Source of the DNA: Candidatus Gastranaerophilales bacterium
GTDB lineage: Bacteria > Cyanobacteriota > Vampirovibrionia > Gastranaerophilales > Gastranaerophilaceae
DNA length: 47,771 bases
NCBI GenBank assembly: GCA_944322885.1
Contig: CALUQH010000034.1
Span: forward strand, 1-47,771
Direction: 5' to 3'
The position numbers were made by a program, and so were the translations under genes. Positions 1 through 47,771 of the stretch are shown in pieces (within the stretch, counting starts at the first letter, position 1; each line of letters starts with the position of its first letter). The notes beneath the pieces are model-generated. The model made no database searches and was not told the DNA's origin. It saw only the letters and a program-made list of their open reading frames with translations.

Positions 1-109
1 TTGCATACCAAATATTTTCATCCGCAAATTCATTTAACCAAGTTTTAATAAGTAATCCTATCTCATTTGTCTTGCGGTTTAAAATCTTTGTTCCGAATGC
101 GATATCCAT
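1..109 (-). CDS. Hypothetical protein, N-terminal part only (runs off the window)
   Basis: The minus strand reads open from an ATG at 107-109 to the window edge: 36 residues starting MDIAFGTKILNRKTNEIG and continuing past position 1. A consensus Shine-Dalgarno AAGGAGG (118-124 on the plus strand) sits 8 bases before the ATG, so this is a translated gene start although only a fragment is visible. The segment has no membrane or signal features. I do not recognise the family. It lies upstream of the island genes and may be inside or outside the island; the window does not show which. Confidence 0.6.
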   Translation of the reverse strand, partial: MDIAFGTKILNRKTNEIGLLIKTWLNEFADENIWYA

Positions 110-196
110 AAGTCGTTCCTCCTTGTATTAACAGTAATGGCTCTTAATCTCCCAAAAAGGAACTGTTTATGTTAATAAAGTATCATTTAGACACAA

Positions 197-1180
197 TTAT
201 TTTAGTGGTAGATAAACTTTTTTAAGTGGTAATAAAATTTTTCCTTCCGCAGAAAATTTATCATAATATAAAGTAATTAGGTTTGCTAAATCATCAATAT
301 CAAGTAATTTCAATGGCACATTTGATCTTTCAGCCTCATATTTTGCATCTTTAGAAAAACCACCTGTACTGATGTATAAACATTTATCAGTTGATTTTCT
401 ACCACCTGTAAAGGCTCTAATTTCTTGGGAGCTCATAGATCCTTTACGATGTTTAACTTCTGCAAAAATTCTTGGTTCCTCTAATCCCAATCCATCTTTT
501 GAGGCAAAAACATCAACTCCTCTATCTGCACCTTTTTTAGTCCTTTGGGCAATATAACCCATTGCATTTAATATTTCTTTTACGAGTTCTTCCATTTCAT
601 CCGGATCTAAACTCTGAATAAAATCTTTAAGAATTTCTTTTGAATTTTCAATCAGCATTAAGGCATTTTCATTATTTTCTTCCTTAATAAGGCTAGAATC
701 TTTTGGTATTTGTTTCTTATCATTTAATAAATCTAAAATTTCTTTTTCTTGTTCTTTTCTCAACTGGAATAACGTAAGAGTTGAACCTAAAGAATTTTTT
801 AGTTCATTAGATAGCGAATCTCGAGATATTTGTTTTTGATACCATTGGACTTTTCTGGTTTGTGGACAATCCACTATTTTAGAATTATAAGAATAATCGC
901 TTATAATTTTACCTACATAGTAATTTCTTGATGATGGGTCATACGTAAGCACAATATCATCAATATTCATTTTGTTGATAAAATTATTGAGCATTCCGGC
1001 CCAGGTTGGAATACTTTTTTCTTTTGTTGGGTATAATTCAGAAAGAAGTTTTTTAATTCCATTCAAATCTAAATTTTTAAGGTCAACTTCAGGACACCAA
1101 CCTAATCCAATTATTGATTTTGATAAAAAAGTTTCAATAAATCCTCCATTACTGCTTCTTACAACCCATAACTTTTCCAT
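197..1180 (-). CDS. Mrr-like restriction endonuclease (type IV-like), 327 aa
   Basis: Two-part architecture. Residues ~1-150 resemble the N-terminal PUA/EVE-like targeting module common in Mrr-type endonucleases (starts MEKLWVVRSSNGGF, with W and G anchors and YYVGKI). Residues ~185-310 are an Mrr-type PD-(D/E)xK nuclease: a helix with ALVKEILNAMGY-type spacing, then GADRGVDV with the catalytic Asp, then AEVKHRK giving the E-x-K pair, and a downstream STGGFSKDA motif typical of Mrr. Such enzymes usually cut DNA carrying modified or foreign methylation; that is family knowledge, not shown here. It is transcribed divergently from the recombinase cassette. A Shine-Dalgarno-like GGAGAA precedes the start. 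The specificity matters because a cytosine methyltransferase is encoded about 2.3 kb away. Confidence 0.85.
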   Translation of the reverse strand: MEKLWVVRSSNGGFIETFLSKSIIGLGWCPEVDLKNLDLNGIKKLLSELYPTKEKSIPTWAGMLNNFINKMNIDDIVLTYDPSSRNYYVGKIISDYSYNSKIVDCPQTRKVQWYQKQISRDSLSNELKNSLGSTLTLFQLRKEQEKEILDLLNDKKQIPKDSSLIKEENNENALMLIENSKEILKDFIQSLDPDEMEELVKEILNAMGYIAQRTKKGADRGVDVFASKDGLGLEEPRIFAEVKHRKGSMSSQEIRAFTGGRKSTDKCLYISTGGFSKDAKYEAERSNVPLKLLDIDDLANLITLYYDKFSAEGKILLPLKKVYLPLK

Positions 1181-1233
1181 ATAATATTCTCCTTTGTTGT
1201 AACAATTCTATCACAAATATTTTATGAAATAAC

Positions 1234-1263
1234 TTGACTTTATTTTCTTTCGAGCGAGATATA
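1234..1263 (+). promoter_or_regulatory. Possible sigma70 promoter for the recombinase cassette
   Basis: TTGACT at 1234-1239 and GATATA at 1258-1263 are 18 bases apart, followed by GAAAGGA (1274-1280) and the ATG at 1288. The -10 is imperfect, so this is a moderate-to-weak call. Confidence 0.4.
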
Positions 1264-1287
1264 GAGAAAACTTGAAAGGATTTTATT

Positions 1288-1434
1288 ATGGCGAATTTAG
1301 AAGAACTTATTGGTGTACTTACTGAGGTACAAAATTTAGATCCTGAAAATAAAACTGCAGATGTAAGAATCTACAATAAATACATATTAATCTCAAGACC
1401 AGACCAGGAAGATGGCTATTTTATTGAACTTTAA
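1288..1434 (+). CDS. Small hypothetical protein, first gene of the recombinase cassette (48 aa)
   Basis: An ATG at 1288 preceded by GAAAGGA (1274-1280, 7 bases away) opens a 48-codon frame beginning MANLEELIGVLTEVQ and ending YFIEL. It is acidic and soluble with no recognisable domain. Its TAA overlaps the ATG of a tiny second frame (TAATG, 1432-1436), which overlaps the DUF2924-like gene, which overlaps the recombinase. The chain of overlaps suggests one translationally coupled unit. It could be a regulator or directionality-type factor for the recombinase, but nothing in the sequence proves this. Confidence 0.6.
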   Translation: MANLEELIGVLTEVQNLDPENKTADVRIYNKYILISRPDQEDGYFIEL

Positions 1435-1514
1435 TGATAACAATTGTGTCAATGGGCTTGATTTTATCTGTAACTAGAGCGATTTATATGAGTAATAACA
1501 AGGATTTATTATGA
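1434..1514 (+). CDS. Tiny hydrophobic ORF bridging the cassette (26 aa)
   Basis: The frame starts at an ATG overlapping the previous stop and ends at a TGA overlapping the next start (ATGA at 1511-1514). It begins MITIVSMGLILSV, a short hydrophobic stretch. It may be a real micro-protein or only a coupling device that carries ribosomes to the DUF2924-like gene. No independent ribosome binding site is evident. Confidence 0.3.
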   Translation: MITIVSMGLILSVTRAIYMSNNKDLL

Positions 1515-1843
1515 ATAATAAACTTATTGAACGTAAACTTGAAAGATGGCACAGAAAATATTCAGATTACTCGCCTGAGTTAAAAGACAAAATTAAAAAA
1601 CTTGTTGATAAGTTTAACATGTCGGAACCATTTGATTCTAGCATTGTAAAAAAGATTCAAACTAAATCATCCATGACTGGTAAACGGTTTCTTAGAGAAT
1701 ACAATGGCAAAATACATGAAGTTAAAGTTTTAGAACAGGGTTACAGTTATAACGATAAAATTTACAAAAGTCTTTCAGCAATAGCTTATGATATTACTGG
1801 AACACGATGGAACGGTAAAAGATTTTTTGGAGTATGTAAATGA
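1511..1843 (+). CDS. DUF2924-like protein, recombinase-associated (110 aa)
   Basis: The C-terminal half carries the DUF2924 signature: TGKRFLREYNGKIHEV, then YSYNDKIYKSLSAIAYDITG and TRWNGKRFFG. Proteins of this family are commonly encoded directly before large serine recombinases in phage and integrative elements (family knowledge), and here the stop overlaps the recombinase start by four bases (ATGA at 1840-1843). The N-terminal ~50 residues are basic and helical. A DNA-binding accessory role is plausible but unproven. Confidence 0.75.
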   Translation: MNNKLIERKLERWHRKYSDYSPELKDKIKKLVDKFNMSEPFDSSIVKKIQTKSSMTGKRFLREYNGKIHEVKVLEQGYSYNDKIYKSLSAIAYDITGTRWNGKRFFGVCK

Positions 1844-3414
1844 CGAAGCAAATCAGATGTGCAATATATACAAGAAAATCTTCTGAAGAAGGATTGGAAC
1901 AAGACTTTAACTCACTTGATGCTCAGCGTGAAGCCTGCGAGGCTTACATAAAATCTCAAATGCATGAGGGTTGGATATTATTAGAAAAACAATATAATGA
2001 TGGCGGATATTCAGGTGGTACAATGGAAAGGCCAGCATTTAAAGCCCTTTTAGAAGATATAAAAATGGATAAAATAGACATAGTTGTAGTTTATAAAGTT
2101 GATCGTTTGACTCGTTCGCTAATGGATTTTGTCAAGATTGTTGATATTTTTGACAAACACCAGACTTCATTTGTTTCAATAACCCAACATTTTAATACAA
2201 CAACTTCTATGGGAAGATTAACTTTAAATATGTTGTTGTCATTTGCACAATTTGAAAGAGAAGTGACAAGTGAGAGATTACGTGATAAATTTGCAGCTTC
2301 ACGTAAAAAAGGAATGTTTCTCCACGGAACTGCACCTTTAGGCTATCAAAAAGAAAAAGGAACTTTGTTTGAAGTACCTGAACAGTCGGCAATAATCAAA
2401 CTAATATTTAAGAAATATTTAGAATTAGGTTCAAGTGTAAGACTGCAAAAATATTTAGAAGAAAATAATATAAAAACGTTAAACGGAAAATCTTTTAGTG
2501 TTGGACATTTAACACGAATTTTAAGCAACAAAGTTTATATAGGTAAAATTACATATAAAAATGAAGAATATGACGGTTTGCATAGTGGAATTATAGATAA
2601 TGATTTATTTGAAAAGGTTCAAAATTGTATAAAAGAAAATAAAGGAGAAAGAAAATTTACAACAAACAATCATCAATATGCACTTCTCGGATCAAAATTG
2701 TTTGATGACAAAGGAAATTATATGTCACCCACATATAGTTATAATCGACACAAAAAACGTTACAGGTATTATGTTTCGCAGCCACTTATCCAACATCGTG
2801 AACAGGATGCAGGTTCGGTAAATAAAATTCCCAGTGATGAAATTCAAAATTTTGTAAGAAATGAAGTCGAAAGTTTTATTACTGATAAAACTAATATTCA
2901 GCAATATTTGAGAAATTATACAATAATGAAACAAAGTAAGATTATTAATTCTCTTGAAACATTAAAAATAACGGACCAGATTATACGATTAGTAGTTCAC
3001 AAAGTTACAATTTATAAGTCAAAAGTTGAACTTGAATTAAATAAGAATATAATGGTCAAACTTCTTGAGGAATTGGCATACAACAAAGAAATTTTAATAG
3101 AAATAGCAGAAACTGAGTTTATAACAATTACAAAAGATATAAATATAATCTCAACTCCTCGGCATGGAAACAAATTGATTATTGGGAATGAGGTTCAATA
3201 TAATTCAACATTGATAAATGCGTTAATAAAAGGGTTTTATTATTATAAATTATGGAAAGAAGGGAAGTTATCTCAAGAACAGAAAAAAAGCACTTATGTT
3301 TATAGATTAATAAACTTGAGATTCTTACCGCCTAAAATAGTAGAAGATATTTTAAACGGGAAACAAGAGCCCAATATTACTGTAAAAAAACTTTATATGT
3401 TGACCAAAATATAA
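1840..3414 (+). CDS. Large serine recombinase / site-specific integrase family (524 aa)
   Basis: Residues ~6-150 form the resolvase catalytic domain: Y10-T-R-K-S14 gives the nucleophilic serine (YxRxS), followed by EGLEQDFNSLDAQREACEAY, a DGGYSG motif, VYKVDRLTRS and FEREVTSERLRDK. A recombinase domain follows (~160-270, ending near LSNKVYIGKITYKNEEYDG). The usual zinc-ribbon segment is present in outline (LLGSKLFDDKGNYMSP...YRYYVSQPLI) but without paired cysteines, as in a known subgroup of recombinases. The C-terminal ~150 residues are lineage-variable. It probably moves the island, but attachment sites could not be identified. Translation is coupled to the DUF2924-like gene. Confidence 0.9.
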   Translation: MTKQIRCAIYTRKSSEEGLEQDFNSLDAQREACEAYIKSQMHEGWILLEKQYNDGGYSGGTMERPAFKALLEDIKMDKIDIVVVYKVDRLTRSLMDFVKIVDIFDKHQTSFVSITQHFNTTTSMGRLTLNMLLSFAQFEREVTSERLRDKFAASRKKGMFLHGTAPLGYQKEKGTLFEVPEQSAIIKLIFKKYLELGSSVRLQKYLEENNIKTLNGKSFSVGHLTRILSNKVYIGKITYKNEEYDGLHSGIIDNDLFEKVQNCIKENKGERKFTTNNHQYALLGSKLFDDKGNYMSPTYSYNRHKKRYRYYVSQPLIQHREQDAGSVNKIPSDEIQNFVRNEVESFITDKTNIQQYLRNYTIMKQSKIINSLETLKITDQIIRLVVHKVTIYKSKVELELNKNIMVKLLEELAYNKEILIEIAETEFITITKDINIISTPRHGNKLIIGNEVQYNSTLINALIKGFYYYKLWKEGKLSQEQKKSTYVYRLINLRFLPPKIVEDILNGKQEPNITVKKLYMLTKI

Positions 3415-3466
3415 TTTAATATATTTTATATAAAAAACATATTAAATATTTTTTTTATATTATAAT
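3414..3466 (+). promoter_or_regulatory. Promoter region of the methyltransferase operon with inverted repeat
   Basis: A perfect 9-base inverted repeat (ATTTAATAT at 3414-3422, ATATTAAAT at 3439-3447) lies between the recombinase stop and a consensus -10 TATAAT (3461-3466). The -35 region is weak. Transcription from ~3473 would give a short leader to the AAGGGG ribosome binding site (3488-3493) and the TTG start at 3500. The repeat could be an operator or simply the end of the recombinase transcript; the region is very AT-rich, so chance is possible. Confidence 0.4.
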
Positions 3467-3499
3467 TTAAATTGTAATAATTTTTACAAGGGGTAATTT

Positions 3500-4597
3500 T
3501 TGATAAAGAACAAAAAACAGGGTAGTATAAAGGTTTTTGATTTCTTTTCAGGTTGCGGTGGTACAAGTGCTGGATTAAAACAAGCTGGCATGGATATTAT
3601 TATGGCTATCGACATCGATAAGGAAGCTTTAGATACTTTGGAATATAATCTGTCCCCTCAAATTATAATTAATAAAGACATACAGCAAGTTGATGTTAAC
3701 GAAGTTGACGCTGTTGTAAAACGATATAATAAGAAAAATTATATTTTGTTTTGTGGTTGTGCACCATGTCAGCCATTTTCTACACAAAATAAAAAACGTT
3801 TTCAACAATCAGATAAACGTTTAAATCTTTTAAATCAATTTTTAAGATTTGTTGAAAAATCGGAACCAGATTTTATATTATGCGAAAATGTTCCTGGGTT
3901 ACAGAAAATAGGAAATGATGGGCCACTGCCAAATTTTATTTGCAGATTAAGAGAGTTGGGGTATTATGTTCCTGAACCTCGTATAATTTATGCTCATAAA
4001 TATGGTATTCCGCAAACTAGAAAAAGATTGGTATTAATAGCAAGTAAATTGGGACAAATTTCATATCCAGAAGAGACACATGGACCTGGCAAATTATCTT
4101 ATAACACAGTGAGGGATAGTATATCCTATTTACCACCAATAAAACATGGTAAATCGCATCCTGATGAAAATAAATATCCGAATCATAGATGTGCCGCCTT
4201 ACAGGACATAAATTTAAAACGAATTCAGTGCATAAAAGCTGGGCAAGGACGAAATGATTGGCCTGAGGAGTTAAGGTTAAAATGTCATGAAAAACATAAA
4301 GGACATTCTGATGTTTACGGAAGACTCGATTGGGATGCTCCATCTGTTACATTAACTACAAAATGCATAAATATCTCTAATGGTAGATTTGGTCATCCAG
4401 AACAGGATAGAGCTTTAAGCATAAGAGAAGCAGCCTGCTTACAGACCTTTCCTAAAAATTTTAAATTTATGGGTTCTAGTCTTACTGAAATGGCAAAACA
4501 GGTAGGAAATGCGGTTCCAGTCGAATTAGCAAGGATATTTGGGGATATGTTTATGGAACATATAACTCAATATAAAAGAGGAGAAAAGAATGGCTAA
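3500..4597 (+). CDS. DNA (cytosine-5) methyltransferase (365 aa)
   Basis: It transfers a methyl group from SAM to C5 of cytosine in duplex DNA. Canonical motifs appear in order: I (FDFFSGCGGTSAGLKQAG, ~13-30), IV with the catalytic cysteine (CAPCQPFSTQN), VI (ENVPGL), VIII (QTRKRLVLIAS), then a target-recognition region of ~100 residues, IX (RALSIREAACLQTFP) and X (QVGNAVP). The start is TTG at 3500 behind AAGGGG; motif I follows closely, so no ATG further in fits. Its stop overlaps the start of the next gene (ATGGCTAA). The operon contains no conventional type II restriction enzyme, so the methyltransferase may protect host DNA from the linked Vsr-like nuclease or mark DNA for the ATPase system. 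Confidence 0.93.
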   Translation: MIKNKKQGSIKVFDFFSGCGGTSAGLKQAGMDIIMAIDIDKEALDTLEYNLSPQIIINKDIQQVDVNEVDAVVKRYNKKNYILFCGCAPCQPFSTQNKKRFQQSDKRLNLLNQFLRFVEKSEPDFILCENVPGLQKIGNDGPLPNFICRLRELGYYVPEPRIIYAHKYGIPQTRKRLVLIASKLGQISYPEETHGPGKLSYNTVRDSISYLPPIKHGKSHPDENKYPNHRCAALQDINLKRIQCIKAGQGRNDWPEELRLKCHEKHKGHSDVYGRLDWDAPSVTLTTKCINISNGRFGHPEQDRALSIREAACLQTFPKNFKFMGSSLTEMAKQVGNAVPVELARIFGDMFMEHITQYKRGEKNG

Positions 4598-7535
4598 ATT
4601 TAAAACTAGAGCCAGAGCTCTTGATATGTTGGGGAAACAACAAATTGCAGGAATACCTACAGCAATAAGCGAATTATTTAAGAATGCTTATGATGCATAT
4701 GCCACAATCGCCAGAGTTGATTTTCTTAAACCTCTTGACATGTTTGTATTGAGTGATAACGGTATTGGCATGACAAAAAATGATTTTGAACATAAATGGT
4801 TGGCATTAGGTACAGATAGTAAATACAGTAAAAAAAGTTCAATTATACCTGCTAAAATGAAAGAACGTCCTGTTCTTGGCGAAAAAGGTATCGGACGTTT
4901 AGCAATATCAACAATAGGTCCACAAGTCTTAATAATGACCCGTGCTAAACGAGATAATCAATTGGAAGATATAGTTATATCTTATATTCACTGGGGAGTT
5001 TTTGAAATACCAGGAATTAATTTGGAAGATATTAACATTCCAGTAAAATCAATTCCAAATAATAGTTTTCCAAATAAAAAAGATATTGACGATTTGGTAA
5101 ATGATTTTAGGCTTAATATTGAAAAATTTAAAGACATTTTAACTGAAAAACAATTAATAGACTTTTATAATGACTTTGAAAATTTAAGAAAAAAATCAGA
5201 ATTAGAGTTATTAACTAAAAAAATTGGAGAACCGACATTAAAAAATGCTTCGGGGACCCAGTTTTTTATAACTCCAGTAAGTGAATTATTATCAGACCAA
5301 ATTGAAGATTGGGATAATATGGATAAAGATTCCCAATTAAGACAAACTTTAGTAGGATTTTATAATACGATGACTTGTCCTATATCGGAACAAGAAATGA
5401 ATACTGAATTTAATGTTTATAATGAGCTTGAATCGTCACTTAATTTATTAGAAGATTCAAGGTTTTGGACACAAGAAGATTTTCTTAATGCAGATGTTTA
5501 TTTTTCTGGGAAATTTGATTCTTACGGTGTATTTAACGGAAAAATAAGAATATATGGTTATGAACAGGATTATTCAGTAAAATGTACAAATCGAATTAAT
5601 CCTTTATCCTGTGGCGAATTTAAATTTACTTTAGGCTTTATTCCTGGTGAGTTGAGAAATTCTCTACTGGATACAAAAATTTATAATGACTATAATGAGC
5701 GTTTGAAAGCTATAGGTGCAATATATATTTATAGAGATAACATCCGTATATTACCTTATGGTACTCCTGAATTCGATTTTTTAAAATTAGAGGCTATAAG
5801 ATCTAAGCGTGCAAGTGATTTTCTTTTCTCCCACAGGAGATTATTTGCAACCATTGAACTTACAAATGAATTTAATTATATGTTAAAAGAAAAAGCTGGA
5901 CGTGAAGGTTTTATTGAAAATAAGGCTTATACCGAATTTAAAGAAGTTTTAACAAACTTATTATTCAATATAATGACAGATTTTTTGAAAAATAATGCAA
6001 AAGTTAATAATACATTTGAACTCAAAAAAAATGAATTATTGGAAATTGACAAAAGAAATAAAGCACTTCAGGTACAAGATAAGAAAAATAAACAAATAAT
6101 TCGTGATTTTAAAAATTTATTGGGTAAAAAAGAAAAAGAATTATTTTCGCAGGGAATAAAAGAAAACTACACAGATAAAATTAAGTATTTTTATCAAGTA
6201 ATTGATGAAAATTATTTAAATAATAATTTTGATGCTTTATTATTTCTAAAGACTGAAATATTACAATATTCAAATGATTATTGGGCAGGATATAAAATGG
6301 CAAAACCAAGAGGAATTATATTGCCAGAAGAAGTTGATGAACGCCTTGGATATTATATTGCAGAATTGGAAGAACTTTTGGAATATAACAATAAGGAAAT
6401 TAACAAATTAATTTCATGTATTGATATGAAATTAAATAATTTATCTGATATTAAATTAAAAACTGACAGCATAAAAAATTCCATTGACGAACAACTAAAT
6501 TTTGTAAAAAATATAGTTGTCTTGAAGAACTCACAAATTGAAGAGATTTATCTTCTTATCAAAAGAAATTTGGATATGATAATATCCAAGGCAACCATAC
6601 CAGAAGATACCAAATTACAGGAAATTGAAAATAGTTTAATAAACTTTAAAGAACAACTTCAATATGATATTAATATCAAAAATAATCTAATAAAAAATTA
6701 TACCAAAGAAATAGAGGAAGTTAAAAACAACTATAATCTTATTTTTGAAAAAATTAAATATGCAATGGCAAATAGTTTAAGTTTGAATTCTGATAATCAA
6801 CTCCTTTCAAGTGAAGATTTGTTAGAAGCGTATGAAACTGAAATTCGCAATTATCAAAAAAATGCCGAAACAGATTTGGAATTATTGCAAAAAGGATTGG
6901 CCATTGATGTTATAAATCATGAATTTAACAATAACATAAAATTTGTAAGAAATAATATTAAAAATCTGAGAGTATGGGCTGAACATAATGCTAGTTTGAT
7001 GCAGTTGTATAATAATATTTATAATGGATTTATGCATTTAGATGGATACTTAGCTCTATTTACCAAATTACAACGTAGATTATATCGAAATGCTATTGAA
7101 ATCTCAGGAAATAGCATATTAAGATACATCGAAGATATTTTTAAAGAACAATTTGCAAAATTTCAAATTAATTTAATTGCCTCAGATGATTTTAGGGCTA
7201 ACAATATAACAGGGTTTCCATCAACATTTTATCCAGTTTTTATAAACCTGCTGGATAACTCAATTTATTGGTTGAAAAGTGCAACAACAGAAAAAAATAT
7301 TTATCTGGAAATTGATTCATCAAAGAATTGGGTAATTAGAGATAACGGTCCAGGTATTAAACCTCAAGATGTATTTAGAATATTCGAAAAAGGTTTTTCA
7401 AGAAAAGAAATGGGAAGAGGATTAGGACTTTACATATGCAAGGAAGTATTAACTCAAGAAGGTTATGATATCGTTTTGGATCAAACGTATACTGACGGTG
7501 CAAAGTTTATTATAACAAAAATAAAAGAAGATTAG
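4590..7535 (+). CDS. Dual GHKL ATPase protein: MORC/Hsp90-like N-domain plus histidine-kinase-like C-domain (981 aa)
   Basis: The N-terminus is a Bergerat-fold ATPase: the N-box ELFKNAYDA has E28 and N32, the G1 box DNGIGM is at 56-61, and G2 GEKGIGR is at 97-103, in the style of Hsp90/MutL/MORC proteins. Residues ~480-760 are strongly charged and helical, probably coiled coil. A histidine-kinase-like module closes the protein: an H-box INHEFNNNI with His777, an N-box INLLDNS (N890), G1 RDNGPG (918-922), an F-box FEKGFS and G2 GRGLGLYICKE (~942-952). There is no transmembrane segment, so it is cytoplasmic. It overlaps the methyltransferase gene by 8 bases and lies 7 bases before the receiver-like gene, its likely partner. 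Two GHKL domains in one chain imply a signal-gated ATPase/kinase; function is inferred. Confidence 0.85.
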   Translation: MAKFKTRARALDMLGKQQIAGIPTAISELFKNAYDAYATIARVDFLKPLDMFVLSDNGIGMTKNDFEHKWLALGTDSKYSKKSSIIPAKMKERPVLGEKGIGRLAISTIGPQVLIMTRAKRDNQLEDIVISYIHWGVFEIPGINLEDINIPVKSIPNNSFPNKKDIDDLVNDFRLNIEKFKDILTEKQLIDFYNDFENLRKKSELELLTKKIGEPTLKNASGTQFFITPVSELLSDQIEDWDNMDKDSQLRQTLVGFYNTMTCPISEQEMNTEFNVYNELESSLNLLEDSRFWTQEDFLNADVYFSGKFDSYGVFNGKIRIYGYEQDYSVKCTNRINPLSCGEFKFTLGFIPGELRNSLLDTKIYNDYNERLKAIGAIYIYRDNIRILPYGTPEFDFLKLEAIRSKRASDFLFSHRRLFATIELTNEFNYMLKEKAGREGFIENKAYTEFKEVLTNLLFNIMTDFLKNNAKVNNTFELKKNELLEIDKRNKALQVQDKKNKQIIRDFKNLLGKKEKELFSQGIKENYTDKIKYFYQVIDENYLNNNFDALLFLKTEILQYSNDYWAGYKMAKPRGIILPEEVDERLGYYIAELEELLEYNNKEINKLISCIDMKLNNLSDIKLKTDSIKNSIDEQLNFVKNIVVLKNSQIEEIYLLIKRNLDMIISKATIPEDTKLQEIENSLINFKEQLQYDINIKNNLIKNYTKEIEEVKNNYNLIFEKIKYAMANSLSLNSDNQLLSSEDLLEAYETEIRNYQKNAETDLELLQKGLAIDVINHEFNNNIKFVRNNIKNLRVWAEHNASLMQLYNNIYNGFMHLDGYLALFTKLQRRLYRNAIEISGNSILRYIEDIFKEQFAKFQINLIASDDFRANNITGFPSTFYPVFINLLDNSIYWLKSATTEKNIYLEIDSSKNWVIRDNGPGIKPQDVFRIFEKGFSRKEMGRGLGLYICKEVLTQEGYDIVLDQTYTDGAKFIITKIKED

Positions 7536-7542
7536 GTGGTTT

Positions 7543-9270
7543 ATGGGGCAAGTTACAGATAATGATTTTGATAAATTTTCACAGGAGATTGTAAAAAAAT
7601 TTTTAAGAACAGCTGTTTCTATTGATGATCAACCGAATTATAATGTTAATAAAATTCATCCTAAAATGGTTATTGATCCAAGTGCTGAATATCGGAAACT
7701 CATAGATAATCAAGGTGAAAATAAAATAACTCTGGACGAAAATGAGGAAAATAAAGAGTTGGATATTTCGGAATTAACAAATAAATTTATTGAAAAACAA
7801 ATATTGTTTACTCCAATAAAGCCAGACATAAATAATTCTTTTTTTTATAATAAAGCGGAAAGTCAATCAATACTTAAAGAATTTATGAATAAGTATTATG
7901 ATGTAATAAATAAAGCCGATATTATTATTTTGGATTGGGAATTATCTGCCGATGATAAAGATGGTATCTTTACACAAGAAATAATAAAAAAAATACTAAA
8001 AGAAAATAATCTAAAATTAATTATAATTTATTCTGGATCAGATAGGATTACAAAAGAAATCCCAAAAACATTATTTGATTTAGTTGGAAAAACTGAAACA
8101 GAAAGTCAAATTACCGAATTTCGAACTAATAAATATTCTATAATTTATAAAGGAATAAAAATTAAACTGATTCATAAAACAACTTCTCCTGATCCAGAAT
8201 ATCTTTTATCTTCTTCTGTTGCAGAGTTGCCAGATGTTTGTATAAGAGAATTTGCAAATTTTGTCAGTGGATTGTTGTCTAATGCGACTTTGGCAGCTAT
8301 TACAACTATAAGAGATCATACTTTTGATATAATTTCTCAATTTAAAAAACAATTTGACGGAAATTATATCTCTCATAGAATATCTATCCCTAATGCTGAT
8401 GATGCAGAATACTTTATATGTGAATTAATTAAAGATGAAATTGTTGCTGCTATTAATTTTGAAAATATTAAAAAGTGCATAAATTTGGATTCTATAAAAA
8501 AACTTATCAATGCAAGTAATTTCAATAACAAAATAAAAATAAACGAAGACAATATTCATGAATGTAATCTTATAAAATTAGTTGAAATTGGAGCTGACAA
8601 ATATTGGAGTGAACAAGCTTACAGTAAAAAGTTAAAAGAAAAGCTCAAAAGAAAATCAGATTACTCAAGATATTTTATAAATTCTACTGTTACAGATGAA
8701 GCTTTAAATAAACTTGAGCAAGAATTTACTTCGCTTACTACAACAAATACAAAATATTATTCAGATACATATCTACCTTATTTAACACTTGGAACTATAA
8801 TTGCTTTGAAAAAAGAAAGTGAAGGTAGATGTAATCCGAATGAACATTGTAGAATTATGTGCAATTGTTCAAGTACATATAGCTATTATTTGTGCATACA
8901 ACCTCGCTGTGACAGTGTAAGATTAGAAAAAGATGAACCATTATTATTTATCCCTCTTGTGGAAGATTGTACCAAAAATAAAGTATGTTTTTTTGATAGC
9001 AAGTTAAATAAAAATTGTACACTTGGCTTTAAAAAAGTAAGTAGTTTAGTTATAAAAAAATTTAAAATGTGTAACGATGAACATGACAGAATATATGCAT
9101 TAGTGGACGATGAAAACGATTTTGTATTTAAATCAATCAATGGCAATATTTACAGATGGGTTACAGAATTGAAATTTTCTTTAGCTCAAAAAATAATTAA
9201 TCAATTTGGAAATAATATAAGCAGAGTAGGCTTTGACGAATATGAATGGTTTAGGTTACAACAAAAATAA
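7543..9270 (+). CDS. Receiver-like domain protein with C-terminal cysteine cluster (575 aa)
   Basis: The N-terminal ~215 residues look like an enlarged response-regulator receiver: an acidic pair D28-D29 (VSIDDQPN), a phospho-acceptor candidate D131 (IIILDWELSADDKDG), S164 in IIYSGSD at the beta-4 position and K212 in LIHKTTSP at beta-5. The gap between the acidic pair and D131 is ~100 residues instead of ~45, filled by a charged insert. The middle is helical. The C-terminal part has six cysteines within 27 residues (C430, C436, C440, C442, C451, C456), with YYLCIQPRCDSVRL, suggesting a metal site. There is no known DNA-binding output domain. An AGGTGG site precedes the ATG. It is probably the phosphorylation or binding partner of the dual-GHKL protein. 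Confidence 0.75.
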   Translation: MGQVTDNDFDKFSQEIVKKFLRTAVSIDDQPNYNVNKIHPKMVIDPSAEYRKLIDNQGENKITLDENEENKELDISELTNKFIEKQILFTPIKPDINNSFFYNKAESQSILKEFMNKYYDVINKADIIILDWELSADDKDGIFTQEIIKKILKENNLKLIIIYSGSDRITKEIPKTLFDLVGKTETESQITEFRTNKYSIIYKGIKIKLIHKTTSPDPEYLLSSSVAELPDVCIREFANFVSGLLSNATLAAITTIRDHTFDIISQFKKQFDGNYISHRISIPNADDAEYFICELIKDEIVAAINFENIKKCINLDSIKKLINASNFNNKIKINEDNIHECNLIKLVEIGADKYWSEQAYSKKLKEKLKRKSDYSRYFINSTVTDEALNKLEQEFTSLTTTNTKYYSDTYLPYLTLGTIIALKKESEGRCNPNEHCRIMCNCSSTYSYYLCIQPRCDSVRLEKDEPLLFIPLVEDCTKNKVCFFDSKLNKNCTLGFKKVSSLVIKKFKMCNDEHDRIYALVDDENDFVFKSINGNIYRWVTELKFSLAQKIINQFGNNISRVGFDEYEWFRLQQK

Positions 9271-9277
9271 ATAATAT

Positions 9278-9682
9278 TTATAAGTATTGTTCTATTATTA
9301 AAATGCAATTGTTGATATCTTTTTTTATCTCATGCTCCCAAAATCTTAATACTATCCATCCATTTTGTTTTAAAACTTCATTTACTTTTTTATCTCTTAA
9401 AATATTACTTTCAATTTTAGGAATCCAAAAATCTCGATTACTTTTAATTGTTTTTTTCTGATTTTGCCAATCATATCCATGCCAAAATTTACTGTCACAA
9501 AAAATTGCAATTTTTTGTTTTTTAAAAACAATATCAGGTTTACCATATATATCTTTACAATTTTTTTTGTATCTATATCCTTTGTGCCACAATGCTTTTC
9601 TAAGTATAATTTCTATTTTTGTATCCTTACACTTTATAGCTTTCATATTTTTGCTTCGTTGTTCTTTTGTAAAAATATCCAT
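9278..9682 (-). CDS. vsr: Vsr-type (very short patch repair-like) endonuclease (~134 aa)
   Basis: It starts at MDIFTKEQRSKNMKAI, matching the usual Vsr N-terminus; an ATG five codons upstream (9697) is possible, but neither has a clear Shine-Dalgarno. Family residues visible are the glutamate in DTKIEIILRKAL, the catalytic Asp of GKPDIVFKK and the His of KFWHGYDW, plus the C-terminal WIVLRFWEHEI strand. Classical Vsr enzymes nick T:G mismatches made by deamination of 5-methylcytosine and sit next to m5C methyltransferases. The zinc-binding cysteines of E. coli Vsr are not present here (see findings). It converges with the receiver-like gene, with 7 bases between stops, and may act as repair enzyme or as the restriction nuclease of the system. 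Confidence 0.88.
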   Translation of the reverse strand: MDIFTKEQRSKNMKAIKCKDTKIEIILRKALWHKGYRYKKNCKDIYGKPDIVFKKQKIAIFCDSKFWHGYDWQNQKKTIKSNRDFWIPKIESNILRDKKVNEVLKQNGWIVLRFWEHEIKKDINNCILIIEQYL

Positions 9683-9815
9683 AAAATTATTATACATCTA
9701 ACAATTTAAATAATAAGCCTGCACTTACAAATTTCCGTTCTGAGACTTTTAAAAAATTTTGGCTATAAATTCAGTATTTTAAATCTAATTTAGTCTCAAA
9801 ATAAATTTTATATAC

Positions 9816-9846
9816 AAACAAATGCCCGTGTTACGGGCATTTGTTT
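9816..9846 (-). terminator. Terminator hairpin downstream of tRNA-Ser
   Basis: A 14-bp perfect stem (AAACAAATGCCCGT pairing with its complement) encloses a 3-base loop, with a T-rich tract when read on the minus strand. It lies 43 bases beyond the tRNA 3' end. The stretch 9698-9815 between it and the Vsr gene shows only AT-rich sequence and a weak inverted TGAGACT/AGTCTCA pair. Confidence 0.75.
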
Positions 9847-9888
9847 TAAATTATACTTTGCACTTGGTGTGCTGTCTTTACTAAAAAA

Positions 9889-9977
9889 CGGAGTAGCAGG
9901 GATTTGAACCCTGGATGCAGGTTGCCCCACATAACACCTTAGCAGGGTGCCGCCTTCAGCCACTCGGCCACTACTCC
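9889..9977 (-). tRNA. tRNA-Ser (anticodon GCU)
   Basis: The minus strand folds as a class II tRNA of about 89 nt: acceptor GGAGTAG (9971-9977) pairs with CTACTCC (9890-9896), discriminator G at 9889. The D arm carries GGCCGAGTGGCTGAAGGC, the anticodon loop CTGCTAA reads GCU, a long variable arm follows, and the T arm has GGTTCAAATCC. The 3' CCA is not encoded. It is the first core-type gene after the island. Confidence 0.95.
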
Positions 9978-10057
9978 AAGGGCGCATGTTGCATGCGGAT
10001 AATTTTATTCTAACATAAATATTTTTTTTCGTAAATCCTTTTTATTACCTTTTTTAC

Positions 10058-10086
10058 TTGACCGACTGCACATTGTGAGATAAAAT
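10058..10086 (+). promoter_or_regulatory. Sigma70-type promoter for the bifunctional nuclease gene
   Basis: TTGACC (10058-10063), a 17-base spacer and TAAAAT (10081-10086) precede GAAAGG (10097-10102) and the ATG at 10110. Confidence 0.65.
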
Positions 10087-10109
10087 ATAAGTAAACGAAA
10101 GGTTTGTAA

Positions 10110-10625
10110 ATGATTGAAATGAAAGTTATGGGTATTGCTCTTGATACAAGAACAGGCTCCCCGATTGTTGTTTTACATGATAAAGAAAACAGAAAAGCGC
10201 TTCCTATCTGGATTGGATCTGCAGAAGCCAGCGCTATTATAAGAAAAATTGAAAATTTGTCTGTTGCACGTCCGATGACGCATGATTTGATTATTAATAT
10301 TATTGAAAAAACAGGCTATAAACTTGATAGAATTGAAATAAACGATGTCGAAAAAGATACTTATTATGCGACATTATTTTTAACAAATGATGAAGGCAAT
10401 ACTCTTGAGATAGATTCAAGACCGTCAGATGCAATCGCTGTTGCAATAAGGGTAGATGCACCGATATTTGTTACGGCTAATGTTATCTCAAACGGCTCTG
10501 TTTCAACAGATTCAGCAAAAGATGAAGAAGAAGCTCAGGAATTTAAAAAGTTTGTTCAGAGCATCAAACCTTCAGATTTCGCAAAGTTGATGAAAGACAA
10601 CGAACACCACGAAAGTGATCAATAA
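10110..10625 (+). CDS. Bifunctional nuclease-domain protein (DUF151/BFN, 171 aa)
   Basis: Residues ~1-130 match the bifunctional nuclease (BFN/DUF151) domain: KVMGIALDTRTGSPIVVL, KALPIWIGSAEASAI, RPMTHDLI, and SRPSDAIAVAIRVDAPIFV. The acidic SRPSDA motif and the HD pair are the family's hallmark. The C-terminal ~35 residues are charged and there is no UvrB/C motif. The start is supported by GAAAGG 8 bases upstream and by a sigma70-type promoter. Family members are described as nucleases with RNase and DNase activity; the role in this organism is unknown. It stands alone between the tRNA and small unknown genes. Confidence 0.9.
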   Translation: MIEMKVMGIALDTRTGSPIVVLHDKENRKALPIWIGSAEASAIIRKIENLSVARPMTHDLIINIIEKTGYKLDRIEINDVEKDTYYATLFLTNDEGNTLEIDSRPSDAIAVAIRVDAPIFVTANVISNGSVSTDSAKDEEEAQEFKKFVQSIKPSDFAKLMKDNEHHESDQ

Positions 10626-10704
10626 TTTGTTAAAATTGTAACAATAATTTGAAAATCTGAAATTGACCTGTGAATATTATTTTTATTTTATATGAGAATA
10701 TATT

Positions 10705-10911
10705 ATGAACGGAATTGAAGCTATACAACCGAATAATATTTTTAGAGTGAATGCCGTTAACTTTTTTGAAAACGGCCGACAAAACAGGAGTGTTCAAAAT
10801 AATTTTGACACGGGTTTATTCGCGCGTCAGGATAATAATGAGTATAATTTAAATCATCCGAGAGTCCGCGGAAGTGAAACTCAGGCAAGGAATTTAGATT
10901 TATTGGCTTAA
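10705..10911 (+). CDS. Small unknown protein with NLNHP motif (68 aa)
   Basis: A 68-residue polar protein beginning MNGIEAIQPNNIF, with EYNLNHPRVRG near residue 50. The downstream small gene has YNLNHPKTADD in a similar position, so the two look like paralogs. The N-terminal NGIEAI also occurs in a small protein near the end of the window (46868-47158). There is no signal peptide or membrane segment and only a weak ribosome binding site. Family not recognised; probably lineage-restricted. Confidence 0.6.
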   Translation: MNGIEAIQPNNIFRVNAVNFFENGRQNRSVQNNFDTGLFARQDNNEYNLNHPRVRGSETQARNLDLLA

Positions 10912-10996
10912 TATTTCTTAATATTTTTTTGAAATTCTGGCAATTTTTCCTAACAAAAATACTTTATTAAAGTATAAGGGAAAAATTGGAGGAATT

Positions 10997-11209
10997 ATGT
11001 CCGGAGCAATTCATTTTAATCCGAATGTAAGCGGGATAAATACAAGGTATAATTTTGAGATGCCGGCAGCTGCAAGAACATTTGTCAGCAATGCAGTAAA
11101 TCAGGGACATTATAATCTGAATCATCCAAAAACTGCTGATGATGAAGGCCTTCGTATGTTAGGGGCTTCAGCTTCTTCTGTAGGTAACAGATTAGATATC
11201 CAATGCTAG
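10997..11209 (+). CDS. Small unknown protein with NLNHP motif (70 aa)
   Basis: A strong GGAGG lies 7 bases before the ATG. The protein begins MSGAIHFNPNVSGIN and contains HYNLNHPKTADDEG around residue 47, shared with the gene before it. It is soluble and ends LDIQC. An inverted repeat (ATACTTT...AAAGTAT, ~10959-10975) lies just upstream and may be regulatory. Its stop overlaps that of a convergent small gene (11206-11364) by a few bases. Function unknown. Confidence 0.7.
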   Translation: MSGAIHFNPNVSGINTRYNFEMPAAARTFVSNAVNQGHYNLNHPKTADDEGLRMLGASASSVGNRLDIQC

Positions 11210-11364
11210 TTTAAAAAGATATTTTGTGAGTAATTTGTCTTATAAATAAGATTAGTTTCAGAAAATGCAGGCGTGAATGAATATATTCTTCGTTCACGTT
11301 TTTTGAATGCACAAAGCCCTATTACTTTTTCATCATCTTTGAATAAATTTTTTAAAAATTCCAT
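11206..11364 (-). CDS. Small basic hypothetical protein (52 aa)
   Basis: A frame shorter than 60 codons on the minus strand: ATG at 11362-11364 behind GAAGGAAG, 52 codons, stop at 11206-11208. It begins MEFLKNLFKDDEKVIGLCAF, followed by KKRERRIYSF. It fills what would otherwise be a gap of over 230 bases, and the good ribosome binding site argues that it is real. It is convergent with the NLNHP protein gene. No family recognised. Confidence 0.6.
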   Translation of the reverse strand: MEFLKNLFKDDEKVIGLCAFKKRERRIYSFTPAFSETNLIYKTNYSQNIFLN

Positions 11365-11443
11365 ACTTTATACTTCCTTCTATTTTTATTGTATAATATT
11401 TTTAATGACAGGTAAAATTAAGTCAACATAAGGAGAAAATATT

Positions 11444-11647
11444 ATGGCAGGAAAAATTACAAAAGATATGAACATTATGGATATTGTTCAACAGTGTCCT
11501 GAAAGCATTGAAGTATTTCAAAAATACGGTTTGGGCTGTATAGGATGCGCTGCTGCTCATTTTGAAAATTTAGAAGCAGGAGCAAAAGTTCATGGCTTTG
11601 ATCCGGATGCAATGGTTGCTGATATTAATGCTTTAATTCAGGACTAA
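11444..11647 (+). CDS. DUF1858-domain protein, CxxC redox-type (67 aa)
   Basis: The whole protein is one DUF1858 domain: ITKDMNIMDIVQQCPE, then FQKYGLGCIGCAAAHFEN with a CxxC pair (~residues 32-35), and a helical tail ending ADINALIQD. The domain is described as hybrid-cluster-associated, disulfide-oxidoreductase-like and occurs alone or fused to iron-sulfur proteins; a cytoplasmic metal or redox role is likely. AAGGAG precedes the ATG and a strong terminator follows, so it is monocistronic. Confidence 0.88.
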   Translation: MAGKITKDMNIMDIVQQCPESIEVFQKYGLGCIGCAAAHFENLEAGAKVHGFDPDAMVADINALIQD

Positions 11648-11665
11648 GTATATAAAAAAATAAAT

Positions 11666-11698
11666 AAAAAAAGCGGGTTTTCAAAACCCGCTTTTTTT
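11666..11698. terminator. Bidirectional terminator
   Basis: AAAAAGCGGGTTT pairs with AAACCCGCTTTTT around a short loop, with A/T runs on both sides, between the DUF1858 gene (+) and the 643-aa gene (-). Confidence 0.85.
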
Positions 11699-13628
11699 AT
11701 TTGAGAAATCCTGCCATTGTCGGTTTGCTGTTTGCAATAAACTGAGTTGATTGTTGCGGTTGCTGCACCTTTACCTGAGCTTTTCCCGCTTTTTCTTTCT
11801 CTATTGCATCTTTTGTCATTTTTTCACAATATCTTGCAAGCCACATCATAAATGCCGGTACAAGTACAAGTGTAGATGCAAACCCGAATGCGCTGTTAAA
11901 TGTTTTGGCTCTATTAATAAATTTGTTATCTTTTGAAGAGAATACCGAGTAAATATTTTCAAGAGCTTCTGTGCCTTTAGCCTTTTTGAATGCATCTTCT
12001 ATTTCTTCTATTGTTGCATTTTCAAGAGATTTATTTTTGAATTGTTTTAGAATTTTTTCGGCATTTTCTTTAACTGTTTTATCAATTTTCAATACTTTTT
12101 TAACGTCTCCGCCATTTTCCTGTAAGAATTTGAAGAAACCGTTAATTCCATCTTTATAGTTATTAATATTACTATACTTAGAAACTATTTGTTCGCTTGT
12201 GAGAACTTCAATTCCCGAGCCTGCGCTGAAGTAGTTCTTAATTTTATGGAATATACTTTTAGCATGATTTTGCGGTTTAACATTTAATGCAAGTCCGGAA
12301 ATTTTGGCAAATATATTGGAGAAGCCTCTGGACAAAGCTTTAGCTCCGAATAATATTGCTGTGAAACTTGATATATCACGGACAAGAATTTCTTTTCTTT
12401 CTTTGTCACTTTTAGCATTTGTATATCTCGGCGGCAGGCAGAAGCCGAACAAAAGTGTTAACATTGCCGGAACTGACATTGATGCACCGTTAAATTCAAA
12501 TATTTTAAGAACCTTTCCCAGTCCACTTCCTTTTGCTGCTGTTTCTCCTAATTTAGGAACAAAACCGCCGGTAAATGCTACATCTTTTTTATTATTATCT
12601 TTAGGAGTATCTGTATTTTTGTTTTCTGCAGATTCTTCCAAACCTTTTAGCCCAGGATCATGCTTAAGGCCGAGGTTGTATAGTTTAGGTATTAAAGTGT
12701 AGAAACCCACAACAGCAGACCACATGCCAATATTTGACAGGACTCTTGTACCAGATCTGTATTTATTGAATTTAGAAACAAAAGCCGGAATTTCTTCTGA
12801 TACAATATTCTTTTTGTTAATTTTATTAAGAATATCGTTGGTATAATCTGTTAAGCTTTGTGTTAAACGTCCGATATTTGTTCCAAGAAGGTCTTTTTTG
12901 TCTTTAACTTTAAGCGTGGCTGCCATTTCATCACTTGAAGGTGCTGCATGTGATTTTCGAATATTCATGTATTCTTCGACTAGCTGTGCTTGAAGCTTAT
13001 TTGCTCCCTTTTTGTCTTTATTGGCTCGTTTAGTTTCAATTTCAACAAGCTTATCTGCAAATTTTTGGGCAGCTTGTTTTAGCTCAGTGTCTCTGAAGCT
13101 GTTATCGGTAGAATTTTGAAGAGCATTTTCAAAAACTTGAGCGTAGTATCCTTTTTTAAATTCGGTTGCATGCTGTATTTTATCTGAATTTTTTGAGGCA
13201 TAATCTGCAAAATTTTCTCCTAAAACATTAATGTGGTCAACATGAACGTTATTTGCAGTTCCTGAGAATTTTTTAACTAAAGTAAGAATGCCTAGCGGAA
13301 TTAAGAATGCGCTTGGTCCGCTGAGAATTTCACGTATCCCTTCACGTCTTGCAAATTCCCAGTTCAAAGGACCTGTTTTTTTACCGTTTTCATCCTCCTT
13401 ACGGTTTCTGTTCAGCCCTTCGTAAATTCTCGGTGCAACCATACCTATTCCGTCCTGAGCAATAAAAGATGCAGCAAAACCGCCTTTGTCTATAGCATCC
13501 ATTAACATAACAACAGGGTTAAAACTTCCTGTAAATGCTGGCTGTTGTTGTTTATTTTTATGGTCAAAAGTGTTTGAGCGGTTGCGTTTTGCAACATCTA
13601 TTGACGAATTGATTGCTTTTACTGACAT
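11697..13628 (-). CDS. Lineage-type membrane protein with FTG motif, unknown function (643 aa)
   Basis: The N-terminus carries QQQPAFTGSFNP and a second FTGGF occurs near residue 350, a motif seen in other genes here. Hydrophobic stretches that could span the membrane are FLIPLGILTLV (~110), a MWSAVVGFYTLIP segment (~300), MLTLLFGFCLPP (~395) and STLVLVPAFMMWLA (~585). Between them are long charged helices. Residues ~60-120 (GIGMVAPRIY...FARREGIREIL) resemble two smaller neighbours at 15920-17109, so all three may be distant paralogs. There is no catalytic motif I recognise. A structural or envelope role is a guess. Confidence 0.75.
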   Translation of the reverse strand: MSVKAINSSIDVAKRNRSNTFDHKNKQQQPAFTGSFNPVVMLMDAIDKGGFAASFIAQDGIGMVAPRIYEGLNRNRKEDENGKKTGPLNWEFARREGIREILSGPSAFLIPLGILTLVKKFSGTANNVHVDHINVLGENFADYASKNSDKIQHATEFKKGYYAQVFENALQNSTDNSFRDTELKQAAQKFADKLVEIETKRANKDKKGANKLQAQLVEEYMNIRKSHAAPSSDEMAATLKVKDKKDLLGTNIGRLTQSLTDYTNDILNKINKKNIVSEEIPAFVSKFNKYRSGTRVLSNIGMWSAVVGFYTLIPKLYNLGLKHDPGLKGLEESAENKNTDTPKDNNKKDVAFTGGFVPKLGETAAKGSGLGKVLKIFEFNGASMSVPAMLTLLFGFCLPPRYTNAKSDKERKEILVRDISSFTAILFGAKALSRGFSNIFAKISGLALNVKPQNHAKSIFHKIKNYFSAGSGIEVLTSEQIVSKYSNINNYKDGINGFFKFLQENGGDVKKVLKIDKTVKENAEKILKQFKNKSLENATIEEIEDAFKKAKGTEALENIYSVFSSKDNKFINRAKTFNSAFGFASTLVLVPAFMMWLARYCEKMTKDAIEKEKAGKAQVKVQQPQQSTQFIANSKPTMAGFLK

Positions 13629-13865
13629 GTCCCTACTTTACATTTTCATAACTACACACATATATTTAAAAAATAATTTTTTACACTTATTGCTATTTTT
13701 TGTCTGGTTGTTAACAAAAATTAAAGGTAATAAATGTATTAAGTGTATTTATTATACTTAATATTCATTAAACTTGCAAGTTTTTTACTACAAATATAAC
13801 AATAATTTTACAAAAAAGTAATAAACTTTATTAAAAGATAAAAAATCACCCGGTTGTTTATAAAA

Positions 13866-13894
13866 TTGACACTATATTTTGTCAGGTATAAACT
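13866..13894 (+). promoter_or_regulatory. Promoter of trmFO, apparently leaderless
   Basis: TTGACA (13866-13871), 17 bases, TAAACT (13889-13894), then the ATG 8 bases later. TATAAA at 13887 is an alternative -10 with a 15-base spacer. The region 13629-13865 shows no gene and only AT-rich sequence. Confidence 0.6.
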
Positions 13895-13901
13895 GTTTTT
13901 T

Positions 13902-15209
13902 ATGGAAGTAAATGTTATCGGTGCCGGATTAGCAGGTTCGGAAGCTGCTTTACAATTATCTAAAAGAGGTATAAAAGTTAATTTATATGAAATGCGTCCG
14001 GAAAAAACAACAGGTGCGCATAAATCTGATAAATTTGCCGAATTTGTTTGTTCAAACAGTCTTGGGGCTTCTGATTGCTCGAACGCTTCGGGGCTGTTGA
14101 AAAAGGAAATGGAACTTTTGGGCGGGGAATTAATAAATATTGCCAGAGAATGTTCCGTTCCCGCAGGCAACGCTCTTGCGATAGACAGAGAACTTTTTTC
14201 GGATACGGTTACGGCAAGAATAGAAAATGATGTAAATATAACTGTTATAAGGGATGAAGTCTCAAAAATTCCAGAGGGGTGTACTATTATAGCTTCCGGT
14301 CCATTAACTTCCGATTCATTAGCTGATTCGATTAAAGAATTTACAAAAAATGAGCATTTGCATTTTTTTGATGCAATTGCACCTATTGTGGAAAAAGAGA
14401 GTATTAATTTTGAAAAAGCTTTCTGGGCTAGCAGGTATGATAAAGGAGAAGCTTCTTATATTAATTGCCCAATGAATAAGTCAGAGTATGAAAATTTCTA
14501 CAATATATTAATTAATGCTCCTAGAATTGAGTTAAAGGAATTTGAAAAAGATGCAAAGTTTTTTGAAAGTTGTCTTCCTATAGAAGTGCTTGCTTCACGC
14601 GGAGTTGATACATTGAGGTTTGGCCCGATGAAGCCTGTCGGACTTGTGGATAGACGTACTGGAGTTGAAAACTATGCTGTTATTCAGTTGCGTCAGGATA
14701 ATTCTGCAAAAACTTTATTTAATCTTGTCGGGTTTCAAACAAATTTGAAGTGGGGAAGTCAGAAAGAGCTTCTTCAGTCTATTCCAGGTTTAGAAAATGT
14801 AAATATTGTTCGCTATGGTGTAATGCATAGAAATACTTTTATAAATTCTCCCAAAGTACTGAAGGCTTCCTTGCAGACAAGAGAACGGGACGATTTATTT
14901 TTTGCCGGACAAATTACAGGAACTGAAGGTTATACTGAATCTATAGCAACCGGCATGCTTGCCGGTATTAATGCTTCAAAATTTATTAACAATGAACCTC
15001 CGATAATTCTTCCGAAAATTACCATGCTCGGGGCATTAACACAGTATATCAGTGATATAAATCATGAAAAATTTCAACCGATTAACTCTAATTGGGGGAT
15101 TGTTGATCAGATTGATTTGCCTAAAAAAGAAAGAAAGAATAAAAAATTGAAAGCTGAATTGATTACAAAACGTTCAACGGACTATATAATATCTTGTAAA
15201 TTTAGCTGA
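13902..15209 (+). CDS. trmFO: Methylenetetrahydrofolate-tRNA-(uracil-5-)-methyltransferase TrmFO (435 aa)
   Basis: An FAD- and folate-dependent enzyme that forms m5U54 in the tRNA T-loop. The start is at MEVNVIGAGLAGSEAA, where the dinucleotide-binding GxGxxG begins at residue 6; a TTG-initiated extension of 16 residues (13854) would put a non-homologous hydrophobic stretch in front and is not used. Other TrmFO hallmarks are YEMRPEK, HKSDKFAEFVCSNSLGA, FDAIAPIVEKESIN, RGVDTLRFGPMKPVGL, GFQTNLKWGSQKEL and the C-terminal FAGQITGTEGYTESIATG. Length is normal for the family. No Shine-Dalgarno precedes it; see the promoter call. Confidence 0.96.
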   Translation: MEVNVIGAGLAGSEAALQLSKRGIKVNLYEMRPEKTTGAHKSDKFAEFVCSNSLGASDCSNASGLLKKEMELLGGELINIARECSVPAGNALAIDRELFSDTVTARIENDVNITVIRDEVSKIPEGCTIIASGPLTSDSLADSIKEFTKNEHLHFFDAIAPIVEKESINFEKAFWASRYDKGEASYINCPMNKSEYENFYNILINAPRIELKEFEKDAKFFESCLPIEVLASRGVDTLRFGPMKPVGLVDRRTGVENYAVIQLRQDNSAKTLFNLVGFQTNLKWGSQKELLQSIPGLENVNIVRYGVMHRNTFINSPKVLKASLQTRERDDLFFAGQITGTEGYTESIATGMLAGINASKFINNEPPIILPKITMLGALTQYISDINHEKFQPINSNWGIVDQIDLPKKERKNKKLKAELITKRSTDYIISCKFS

Positions 15210-15254
15210 TATATGCTAAAATATAATATATTAATAAAAGAGAGGATATTAAGT

Positions 15255-15869
15255 ATGAAAAATGCATTCACTTTGGCTGAAGTTCTTGTTACTCTTGGTA
15301 TAATCGGTGTTGTAGCTGCAATGACTGTTCCAAATTTAATGGAAAATTATCAGCGTCAAAGTTATATAACACAGTTAAGAAAAACACACTCAGAATTATC
15401 TCAGGCTGCTGAATCTGCAATGAATGACAGTAACACTCAAAGATTCTTTGAATCCCAAGCAATAAGAAGGGGACCTGGGACTTTCATAAGTACTTATTTT
15501 AAAACTACAAAGACTTGTTCTTCTTCAGAATTTACAGATTGTTTGGCCGCAAGTTATAATACCGTAAATGGAACTTCTTATTTTTTGTCGTTTAACGGTG
15601 ATGGTGATACTTCTTGTGCTGTTTTAGCGAGCGGCAGTGCAATGTGTATAATGAAAAATGGTGCCTCAATCATAGCTACTGTTGATATTAACGGAAAACA
15701 AGGTCCAAACGTGTATGGCAGAGATTTGTTCCACCTTTCTATTGAAAATGACGGTAGTGTTACTTCTGTTGTAAGCCCTGATAATGCAACTAGTGGAGCA
15801 TGTCAGGAAGGGGATTACGGTGAATGTTTTGCTAAAATTTTAAATGACGGATGGGTAATGGACTATTGA
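15255..15869 (+). CDS. Type IV pilin-like / pseudopilin protein (204 aa)
   Basis: It starts at MKNAFTLAEVLVTLG (15255) behind AGAGAGG; an ORF extension upstream to 15213 lacks a ribosome binding site. A prepilin-peptidase-type signal (KNA before F-T-L-A-E, with Glu at +5) is followed by a ~20-residue hydrophobic helix. The rest is an extracellular domain with four or more cysteines and the motif DINGKQGPNVYGRDLF, which the second pilin-like gene (22.3-23.0 kb) also has. It could be a minor pilin or a secretion pseudopilin. It follows trmFO after 45 bases and ends at a strong terminator. Confidence 0.85.
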   Translation: MKNAFTLAEVLVTLGIIGVVAAMTVPNLMENYQRQSYITQLRKTHSELSQAAESAMNDSNTQRFFESQAIRRGPGTFISTYFKTTKTCSSSEFTDCLAASYNTVNGTSYFLSFNGDGDTSCAVLASGSAMCIMKNGASIIATVDINGKQGPNVYGRDLFHLSIENDGSVTSVVSPDNATSGACQEGDYGECFAKILNDGWVMDY

Positions 15870-15887
15870 TGCAGAATAGAAATTATT

Positions 15888-15921
15888 AAAAAAAGGAACT
15901 CTTTAAAGAGTTCCTTTTTTT
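15888..15921. terminator. Bidirectional terminator between convergent genes
   Basis: A palindrome of 17 bases per arm (AAAAAAAGGAACTCTTT and its complement) lies between the pilin-like gene (+) and the 216-aa gene (-). Confidence 0.85.
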
Positions 15922-16570
15922 ATACTTTAGTATCAAGCTGTTGTTGATTTTTTTCTTGATTTTGAGCCTTTTTATTTTTATCTTCAAGTCCCAAAAATCT
16001 GAGTGCCGGGTGAATGAAGGCATGGCTTACCTGAGGAGCAAGTACGGCCAATCCTAAAACTGAGCCGATTATGTTGCTTAACTCTACGGCTCCTTTTACA
16101 TATGCGAATTTTTCTGGATTTTCTTTTTTGAGCTCTGCCAATAAGGTTGCATTGTATTTGTCGCTTACTTTATTTTTGCTTGTAATAAGCTCTTTGCTTA
16201 ATGTTGCCTGTCTGTTATTTATTGAAGGATTATCGGCAAGTTTTCTGTAATGCAAATATTCTGATACATTTTTAAAATGTTCAAATCCGTTTGTATTTTT
16301 AAATATTTTGTCTTTTGCCAGTTTAAATCCGCCTTTTTTAAATACCGGTACAATTAACCAGAGGTATACAGCAAGGCATGTTGCCTGATATAAAAATTCT
16401 TTTGCTGCTGCATACTGTTTTGTATCGGAATCTATATCATTATCTATAAGAATAAATCCGGGTCTGCCGATTGATTTCAATGTTGTTTCTATTGTCACCG
16501 ATTGAGTAGTGTTTTGAGCGACAGCAGCCAAATTTGAACTTGTTAAAACTTTTTGAACAGCTCCGATCAT
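15920..16570 (-). CDS. Lineage-type membrane protein, paralog of its neighbour (216 aa)
   Basis: Begins MIGAVQKVLTSSNLAAVAQN. A central block, KSIGRPGFILIDND followed by TKQYAAAKEFL, matches the upstream gene's KGICRPTFTMMDK and TKKYTALREGL. Two hydrophobic segments are visible (ATCLAVYLWLIVPVF, ~75-90, and NIIGSVLGLAVLAP, ~170). The tail is glutamine/lysine-rich. Its start overlaps the stop of the 180-aa gene by four bases (16567-16570), so the two are cotranslated and probably act together. Function unknown. Confidence 0.7.
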   Translation of the reverse strand: MIGAVQKVLTSSNLAAVAQNTTQSVTIETTLKSIGRPGFILIDNDIDSDTKQYAAAKEFLYQATCLAVYLWLIVPVFKKGGFKLAKDKIFKNTNGFEHFKNVSEYLHYRKLADNPSINNRQATLSKELITSKNKVSDKYNATLLAELKKENPEKFAYVKGAVELSNIIGSVLGLAVLAPQVSHAFIHPALRFLGLEDKNKKAQNQEKNQQQLDTKV

Positions 16571-17109
16571 AATCCACCTACCCTTAATCCGCTTTGCGGT
16601 CTGTTTGTATATGAATACATCTGGGGAAATACATTTTTATGTGTTACAGGATTGATTGTCGGCGGAATATATGTAGTTTGTGGTTCCTGTAATATGTTTT
16701 TAGGGTGTTTTTTATCTTCCGGAGCTTTCAAACCTATTGCATCCATTATCGGTTTAATAGCTACCGAACAAAGTCCCGGTATTATTAATAATGCGGCTGT
16801 ACAAACCCCTATAAACATCATGTTTTTTTCTGCACGTCCGGCAAGGGCTCTATCTTTGTGAAATACTTTTTTGGCAAGTGCGCCGGCCAGTTCTCCGCTT
16901 GCCCAGTAAGCAGGTATTGCAATTGCTTCGGTTAAACCTTCTCTTAATGCCGTATATTTTTTTGTTTCAGGATTTTCAGTTTTGTCCATCATCGTAAATG
17001 TCGGACGGCAAATCCCTTTGACTGTAGCAATTGCCATTACTACATAGGTTGGTTTATTATTTTCGCCCAATTTCTTGCATGTGCGTTTTATAATATCTGC
17101 TAGTGCCAT
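16567..17109 (-). CDS. Lineage-type membrane protein, paralog of its neighbour (180 aa)
   Basis: Begins MALADIIKRTCKKLGENN, shares the block described for the 216-aa gene, and has hydrophobic segments near residues 66-80 (AIAIPAYWASGELAG) and 97-112 (FIGVCTAALLIIPGL). The C-terminal ~50 residues are proline- and threonine-rich and likely unstructured. A weaker resemblance to residues 60-120 of the 643-aa protein is visible (basic residue, RE-G-hydrophobic-x-E, proline). Function unknown; probably specific to this bacterial lineage. Confidence 0.7.
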   Translation of the reverse strand: MALADIIKRTCKKLGENNKPTYVVMAIATVKGICRPTFTMMDKTENPETKKYTALREGLTEAIAIPAYWASGELAGALAKKVFHKDRALAGRAEKNMMFIGVCTAALLIIPGLCSVAIKPIMDAIGLKAPEDKKHPKNILQEPQTTYIPPTINPVTHKNVFPQMYSYTNRPQSGLRVGGL

Positions 17110-17145
17110 AATTCCTTAGAGTTTAAAATCCGTAAATAAAAATTT

Positions 17146-17174
17146 TTGCTAGTAATTTCTACATTTGTTATAAT
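17146..17174 (+). promoter_or_regulatory. Sigma70-type promoter of the anti-sigma/sigma operon
   Basis: TTGCTA (17146-17151), a 17-base spacer and a perfect TATAAT (17169-17174). It predicts a start near 17181 and a ~107-base leader. Confidence 0.65.
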
Positions 17175-17237
17175 ATATTACGAAAAAAATATTTGCAAAT
17201 AAAAAATGAACTTTTTTATTTTTGAATCGTTCCATTA

Positions 17238-17273
17238 GTATAGAGGTTAAAAAATCTTTAACAAAGTCTATAC
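17238..17273 (+). promoter_or_regulatory. Leader hairpin abutting the anti-sigma ribosome binding site
   Basis: GTATAG and GTTAAA pair with TTTAAC and CTATAC (two stacked 6-bp stems with an internal loop). The hairpin ends exactly where the Shine-Dalgarno AGAAGGA begins (17274), so it could modulate translation. Confidence 0.4.
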
Positions 17274-17287
17274 AGAAGGACCAGAAA

Positions 17288-17632
17288 ATGAAAGAAAAAT
17301 GTACTAAATACGAAGCTTTATTTACATTCGGCAATGACGAAATATTAAAAGAACATGTTAATTCCTGCAAGGATTGTCAAAAGGAACAGAAAGTCATGGA
17401 TAAAGTTTCTGATTTGTTGAAAGAAGTAAGACCGTATTACAAGGCCAAAAGACATAATGTGGTAAAGTTAAAAGCTGCCTGCGCCGTATTCGCAATATTA
17501 TTAAGCGGAACGACTCTGGGAGTAATTAATTTAAACACGGATATTTCCGAAACTATAAAGTATGGTACAACTCTTAGTGCGGAAGATTACGGTTTTCCTG
17601 TAGATTCGTACGGATTTTTAATGGTGGAATAG
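17288..17632 (+). CDS. Zinc-finger anti-sigma factor-like membrane protein (114 aa)
   Basis: Starts at MKEKCTKYEALFTFG behind AGAAGGA; the 22-residue upstream extension has no site of its own. Residues ~20-33 give EHVNSCKDCQ, the H-x3-C-x2-C core of zinc-associated anti-sigma domains. One transmembrane helix follows (CAVFAILLSGTTLGVI, ~62-78), leaving a short C-terminal outside domain. It precedes an ECF-type sigma factor by 3 bases, the usual partner. It would hold the sigma factor at the membrane until an envelope signal arrives (inference from family and context). Confidence 0.7.
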   Translation: MKEKCTKYEALFTFGNDEILKEHVNSCKDCQKEQKVMDKVSDLLKEVRPYYKAKRHNVVKLKAACAVFAILLSGTTLGVINLNTDISETIKYGTTLSAEDYGFPVDSYGFLMVE

Positions 17633-17635
17633 TTA

Positions 17636-18133
17636 ATGGATTTTAAACAGCTTATAAAAAGCAACCAGAATAATGTAAGAAGTATTATAAAACTTATTAC
17701 AAAAGAAACAAACGAAGATTTAGAACAAGAGGTTTATGTAAAGGTATGGAAGAATGCCAAAAATTACAAAGAACAGGGCTCATTTAAGGCCTGGATAAAT
17801 ACTATTGCCAGGAATGTGTCAAAGGATTATCTGAAATCGTCTTATAAAAAGGTATCTGATAGCGCTGTAGCAGATGAAGAGTGTCTGAATCTTATAAAAG
17901 ATAAGAAACCTACTCCGGAACTTACTTTGATAAGTAATGACAGACAAAAAAGAATTATTGAGGCGATAAATACTTTGAAACCAAAATTTAAACAAACAGT
18001 CATGCTGTGTGAAATATACGGGTATTCTTATGAGGACGCGGCTCATAAATTGAAATGCCCTGTAGGTACAATTAAATCACGACTATACAATGCCAAAAAA
18101 GAATTGGCAGAAAAGTTACAAGATTTGTTATAA
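17636..18133 (+). CDS. ECF-family RNA polymerase sigma factor (165 aa)
   Basis: Region 2 is visible as DLEQEVYVKVWKNAKNY and SFKAWINTIARNVSKDYL (~28-65). Region 4 is LKPKFKQTVMLCEIYGYSYE with IKSRLYNAKKELAEKL (~118-162), the helix-turn-helix that reads the -35. There is no region 1 or 3, as expected for ECF sigma factors. GGTGG inside the end of the anti-sigma gene is the ribosome binding site, so translation is coupled. The next gene encodes a Spy-like periplasmic protein and is a likely target or co-operon member. Confidence 0.9.
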   Translation: MDFKQLIKSNQNNVRSIIKLITKETNEDLEQEVYVKVWKNAKNYKEQGSFKAWINTIARNVSKDYLKSSYKKVSDSAVADEECLNLIKDKKPTPELTLISNDRQKRIIEAINTLKPKFKQTVMLCEIYGYSYEDAAHKLKCPVGTIKSRLYNAKKELAEKLQDLL

Positions 18134-18151
18134 AAAGAAAGGATTTTGATT

Positions 18152-18769
18152 ATGATGAAAAAAGCTTTACTTATTGCAAGTGTTATGATTTTTGCAGCTT
18201 CTGCAACTTTTGCAGCTGATGCGGCAACAAATGCAGCTCCTGAGGCTGTTCCAACAAAATCTACAGTTCAATCTAAAGAATGCAACTGCAAGAAAAGACC
18301 TCCTGTTAATCCTGAATTTAAAAAACGTCAGACAGATTTTGAAAATCGCTTGAAATTAACTGATGAGCAAAAAGCTCAGGCAAAAGAAATTCGCCAAAAA
18401 GGTATTGAACAGATGAGACCTATTATGGAAAAAATCAAAGAAAAACGCATGGAAGCAGAAGCTGTAAAACGTTCAAGAATGGCTGTTGAAATGCAGCAGG
18501 AAAAGTTAGCACAAATTCATAAAGAAATTCGTGCTTTGAAACGTGAGGCTCACGAACTTCGTCTGCAGAATATGAAAGAATTTGAATCAATATTAACTAA
18601 AAAACAGCAGAAAGAATTAAAGAAAATGAAAGAAGAAGGACGTAAAAACTTTGAAAAAAGACATAAAAGAGGCGGGCATCCTGAATTCGGCCACCGTCCC
18701 GGATTTGGCCCCGAAGGCCCGAGACCTGAGGCACCGGCTCCAGTAGAACCTGCTCCGGTTAAGGAATAA
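18152..18769 (+). CDS. Periplasmic Spy/CpxP-like LTxxQ protein (205 aa)
   Basis: An N-terminal signal peptide (MMKKALLIASVMIFAASATFA, cleavage likely before ADAA) is followed by an all-helical charged domain with LKLTDEQKAQAKEIRQKG, the LTxxQ motif of Spy/CpxP-type proteins, repeated more loosely later (ILTKKQQKELKKMKEEG). The tail is proline/glycine-rich (FGHRPGFGPEGPRP). The chosen ATG is 8 bases after AAAGAAAGGA; a TTG at 18146 is less likely. It sits 18 bases after the sigma gene. An extracytoplasmic chaperone or metal/envelope-stress role is inferred from the family. Confidence 0.75.
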   Translation: MMKKALLIASVMIFAASATFAADAATNAAPEAVPTKSTVQSKECNCKKRPPVNPEFKKRQTDFENRLKLTDEQKAQAKEIRQKGIEQMRPIMEKIKEKRMEAEAVKRSRMAVEMQQEKLAQIHKEIRALKREAHELRLQNMKEFESILTKKQQKELKKMKEEGRKNFEKRHKRGGHPEFGHRPGFGPEGPRPEAPAPVEPAPVKE

Positions 18770-18819
18770 TATTTATAGATGATGTGATTCTTTATTTGAG
18801 CTCAGAACAACAAAAACAT

Positions 18820-18848
18820 AAAAGGGTTGATTTTTAATCAGCCCTTTT
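18820..18848 (+). terminator. Terminator of the sigma operon
   Basis: AAAAGGGTTGATT pairs with AATCAGCCCTTTT over a TTT loop (13 bp, one G-T pair), 50 bases after the Spy-like gene and before cysK. Confidence 0.65.
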
Positions 18849-18874
18849 ATAATATGTAGCAAAAGGAGTTAAAT

Positions 18875-19792
18875 ATGAAAATTGCAGAAAATGTACTTGA
18901 ATTAATAGGTAATACCCCTCTTGTAAAAATAAATAAAATTAACAACGGGAATGCCTGTATAATAGCAAAATTGGAAAGTTTTAATCCGGGTGGTTCAATA
19001 AAAGACCGTCCGGCTTTAAATATGATAGAAATGGCGGAACAACAGGGGCTTGTAAATAAAGATACAGTGATAATTGAACCGACCAGCGGAAATACCGGGA
19101 TAGGTCTTGCTATGGTGTGTGCTGTTAAGGGATATAGAATGATTTTAACAATGCCTGAAACTATGAGTATAGAAAGACGTAAACTTTTGGCTGCTTATGG
19201 TGCTGAAATTGTTCTTACCGAAGGTGCAAAGGGTATGCAGGGTGCTGTTGACAAAGCGGAAGAACTTCATCACGAAATAAAAAATTCTTTTATCCCGCAG
19301 CAGTTTAATAACCCTGCAAATCCTGAAATTCATGAAAAAATAACTTCCGAAGAAATATGGAAAGGTACTGATGGTAAAGTTGATATTGTGATTGCTGGAG
19401 TTGGTACAGGCGGAACAATTTCAGGCATTGCAAGAGGTTTAAAACATAAAAATCCTAAAATAAAAGCAATTGCTGTTGAACCGTATTCTTCACAAGTTCT
19501 GGCGGGAAAGCCCGCTGGTGCTCATGGTATTCAGGGAATTGGTGCAAATTTTGTCCCGGGGAATTTTGACAGAGAAGTTATAGATGAAATTTTTCCGGTA
19601 AAAGATGACGATGCAATGGAAACTACAAGAAAACTTGCGAAAGAAGAAGGTGTTTTATGCGGAATATCATCGGGAGCTGCAATGTATGCGGCTTTAGAGA
19701 TTTCTAAAAAAACAGAAAATACCGGGAAGAATATTATTGTAATTTTACCGGATACTGGTGAAAGATATTTGTCCGGAAGCTTATTTAATTAG
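18875..19792 (+). CDS. cysK: Cysteine synthase (O-acetylserine sulfhydrylase, 305 aa)
   Basis: A PLP enzyme that makes L-cysteine from O-acetylserine and sulfide. The PLP lysine is K43 in NPGGSIKDRPA; the substrate loop TSGNTG is at 70-75; the phosphate-binding GVGTGGTISG lies near 175-185; and the C-terminal SSGAAMYAALEI and LPDTGERYLS are family-typical. Length matches CysK/CysM. The start follows AAAGGAG. It is monocistronic between two hairpin terminators. The lack of a regulatory domain argues against cystathionine beta-synthase. Confidence 0.95.
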   Translation: MKIAENVLELIGNTPLVKINKINNGNACIIAKLESFNPGGSIKDRPALNMIEMAEQQGLVNKDTVIIEPTSGNTGIGLAMVCAVKGYRMILTMPETMSIERRKLLAAYGAEIVLTEGAKGMQGAVDKAEELHHEIKNSFIPQQFNNPANPEIHEKITSEEIWKGTDGKVDIVIAGVGTGGTISGIARGLKHKNPKIKAIAVEPYSSQVLAGKPAGAHGIQGIGANFVPGNFDREVIDEIFPVKDDDAMETTRKLAKEEGVLCGISSGAAMYAALEISKKTENTGKNIIVILPDTGERYLSGSLFN

Positions 19793-19793
19793 C

Positions 19794-19830
19794 AAAAAGG
19801 ACTTGTACTATTATAGTACAAGTCCTTTTT
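19794..19830. terminator. Strong bidirectional terminator (cysK / groEL)
   Basis: A perfect 17-bp stem (AAAAAGGACTTGTACTA) with a TTA loop, bounded by A and T runs, between the convergent genes cysK and groEL. Confidence 0.9.
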
Positions 19831-19850
19831 TATCTCGAGGAATGAATAAA

Positions 19851-21494
<1,644 letters not shown>

Positions 21495-21537
21495 TTATAT
21501 GCCTCCATTTTCATTTGATTTTTACCATACAGGGATT

Positions 21538-21596
21538 AAGTGAAGAGTGAACGGTGACGTGTGAAGCGATTCTCATTTCACTCTTCACGCTTCACC
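21538..21596. repeat. Dispersed palindromic repeat, copy A (groES-groEL intergenic)
   Basis: The unit begins AGTGAAGAGTGAACGGTGA and contains GTGTGAAGCGA, then the inverted TTTCACTCTTCACGCTTCAC. A second copy, about 80% similar in its left arm, lies at 24884-24948. The arms can fold into a long hairpin. It abuts the groES stop. Confidence 0.75.
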
Positions 21597-21880
21597 TATT
21601 CAATAATTGCTAATGCGTCTTTTACAGATAGAATTTTATATTCTACACCGTCCATTTTAATATCTGTGCCTGCATATTTTGCATAAAGAACAGTATCGCC
21701 TACTTTAACGTCCATAGGTTCTCTTTCGCCTTTGTCGTTAATTTTACCTGCGCCTACAGCAACGATTTCGCCTTTTTGAGGTTTTTCTTTTGCACTGTCC
21801 GGAATAAAAATACCGCCTGAAGTTTGTTCAGTATCTTCAATAACTTTAATTACAATTCTGTCTCCTAATGGTTTTAACAT
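21596..21880 (-). CDS. groES: Co-chaperonin GroES (94 aa)
   Basis: Complete Hsp10: starts [15 protein letters not shown], has the mobile loop [21 protein letters not shown] (residues ~17-37) that docks on GroEL, then [16 protein letters not shown] and the C-terminal [27 protein letters not shown] before the ATG gives a strong ribosome binding site. It is the first gene of the groESL operon. No CIRCE element was found upstream; a palindromic repeat (21907-21963) lies in the probable leader instead. Confidence 0.98.
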
Positions 21881-21906
21881 AATATTCTCTCCTTTTCTCC
21901 TTGTCT

Positions 21907-21963
21907 GTCATTCTGAACTGGTTTCAGAATCTCTTTTAGATCCTGAAATAAATTCAGGATGAC
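21907..21963. repeat. Imperfect palindromic repeat upstream of groES
   Basis: Two 26-base arms, GTCATTCTGAACTGG... and the reverse complement reading GTCATCCTGAATTTA..., agree at 21 of 26 positions around a short loop. Hairpins of the 'GTCATxCTGAA...TTCAGxATGAC' type are scattered through many bacterial genomes. It would sit in the groESL leader RNA. Confidence 0.75.
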
Positions 21964-22031
21964 TATTACTTTATATTTATATAACGTATTTGTAAAAAAA
22001 TTAATTTTCTTAAGGAAAAATTAATTTTTGA

Positions 22032-22060
22032 TTGAAAAGTGTTCTCCAAAATGATATAAT
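22032..22060 (+). promoter_or_regulatory. Sigma70 promoter of the poly-G leader ORF / pilin unit
   Basis: TTGAAA (22032-22037), exactly 17 bases, TATAAT (22055-22060). The predicted transcript starts near 22067, just before the AAGGAG at 22081. Confidence 0.75.
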
Positions 22061-22092
22061 AATAAAGTAAAGATTAAGAAAAGGAGCTTGTT

Positions 22093-22194
22093 ATGAGAAG
22101 ATTTAGAACAAAACAGACACTAAAATTTGCCAACTTAAATAATTTTGGTGTTAGTTTTTCTATGCAAGCAGTTCTCGGGGGGGGGGCAATTTAG
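22093..22194 (+). CDS. Leader ORF with G10 tract, out of frame with the pilin (33 aa)
   Basis: An ATG 6 bases after AAGGAG (22081-22086), with a good promoter upstream, opens a 33-residue frame beginning MRRFRTKQTLKFANLN that ends just after a run of ten G (22177-22186). The stop TAG is only reached in the present frame. The pilin-like ATG at 22257 is 164 bases downstream of this ATG, i.e. offset by two; one extra G, or two fewer, would make a continuous fusion into the pilin-like protein with no stop between. So this may be the true start of the gene at 22257, currently frameshifted, rather than a separate gene. Confidence 0.6.
   Translation: MRRFRTKQTLKFANLNNFGVSFSMQAVLGGGAI
22177..22186 (+). 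repeat. Homopolymer tract G10 (candidate slippage site)
   Basis: Ten consecutive G residues in an otherwise AT-rich genome, inside the leader ORF and upstream of the pilin-like frame. Runs of this length are prone to gain or loss of single bases during replication, and also to sequencing error. Confidence 0.9.
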
Positions 22195-22256
22195 AGCTTG
22201 CACCACAGGGTTTTCGAGGGGTTGAAAAGGGTCTAAAAAAATATTATATTAGTGAT

Positions 22257-22985
22257 ATGTTACATCACTATAGGGGCAAAAAAGCTTTTACGTTAGCGGA
22301 AGTTATGATTACTTTAGGTATAATCGGTATTGTAGCGGCAATGACAATGCCAGCATTAATTAGTTTATACCAAAAAAAAATAGTAGAAACTAGATTAGAA
22401 CAGACTTATTCATTGATATCTCAAGCTTTAAAAATGGCAGAAGCTGATTATGGTGATAGTCAGTATTGGATGCGTGATAGTGCTGGCCCGCAAGATGATG
22501 CAATAACTCCTGCTGTGACTTTTCTTGAAATATATTTTTTGCCTTATTTAAAAGATGGATACAAATATGGAGTTATTGGTGGAAAAGGGTTACAGGATAT
22601 AGGTTATAATAATAGATATATAGGTAGTGTCACAGCTCAATCAAGATATGTTTGTTTGGGTAGTGGGATTAATTTATTTTTTGGTTATTATATTGGTCGA
22701 CAAGGTGTTATCGGGATACCTATTTTAATAGATATTAATGGATCGAAAGGTCCAAATGTTACAGGAAGAGATTTGTTTGAACTTACTTTTTCGTTATATG
22801 ATGGTATTCTTTTTATGTCAGGAGAACGGCGAGTAACCGGTTATGGGTTAACATATGATAATATTATTAAATATGATGAGATTTATAAACGATGTAAAAA
22901 TGGAGGCAATGGTCTTTTAGAGTGTGGGGCTCTAATAAAACAGAATGGATGGAAAATCCCAAAAGATTATCCTTACAGAATATAA
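22257..22985 (+). CDS. Second type IV pilin-like protein, possibly phase-variable (242 aa)
   Basis: A prepilin-type signal GKKAFTLAEVMITLGIIG (F after A, Glu at +5) is followed by the hydrophobic helix GIVAAMTMPALISLY and a globular domain with DINGSKGPNVTGRDLFELTF, matching the pilin-like protein at 15255. The ATG at 22257 has no Shine-Dalgarno, so it may be internal: the well-formed start is at 22093, one frame off because of the G10 tract. If fused, the leader before the pilin signal would be ~65 residues, long for a prepilin. The present-sequence gene may be poorly expressed or off. Confidence 0.75.
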   Translation: MLHHYRGKKAFTLAEVMITLGIIGIVAAMTMPALISLYQKKIVETRLEQTYSLISQALKMAEADYGDSQYWMRDSAGPQDDAITPAVTFLEIYFLPYLKDGYKYGVIGGKGLQDIGYNNRYIGSVTAQSRYVCLGSGINLFFGYYIGRQGVIGIPILIDINGSKGPNVTGRDLFELTFSLYDGILFMSGERRVTGYGLTYDNIIKYDEIYKRCKNGGNGLLECGALIKQNGWKIPKDYPYRI

Positions 22986-23044
22986 TTTTGCTTATATAAG
23001 AATTTATAGCCATGTAAGGTTATAAACTTATATTTTTTTTATGT

Positions 23045-23050
23045 TATTCT
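23045..23050 (+). promoter_or_regulatory. Possible -10 box of the peptide-binding protein gene
   Basis: TATTCT lies 6 bases before the ATG at 23057, and no Shine-Dalgarno is present. The -35 is not clear. Confidence 0.35.
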
Positions 23051-23056
23051 AAAACT

Positions 23057-24895
23057 ATGAAACGGGTTATGTATGTTATCTTGGTTTTAATTTTGACTGC
23101 GCTTGTTCTCAAAGCCTGTTTAAAAGCTGATGTTCCTCAAGAAAAAAAGACTTCTTCGGACATTGAAACCTCTTATGTCCTTGATTATTACCCGTATATA
23201 AAGAAAAATGTTACTATAAACGGTGTGGATTATCTGCAATCTGAGGCTCCTGTCGGCAAATTCGGCGGAACTTTTGTGTCTTCAACAATCGGAGAGGGAC
23301 CAAAAACATTTAATCCGTTCAATTCCAAGGACAACATATCATCCCAGATGTCTGATATTATGTATGACGGACTTGTTACCACTGATGTTGTGACAGGCGA
23401 TACTATCCCAAAGCTTGCAAAAGATTTTACTGTGAACGGATGTGAATATATAATTCATCTACGCAAAGGTATAAAATGGTCTGACGGTAAACCTATTACT
23501 GCGGATGATGTTGTGTTTACCTGGCAGAATATAATTTTTGACGGTTTCGGAAATACTTCAACCAGAGATTCCGTTGTAATTGACGGAAAACTGCCGACTG
23601 TACAAAAGATTGATGATTATACCGTTAAATTTGTTACCCCGCAGCCTTTTGCTCCTTTTTTAAGAATGCTTTCATCTCCTATTGCGCCCAAGCATGTTTT
23701 TGAACCTGCCGTAAAACGCGGAAAAGCTTATTTCGACGGCTTCTTATCAACAAACACAGATCCGAAAGAATTTGTAACATCAGGTGCTTTCAGGCTGAAA
23801 GAATATGTTCCGGCGCAGAGAGTCGTATTTGAACGAAATCCTGATTACTATGTTATAAATAAGGATGATCAAAAGCTTCCTTATCTGGACAAGATTATTT
23901 ATTTGATTGTAGGGGATATTAATAATCAGGTTTTGAAGTTTGAAGGCGGGGAGTTGGATGAAATAACTTTGCAGGGAGCAAATGTCGCAAGATTTAAGGA
24001 AATGGAAAAACATGGAGATTTTACTGTCTACAATCTCGGACCTAATACAGGAACAATGTATATTGCTATGAATCTTAATAACCGTAAAGACGATAAAGGA
24101 AAATACTATGTTTCTCCTAAAAAACAGGTCTGGTTTCAGGATAAAAACTTCCGTCAGGCTGTTGATTACGCAATAGACAGGGAAAATATGGTGTTTAATA
24201 TTGCAAGCGGTCTTGCAGAACCTTTATTTACTCCTGAAACTCTTAATTCAATTTTTCTCAACAAGGACATAAAAGGTCACAAAAGAGATTTAAATAAATC
24301 AAAAGAACTTCTCAAAAAATCAGGTTTTTATTGGGATAAAGCAGGACATTTAATTGATAAATTCGGAAACCATGTGGAATTTGACCTTTATACAAATGCC
24401 GGAAATACCGAGCGCGAAGCAATAGGTGTTATGGTAAAACAGGATTTGGAAGATTTAGGCATGAAAATTAACTTTAAACCTGTTGAATTTAATTCGCTTG
24501 TAAATAAACTTATGGCAACGCTTGACTGGGATATGGTAATAATGGGATTTACCGGCTCGCCTCTTGAACCTAACGGCGGTAAAAATGTCTGGCTCTCTGA
24601 TGGAACTTTGCATATTTTTAATCAGCGATTGGAGCGGGATTTAAACAGTAAGAGATACCCGTTTGAAAACCGAATAGATTATCTTTATACGCAGGGTGCG
24701 CTTCAAACAAAATTTGAAGACCGTAAAAAATATTATGATGAATATCAGGAAATCGTGTACGATGAAAAACCGTTGATATATATTTATTCTCCATTAATAA
24801 TTTCGGCAATGAGAGATAAATTTAAAAATGTATATCCGACAAGTTTAGGCGGGGTAACCCATAATATTGAGGAAATATATGTGAGTGAAGAGTGA
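23057..24895 (+). CDS. ABC transporter solute-binding protein, peptide family (SBP_bac_5, 612 aa)
   Basis: An extracytoplasmic binding protein for oligopeptides or similar ligands. The N-terminus is a lipoprotein-type signal (LILTALVLKAC, Cys21; the lysine at -2 is atypical). Family landmarks: GPKTFNPFNSKDN, IMYDGLVTTD, YIIHLRKGIKWSDGKPITADDVVFTW, then the C-terminal lobe with FRQAVDYAIDRENMV. It is followed by two permease genes, so it feeds an Opp/Dpp-type importer. The last residues (VSEE) and stop are encoded by a dispersed repeat that begins inside the gene (24884), which may have replaced the original C-terminus. Confidence 0.92.
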   Translation: MKRVMYVILVLILTALVLKACLKADVPQEKKTSSDIETSYVLDYYPYIKKNVTINGVDYLQSEAPVGKFGGTFVSSTIGEGPKTFNPFNSKDNISSQMSDIMYDGLVTTDVVTGDTIPKLAKDFTVNGCEYIIHLRKGIKWSDGKPITADDVVFTWQNIIFDGFGNTSTRDSVVIDGKLPTVQKIDDYTVKFVTPQPFAPFLRMLSSPIAPKHVFEPAVKRGKAYFDGFLSTNTDPKEFVTSGAFRLKEYVPAQRVVFERNPDYYVINKDDQKLPYLDKIIYLIVGDINNQVLKFEGGELDEITLQGANVARFKEMEKHGDFTVYNLGPNTGTMYIAMNLNNRKDDKGKYYVSPKKQVWFQDKNFRQAVDYAIDRENMVFNIASGLAEPLFTPETLNSIFLNKDIKGHKRDLNKSKELLKKSGFYWDKAGHLIDKFGNHVEFDLYTNAGNTEREAIGVMVKQDLEDLGMKINFKPVEFNSLVNKLMATLDWDMVIMGFTGSPLEPNGGKNVWLSDGTLHIFNQRLERDLNSKRYPFENRIDYLYTQGALQTKFEDRKKYYDEYQEIVYDEKPLIYIYSPLIISAMRDKFKNVYPTSLGGVTHNIEEIYVSEE

Positions 24896-24948
24896 ACAGT
24901 GAAGTGTGAAGCGACTTGTTTACATTTCTCTTTTCACTTTTCACTTTC
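24884..24948. repeat. Dispersed palindromic repeat, copy B
   Basis: It reads AGTGAAGAGTGAACAGTGAA then GTGTGAAGCGACT, with a TTTCACTTTTCACTTT right arm. The left arm closely matches copy A at 21538. It covers the last codons of the binding-protein gene and most of the gap before the permease. Confidence 0.7.
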
Positions 24949-24960
24949 GGAAGGATAACA

Positions 24961-25938
24961 ATGCAAATACTAATCTACATAATAAAAAGAATACTTCAGA
25001 CAATACCGCTACTAATTATAGTTTCGCTGATAAGCTTTTTTATAATCCGCTTGTCACCTGTTGATCCTCTGGCGGAACTTCGCCTTAATCCTTCAGTTTC
25101 CAAAGAAACTTTGCAGAGGGAAACAGAAAGGCTGGGGCTTGATAAACCGATTATTGTCCAATACGGCAAGTGGGCAAAATCGTTTATAAAAGGAGATTTG
25201 GGAGTAACATCCAACGGGGAAAAGGTAAGTACTAAGCTAAAAGAACGTATTCCAAATACCCTGCTTTTAACAACTGTCGTAATATTTCTGGCATGGGTTG
25301 TCGGGATTCCTCTGGGTGTGCTTGCCGCAATCAACTGGAAAACGCCGTTTGACAGAATTTTAACAGTTCTAACAAGTATTGGAATGGCAATTCCTTCATT
25401 TTTCTTTGCGGTATTACTTTTGATTTTTGCCGTAAAAACAGGCTGGTTTCCTGTCGGCGGGCTTACAAGTTCAAATTTTTTGGAAATGAATTTTGGACAA
25501 AAAGTTCTGGATATAACACATCATTTGGTTTTACCTGTAACGGTTTTGTTTACACTTTCTCTTGCAGGGCTGCAAAGACAGATGAGAGGTAATCTTTTAG
25601 ATGTTCTTGACAGTGATTATGTTAAATTTGCACGTGCAAAAGGTGTCAGCGAAGGAAAAGTTATTTTTAAACATGCTCTGCGAAATGCCGTAAACCCTCT
25701 GATAACTCTTTTGGGTTTTGAATTTGCAGGGCTTTTGAGCGGGGCTGCTTTAACCGAATATGTCTTTCAATACCCGGGGCTTGGAAGACTTATTCTGGAA
25801 GCTGTTTTGCGATCAGATATAAACCTTGTTATGGCATCTTTAATGATGGGGGCGGTTATGCTTATTCTCGGTAATTTAATTGCTGATATTCTTCTGATTA
25901 TTACTGATCCCAGAATCAGAGAAGGGAGTGAGGCATGA
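24961..25938 (+). CDS. ABC transporter permease, OppB/DppB type (325 aa)
   Basis: Starts at MQILIYIIKRILQTIPLL, 6 bases after GGAAGG; the upstream 15-residue extension reads into the repeat and is rejected. Hydrophobic segments: residues ~10-30, ~100-125, ~135-160, ~200-220, ~250-275 and ~295-315. The EAA loop is FARAKGVSEGKVIFKHALRN and the N-terminal LGLDKPIIVQYGKW is typical of the OppB subfamily. Its stop overlaps the next gene's start (ATGA, 25935-25938). Forms the inner-membrane channel together with the OppC-type protein. Confidence 0.93.
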   Translation: MQILIYIIKRILQTIPLLIIVSLISFFIIRLSPVDPLAELRLNPSVSKETLQRETERLGLDKPIIVQYGKWAKSFIKGDLGVTSNGEKVSTKLKERIPNTLLLTTVVIFLAWVVGIPLGVLAAINWKTPFDRILTVLTSIGMAIPSFFFAVLLLIFAVKTGWFPVGGLTSSNFLEMNFGQKVLDITHHLVLPVTVLFTLSLAGLQRQMRGNLLDVLDSDYVKFARAKGVSEGKVIFKHALRNAVNPLITLLGFEFAGLLSGAALTEYVFQYPGLGRLILEAVLRSDINLVMASLMMGAVMLILGNLIADILLIITDPRIREGSEA

Positions 25939-27002
25939 TAAAAGACCTTTTTAAACAGCTATGGAAAGATAAGTTTGCAAGAATTGCCTTAATATTGCTC
26001 GGGTTGATTTATTTTGCTTTATTTTTTGCGGATTTTATAGCGCCTTATACAAAAGATTTCTCTGATAGGTCTATGGCTTATGTCCCGCCTTCTAAAATCT
26101 TTACTATAGATGAAAACGGGAAGCTCTCAAAACCATATACATACAATTACAAACGCGAATTTGACCCTGTAGAACTAAAAATTATTTATACGCTTGACAG
26201 AAGCCAAAAACATTATGTGAAATTCTTTTCTCAGGGGCAGCCCTATAAATTTCTGGGTTTAATCCCGATGAAACGCCATTTAATAACTACTGACGGCGAT
26301 GGAAGGCTGTTCCTTTTAGGTACTGATATTAACGGGCGCGATGTCTTTTCGCGAATACTGTTTGGCGGACGTATTTCTATGACAATAGGATTTCTTGCAT
26401 TATTTGTGCTTTTCCCGATAGGTCTTTTGTACGGCGGAATTGCCGGATATTTCGGAGGAAAAGTCGATATGATAATGATGAGATTTGCAGAGGCTGTTAT
26501 GTCTATACCGAGTTTTTATCTTTTGATAATTTTGGCCTCAATTCTTCCGTCCGGCATGACAAGCGTACAGAGATTTATGCTTATTGTGGTTATTTTAGCA
26601 TTAATCGGCTGGGCGGGATTTGCCCGTGTTGTCAGAGGTATGGTATTATCAGTCAAAAAACAGGAATATGTACAGGCCGCAAAATCAATAGGAGCTTCAA
26701 ATTTGAGGATTATTATTAAACATATTCTGCCTCAGACAACGAGTTTCGTGATTGTTGCAATGACTCTTTCCGTACCTTCTTACATTTTGTCGGAATCCGG
26801 TTTAAGCTTTTTGGGACTTGGAATTCAACAGCCTGACGCAAGCTGGGGCAATATGCTTAAAGAAGCTCAGGAATATACAAATATAATTTACAGACCTTGG
26901 CTTTTGACTCCTGGATTTTTAATTTTTATTGCGGTCTTGGCTTTTAATCTTGTCGGTGATACAATAAGAGATATTCTTGACCCGAAAAGCAAAACAAGAT
27001 AA
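25935..27002 (+). CDS. ABC transporter permease, OppC/DppC type (355 aa)
   Basis: The N-terminal helix (IALILLGLIYFALFFADFI) is followed by an extended periplasmic insert (~35-125), then LLGTDINGRDVFSRILFGGR, the OppC signature. Five membrane segments follow, and the EAA loop is QAAKSIGASNLRIIIKHILPQ. The C-terminus has SFLGLGIQQPDASWGNML. It overlaps the preceding permease gene. No ATP-binding subunits (OppD/F) follow in the window; the next gene is an MgtC homologue. The ATPases must be encoded elsewhere or shared. Confidence 0.93.
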   Translation: MIKDLFKQLWKDKFARIALILLGLIYFALFFADFIAPYTKDFSDRSMAYVPPSKIFTIDENGKLSKPYTYNYKREFDPVELKIIYTLDRSQKHYVKFFSQGQPYKFLGLIPMKRHLITTDGDGRLFLLGTDINGRDVFSRILFGGRISMTIGFLALFVLFPIGLLYGGIAGYFGGKVDMIMMRFAEAVMSIPSFYLLIILASILPSGMTSVQRFMLIVVILALIGWAGFARVVRGMVLSVKKQEYVQAAKSIGASNLRIIIKHILPQTTSFVIVAMTLSVPSYILSESGLSFLGLGIQQPDASWGNMLKEAQEYTNIIYRPWLLTPGFLIFIAVLAFNLVGDTIRDILDPKSKTR

Positions 27003-27028
27003 GAACAAAGCTTCTAAAGGAGAAATTG

Positions 27029-27748
27029 ATGGATTTAATGAATTCCGGATTTATGTTTGATATAACACTGGTAGTAAGACTTTTGTCAGCATTATTATTG
27101 AGTTTTGCCATAGGACTTGAAAGGGAAATGACAAACAAGTATGCCGGTTTAAGAACAAATATTCTTGTTTGTCTCGGGGCGTGTATTTTTACAATAATTT
27201 CTATTTACGGTTTTCCGGAAGTTTCCGTCACGGGAGATGAACTCGGAACACGTGATACCGCGCGTGTTGCTGCTCAGGTTGTTACAGGTATCGGTTTTAT
27301 AGGTGCAGGTACGGTTTTTCGTCACGGCGCAACTGTCTTTGGTCTGACTACTGCCGCAACATTGTGGGTATCCGCCGCAATTGGTATGGCCTGCGGTGCA
27401 GGAATGTATATTCTTGCAATCGCCGCAACAATATTTTCAATTCTGGTACTTGTTTCAGTAAGACTGTTTGAAAAAAATATTCTTATTTCAAGCGCTAAAA
27501 ATACAAGACGTTTAAAAATGAGTATTTCATGTCTGAATGAAAATTCAAACAGTATATACGATTATGTTATCGAAAACAGTAAGTATCTTGTTGAGGTTTC
27601 CAAAAAATTGAATAAACAGGATGAAAATTATACCAAAATAGTTGTAATTCTTGATTTTATCGGTCGTAATCCTATTCAAGATTTATACAAAACATACAGA
27701 AACCTTGATGGTATAGAGTCAATTTCAATACAAGAGTTTAATGAATAA
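27029..27748 (+). CDS. MgtC/SapB-family membrane protein (239 aa)
   Basis: The start is the ATG at 27029, 5 bases after AAAGGAGA; a TTG one codon earlier is an alternative. Residues ~10-150 form the MgtC domain: LLSFAIGLEREMTNKYAGLR, RVAAQVVTGIGFIGAGTVFR and GLTTAATLWVSAAIGMACGAG, with four or more helices. The C-terminal ~80 residues form a soluble ACT-like tail. MgtC proteins are linked to magnesium limitation, and in pathogens to survival inside host cells and ATP synthase inhibition. Position after a peptide permease operon suggests cotranscription but not a shared function. Confidence 0.92.
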   Translation: MDLMNSGFMFDITLVVRLLSALLLSFAIGLEREMTNKYAGLRTNILVCLGACIFTIISIYGFPEVSVTGDELGTRDTARVAAQVVTGIGFIGAGTVFRHGATVFGLTTAATLWVSAAIGMACGAGMYILAIAATIFSILVLVSVRLFEKNILISSAKNTRRLKMSISCLNENSNSIYDYVIENSKYLVEVSKKLNKQDENYTKIVVILDFIGRNPIQDLYKTYRNLDGIESISIQEFNE

Positions 27749-27780
27749 AAAACTTTAATGCCGTTTTTGTTTGCAGATAT

Positions 27781-30700
27781 TTACTTTTTGAATTTATCAA
27801 GAAGATTTTCCGAAACTAAATCAGTTTTTTTTTCGGCAGGTTCTGGCTGTTGTATTTGAGCCTGTTCTGTCGGTTCAATATTTGCATAATATCTCGGGTC
27901 TTCCAAAGATTCCATTGCCTTCATAACCCCTAATCTGCCCGCTTTTAACTGCATATCTGCAAGCCAGGATTCTACTGCGTATGTCATAATAATTGAGAAT
28001 GCTGTCCAGCTTATACCTGCTGCCGCAAGAGCTTTTTTAAGTCCGGGAGTCATAAGAATTGAACCTAACTTACCGCTTTGTACAAGTTTAACAAATTCGT
28101 CAGGATGTTCCTGGAATTCCTTTATAATTCTTGAGGTAATCTTATTTATTTCTTCTTTTGGAATATTGTCTAAGATTTTTTCTATTTTCGGTATTATTCT
28201 AAGGAATGTATCTTTGTCCATACTTGCCATTTTCAGAGTATCAAGTGCAAAGTCTTCAAATTCGTTAGAAGTCATTTTTGAGACTTTTTCTTTCAGGCTG
28301 TTCAGTCCTGCTTTTTGATTTATGAATTTTTCCGGCATAAGATTGTATAAGTCTTTAAATGTTGTTTTTCTTACTTTATTTTGTAAGGCATGCAATATAT
28401 CAAGAGCTTCTTCCATATGTATACCTGCAAGAGTAGGAATTTCTTCCGGTTTTGCAAGACTTGCTGTTTGAGATTTCATAAATTGTTCAATGTTAATTTT
28501 GGATTCTTTGCTCAGTAATTTATTAAATTCGTCTTTCCCTAAGTATTTTTGCAATACTTCAATTGTTTTTCTGTTAAGCGGGAAATACAGATTATTTTGT
28601 TCTGCTGTTATTCTGATTTTTTGTTCCAGAGCTGATACAATTTTGTTTAAATCTTTTATTTTGATAGATGCTGATACCTCATGGAACAGCAGGTTGTTTC
28701 CTGTTATCATATCAGCTGTATTTTTATCAAAAGCCATTTCAATAACCTGTTCAACTTGTTTTATTTTTTCAGGTGTAAGTTTTTGCGGGGATTTAAAGTA
28801 ATCAATAAGAGCAGCTCTGACATCGGCTGACATATTAATCCAGTTATTATAACCGTTATGTTTATAACCGTTAACAAGCACATCAAATATGTCATTAAAG
28901 GTTTTCTTTAACGGGTTTGTGTCATCAAACATTTCAAAGTTTTTGAGAACTCTGTGTTTAATTTCATATAAATATTCTCTTTGTTCACTTTCTGATAATT
29001 TCTTAAAGTTTTCTGTCCCTATATCTGCATTTTTGAATAATTTTGAGAATATATCTAAAACAGGATCTTTTTGTAAATCAATACCCTTGAGCAGAGCACC
29101 GAGAGGTTTTACTTCCATTTTATACCATTGTCCGTCAGAATATAGCCTATATTTTAAGTTTACATTATTAACTACATTCGTAACGTTGTTTTCAACACCG
29201 TTAAGATATTTCTTAAACCATTTTTTCTGCATTAAATTTGAACGTTTACTAAAGAAATTTGTTATTTTTTCTGTTAATTTTGCCGGAGTAATTTTACCCC
29301 TAGCAACTTGAATCCCTGTTATAATTGCAGGAGACGCTGCAAGTGCCATTCCTCCATACCATACAAACGGCTGTGCAATTTCAGTTGCTGCTTCCATTGA
29401 TTCAGAGTAAACTTGAGAATTGTCATCAACTTTTTCAAACGTATTGAATACTTTTCTCTGAAGGTTTTTAGCATCACGCATTTGTTCTTCTGTCACATCC
29501 TGTTTTTTCAAGACATCTCTTAATGCCTGACGTTCTTTGTATTCTGTTTTTCTATATTTGTTATAATCCCAGTATTGTTTTAAAACACGCGGAATAAACA
29601 GTGCATATTCTTTAATTTTGTTTTCTTTATGTTTTGTATTTTTTACATCTTTTACTTCTTCGTAATCTTCAGGAGTATAACCTATAAAGTTTTCCGGATT
29701 TTGTTCAAGTTCGCGTTTTGCTGTGTAACGACCTGCTCTTGCTGCTGATTTTTGAAGTTTCAGGCCTATAAGCATACCAGCAAAACCTGTTACAATACCG
29801 CCGGCACCTCCAAGTATCCATTTTTTGCCTGTTTTATGAGAGAAGCCGGCCGCAAACAATTTTCTGATTATTTCGGAAAAGTTTGTTTTTTCAGGTTTAG
29901 CAGCTCTGGATAAGTTATCTGCTGTATTTTTTATAAATTCTTTTTTATTTTTCGGTTCCATTAATGAACTTGCAAATTCTCCCCATTGTTTGAAGTATGC
30001 AAGGCCTGTTTTTTTACTTCCTTTTAATTCTTTAAACAGGTTTTTAGTTTCATCTGAACCGTATTTTTTAACTGTATTTTCAATAAATTTATCAAATACT
30101 CCGAGTTTATTTAAAATCCATCCTGTTGCTGCACCTACCGTAGCCCCTAAAACAGGTGTTGCACCCATTATTACATTTGCTGCAACTTCCATTTTTTCGG
30201 AATTCTTTTCTGCTTCGTTGTTAATTATACGTACAACACGCTGAATAACTTCTTTATCTCTTTCAGCCTGTTTTAGTTCTTCAGGCGTCAATTCACGTGT
30301 AACTATTTGAGAGTTATCTTCTCTTGCCTGTTTATCTTTTCTGTATGCGCGATTATCTTTCAAAATATTATAAATTGATTTTATCATTCCGGATTTTAGT
30401 TTTGATTTTTTCTTATCTTTTAATAATTCCGGATGTTCTTCTAATTCTTTTTTTGCTGCGGCAATTTGTTCAGGTGTATAGTTTACAAATGCTTTAGGAT
30501 CATCAAGCTCACGTCTTGCTTGATAACGGGCAATCTTAGAACTGTCAGTCTGTAATTTAGCTTCAAAAATTGTTGCAGCTATGAATACCCCGATTGATGC
30601 AAGTGCAACAAGTCCGTGATTTCTGAATATTTGTTTACCTAATTTTGAAGTTTGTTTTGTAATTTTGCTGCGATAGTTAAAAAGTTCTTTTTTTAATAAC

Positions 30701-31170
30701 GGGTCTTTTACCTTTTTTATTTCGTTCTTATTTAAAATTGCATTATATCTATAATATGGATTACCATTATTTTCGTAATATTTTTGCAGTTTTTGATTTA
30801 AAGCCTGACCTTCTTCTCCTTCAATTGCCTTTCGTCTGATTTCATCAATTTTATCCATCAGCTTTTGTGTGCTTTTTTTGCCTACAAACCAGTTGCCGCC
30901 AAAAAATGCAAGCATTGTCGTTATAGAAGATAGCGGATCTACTGCAGTTTCAACGTTTTCCGCAACGTTTTCCGAGTGATTATCCATTATATCCACAACA
31001 TCAATGATGGTTTTACCTAGTTCTTCGGCCTGTTTTAATTCTGCCTGAGTATGCTGGCGTCTGCGGGCTAATTCCTCGCGTTTTGCCTCTTCATCGTGCT
31101 GCTCGTTTTCCCATCGTTTAAAATTTTTCTGATTTTTTGCTACTTGTGATAGTGAATTTAAAAAGTCCAT
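27781..31170 (-). CDS. Very long lineage-type protein with repeated modules (1129 aa)
   Basis: No known catalytic domain is visible. The sequence is built of a repeated module: a helix of the type ELKQAEELGKTIIDVVDIM (~44), ELKQAERDKEVIQRVVRII (~297) and DAKNLQRKVFNTFEKVDD (~555), each followed by SEN/SEK/SES-type helices and a hydrophobic stretch, then KIARYQARRELDDP...YTPE (~212), AGRYTAKRELEQNP...YTPE (~478) and AGRLGVMKAMESLEDP (~1090). Several hydrophobic segments (e.g. GLVALASIGVFIAATIF, ~186-202; GGIVTGFAGMLIGL, ~457-470) suggest membrane association. The middle (~640-1040) is helical and soluble. A ribosome binding site AAGGGAAA precedes the ATG. Function unknown. Confidence 0.7.
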   Translation of the reverse strand: MDFLNSLSQVAKNQKNFKRWENEQHDEEAKREELARRRQHTQAELKQAEELGKTIIDVVDIMDNHSENVAENVETAVDPLSSITTMLAFFGGNWFVGKKSTQKLMDKIDEIRRKAIEGEEGQALNQKLQKYYENNGNPYYRYNAILNKNEIKKVKDPLLKKELFNYRSKITKQTSKLGKQIFRNHGLVALASIGVFIAATIFEAKLQTDSSKIARYQARRELDDPKAFVNYTPEQIAAAKKELEEHPELLKDKKKSKLKSGMIKSIYNILKDNRAYRKDKQAREDNSQIVTRELTPEELKQAERDKEVIQRVVRIINNEAEKNSEKMEVAANVIMGATPVLGATVGAATGWILNKLGVFDKFIENTVKKYGSDETKNLFKELKGSKKTGLAYFKQWGEFASSLMEPKNKKEFIKNTADNLSRAAKPEKTNFSEIIRKLFAAGFSHKTGKKWILGGAGGIVTGFAGMLIGLKLQKSAARAGRYTAKRELEQNPENFIGYTPEDYEEVKDVKNTKHKENKIKEYALFIPRVLKQYWDYNKYRKTEYKERQALRDVLKKQDVTEEQMRDAKNLQRKVFNTFEKVDDNSQVYSESMEAATEIAQPFVWYGGMALAASPAIITGIQVARGKITPAKLTEKITNFFSKRSNLMQKKWFKKYLNGVENNVTNVVNNVNLKYRLYSDGQWYKMEVKPLGALLKGIDLQKDPVLDIFSKLFKNADIGTENFKKLSESEQREYLYEIKHRVLKNFEMFDDTNPLKKTFNDIFDVLVNGYKHNGYNNWINMSADVRAALIDYFKSPQKLTPEKIKQVEQVIEMAFDKNTADMITGNNLLFHEVSASIKIKDLNKIVSALEQKIRITAEQNNLYFPLNRKTIEVLQKYLGKDEFNKLLSKESKINIEQFMKSQTASLAKPEEIPTLAGIHMEEALDILHALQNKVRKTTFKDLYNLMPEKFINQKAGLNSLKEKVSKMTSNEFEDFALDTLKMASMDKDTFLRIIPKIEKILDNIPKEEINKITSRIIKEFQEHPDEFVKLVQSGKLGSILMTPGLKKALAAAGISWTAFSIIMTYAVESWLADMQLKAGRLGVMKAMESLEDPRYYANIEPTEQAQIQQPEPAEKKTDLVSENLLDKFKK

Positions 31171-31247
31171 TTTCCCTTATTTCTTAATTAAAAATTTTTC
31201 CCTATATTAATATAAACGTTGATGGACTCAAATTTTTGCTAAATTTA

Positions 31248-31913
31248 TTAAATTTTGTTAACCGGAATGTCTATTTCAAATTCTGTTAAATCTTTTGTTG
31301 ATTTATTTAGTTTCAAACTTGCATTTTGTGCTTTTAGATTAGTGGCGCAAATATGAAGCCCGAGACCGCTCCCTGTGGGTTTTGTCGTAAATCCTTCTTC
31401 AAATATCGCTTTCTGTTTTTCTTTTGATATTGCTTCTCCGTTATTTGAAATTTTTATCCGGGCAATATTATCTTTTACTTCAAGAGAAAGTTTAATTTCT
31501 CCTTTTTTATCGATTGCTTCTATTGCATTTTTTATTATATTTACTATGCAGGCAAGAAATTTGTTTTCATCTATATAAACTTCGGCGGATTGATTAATAT
31601 TGCATTTAATTTTGATGTCTTTATCATGAATATAAACTCCGGCAAGTTTTACTCCTTCTTCAAGGAGTGATTTTATATCGCAATTTTTTGGCGATATATT
31701 GTTTAATGATTTTAAATCCAATAGTGAGTTGCACATTATTTTTATAGATTTGCTTATGCAGTTCAGTGCATTATCTATTGATTTGTTTTGAATATTCTCT
31801 TCTTCTAGATTTTTGCGTATTATTTGAGTGTAAATTTCACAGATTGAAAGGTGGTTTCTTATCTCATGTGATATGCATCTTGCTTGTTCAAATATTAAAT
31901 CAGTATTTGTCAT
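31248..31913 (-). CDS. Sensor histidine kinase, compact and soluble (221 aa)
   Basis: Only the kinase core is present: the H-box ARCISHEIRNHLSICE with His16, N-box IVNIIKNAIEAID, G1 ISNNGEAIS, F-box IFEEGFTTKPTG and G2 GSGLGLHIC. There is no transmembrane helix and no sensory domain beyond ~15 N-terminal residues, so it must sense through a partner or a cytosolic signal. GAGGAT precedes the ATG. It follows the NarL-type regulator gene on the same strand after ~80 bases that hold a hairpin; the two most likely form a two-component pair. Confidence 0.9.
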   Translation of the reverse strand: MTNTDLIFEQARCISHEIRNHLSICEIYTQIIRKNLEEENIQNKSIDNALNCISKSIKIMCNSLLDLKSLNNISPKNCDIKSLLEEGVKLAGVYIHDKDIKIKCNINQSAEVYIDENKFLACIVNIIKNAIEAIDKKGEIKLSLEVKDNIARIKISNNGEAISKEKQKAIFEEGFTTKPTGSGLGLHICATNLKAQNASLKLNKSTKDLTEFEIDIPVNKI

Positions 31914-31936
31914 CTATCCTCGCTTTTTTATAAAGT

Positions 31937-31966
31937 TAAAGGCTCAGCCTGACGGCTGAACCTTTA
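31937..31966 (-). promoter_or_regulatory. Hairpin between regulator and kinase genes
   Basis: TAAAGGCTCAGCC pairs with GGCTGAACCTTTA over a TGAC loop (12 of 13 pairs). The minus-strand downstream side lacks a strong T run, so it may attenuate rather than end transcription. Confidence 0.5.
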
Positions 31967-31993
31967 GATTTCATATAAATTTTAGCCGTTATA

Positions 31994-32692
31994 TTAAACT
32001 GCAATTTTGGAGAGTCTTCTGTTTGCAAAGCCGTTATTCAATGCGTAAAGTACGGCTTGAGTTCTGTCATTTACCTGTAATTTCTGGAAGATATTATTTA
32101 CGTGGGTTTTAACTGTAGTTTCTGAAATAAATAGTTTTCCTGCAATACTCTTGTAGTTATTACCCTGTGTGAGCAGATCCAGAACTTCTTCTTCGCGGGC
32201 TGTCAGGTATGTAAGAAGGTTTTCTTCCGCAGAAGATTTTTCTTCTTCTTTGAATGAATTTTGAAAATACTCAAAGAAGCGGGAAGTAAGGGCAGTCGGA
32301 AGATAAATTTTTCCTGCTGCAACTTCATCCATTGCATAAATAAGCTGTGCAGATGCCATAGTTTTTAGAACATATCCTTTGGCACCTATTTTCATTGCGC
32401 GGAAAATTAAATCTGCATCATCGTATCCGCTTAAAGCTATTACCCTGATATCCATATCAAGTTTTTCGATTTCTTGAATAGCTTGAAGTCCGTCTTTTTC
32501 CGGCATATTGATATCCATAAGAATAATGTCCGGACGATATTTTTTTGCAAGGTTAATTCCTATGTTAGCGCTTGTAGTTGTTGCAACTACATCATAGCTG
32601 CTTTCTAGTGTGATTAATTCTTTAACACCTCTTAAATGATCCGCATTGTCATCAATTAACAGAACTCTTGATCTTCTTTTAAACTCTCTCAT
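31994..32692 (-). CDS. NarL/FixJ-family response regulator with LuxR-type DNA-binding domain (232 aa)
   Basis: The receiver domain (residues ~8-125) has D14-D15, the phospho-acceptor D60 (IILMDINMPEKDG), S88 and K110 in place. The C-terminal LuxR helix-turn-helix is LTAREEEVLDLLTQGNNYKS, followed by FISETTVKTHVNNIFQKLQV (~165-215). GGGAG precedes the ATG. It is the first gene of the regulator-kinase pair, and its upstream region holds repeated boxes suited to autoregulation. Confidence 0.95.
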   Translation of the reverse strand: MREFKRRSRVLLIDDNADHLRGVKELITLESSYDVVATTTSANIGINLAKKYRPDIILMDINMPEKDGLQAIQEIEKLDMDIRVIALSGYDDADLIFRAMKIGAKGYVLKTMASAQLIYAMDEVAAGKIYLPTALTSRFFEYFQNSFKEEEKSSAEENLLTYLTAREEEVLDLLTQGNNYKSIAGKLFISETTVKTHVNNIFQKLQVNDRTQAVLYALNNGFANRRLSKIAV

Positions 32693-32715
32693 TGTTATCT
32701 CCCTATTTTTATCTT

Positions 32716-32789
32716 CCCTCTACATTATAAATACTACAACTTTTAGAGGGTGTTTTTCATCCATGCCCCGATTGATATTAGAGGGGTGT
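32716..32789 (-). promoter_or_regulatory. Regulator promoter with repeated TTAGAGGG(G)TGT boxes
   Basis: On the minus strand a TATAAT -10 (32724-32729) has no good -35. Two direct boxes, TTAGAGGGTGT (32743-32753) and TTAGAGGGGTGT (32778-32789), lie 35 bases apart upstream of it, and CCCTCTA (32716-32722) faces TAGAGGG (32744-32750) across the -10. This suggests activator or autoregulator binding; which protein binds is unknown. Confidence 0.45.
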
Positions 32790-32832
32790 AGGTTTGAGAA
32801 TTTGTCTTACATCTTTGGATTGATAAAATAGC

Positions 32833-32881
32833 TCAACCATGCTCTACACCATGCTTTTACATGTTTTGGCCGCATGGTTGA
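32833..32881. other. Inverted repeat in the regulator-rmuC intergenic region
   Basis: TCAACCATGC (32833-32842) and GCATGGTTGA (32872-32881) form a perfect 10-bp stem with a 29-base loop, followed by a T-rich stretch. It could be the terminator of a short non-coding transcript or an operator. Confidence 0.4.
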
Positions 32882-32922
32882 TTTTGAATTCTTCTACTAT
32901 TTTTGGACTAATCTTTTTATGG

Positions 32923-32928
32923 TATAAT
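32923..32928 (+). promoter_or_regulatory. -10 box of rmuC
   Basis: A perfect TATAAT lies 24 bases before the rmuC ATG, with AAGGGGAG (32935-32942) as ribosome binding site. The -35 is weak (TTTTTG at 17-base spacing). Confidence 0.5.
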
Positions 32929-32951
32929 TTTCTTAAGGGGAGATTAAGAGT

Positions 32952-34031
32952 ATGGAAATTTTAGTATTTTTAGCCGGTTTTTTAGTTGGTGCTTTATGTG
33001 TTTTTATTCCTTTTAAAGTTATAAATAAAAATAACAAAGCTTCGCAGGATATTTTATTGGAGCAGATGAAATTATATTTTGAAAACACTGCAAACAAAAT
33101 TTTTAAAGAAAGCTCTTCTGAATTATCAAACCAGAACAGAGAAAGGCTTGATGAGTTTTTCAAAAGATTTAAAGAGAAAATTGAAGATTTTGAAAAAAGA
33201 ACCGAACAGAATTTCAAAACTGAAACGGAACATTTTACAAAATTCGATATGAATATAAAAAGTTTTCTTGAAACAGGAAACAAAATTTCTCACGATGCAA
33301 ATTCTCTTGTAAATGTAATGAAATCGGATAATAGAGCCGCTGGGCGGTGGGGTGAAATTGTTCTTGAAAGAGTTCTTGAGGCATCGGGGCTTAGAAAGGG
33401 AGAAGAATACAAAATTCAAATGGGAACTGCCGAAGGAAGACCTGATGCAACTGTATTTCTTCCGGAGGGCAGATGTATTTATATAGACAGTAAGACTTCT
33501 TTTGCAGCCTGGGACGGTTTTGTGAATGCTGAAACCGAAGATGAAAAACAAATTCATTTAAGACAGTTTGTAGATTCTACAAAGGCTCATATTACGGGAC
33601 TTGCTAAAAGAGATTACTCTGTGGAAGATGCCTCGCCGGACTATGTATTGATGTTTATACCCATTGAAAGCTGTTATTCAATGATGTTTTGTGATGACTG
33701 CGCTTTATGGGATTTCGCCTGGAAAAATAAAGTAATGCCGGTGTCGCCTTCAACTTTGCTTGCGGCATTAAAAATTATAAATGCATTCCATGTTGTAGAC
33801 AGACAGAATAAAAATGTTCTTGAAATGGCCCGCCTTTGTACAAGTGTTCACGATAAGTTTGCGGCTCTTCTTGGTGAACTTTTAAAAATACGTGATAATT
33901 TGAATAATTCATTAAAGAAATTAAACGGGACGGGAAATATTATAAATCAGATTTCAAAATTGGAAAAATTAGGATGTGTGTATACTAAAGAATTGCCTGA
34001 ACTGCCTGAGGATATAACTATTGACAATTAA
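32952..34031 (+). CDS. rmuC: RmuC-family DNA recombination protein (359 aa)
   Basis: An N-terminal membrane helix (VFLAGFLVGALCVFIPF) is followed by a coiled coil (~30-110), then the RmuC domain: DNRAAGRWGEIVLERVLEAS, GRPDATVFLPEGRCIYIDSK with the nuclease-like acidic and lysine residues, FIPIESCYSMMF and PSTLLAALKIINAFH. RmuC proteins limit DNA inversions and rearrangements at short inverted repeats in E. coli. Start supported by AAGGGGAG. The next gene begins 24 bases after the stop. Confidence 0.93.
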   Translation: MEILVFLAGFLVGALCVFIPFKVINKNNKASQDILLEQMKLYFENTANKIFKESSSELSNQNRERLDEFFKRFKEKIEDFEKRTEQNFKTETEHFTKFDMNIKSFLETGNKISHDANSLVNVMKSDNRAAGRWGEIVLERVLEASGLRKGEEYKIQMGTAEGRPDATVFLPEGRCIYIDSKTSFAAWDGFVNAETEDEKQIHLRQFVDSTKAHITGLAKRDYSVEDASPDYVLMFIPIESCYSMMFCDDCALWDFAWKNKVMPVSPSTLLAALKIINAFHVVDRQNKNVLEMARLCTSVHDKFAALLGELLKIRDNLNNSLKKLNGTGNIINQISKLEKLGCVYTKELPELPEDITIDN

Positions 34032-34049
34032 GTTAGTTTAGGCTAACTT
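34021..34049 (+). promoter_or_regulatory. Possible promoter for the DUF2023-like gene, inside the rmuC end
   Basis: TTGACA (34021-34026), 17 bases, TAACTT (34044-34049), then the ATG at 34056, 7 bases after the -10. A small hairpin AGTTAG/CTAACT overlaps the spacer. Weak -10, so moderate confidence. Confidence 0.4.
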
Positions 34050-34055
34050 TATAAT

Positions 34056-34499
34056 ATGAGAGTTCAACCGATTAGTTTAAGTTATTCCAATTACAAGCAA
34101 AATTCTTCACCTGTTAATTTTCAAGGCACAATAAAGCCGCCCTCAAAAGAAACCATAAGTGACTTGAAAGTTTTCATGCACCATATTTATGAATACAAAA
34201 AAGGTTTGAGAAGCCTTATTCTTACGACTGAAAAAGCTTCCAATAAAGATTATATAAAATACAGACTCGAAAAAGAAAAAATACCATATTTAATTAAGGA
34301 TGTTTCAGACAGAGTTATAAATGTTTTTTTCGGGAATAAGGATTGCATTAAAGTCGTTTCTACGTTTGATAAACCTTTGAATAAACTTTCTCCGGAACAG
34401 GACTTTATGCTCGGTATAATGCTCGGTTATGACAAAATTTTGCAATGCAAAAGGTATATGCAAAGATTAGGAGATAAGCTTAAGCCGATTAAGGGTTGA
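34056..34499 (+). CDS. DUF2023-like protein with N-terminal PVNFQG motif (147 aa)
   Basis: Residues ~38-140 resemble the DUF2023 family: HHIYEYKKGLRSLIL, NVFFGNKDCIKVV, LNKLSPEQDFMLGIMLGYD and ILQCKRYMQRL. The first ~30 residues (SPVNFQGTIKPP) form a lineage-type extension with the F-x-G motif also seen in the 643-aa protein. No Shine-Dalgarno precedes the ATG. It is soluble, of unknown function, and lies between rmuC and pyrF. Confidence 0.7.
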   Translation: MRVQPISLSYSNYKQNSSPVNFQGTIKPPSKETISDLKVFMHHIYEYKKGLRSLILTTEKASNKDYIKYRLEKEKIPYLIKDVSDRVINVFFGNKDCIKVVSTFDKPLNKLSPEQDFMLGIMLGYDKILQCKRYMQRLGDKLKPIKG

Positions 34500-34524
34500 T
34501 TTTATTTTACTATAGTGGTAATAT
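34496..34524 (+). promoter_or_regulatory. Promoter of pyrF, near-leaderless
   Basis: TTGATT (34496-34501), 17 bases, TAATAT (34519-34524); the ATG at 34534 is 10 bases after the -10 end, and there is no Shine-Dalgarno. Confidence 0.55.
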
Positions 34525-34533
34525 TCATTTACG

Positions 34534-35292
34534 ATGATTGAAAAACCTTTAACAGCTAAAGACAGAATTATTTTAGCGCTGGATGTTGACAATTTAAAGG
34601 AAGCTGAAGATTTAGTAAAAGATTTAAAAGATTATGTTGGTTATTTCAAAATTGGTTTGCCTTTAATTGTTAATTACGGCTTTGAGGCATTCAGGCTTTT
34701 GGAGGAGCATGGCGCAAAATGCTATTATGACTGCAAGTTTCATGATATTCCGCATACAGTGCAAAAAGCTTGTATCAGTCTTGTAAAAAATAATGTGAAT
34801 TTTTTCAATGTTCATATTCAAGGCGGATCAAAAATGACATCGGCTGTCGTCAGAGCTTCGCGTGCGGCTGCAAAGTCTATGGGAGTTGAACCTCCTACTA
34901 TTCTCGGAGTTACTTTATTATCAAGTTTCGGGCAGAAAACTTTGACAACAGAGCTTTGTGTAGATAAAAATATTGAAGATTTTGTCCTTCAGCTTGCAAA
35001 GGTCGCAAAAGAAACAGGTCTTGACGGTGTTGTTGCAAGTGCTGAGGAAGCAAGAAGAATAAGAAAAGAAATCGGAGAGGACTTTATTATTTTGTGTCCG
35101 GCGACAAGGCCGACATGGTCATCTGTCAATGATCAGGTAAGAGTTGATACTCCGAGGGATGCAATTATGTCCGGTGTCGATTTTATGGTTGTCGGGAGAC
35201 CTATTACAACTGCGGATGATCCTATCGGAGCAGCTAATTTAATTATAGATGAGATTGAAACTGCTCTTGAAGACAAAAAAGTTTTATGTTGA
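34534..35292 (+). CDS. pyrF: Orotidine 5'-phosphate decarboxylase (252 aa)
   Basis: The last step of UMP synthesis: decarboxylates OMP. The start is followed by RIILALDVDN with the first active-site Asp, then the catalytic motif YYDCKFHDIPHTV (D-x-K-x2-D-I-P), NVHIQGGSKM, LCPATRPTWSSVNDQVRV and the phosphate-binding FMVVGRPIT. Length is normal for a group I enzyme. No other pyrimidine genes are adjacent. A hairpin terminator follows the stop. Confidence 0.96.
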   Translation: MIEKPLTAKDRIILALDVDNLKEAEDLVKDLKDYVGYFKIGLPLIVNYGFEAFRLLEEHGAKCYYDCKFHDIPHTVQKACISLVKNNVNFFNVHIQGGSKMTSAVVRASRAAAKSMGVEPPTILGVTLLSSFGQKTLTTELCVDKNIEDFVLQLAKVAKETGLDGVVASAEEARRIRKEIGEDFIILCPATRPTWSSVNDQVRVDTPRDAIMSGVDFMVVGRPITTADDPIGAANLIIDEIETALEDKKVLC

Positions 35293-35312
35293 TTTAATGA
35301 GTAATTATTTTC

Positions 35313-35346
35313 GGAAGTAAGTCTAATGTATTACTTCCAATTTTTT
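35313..35346 (+). terminator. Terminator of pyrF, overlapping the comEC end
   Basis: GGAAGTAA (35313-35320) pairs with TTACTTCC (35331-35338), followed by AATTTTTT. The hairpin overlaps the final codons of the convergent comEC gene. Confidence 0.65.
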
Positions 35347-37707
35347 AGAAAGTTCAAATTTATGTTTTTCCGGTCTGTATATATAAGCTTCATAATTTGT
35401 TCCGTCAGATTTGATTTTTATAGCGTTATGCCTGTCTGTTCTGTAGATATCCGTATGTCTTAATATGTCCAGAGTCCCTCTGGCAGGATGCCCGTAAACA
35501 TTTGGACCTGTTGATATTATGGAAACTTGTGCGTTCAAATGTTCCAGCATTTTGCTGTCTACAACGTTAAACCCGCCATGATGACCGACTTTCAAAACCT
35601 CAATTTTATGCGGGACGGATGCTTTTATGTCGTCAAAAGCATCAACGCCGGCATCTCCCGTAAAAAGCATATCAAAATCCCTGTAGGATACAAGGGTAAT
35701 TATTGATCTTTCGTTATCGGATTCTGCTTTATTTGAAATGTATGTTTGAATATTAAAATTGTCTTCTTTATACACAGTTTGATTATTTGTAGGTATTTGG
35801 GAAGGAATATTTAATTCTTTGATTGTTTTATAAATATATTTTGAAGTTACTGCTTTGTTATTATAGGAATTAATATAAACCTTTTTGACGTTTAAATTTT
35901 TCATAATGTCTTCGGCTCCGCCTGAGTGGTCATTATCAAAGTGAGTTATAAATAATCCTTCAATATTTTTAATGCCCCTGTCTTTAAGATATTTTATAAT
36001 TATTGAATTTGCCTGCGACTTACCGCCTTTATATCCGGCTCTTCCTGTGTCTATTATAAAATATTTATTCTGCGGAGTTTTGACTAGAAAGCAGTCTGCA
36101 TTTTGTACATCAAAAGCAATTATTTCCAAATCATTGTTCGGTATATTTATAAGGGACAGTGCAAGAAAAGTTATAAGAATTCCCGAACAAACCATAAGCT
36201 TTTTGCTAAAGCCTGTTTTAACAGCCAAAGTCAACCCTAGCACAATAGAATAATAGATTGTTATCTGTAAAATAGTAGGATGAGCGGTTGTTAACATTGA
36301 ATAGTGTAAGTTTGCAAAAAAGTTTGAAATATCTACAAGAATGGTCAGAAAAGAGTTAAGGATAAAATCCATTATCATACAAATTTTGTCAGTTAACGGT
36401 GAAAACATTGCAAGTATTGAACTTATAAAACCGCCGAAACTTACAACGCTTAAAAAAGGCATACTAAAAAGGTTTGCAAAAACAGAATATGTGCTGAAAG
36501 TGTTAAAGTAAAACATTTGTATAGGTGCTACCCAGATTTGAGCAACAATCGGTATTAATACGGCACCTATCAGCCAATCTGGGACGGGCAGATTTTTATA
36601 TTTTTCAAAAATAACGTTTGCGGTTGTTAGAATTCCGAACGTCACAATAAATGAAAGCTGAAATCCTACATTGTTTATAAAAGCAGGATTATATATAAGC
36701 ATTAGCATTGCAACAAGTGCAAGCAAAGATACGCTGTGTGCGTCCCTGTCTATGAGTTTTCCGATTAAAACAAACAACAGCATTAATGCTGCACGGATTA
36801 CCGATGCACCAAGTCCTGTCATCATAGTATAAATTATGACAACTCCCATACCGGTAATTACTGTGAGCTTGAAAGGTATTCGCAAACGTCTTAAGAAGAA
36901 AACCCAGAAGCCGTAAATAAATGCAACGTTCATTCCAGATGCCGCAAGTATGTGGAGCAATCCTGAATTTATAAAAGATGCCTTTATGTATTCCGGCGGA
37001 GAAACAGCATCATCACCAAATACAATACCGCCTAAAATCTCAAGATTAGGAGATCTCAAATATTTTGCATGTACATTAATTATTCTGTCGCGCAGATTAT
37101 TTAACTTCTGTAAAAATTTCCATTTAGCATGTGGTTTGTTGTTTATAGGGTTGACGTTGTCAGGATAGAATACTGTATATGTATCAAAATTTTTCAAATA
37201 TTTGCTATAATCAAACTGAGACGGATTTGTAGACGCAAAGGGTTTTCTCAGCTTTCCCGTAAGTTCATAATTATTGCCTATTTTACATTTTTTAATATCA
37301 TAGTTTGAGACTGTAACGAGTGTCTTTCCGTCAACTTTTTGCCCGTTAATATCATAAACTTTAAAGAAAAATTTAGTTTTATTATTTCCGCTTTGTTCTG
37401 GAATTGATACAACCTGCCCCTTAATTTTTGCATCTGACGGGGCAAGAGGCAGAAGGCCGTCTGTTACGTGTACTCTGAAATAAGCATTAAAAAATCCAAG
37501 ATAAAAAACAAATATCCAAAAAATAATATACTTAACAGGCAGGTAATTTTTAATGATAAGAAAAATCCCAGCAATGCTTAAAATTCCAGCGCATAAAATT
37601 CCGTAATCGTTAAAATACGCCAGAACCCCTGTCATAAACAGAAGTGCAGTTATAAACATTAATACATTTTTGCTTTGAAGAAAAGATGTTATGCCAAATC
37701 TGTCCAC
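35323..37707 (-). CDS. comEC: ComEC/Rec2-family DNA internalization protein (794 aa)
   Basis: The inner-membrane channel for single-stranded DNA uptake during transformation. The N-terminal region has membrane helices and an OB-like periplasmic segment (~60-190), then the competence domain with GGIVFGDDAVSPPEYIKASF and LLHILAASGMNVAFIYGF (~225-265), and further helices to ~510. The C-terminal metallo-beta-lactamase-like domain has ITHFDNDHSGGAED, MLFTGDAG and VLKVGHHGG, i.e. metal ligands intact. The start is GTG at 37705-37707, with TATAAT 6 bases upstream and no Shine-Dalgarno. With two pilin-like genes in the window, natural competence is plausible. Confidence 0.93.
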   Translation of the reverse strand: MDRFGITSFLQSKNVLMFITALLFMTGVLAYFNDYGILCAGILSIAGIFLIIKNYLPVKYIIFWIFVFYLGFFNAYFRVHVTDGLLPLAPSDAKIKGQVVSIPEQSGNNKTKFFFKVYDINGQKVDGKTLVTVSNYDIKKCKIGNNYELTGKLRKPFASTNPSQFDYSKYLKNFDTYTVFYPDNVNPINNKPHAKWKFLQKLNNLRDRIINVHAKYLRSPNLEILGGIVFGDDAVSPPEYIKASFINSGLLHILAASGMNVAFIYGFWVFFLRRLRIPFKLTVITGMGVVIIYTMMTGLGASVIRAALMLLFVLIGKLIDRDAHSVSLLALVAMLMLIYNPAFINNVGFQLSFIVTFGILTTANVIFEKYKNLPVPDWLIGAVLIPIVAQIWVAPIQMFYFNTFSTYSVFANLFSMPFLSVVSFGGFISSILAMFSPLTDKICMIMDFILNSFLTILVDISNFFANLHYSMLTTAHPTILQITIYYSIVLGLTLAVKTGFSKKLMVCSGILITFLALSLINIPNNDLEIIAFDVQNADCFLVKTPQNKYFIIDTGRAGYKGGKSQANSIIIKYLKDRGIKNIEGLFITHFDNDHSGGAEDIMKNLNVKKVYINSYNNKAVTSKYIYKTIKELNIPSQIPTNNQTVYKEDNFNIQTYISNKAESDNERSIITLVSYRDFDMLFTGDAGVDAFDDIKASVPHKIEVLKVGHHGGFNVVDSKMLEHLNAQVSIISTGPNVYGHPARGTLDILRHTDIYRTDRHNAIKIKSDGTNYEAYIYRPEKHKFELSKKLEVIH

Positions 37708-37713
37708 AAATTA

Positions 37714-37719
37714 ATTATA
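37714..37719 (-). promoter_or_regulatory. -10 box of comEC directly before its GTG start
   Basis: Minus-strand TATAAT is followed by 6 bases and the GTG. No clear -35 is seen. It implies a leaderless transcript. Confidence 0.45.
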
Positions 37720-37780
37720 TGTTAAATTGCTTTGAAAAGATGTAACGAAATGTAAATATAGATTTATGACAGCATAAAAA

Positions 37781-39733
37781 TTATTCTTTTCCGAATATCC
37801 ACCATCCTTTTCTGGATGAGGGCTGCAGTTGAGGGTTAGGCTGGCCTATTTTAAATGCATTTTTAAATGGCGATTGAGTTGCAAACACACTTGTTGAAAG
37901 AGTATTAATGTACTTGTTGCTCAAATGTGCATAATCAAATAATATAACGCCTTTTGCATTAACTTTTCGTGCTTCATGGATTAATCTTATCAAATCTTCA
38001 TCCGAACCGCCCATAAATGTAACGAATAAACCCGCATAAAAGTCAGTATTTGGAGATTTTGCATTTATTACGTCGGACATCATTTTATTTGCAGTTTTTG
38101 AATCACAGGTTAGGAAAAGCGGAGTAAAGGCATTCAAATAGCCTCTTCTAGACCAGGTTTTCCAATCTTGAAGTTTATTATTAAAGGCCGCCTGTCTGTC
38201 TGGGAATATTACTGCGCTGATATATGTATTTTTACGTCTGCCAAGTTCACCTACTTTTTTAACCATATCAGTAATTTTTTGGCGTCTGTAATTGCTCCAT
38301 TCAAGCCATAGAGGATCAGATTTTACAATATCAGCTGGATCAACGCCGAATATCATTTTGAATTCATTTCGAGCATAATCCGTATATCCCCAGCTTGTTG
38401 CTTCAGTACCAGATACGCAATTCGGGTATCTTATGTAATCAAGATTTATTCCGTCCGGTTTGTAGTTGGTTATTATTTCATCAACCAGCTTCATCAGAAA
38501 ATCTTGTACATAAGGATTTGCCGGATCTAAAAAATATCCGTTGTGTTCTGATGTTGATTTTGACGGATCGAAAGAATCTATGTCTTTTTTTATTTTATTT
38601 CCCCAAGCCGGATTCATACCAAGAATACTTTGTGCATTATCCTTTGGATTTTGCGGTCCTGCGTAGAATGTTTCAAACCATATATGAATTTTTATATTTC
38701 TTTTATGTGCTTCTTTTATCCATATTGCCAGCGGGTCAAATCCCTTAAATTGTTCATATTGCGGGGTAAATCCGTATGCTTTCATTGTTTTACTCGGGAA
38801 TATTGTTTTTCCGTGGTAATATGTTTCTAAAAATATTGTATCAATACCTGCTTTTTTTACCCTGTTAAGAGTATCTTCAATCGCGGATTCGCTTTTTTCC
38901 GTAGGCCTCAGCCATATTCCTTTTAGTTCCCCGCTTTTATATGGGACAACACTTTTAATTGCATCATTGGAGGCTTCTATTGCGAGTTTAGAATATTTTT
39001 GTACTTCTTCCGGATCTTTTCTGGCTTTTTTCAGATAGTTTTTAGCATCTGCTATATAACTTCCAGGCAGTTTCCAGTTGTAATCCGGACTTATATTTTT
39101 GTAGTAATTAAGCATTTGTTCTGCTTCGGATATTTTTTTTTCGGATTCAAAGATGTAGCTTTCTGATGTTGTATAGGTGTAAATCAAATTGGTAGCTTTA
39201 TCAATATAAATCTTTGTTCCTACTTTAATACTTGAATTTATCCAGTTTTTAGCTCGTCCGTGACCGCTTATAACAATTCCGTTGGGCGGAATGAGTGAAT
39301 CGGCGCCTGATAGTTCCGTTACTGTATTCCCTTCAACAATAGCCTCTGCACCGTATTCATTTGTGTTGGTTCTCGGACCGTAATTGGGGGTATATACAAC
39401 AAGCTGGTTTATACCTCTTGCGCCTGGCAGATAGCTTCCAGTTCTGTTAGATGATGCTGTAGGGTCTATTGCATTTATCAGGTTTTTTGTATAACTGAAA
39501 ACAACTTCATTTTTTGCCGGTTCATATTTTTTAAATACTGGAGCAATTTGTTCATCCTGTGGTACAAGAATTTCAGCATTATCAATATTTATGGTTTCGT
39601 TTTGTTCCGATTGGGTTTGTTCATTTTGATTTTTAGAGCCCGCAATTAGCAACGGATTAATATCATCCGCAATTGCAAATGAATTTGATAAAAAAATAAA
39701 TGCCAATCCTAGTATAATCTTGCTGAATTTCAT
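37781..39733 (-). CDS. Secreted GHL10/DUF187-type glycosyl hydrolase-like protein (650 aa)
   Basis: A signal peptide (MKFSKIILGLAFIFLSNSFA) and a ~220-residue N-terminal region (phosphodiester-glycosidase-like GARGINQLVVYTPNYG and IVISGHGRAKNW) are followed by a (beta/alpha)8 barrel of the GHL10 family: LKGIWLRPTEKS, AGIDTIFLETYYHGKTIFPS, HIWFETFYAG, KPDGINLDYIRYP and VILFDYAHLS. Family members are predicted to cleave glycans, some in cell walls. GGGAG precedes the ATG. It is the last gene of a three-gene operon with a TPR protein and a small secreted protein; acts outside the cytoplasm. Confidence 0.85.
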   Translation of the reverse strand: MKFSKIILGLAFIFLSNSFAIADDINPLLIAGSKNQNEQTQSEQNETINIDNAEILVPQDEQIAPVFKKYEPAKNEVVFSYTKNLINAIDPTASSNRTGSYLPGARGINQLVVYTPNYGPRTNTNEYGAEAIVEGNTVTELSGADSLIPPNGIVISGHGRAKNWINSSIKVGTKIYIDKATNLIYTYTTSESYIFESEKKISEAEQMLNYYKNISPDYNWKLPGSYIADAKNYLKKARKDPEEVQKYSKLAIEASNDAIKSVVPYKSGELKGIWLRPTEKSESAIEDTLNRVKKAGIDTIFLETYYHGKTIFPSKTMKAYGFTPQYEQFKGFDPLAIWIKEAHKRNIKIHIWFETFYAGPQNPKDNAQSILGMNPAWGNKIKKDIDSFDPSKSTSEHNGYFLDPANPYVQDFLMKLVDEIITNYKPDGINLDYIRYPNCVSGTEATSWGYTDYARNEFKMIFGVDPADIVKSDPLWLEWSNYRRQKITDMVKKVGELGRRKNTYISAVIFPDRQAAFNNKLQDWKTWSRRGYLNAFTPLFLTCDSKTANKMMSDVINAKSPNTDFYAGLFVTFMGGSDEDLIRLIHEARKVNAKGVILFDYAHLSNKYINTLSTSVFATQSPFKNAFKIGQPNPQLQPSSRKGWWIFGKE

Positions 39734-39738
39734 TTTAT

Positions 39739-40398
39739 CTACTCCCTGATATTATGATAATAGTCTGATTTATCATACTTTAGCTCATTCAACAGCTGTA
39801 TTTTTTCCCCTATTTTGTTGTCTGCTTTCATATTATATGATATCTCGTAAAATTTTTTTGCATTAGAAAGATCTGCAAGCTTTTCATATATAACAGCAAG
39901 TTTCAGGTTAAAATCATACGTTTTTGCAGCTCCGTTATTGTATGCTATTTTATAATAATGTAGAGCTTTTTTGTAATCATTCCTTTTATAATAAAAATCT
40001 CCAAAGTAGAAGTTAGCCAGAGCTTTTTCTTTGTCTATGTTAAGTGCTTTATAAAAACAGCTTTTAGCAAGCTCAGTAATGTTTTTTTCATCATAAATTT
40101 TTCCGAGTTTTATGTAAGCATCAATGTCAGACGGATTAATTTGTGACAGTATATAATATTTTTGCATTGCAGAATTAAGATATTTTTCTTTTTGCAGTTC
40201 ATCATTGCATTTAAAGTAAGAGTAAAAGTCTTTTTGTGCCTCCTGTCTTATAACTTTAGGGTTAAGATTTGAGTAATTTAATGTTGAGTAAATGCAATCC
40301 TGACCTTCCGTTTGTGAGGCAACAGACGGAAGGTGCGTAAATGTACCGATTATTAATAACAGAAGTGCGGTTATTATAAATTTATTATAAATCGTCAT
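39739..40398 (-). CDS. TPR-repeat protein, exported or membrane-anchored (219 aa)
   Basis: An N-terminal hydrophobic segment (FIITALLLLIIGTFTHLPSVAS) is followed by about three tetratricopeptide repeats: DIDAYIKLGKIYDEKNITEL, KALANFYFGDFYYKRNDYKK and FNLKLAVIYEKLADLSNAKK, with canonical small and aromatic positions. TPRs mediate protein binding. It overlaps the upstream 106-aa gene by 14 bases and lies 5 bases before the hydrolase gene, so all three are cotranscribed and may form one envelope complex. Confidence 0.85.
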   Translation of the reverse strand: MTIYNKFIITALLLLIIGTFTHLPSVASQTEGQDCIYSTLNYSNLNPKVIRQEAQKDFYSYFKCNDELQKEKYLNSAMQKYYILSQINPSDIDAYIKLGKIYDEKNITELAKSCFYKALNIDKEKALANFYFGDFYYKRNDYKKALHYYKIAYNNGAAKTYDFNLKLAVIYEKLADLSNAKKFYEISYNMKADNKIGEKIQLLNELKYDKSDYYHNIRE

Positions 40399-40705
40399 AT
40401 CTTGAACTAGGATTCATACTATGATCATTCAAAAAAGTATGATTATCTAATGACGGATCCAAATACATAAAGAACTGTCTTACATACTTTACTACCGGTT
40501 GGTTGTAATATTCTTTTTCTATTTCTTCTGATAAAGGTTCACCATGATGCTGGGCTATATTTTTTGTAACCATTCGTGAAGTTTCTTTAGAATAGCCATG
40601 GTTTATAAGATATTCCGAGTTAACTGTATCATCAACAGTTAGTTCAGCACAAGCCGGTAATGTTATTATTGCTGTCAAAGCCAGAATTAAAAAATATTTT
40701 TTCAT
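40385..40705 (-). CDS. Small secreted protein, unknown (106 aa)
   Basis: A signal peptide (MKKYFLILALTAIITLPACAE) whose LPAC could serve as a lipobox with Cys19, although the Pro is atypical. The mature part is polar: GYSKETSRMVTKNIAQHHGE, VVKYVRQFFMYLDPSLDNH. AGAGGTG precedes the ATG. It overlaps the TPR gene by 14 bases. I do not recognise the family; context suggests an envelope role with the TPR protein and the hydrolase. Confidence 0.7.
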   Translation of the reverse strand: MKKYFLILALTAIITLPACAELTVDDTVNSEYLINHGYSKETSRMVTKNIAQHHGEPLSEEIEKEYYNQPVVKYVRQFFMYLDPSLDNHTFLNDHSMNPSSRYDDL

Positions 40706-40794
40706 TTACACCTCTGTTTTATTTCTTAATTATACTAGTTTTGTTCTACTGTTACAATATTATTATAATTTCTTTACAAAAAATCTTCCATATA

Positions 40795-41850
40795 TTATTC
40801 AGATGATTTTATTATAATTTCTTCCAATTTTTCAAGAAGTTTTTCCTCAGGGACTTTTGCTATAATTTCTCCTTTTTTGAAAATAATACCTTCTCCGACT
40901 CCGCCGGCAATTCCGAAATCTGCATGTCTAGCTTCTCCGGGACCGTTTACGGCACAGCCCATTGTCGCAATTGTGATGGGCTTATCCAGATTTTTAAATT
41001 TCTCCTCAACTTTTTTTGCAAGTTCAATCAGGTTTATCTGAGTCCTTCCGCAAGTAGGGCATGAGATAAAATTTACGCCTCTTTGTCTTAACCCCAGGCT
41101 TTTTAGAATTTCAAAGCCGGCCGTAACTTCTTCTTCCGGATTTTCAGTGAGAGAAACTCTTATTGTATCTCCAATACCTTCAGCAAGTAATGTCCCGAGG
41201 CCGACTGAAGATTTTATTAATCCGCTTTTTAAAGTCCCTGCTTCCGTGACCCCGAGATGTAAAGGGTAAGGAATTTTATCCGCAATACTTCTGTATGCTT
41301 CAATTGTAGTAAGAACATCAGAAGATTTAAGGGAAACCTTTATTAAATCGAAATCTAAGTCTTCAAGAATTTTTATATGCCCGATTGCACTGAGAACCAT
41401 TTTTTCTGAAAGCGGAATATTTTTATCTTGCAGGTCTTTTTCTAAGGAACCTGCATTAACCCCAATTCTTATCGGAATATTCTGCTGTTTGGCGAGAGAA
41501 ACAACTTTTTCAACATTTTCTCTTTTGCCGATATTTCCGGGGTTTAATCTCAGAGCGTTAATCCCGTTGTTTATGCATTGGATTGCAAGTTTGTAATCAA
41601 AATGTATATCCGCAATAACGGGTATTGGAGATTTTTTTACAATATCTTTTATTGCCTCTCCTGCATCTTTATTTAAAACGGCAAGCCGGACAAGTTCGCA
41701 TCCTCTTTCTGCCATTTTGTTAATCTGTTCTAATGTAGCTTTGATATCTCTTGTATCGGTGTTGCACATAGATTGAACACTGATAGGATTATCTCCGCCG
41801 ATTTTTACGTTCCCTATTTCTATTACTTTTGATTTTCGTCTGTTTATCAT
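40795..41850 (-). CDS. ispG: 4-hydroxy-3-methylbut-2-en-1-yl diphosphate synthase (351 aa)
   Basis: The penultimate step of the MEP isoprenoid pathway, converting MEcPP to HMBPP with a [4Fe-4S] cluster. Motifs: VQSMCNTDTRD near the start, PVIADIHFDYKLA, ALRLNPGNIG, then the cluster region NFISCPTCGRTQINL and MGCAVNGPGEARHADFGI. Length fits the bacterial short form. No clear Shine-Dalgarno precedes the ATG. It is divergent from the phosphoesterase gene, with only ~40 bases between. Confidence 0.96.
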   Translation of the reverse strand: MINRRKSKVIEIGNVKIGGDNPISVQSMCNTDTRDIKATLEQINKMAERGCELVRLAVLNKDAGEAIKDIVKKSPIPVIADIHFDYKLAIQCINNGINALRLNPGNIGKRENVEKVVSLAKQQNIPIRIGVNAGSLEKDLQDKNIPLSEKMVLSAIGHIKILEDLDFDLIKVSLKSSDVLTTIEAYRSIADKIPYPLHLGVTEAGTLKSGLIKSSVGLGTLLAEGIGDTIRVSLTENPEEEVTAGFEILKSLGLRQRGVNFISCPTCGRTQINLIELAKKVEEKFKNLDKPITIATMGCAVNGPGEARHADFGIAGGVGEGIIFKKGEIIAKVPEEKLLEKLEEIIIKSSE

Positions 41851-41890
41851 ATTATAATAATATCACATAAATAATTAATCGGAGGTTAAT

Positions 41891-42625
41891 TTGAAAATAG
41901 CTGTTTTATCTGATATTCACGGGAATTTTCAGGCACTTGAAAGTGTTATGAAGGATATTGAACAAAATAATTGCGAGAAAGTTTTATGTCTTGGAGATTT
42001 GGCTATGGCAGGACCTCAGCCGAGAGCGGTTATAGATTATGTTCGTAAGCAGAATAACTGGATTGTTATACAGGGTAATACTGATAAAATGATTGCGGAA
42101 TATACAAAAGAAACGTTGGAAAATGTGCGTGCAAATGCTCCTGTCATGGCAAATGCATTGTTAGATGATATTTTATACATTGAAGAAGATAAAAAAGAAT
42201 ATTTAAAGAATTTGCCTGCACAAAAAGAGTTGGAAATAGAAGGCGTTAAAATTCTTATGGTTCATGGATCCCCGAGACGGAACAATGAGGACATTCTTCC
42301 CGGTATGTCTTTGAAAACTGTTGAGGAAATTGTACAAGATACCGATGCAGATTTAATATTCTGCGGGCATACGCATGTTCCCTGCGGATATCAGACTAAC
42401 AAAAAACAGACAGTCGTAAATGTTGGAAGTATCGGACGCCCTATGACAAAAGAGCCTAAAGCCTGTTATGTAATTGCAGATATTCAAGACGGCGGATTTT
42501 CGATTGAACACAGATTTATTGATTACGACCGTTATACGGCGGCAGAAATCATGAAGGCTAGAGGTTTTGAAGGGGCTGAAAAGCTTGCTCAGATGATATT
42601 AGAACCATCAGAAAGACATTTTTAA
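41891..42625 (+). CDS. YfcE/MJ0936-type metallophosphoesterase (244 aa)
   Basis: The metal-site motifs appear in order: SDIHGN (residues ~7-12), CLGDLAMAGPQP, QGNTDK, VHGSPRRN and CGHTHVPC. The start is TTG at 41891, 6 bases after GGAGG. It is a calcineurin-like phosphoesterase whose substrate (phosphodiester or nucleotide) cannot be read from sequence. The heptose kinase gene follows 51 bases later with its own ribosome binding site. Confidence 0.9.
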   Translation: MKIAVLSDIHGNFQALESVMKDIEQNNCEKVLCLGDLAMAGPQPRAVIDYVRKQNNWIVIQGNTDKMIAEYTKETLENVRANAPVMANALLDDILYIEEDKKEYLKNLPAQKELEIEGVKILMVHGSPRRNNEDILPGMSLKTVEEIVQDTDADLIFCGHTHVPCGYQTNKKQTVVNVGSIGRPMTKEPKACYVIADIQDGGFSIEHRFIDYDRYTAAEIMKARGFEGAEKLAQMILEPSERHF

Positions 42626-42676
42626 TTGCCAAATTTTTTGTTTGTGTTACCATTCTTTTATTAAAGGAAGTTTTTT

Positions 42677-43681
42677 ATGTATATTAATAAAGAACAATTA
42701 GTTTCCTATATAAAAAAATTAACAGAGCCGAAAGTATTAGTAGTTGGTGATTTGGCTATTGATGAAATGATATACGGAGATGCCGAAAGAATTTCTAGAG
42801 AAGCTCCGGTTTTAATACTTTTGCATTCTGAAACAAAGCTTATTTTAGGTGCTGCTTCAAATGCAGCTCATAACGTTTCAACGTTAAATAATGGTAAAGT
42901 TAGTGTTATAGGCGTTTGCGGAGATGATTTTCAAGCAAGACAGCTCAGAGAAACTTTTGAAGAAGCAAATGTTAACTGCGGGCTTTTAGTTGTTGACCCT
43001 TCCCGTAAAACAACTACTAAAACAAGAATTTCAGGATCTATTACAACTTCAATAACCCAGCAGATAGTCCGTATCGACAGACAGACTAAAGAATTTTTAA
43101 ATCCTGACATTGAAGAAGAAGTCTTAAAACAGATAGAGAGAGCGGTGCCTGAACACGATGCAATAATATTATCCAATTATCATATCGGAGCTTTAACTCC
43201 GCGTATCATTCAGGAAACTATAAGACTTGCAAATCAGCATAATAAAATTATCGTTGTTGATGCGCAAAAAGATTTGGAAGTTTATAAAAATGTTACTTCA
43301 ATGACACCAAACCTGCCTGATACACAAAAATCAGTAGGCTTTGAAATTGAAAATGAGGATGATTTAAAACGTGCAGGCGACAAACTCTTAGATGAAACTA
43401 ATGCAAAATCTATACTTATAACCTGCGGTGCCGATGGAATGTTTGTTGCAAGACCGCATGGCAATTACACAAAAATTCCTGTATTTAATAAATCTGAAGT
43501 TTTTGATGTAACCGGTGCAGGGGATACTGTTACAGCTGTTTATACACTTGCTCTTGCAACAGGGGCTGATCCTGTTTATGCAGCAATTATAGGCAATATT
43601 GCAGCAAGTATAGTCGTAAGGCAGTTTGGCTGTGCGACTACTACTGTTGATGAAATTTTAGCGGCGGTAGAAAATATCTAG
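42677..43681 (+). CDS. rfaE1: D-glycero-beta-D-manno-heptose-7-phosphate kinase type (RfaE1/HldE kinase domain, 334 aa)
   Basis: A PfkB/ribokinase-fold kinase: VVGDLAIDEMIYGDAERIS, ILGAASNAAHNV, GVCGDDFQARQL, the anion-hole motif FDVTGAGDTVTAVYTLALA and VRQFGCATTT at the end. The R-I-S-x-E-A-P-V string after the start is typical of RfaE1/HldE. The adenylyltransferase half of bifunctional HldE is absent, so it is monofunctional. It phosphorylates heptose-7-phosphate for LPS or other heptose sugars. AAAGGAAG precedes the ATG. Confidence 0.9.
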   Translation: MYINKEQLVSYIKKLTEPKVLVVGDLAIDEMIYGDAERISREAPVLILLHSETKLILGAASNAAHNVSTLNNGKVSVIGVCGDDFQARQLRETFEEANVNCGLLVVDPSRKTTTKTRISGSITTSITQQIVRIDRQTKEFLNPDIEEEVLKQIERAVPEHDAIILSNYHIGALTPRIIQETIRLANQHNKIIVVDAQKDLEVYKNVTSMTPNLPDTQKSVGFEIENEDDLKRAGDKLLDETNAKSILITCGADGMFVARPHGNYTKIPVFNKSEVFDVTGAGDTVTAVYTLALATGADPVYAAIIGNIAASIVVRQFGCATTTVDEILAAVENI

Positions 43682-43713
43682 CCGTTTGATAAATAATTAT
43701 GGAGAAAATTTTT

Positions 43714-44277
43714 ATGAAAAAACTAGCAGAAATTTTTAAAAGATTTAAAGCAGTCGATTTAATTATTATTGCAGGGGTAATTCTTGCTCTTGCTGTAGGC
43801 TTCTTTACGTATAAAAGTTTCAGACAAACTGCGGATAAGCAGATTGAAGCAACTTCAAAAATCTCTTTTCAGGTATATATAAGAGGTGTTACGCTTACAG
43901 GAAATGAAATTCCGATGAAGGCAGATGAAACAACATTTATCAGTATAAGAAACGTTCCTTATACTGATTTGAAAATTCTTGATGTAAAAGCTGATAGAAA
44001 AAAAGTTGTTCTTCCTATTTTAAACAGTAAGAAAGTTATGGTTGTCGAAGATGTTTCACAGGCAAATGTCTATGATATTATAGTAACATTGACAGACACT
44101 GCAAAAATTACAAAAGACGGCGCAGTTGTCGGCGGCAATAAAATAAAAATGGGTTTGCCTATCACTCTTGAAGGAGAAGATTACAAATTTACAGGGACTG
44201 TTTCTGATTTAAAAGTTATGCCCCTTACAGACGATGATAAATTCCATGGTAATTTAAATACAAACGATGATGTTTAA
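43714..44277 (+). CDS. DUF4330-family membrane-anchored protein (187 aa)
   Basis: The start chosen is the ATG at 43714 (MKKLAEIFKRFKAVDL), for which GGAG within the upstream codons serves as ribosome binding site; the ATG at 43699 has none. One N-terminal membrane helix (IIIAGVILALAVGFFTY) and a soluble beta-rich domain with FQVYIRGV, RNVPYTDLKILDV and LTDTAKITKDGAVVGGNKIK, as in DUF4330. Its last 11 bases overlap the O-antigen ligase-type gene, so they are coupled. Role unknown; context is surface polysaccharide assembly. Confidence 0.8.
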   Translation: MKKLAEIFKRFKAVDLIIIAGVILALAVGFFTYKSFRQTADKQIEATSKISFQVYIRGVTLTGNEIPMKADETTFISIRNVPYTDLKILDVKADRKKVVLPILNSKKVMVVEDVSQANVYDIIVTLTDTAKITKDGAVVGGNKIKMGLPITLEGEDYKFTGTVSDLKVMPLTDDDKFHGNLNTNDDV

Positions 44278-45592
44278 CGGTATATTAAAATTTACTCAAT
44301 CTAAAACGAAATTTTTATACGAAAACAGCTTATTTTTACAAAATATAGACAAGCTTATATTTCTGTCAATTATTTTTGTATTTTTGGCATCAACCTGTAT
44401 GTCATCGGATGTAATAGGTTTTGTTGCCCTGATTACGATATTTTTGACTTTTGTAAAAATATTAACAAAACCAGATGAAACTGTTAGTGCAAAATCATTT
44501 GAGCTTTGGCTTCTTGCATACTTTATGCTCGTAATAGTGAGCCTTGCCGGCTCAACATTATTTCATTTGAGTTTGAAGGGATTTTTCAAAACCTTTACTT
44601 ATATGGCGTTTTATTTTTCAATGGTTCAGTATTTAAAAGAAAATAAATCTAAAATTCCTTATATTTTAGGAACAATAGGTTTATGTATTTCGTTTGAAGC
44701 GATTGTGGGTTTTTTACAGAATTTTGCGCATGTTGAAGAAATTTCTACCTGGCAGGATGTTTCAAAATTAAATCCGGAAGAGGTTATGACACGTGTATAT
44801 GGAACATTAAAACCTTATAATCCGAATTTACTGGGCGGTTATTTTGTTGCAGGAATTCCTGCTTTATACGGGCTTGCTGCATATTATTTTGAGGATAAGA
44901 AATTTCAAGTTTCTCTTGTTTGGTTAATTTGTGCATTATTGTCATCCGTAACCCTGTTTTTGACCGGCTGCCGTGGTTCTTATATGGGAATGATGGTTAT
45001 AATGCTCGGAATTTTTGCCGTTTCTGCAAAATATCTCTGGCAGAATTATAAGCAGATTTATTTATCAATAGTCGGTGCGGTTGTTGCTTTTGCAACTGCT
45101 GCTTTGCTGTTGGTTTCATCGTTAAGAGCAAGGGTTTTGTCTATATTTGCAATGAGGCAGGATTCTTCAAACTCGTTCAGATTTAATGTCTATCATTCAT
45201 CTTTGCAAATGTTTAAAGATAACTGGCTTTTGGGAATTGGTGTGGGCAACCAAAACTTCCGCGAAATATACGGGCTTTATATGAAAACCGGCTTTGATGC
45301 TTTGAGTGCTTATAATATCTTTCTTGAAATTGCAGTGGAAAGCGGAGTTTTTGCTCTTATTGCTTTTGTCGGATTTTTGATTACTCTGATTAAAAATTCT
45401 GTTAAATTTATTCTAAAATCTAGTGACACCAAAAATGTAATTCTCGTTTCTGCATGTGTGATTTCTGTTTGTGCTGTATGTGTTCATGGATTTGTGGATA
45501 CTGTATTTTTCAGACCGCAGATACAGTTTGTTTTCTGGACAATGGTTGCTGTTTTGTCAAATTTGACTGACGGAAATAATATAGAATGTTAA
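44267..45592 (+). CDS. O-antigen ligase/polymerase family membrane protein (441 aa)
   Basis: A polytopic protein with about ten to twelve hydrophobic segments. The Wzy_C/O-antigen ligase region has LFLTGCRGSYMGMMVIMLG, then a periplasmic loop NSFRFNVYHSSLQMFKDNWL and the conserved LGIGVGNQNFREIYGLY followed by SAYNIFLEIAVESGVFALI. It either polymerises repeat units or joins a glycan to a lipid or protein; sequence alone does not separate these. It overlaps the DUF4330 gene by 11 bases. Confidence 0.88.
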   Translation: MMFNGILKFTQSKTKFLYENSLFLQNIDKLIFLSIIFVFLASTCMSSDVIGFVALITIFLTFVKILTKPDETVSAKSFELWLLAYFMLVIVSLAGSTLFHLSLKGFFKTFTYMAFYFSMVQYLKENKSKIPYILGTIGLCISFEAIVGFLQNFAHVEEISTWQDVSKLNPEEVMTRVYGTLKPYNPNLLGGYFVAGIPALYGLAAYYFEDKKFQVSLVWLICALLSSVTLFLTGCRGSYMGMMVIMLGIFAVSAKYLWQNYKQIYLSIVGAVVAFATAALLLVSSLRARVLSIFAMRQDSSNSFRFNVYHSSLQMFKDNWLLGIGVGNQNFREIYGLYMKTGFDALSAYNIFLEIAVESGVFALIAFVGFLITLIKNSVKFILKSSDTKNVILVSACVISVCAVCVHGFVDTVFFRPQIQFVFWTMVAVLSNLTDGNNIEC

Positions 45593-45670
45593 GCTTATAT
45601 AAAGGCATGGAAAAACTGTGCTAAACTTATATTATAGTAATATCGTGGTAGTTAAGAAGGAGATATTTAT

Positions 45671-46795
45671 ATGATACCTATTTTAGATTCAAAACGCCAA
45701 TATGCAGCTATTGGCTCGGAAGTTGAAAAAGCTGTTTGTGAAGTTTTACGCTCTGGTTCTTATATTTTGGGAGCAAATTGTAAAGCTTTTGAACAGGAAA
45801 TGGCTGATTTTATCGGTTGTAAATACACAGTTGGCTTAAATTCCGGTACTGATGCTTTGCATTTAGCTTTACGTGCGCTTGATATCGGTGCGGGAGATGA
45901 AGTTATTACAGTTGCATTTACTTTTGTTGCAACAACGGAAGCTATAGGAATCGTCGGCGCAAAACCTGTTTTTGTTGATATTGATAAAGATACATTTAAT
46001 TTGGATGCTTCAAAACTCGAAGCAGCAATTACTCCGAGAACAAAAGCTATTATTCCGGTTCACCTTTACGGACAGCCCTGCGATATGGATACTATTATGT
46101 CTGTTGCTAAAAAACACAACCTTCACGTAATTGAAGACTGTTGTCAGGCAATCGGTGCTTTGTATAAAGGTAAAATGGTCGGAACATTCGGCGACTTTGG
46201 CTGTTTAAGCTTCTATCCAACCAAAAACTTAGGCGGTATGGGTGACGGCGGTTTGATTATGACAAGCGACGAAAAACTCCGCGACAGAGTTATCGCTTTG
46301 AGAAACCACGGCGGTGCAGTTCGTTATCATCATGATGAAATCGGTGTAAACAGCCGTCTTGATGAAATTCAGGCTGCAATTTTACGTGTAAAATTACCTC
46401 ATGTAAAAGATTGGAACGAAGCAAGACGTAAACACGCTTACTATTATAATCAGTTATTTAAAGATTGTGCAGATGTTCAAACTCCTGTTGAATTGGATGA
46501 TACTTATTGTGTTTATCACCAGTACACAGTTAAAATTCCTAACAGGGACGAAGTTCACAAAATGCTTCAGGAACGCGGCATAGGCGCAATGCTTTATTAC
46601 CCGATTCCATTGCATTTGCAAAAAGTTCATGAATACTTAGGCGTAGGAAAAGGTTCTTTGCCTGTATCTGAAAAGAATACCGAAATGGTAATTTCTCTTC
46701 CTATGTTCCCTGAATTGACTGAAGAAGAACAAAGAACGGTAGCATCAACTCTGATTGACTGCATTGAAAAATCTAAATCAAAAGCTGCTGTTTAA
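45671..46795 (+). CDS. DegT/DnrJ/EryC1-family sugar aminotransferase (374 aa)
   Basis: A PLP-dependent aminotransferase acting on nucleotide-linked keto sugars. The Schiff-base lysine is K185 in SFYPTKNLGGMGDGG. Other hallmarks: NSGTDALHLALRAL, VTVAFTFVATTEAIGIVGA-type residues, VHLYGQPCDMD, EDCCQAIGA, RNHGGAVRYHHDEIGVNSRLDE and YPIPLHLQ. AAGGAG lies 8 bases before the ATG. It ends the polysaccharide run and is followed by a terminator. Confidence 0.95.
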   Translation: MIPILDSKRQYAAIGSEVEKAVCEVLRSGSYILGANCKAFEQEMADFIGCKYTVGLNSGTDALHLALRALDIGAGDEVITVAFTFVATTEAIGIVGAKPVFVDIDKDTFNLDASKLEAAITPRTKAIIPVHLYGQPCDMDTIMSVAKKHNLHVIEDCCQAIGALYKGKMVGTFGDFGCLSFYPTKNLGGMGDGGLIMTSDEKLRDRVIALRNHGGAVRYHHDEIGVNSRLDEIQAAILRVKLPHVKDWNEARRKHAYYYNQLFKDCADVQTPVELDDTYCVYHQYTVKIPNRDEVHKMLQERGIGAMLYYPIPLHLQKVHEYLGVGKGSLPVSEKNTEMVISLPMFPELTEEEQRTVASTLIDCIEKSKSKAAV

Positions 46796-46831
46796 GGTTC
46801 TGCTGTTTTTGACAGGCATAATATAAAGCAT

Positions 46832-46869
46832 AAAAAAGACGATTCCAGTTTTTGGTGTCGTCTTTTTTT
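46832..46869. terminator. Bidirectional terminator
   Basis: AAAAAAGACGA (46832-46842) pairs with TCGTCTTTTTT (46858-46868), loop of 15, between the aminotransferase gene (+) and a small gene (-). Confidence 0.75.
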
Positions 46870-47158
46870 ATCCTATAAATACTTTTGTTGCTGTCTCCGG
46901 TGCTTTAAAAAATGGATTCATACCTACATTGCCGGCACCATCATTAAATTGTATATCGAGATTATTAGAATTAAACTTTACTGTTGTGTGTTGGGCCGTA
47001 ATGCCTAAAAATTGGGTTTGGTTTCCAAGCTTACTGGCTTTTGTATAATCATAACCTTCTGTGTTTAAAAGAGTTACTTTCTCGACAGCAGAAGTTGAGG
47101 CTGGTTGTACGCCGCTTATTGCTTCTATTCCGTTTAATCCGCCCTGTCCGTTAGCCAT
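46868..47158 (-). CDS. Small unknown protein (96 aa)
   Basis: Starts MANGQGGLNGIEAISG; the NGIEAI string also opens the small protein at 10705. The remainder is polar, rich in Gln, Asn and Thr (KLGNQTQFLGITAQHTTVKF, NNLDIQFNDG), without signal peptide. AGAGGA precedes the ATG, 9 bases after the stop of its upstream partner gene. Function unknown; probably lineage-restricted. Confidence 0.65.
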   Translation of the reverse strand: MANGQGGLNGIEAISGVQPASTSAVEKVTLLNTEGYDYTKASKLGNQTQFLGITAQHTTVKFNSNNLDIQFNDGAGNVGMNPFFKAPETATKVFIG

Positions 47159-47167
47159 AGTATCCTC

Positions 47168-47398
47168 TTATGCAAAAAAATCAAGTGTTCTGGTTAATTC
47201 TTCGCCATATTCATTGTACTGTGAAGGTGGCATCCCGTTTACCTGTCCTTCTCCTGCAAAACAAAAGTAGCCGATACCAAGTCCCTGCCGTGCTCCAACC
47301 CATGATTTTGCAGCTTCTTTATCAATATTGCCTATATATTTGTTAGTAGTTGTGTAAGAATTTATCGCATCAATTGCGGTGTAACCGGAGATTGCCAT
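47168..47398 (-). CDS. Small unknown protein (76 aa)
   Basis: Starts MAISGYTAIDAINSY behind AGGAAA; contains SWVGARQGLGIGYFCFAGEG and ends ELTRTLDFFA. No recognised domain. It is the first gene of a two-gene unit with the 96-aa protein. Confidence 0.65.
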   Translation of the reverse strand: MAISGYTAIDAINSYTTTNKYIGNIDKEAAKSWVGARQGLGIGYFCFAGEGQVNGMPPSQYNEYGEELTRTLDFFA

Positions 47399-47558
47399 GA
47401 TGATTTTCCTATTTTTATACTCTTATATATATAAAGTATATAAGTTTTAGATAATTGCCTTTTGCGAGATAAATATCTTAATATTTATTAACATTTTAAT
47501 ATTGCATGTATTTATACCCATAAAAAATTAAAAAATAACAGAATATTAAGTTTTGTAA

Positions 47559-47575
47559 AGTGTAAATTCTACACT
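47559..47575. promoter_or_regulatory. Short palindrome AGTGTA-N5-TACACT
   Basis: AGTGTA (47559-47564) and TACACT (47570-47575) form an operator-sized perfect palindrome, 47 bases before the TTGACA of the next promoter. A related AGTGT...ACACT pair occurs further downstream near 47670. Confidence 0.4.
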
Positions 47576-47584
47576 ATATGGGCA

Positions 47585-47714
47585 TTTTTGGGGTTTATGA
47601 AAAATTTATAAAACGATTATATTGACATTTAAAATCTTATATGCCATAATAATTACATAAGATTTAAGTGTAGTCGAAACACTAAATATAAATAGAATTC
47701 ATTAACCCCAAAAA
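47585..47714. repeat. 11-bp inverted repeat enclosing a promoter
   Basis: TTTTTGGGGTT (47585-47595) and AACCCCAAAAA (47704-47714) are perfect inverted copies flanking a promoter (47622-47650). Together with the palindrome above this is what the 360-base gap 47399-47757 holds; the rest is AT-rich with no gene seen. Confidence 0.55.
47622..47650 (+). promoter_or_regulatory. Sigma70-type promoter for the gene leaving the window
   Basis: TTGACA (47622-47627), 17 bases, CATAAT (47645-47650). It predicts a ~100-base leader before the ATG at 47758. Confidence 0.6.
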
Positions 47715-47757
47715 CATATAAACTCCTAAATAATAAACACTAAAAGAGACCATTAGG

Positions 47758-47771
47758 ATGCAGAAAACGAC
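47758..47771 (+). CDS. Possible start of a gene running off the window
   Basis: ATG at 47758 opens MQKT and then the window ends. A promoter lies ~100 bases upstream, but no strong ribosome binding site is seen (AGAGA about 10 bases before). Too little sequence for identification. Confidence 0.25.

Follow-up and report, generated by a model that had tools for sequence, protein, structure and literature searches.

What does a bacterium gain from a cassette that couples a DNA methyltransferase to a two-component-like protein pair? The cassette lies in a 47,771-nucleotide stretch of a Candidatus Gastranaerophilales genome (contig CALUQH010000034.1, hereafter the window), where an original prediction had proposed its four genes as one candidate defense system.

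A four-gene cassette in a mobile island

The features of the cassette and its surroundings are as follows:

197-1180, minus strand: Mrr-type nuclease, candidate defense family PDC-S02
1511-1843, plus strand: DUF2924 protein accompanying the recombinase (PF11149, E 1e-23)
1840-3414, plus strand: large serine recombinase, a mobility gene outside the system (PF00239, E 7.3e-38; PF07508, E 1.4e-18)
3500-4597, plus strand: m5C DNA methyltransferase (TTG start preceded by AAGGGG)
4590-7535, plus strand: MORC-type GHKL ATPase-HEF_HK histidine kinase (981 aa)
7543-9270, plus strand: Response_reg_2 receiver protein (575 aa)
9278-9697, minus strand: Vsr-family nuclease (139 aa)
9880-9906: probable attachment core at the tRNA-Ser(GCT) 3' end, bounding the island on its right
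9888-9978, minus strand: tRNA-Ser(GCT) gene

ORF coordinates reproduce the predicted spacing, with an 8-base overlap between methyltransferase and kinase genes, a 7-base gap between kinase and receiver genes, and a 7-base gap between the convergent receiver and vsr genes. Pfam agrees with the predicted identities as well: PF00145 for the methyltransferase, PF13589, PF19191 and PF02518 within the kinase, PF19192 for the receiver protein and PF03852 for Vsr. The statement that no ordinary type II endonuclease is present holds for the cassette cargo, to which we add that the Mrr-type nuclease lies beyond the serine recombinase, on the far side from the cassette. Among the cassette proteins, only the methyltransferase and Vsr match PADLOC models, both of restriction-modification (R-M) type; no PADLOC family matches the kinase or the receiver protein.

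The cassette is low-GC cargo with the serine recombinase on one side and tRNA-Ser on the other. Homologs of the recombinase sit at the same tRNA in G391 (79% amino acid identity) and G386 (72%), and the G391 island also carries a 67% homolog of the DUF2924 protein. Nucleotide homology to seven relatives ends at 9880-9889; 27-base copies of the attachment core occur in the related locus L113, and no second exact copy was found in the genome. The left end of the island was not found, the contig beginning at window base 1. In related islands, the same cargo slot is empty or filled by another gene, and this swap-in slot within a mobile island gives the cassette the kind of context expected of a defense system.

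The same setting could suit a selfish cassette, in which the methyltransferase and the kinase-receiver pair would keep the island in place through post-segregational harm, with phage defense secondary. Low-GC cargo, a recombinase-carried island and a variable slot are consistent with addiction, and methyltransferase pairing is typical of R-M addiction. We nevertheless consider this quite unlikely, as E. coli E14 is alive without an intact methyltransferase.

A conserved trio and an accessory Vsr nuclease

Co-occurrence across genomes, the check proposed with the original prediction, points to one recurrent unit. Of 80 relatives spread over many phyla, 79 have a receiver gene and 75 a methyltransferase gene (those of L053 and L064 were located by tblastn and a six-frame search), so that the association exceeds chance. 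Where the flanks of a related locus are complete (47 loci), every locus has a receiver (47), all but one a methyltransferase (46) and 27 a Vsr. The spread is wide: 56 kinases fall in 15 phylum-level groups, Methanobacteriota included, and in E. coli, about 194 complete genomes out of 5,426 (about 3.6%) have the trio of methyltransferase, kinase and receiver, which in L139 occupies 5950-11642. Within the phylum of the window, 386 sampled genomes yielded no other PF19192 carrier. The kinase profile also matched 14 viral or prophage contigs; viral contigs yielded no kinase of the L004 type and no receiver protein on its own, the seeds for the latter search being too weak. Kinase and receiver distances are correlated (Spearman 0.56, with 0 of 500 permutations as high), the methyltransferase correlation is lower (0.35), and Vsr distances correlate with those of the kinase at 0.62 and of the methyltransferase at 0.52.

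The methyltransferase is of the m5C kind expected in a type II R-M system (PF00145, E 1.6e-58; dcm family TIGR00675, 158.8 bits against a cut-off of 100.65), and its translation shows the motifs PCQ, ENV, QTRKR and GN. A cognate restriction endonuclease would complete such a system: no nuclease family was recognized in the kinase or receiver, whose C-terminal domain clearly matched no solved fold, and no restriction endonuclease recurs as a neighbor. Apart from Vsr, nuclease neighbors are sporadic, with an HNH-type family in 5 of 80 relatives and an AAA_15-type family in 3 of 80. In locus L004, a kinase and partner arranged in a similar way come after a methyltransferase of another kind, N6/N4-type, and in E. 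coli E14 the kinase and receiver genes are intact beside a methyltransferase truncated by IS1.

Vsr is a recognizable member of its family (PF03852, E 1.5e-30; NCBIfam TIGR00632, 153 bits against a cut-off of 97.85). Alignment to the E. coli enzyme (1cw0, E 2.6e-16) places its D55 and H73 on D51 and H69, the catalytic Asp and His there. The usual CFWHxHxC cluster, the zinc site of E. coli Vsr, is replaced by CDSKFWHGYDW, a motif common only to L018 within the compared set, while most relatives keep CFWHxH. Over the kinase tree (47 scored rows), vsr presence switches at least 11 times and its position or strand 19 times. Because its position and strand vary, we regard the methyltransferase, kinase and receiver as the core and Vsr as an accessory.

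This bears on the possible effector suggested in the original prediction, which was Vsr itself: the kinase-receiver pair would license it to cleave DNA not carrying the methyl mark. Its presence in over half of the full loci, its odd subtype in the window and distances that follow the kinase no worse than the methyltransferase are consistent with such a role, and Caulobacter cells missing a methyltransferase suffer DNA damage from the Vsr-like protein that goes with it (PMC12907096). Yet Vsr is absent from 20 of the 47 full loci, the trio has no adjacent vsr in the E. coli locus examined or in plasmid loci L006 and L007, and Vsr without the methyltransferase was not found in any locus with flanks present. 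Together with its shifting position, this makes Vsr a very unlikely effector.

The kinase and its receiver partner

Pfam places HATPase_c_3 (PF13589, E 2.5e-19) at residues 24-132 of the kinase, HEF_HK (PF19191, E 5.7e-21) at 767-833 and HATPase_c (PF02518, E 4e-17) at 880-976, in line with the predicted pair of Bergerat-fold ATPases and H-box; a long helical region joins the N-terminal MORC-type GHKL ATPase to the HEF_HK histidine kinase. Structure prediction, also suggested at the outset, was run on both proteins. In the kinase model, the N-terminal module matches MORC2, SMCHD1 and MORC3 (Foldseek probability 1.00, E 7e-11 to 1e-9), the match to MORC2 and MORC3 spanning about 500 alignment columns, and the C terminus matches HK853. 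The structure of MORC2 has been solved with DNA. As in MORC and paraMORC proteins, the GHKL motifs are followed by an S5-like domain, and we file the N terminus as MORC-like only. The window kinase forms a long branch, its best identity being 37%. Residues H777, E778, E28, N32, N886 and N890 are invariant in 56 of 56, the DxGxG and GEKGIGR motifs are also invariant, and both ATP sites are intact.

The receiver protein (PF19192, E 2.8e-20) comprises a receiver domain, a helical middle and an unnamed C-terminal domain (residues 405-575). Its model confirms the receiver fold (VIA Z 10.8, 2.8 Å over 117 residues), with VIA matches covering mainly residues 20-243 and barely probing the C-terminal fold. 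Residues D28, D131, K212, C451, C456 and R460 are invariant in 70 of 70, so the phosphorelay residues of the proposed two-component-like pair, H777 and E778 on one side and D28, D131 and K212 on the other, are intact. The C-terminal domain carries the motif CxxPxCDxxR (residues 451-460) and a near-invariant C-terminal Glu-x2-Arg, and with its invariant Cys-x4-Cys and Arg it is the candidate output of the system. No solved fold clearly matched this domain, a sequence search of solved structures with the receiver profile returned only noise, and the viral fold library gave no match under E 0.001. A MazF-like fold was rejected: it appeared in one weak Foldseek row (5cqy, probability 0.51, E 0.068), and its probability in a profile comparison against five members of the MazF family was below 1%.

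The pair might instead sense a cytoplasmic cue and control how much methyltransferase is expressed or how active it is, along with Vsr or other R-M genes, as an epigenetic regulator that neither kills nor cuts. The authors who defined both domains put forward this role (PMC8011034); E. coli E14 retains both proteins without a whole methyltransferase, and no nuclease domain was recognized in either. Against regulation, the receiver shows no recognizable DNA-binding or transcription-output domain, and a scatter over many phyla, together with a swap-in slot that has other defense-type genes beside it, suits defense better. We judge it unlikely.

A candidate immune module and its known relatives

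The gene set, intact catalytic residues, conserved trio and mobility are direct observations. From them we infer a mobile, methylation-linked defense module that signals by phosphotransfer, a reading for which we see the case as evenly balanced. The methyltransferase would mark host DNA at its target sequence, and the N-terminal MORC-like ATPase dimer would clamp or survey DNA and respond to unmarked DNA or another infection cue. ATP-driven closure could then be relayed along the long helical rod to HEF_HK, leading to autophosphorylation on H777 and transfer of the phosphate to D131 of the receiver protein. Phosphorylation may free the output of the C-terminal domain, whose Cys-x4-Cys-(Asp)-x2-Arg and Glu-x2-Arg resemble a catalytic or ligand site, stopping the invader or the cell. 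Vsr would serve as an accessory that repairs T:G mismatches from deaminated 5-methylcytosines of the methyltransferase. A more specific version, restriction-like immunity by His-Asp signaling in which the MORC clamp-kinase reads missing methylation and triggers a new enzymatic effector in the receiver's C-terminal domain, is put forward only tentatively.

For defense speak the nearly obligate trio, the preserved phosphorelay residues, the MORC-like N terminus, the island context, the kinase-receiver correlation, the lack of a recurrent nuclease neighbor besides Vsr and the L004 layout with another type of methyltransferase, as well as precedents in MORC-like ATPases of R-M operons (Iyer et al., 2008; PMC2292703) and in VcSduA, a GHKL-nuclease relative (GHKL-type Shedu) with proven anti-phage activity that requires its ATPase (PMC12137116). 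Against it stand an effector role assigned to a domain with no clear solved-fold match and the regulatory view of the 2021 authors. The viability of E. coli E14 also makes it less likely that self DNA without methylation is restricted automatically, unless IS1 removed the operon promoter as well. If the defense reading is true, two-component signaling would serve bacteria to set off a methylation-coupled immune response, with DNA sensing done by an ATPase of the MORC family, known for chromatin silencing in animals and plants, in a widespread system that PADLOC does not yet model. The question now comes down to a single protein domain and a single set of point mutants.

Whether this set had been described was left open originally; it had, in computational work of 2021 that defined HEF_HK and Response_reg_2 and gave C5-methyltransferase and Vsr as their neighbors (Bellieny-Rabelo et al., 2021; PMC8011034). 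Neither that paper nor the later literature we found reports a tested function. The gene set is therefore not new, and is probably an immune module; new here are the locus counts, the split into core and accessory genes, the residue conservation, the MORC2/MORC3 fold and the candidate output domain. The window matches the 2021 definition, with HATPase_c_3, HEF_HK and HATPase_c in one protein that keeps its core His, an adjoining Response_reg_2 gene with its catalytic residues, an adjoining C5-methyltransferase and, in the window and relatives, frequent Vsr. It shares with the 2021 pair four gene families, the group-1 kinase architecture, an upstream methyltransferase and Vsr directly 3' of the receiver gene, and differs in its long-branch kinase and a convergent Vsr of unusual motif type.

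Other systems share parts of this architecture. The mzaABCDE system and the system of Z1, PD-(D/E)xK and methyltransferase (PMC9523054) were set aside, the cassette having no Z1 or AIPR. BbrUII/HgiDII enzymes (NF050001) also pair with an m5C methyltransferase and match the N-terminal 115 residues of the kinase (E 3e-18), whereas the window protein runs on into a kinase and fails the whole-protein model (65.6 bits against 550 required, over residues 9-123 only). Dcm-Vsr very short patch repair in E. coli likewise places an m5C methyltransferase by a Vsr endonuclease, but here the kinase-receiver pair lies in between and is more constant than Vsr. VcSduA has in common an N-terminal GHKL ATPase thought to gate output and a mobile defense context; it differs in having its own PD-(D/E)xK nuclease, and neither a methyltransferase nor a phosphorelay is described for it (PMC12137116). 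MORC and paraMORC proteins of R-M operons share the N-terminal GHKL and S5-like module and the links to cytosine methyltransferases and Vsr-superfamily nucleases (PMC2292703), while the window ATPase has no helicase or recognized fused nuclease and is instead fused to a histidine kinase with a receiver partner.

Gene content and the conserved core

ORF calling reproduced the positions, overlaps and gaps of the four genes put forward as a defense system in the original prediction. Pfam identifies their products as a C5 methyltransferase; a single protein combining HATPase_c_3, HEF_HK and HATPase_c (the kinase); a Response_reg_2 protein (the receiver); and Vsr. The HEF_HK match is the only one in the genome, and PADLOC returned no model for kinase or receiver.

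Features of the island and its flank
197-1180, minus strand: PDC-S02 with an Mrr nuclease domain (PADLOC E 2.5e-83), a second candidate defense gene on the far side of the recombinase from the cassette
1511-1843, plus strand: DUF2924 gene
1840-3414, plus strand: recombinase
3500-4597, plus strand: m5C methyltransferase
4590-7535, plus strand: kinase, 981 aa
7543-9270, plus strand: receiver, 575 aa
9278-9697, minus strand: Vsr
9888-9978, minus strand: tRNA-Ser(GCT)

Scanning 84,980 species genomes with a profile yielded 325 relatives, of which the best 80 were retained, so the sample is biased to the nearest ones. Six-frame searches of these best 80 of 325 found the receiver in 79 and the methyltransferase in 75, four of the five methyltransferase-less loci lying close to a contig end on one side. 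Among the 47 of them whose flanks reach 3 kb or more upstream and 4.5 kb or more downstream, kinase, receiver and methyltransferase recur together (receiver in 47, methyltransferase in 46), and Vsr is present in 27. Where found in relatives, Vsr lies upstream on the plus strand (19), downstream on the plus (16) or minus strand (8), or upstream on the minus strand (2); on the kinase tree (47 scored rows) it shows at least 11 presence changes and 19 position changes. Given the constancy of the trio versus the losses and movements of Vsr, the core is methyltransferase, kinase and receiver, with Vsr accessory, and this distribution argues against the earlier proposal of Vsr as the (obligate) effector.

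Distance correlations are 0.56 for kinase-receiver and 0.35 for kinase-methyltransferase; in Vsr-bearing loci they reach 0.62 for kinase-Vsr and 0.52 for methyltransferase-Vsr, which does not favor a tie of Vsr to the methyltransferase alone and places a reservation on a repair reading. The window Vsr aligns with E. coli Vsr, retaining both catalytic residues (D55, H73), and lacks the CFWHxHxC cluster that most relatives show; its CDSxFWHGYDW motif is common only to L018 among the relatives compared. Since Caulobacter VsrA causes DNA damage when its methyltransferase is missing (PMC12907096), action of Vsr on unmethylated DNA would, by analogy, not be absurd.

Directly 3' of the receiver gene, five loci (L013, L046, L049, L070, L075) carry an HNH-type protein of ~250-264 aa (the three that were scanned match Pfam HNH or HNH_2), and L033, L087 and, by similarity, L090 an AAA_15-type protein. 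IMG/VR viral or prophage contigs (L115-L121) also carry the trio, in part with Vsr.

Among 5,426 complete E. coli genomes, 194 contain at least 80% of an E. coli trio at ≥99% identity; the locus examined has no vsr next to the trio. STIN_95 keeps the methyltransferase and has lost most of kinase and receiver. In E14 (L141 6503-11622), IS1 truncates the methyltransferase and leaves the kinase and receiver genes intact, a natural test of pair toxicity without its methyltransferase; this break is at odds with a restriction enzyme that is always active, provided the insertion has not silenced the operon.

Kinase and receiver anatomy

Across 56 kinases, H777 and E778, the C-terminal N and G boxes, and the N-terminal ATPase residues E28, N32, D56, G58, G60 and the glycine/lysine residues of G97-G102 are all kept. 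In the predicted model (mean pLDDT 78.7), the N-terminal module, spanning roughly residues 20-450, is for the most part predicted well and matches MORC2, SMCHD1, MORC3 and HSP90 (Foldseek probability 1.00); after it come an extended helical stretch and a C-terminus for which HK853 is a match.

In the model of the receiver protein (pLDDT 84.1, pTM 0.84), an N-terminal receiver fold (2.8 Å over 117 residues, best Z 10.8) precedes a helical middle with D272 invariant and H278 near-invariant, and a strand-rich C-terminal domain comes last. D28, D131 and K212 are kept in 70/70 receivers; position 164 is Thr or Ser in 69 of them. In the C-terminal domain G417, C451, C456 and R460 are invariant and D457, E568 and R571 near-invariant; no Pfam family is common to the 70 domains scanned, and their profile also picks up L006-L008, divergent receivers on plasmids (E 4e-6 to 9e-5).

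We favor a methylation-linked sensor-to-effector relay, in which a MORC-like clamp would signal to the kinase, then the receiver, then an output domain. Sequence and predicted fold support the first three as likely parts; we infer the output domain and the defense role.

Similar or related kinases also lie beside other putative modification genes. In the virome contig L004, the gene for an N6/N4-type methyltransferase is followed by those for a comparable double-GHKL kinase and its partner of 446 aa; by eye, partners in L004 and L005 appear to carry a CD motif like that of the receiver C-terminal domain, a possible lead. In Candidatus Chlorohelix (L010 6300-10873), a kinase of the same build (HEF_HK sub-threshold, 18.1 of 24.1 bits) has a 714-aa partner with no recognized domain and neighbors cysteine desulfurase, DUF4007, PAPS-reductase-type and FtsK genes, surroundings that resemble a phosphorothioation cluster. 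If both cases hold, they are suggestive of a kinase-partner module able to work with more than one kind of DNA mark.

An island with an exchangeable cargo slot at tRNA-Ser

The cargo slot holds exactly these four genes, at 27.8% GC versus 32.8-36.4% in 6.2-kb windows of the remaining contig. Homology with seven relatives ends at 9880-9889, where tRNA-Ser(GCT) has its 3' end; L113 contains 27-base copies of this 3'-end sequence. The same recombinase sits at the same tRNA in two congeneric genomes: in G391 the slot from recombinase to tRNA side spans only about 127 bases, and in G386 (L111 1007-3688) it is occupied by an 893-aa HSDR_N + AAA protein instead, making the site a hotspot for exchangeable cargo. 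In G391, a KAP-family P-loop NTPase (L110 4824-5687, minus strand) adjoins the DUF2924-recombinase pair in place of PDC-S02.

The cassette was most likely acquired by transfer, because a sample of 386 genomes from the phylum includes just one with PF19192. The window kinase forms a deep, long branch without near relative; in the order of L018, the receiver is found in 10 of 393 genomes, at up to 39% identity.

Relation to the described system

Whether this exact set had been described was left undecided originally. Bellieny-Rabelo et al., 2021 (PMC8011034) introduced the families HEF_HK (PF19191) and Response_reg_2 (PF19192). In 644 regions they found the two genes linked in 91.6%, with a C5 methyltransferase as common upstream neighbor, and they found Vsr near the pair in 20 genera, most commonly directly 3' of the receiver gene; they proposed paraMORC ancestry and R-M systems as the controlled target. 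A search of the open-access literature found neither later work under these family names nor experimental follow-up; the set is thus already described, with no functional test found. The locus is thus a diverged new example of the system type described in 2021, and its interest is that this type is widespread and that its question can now be narrowed to a handful of point mutants.
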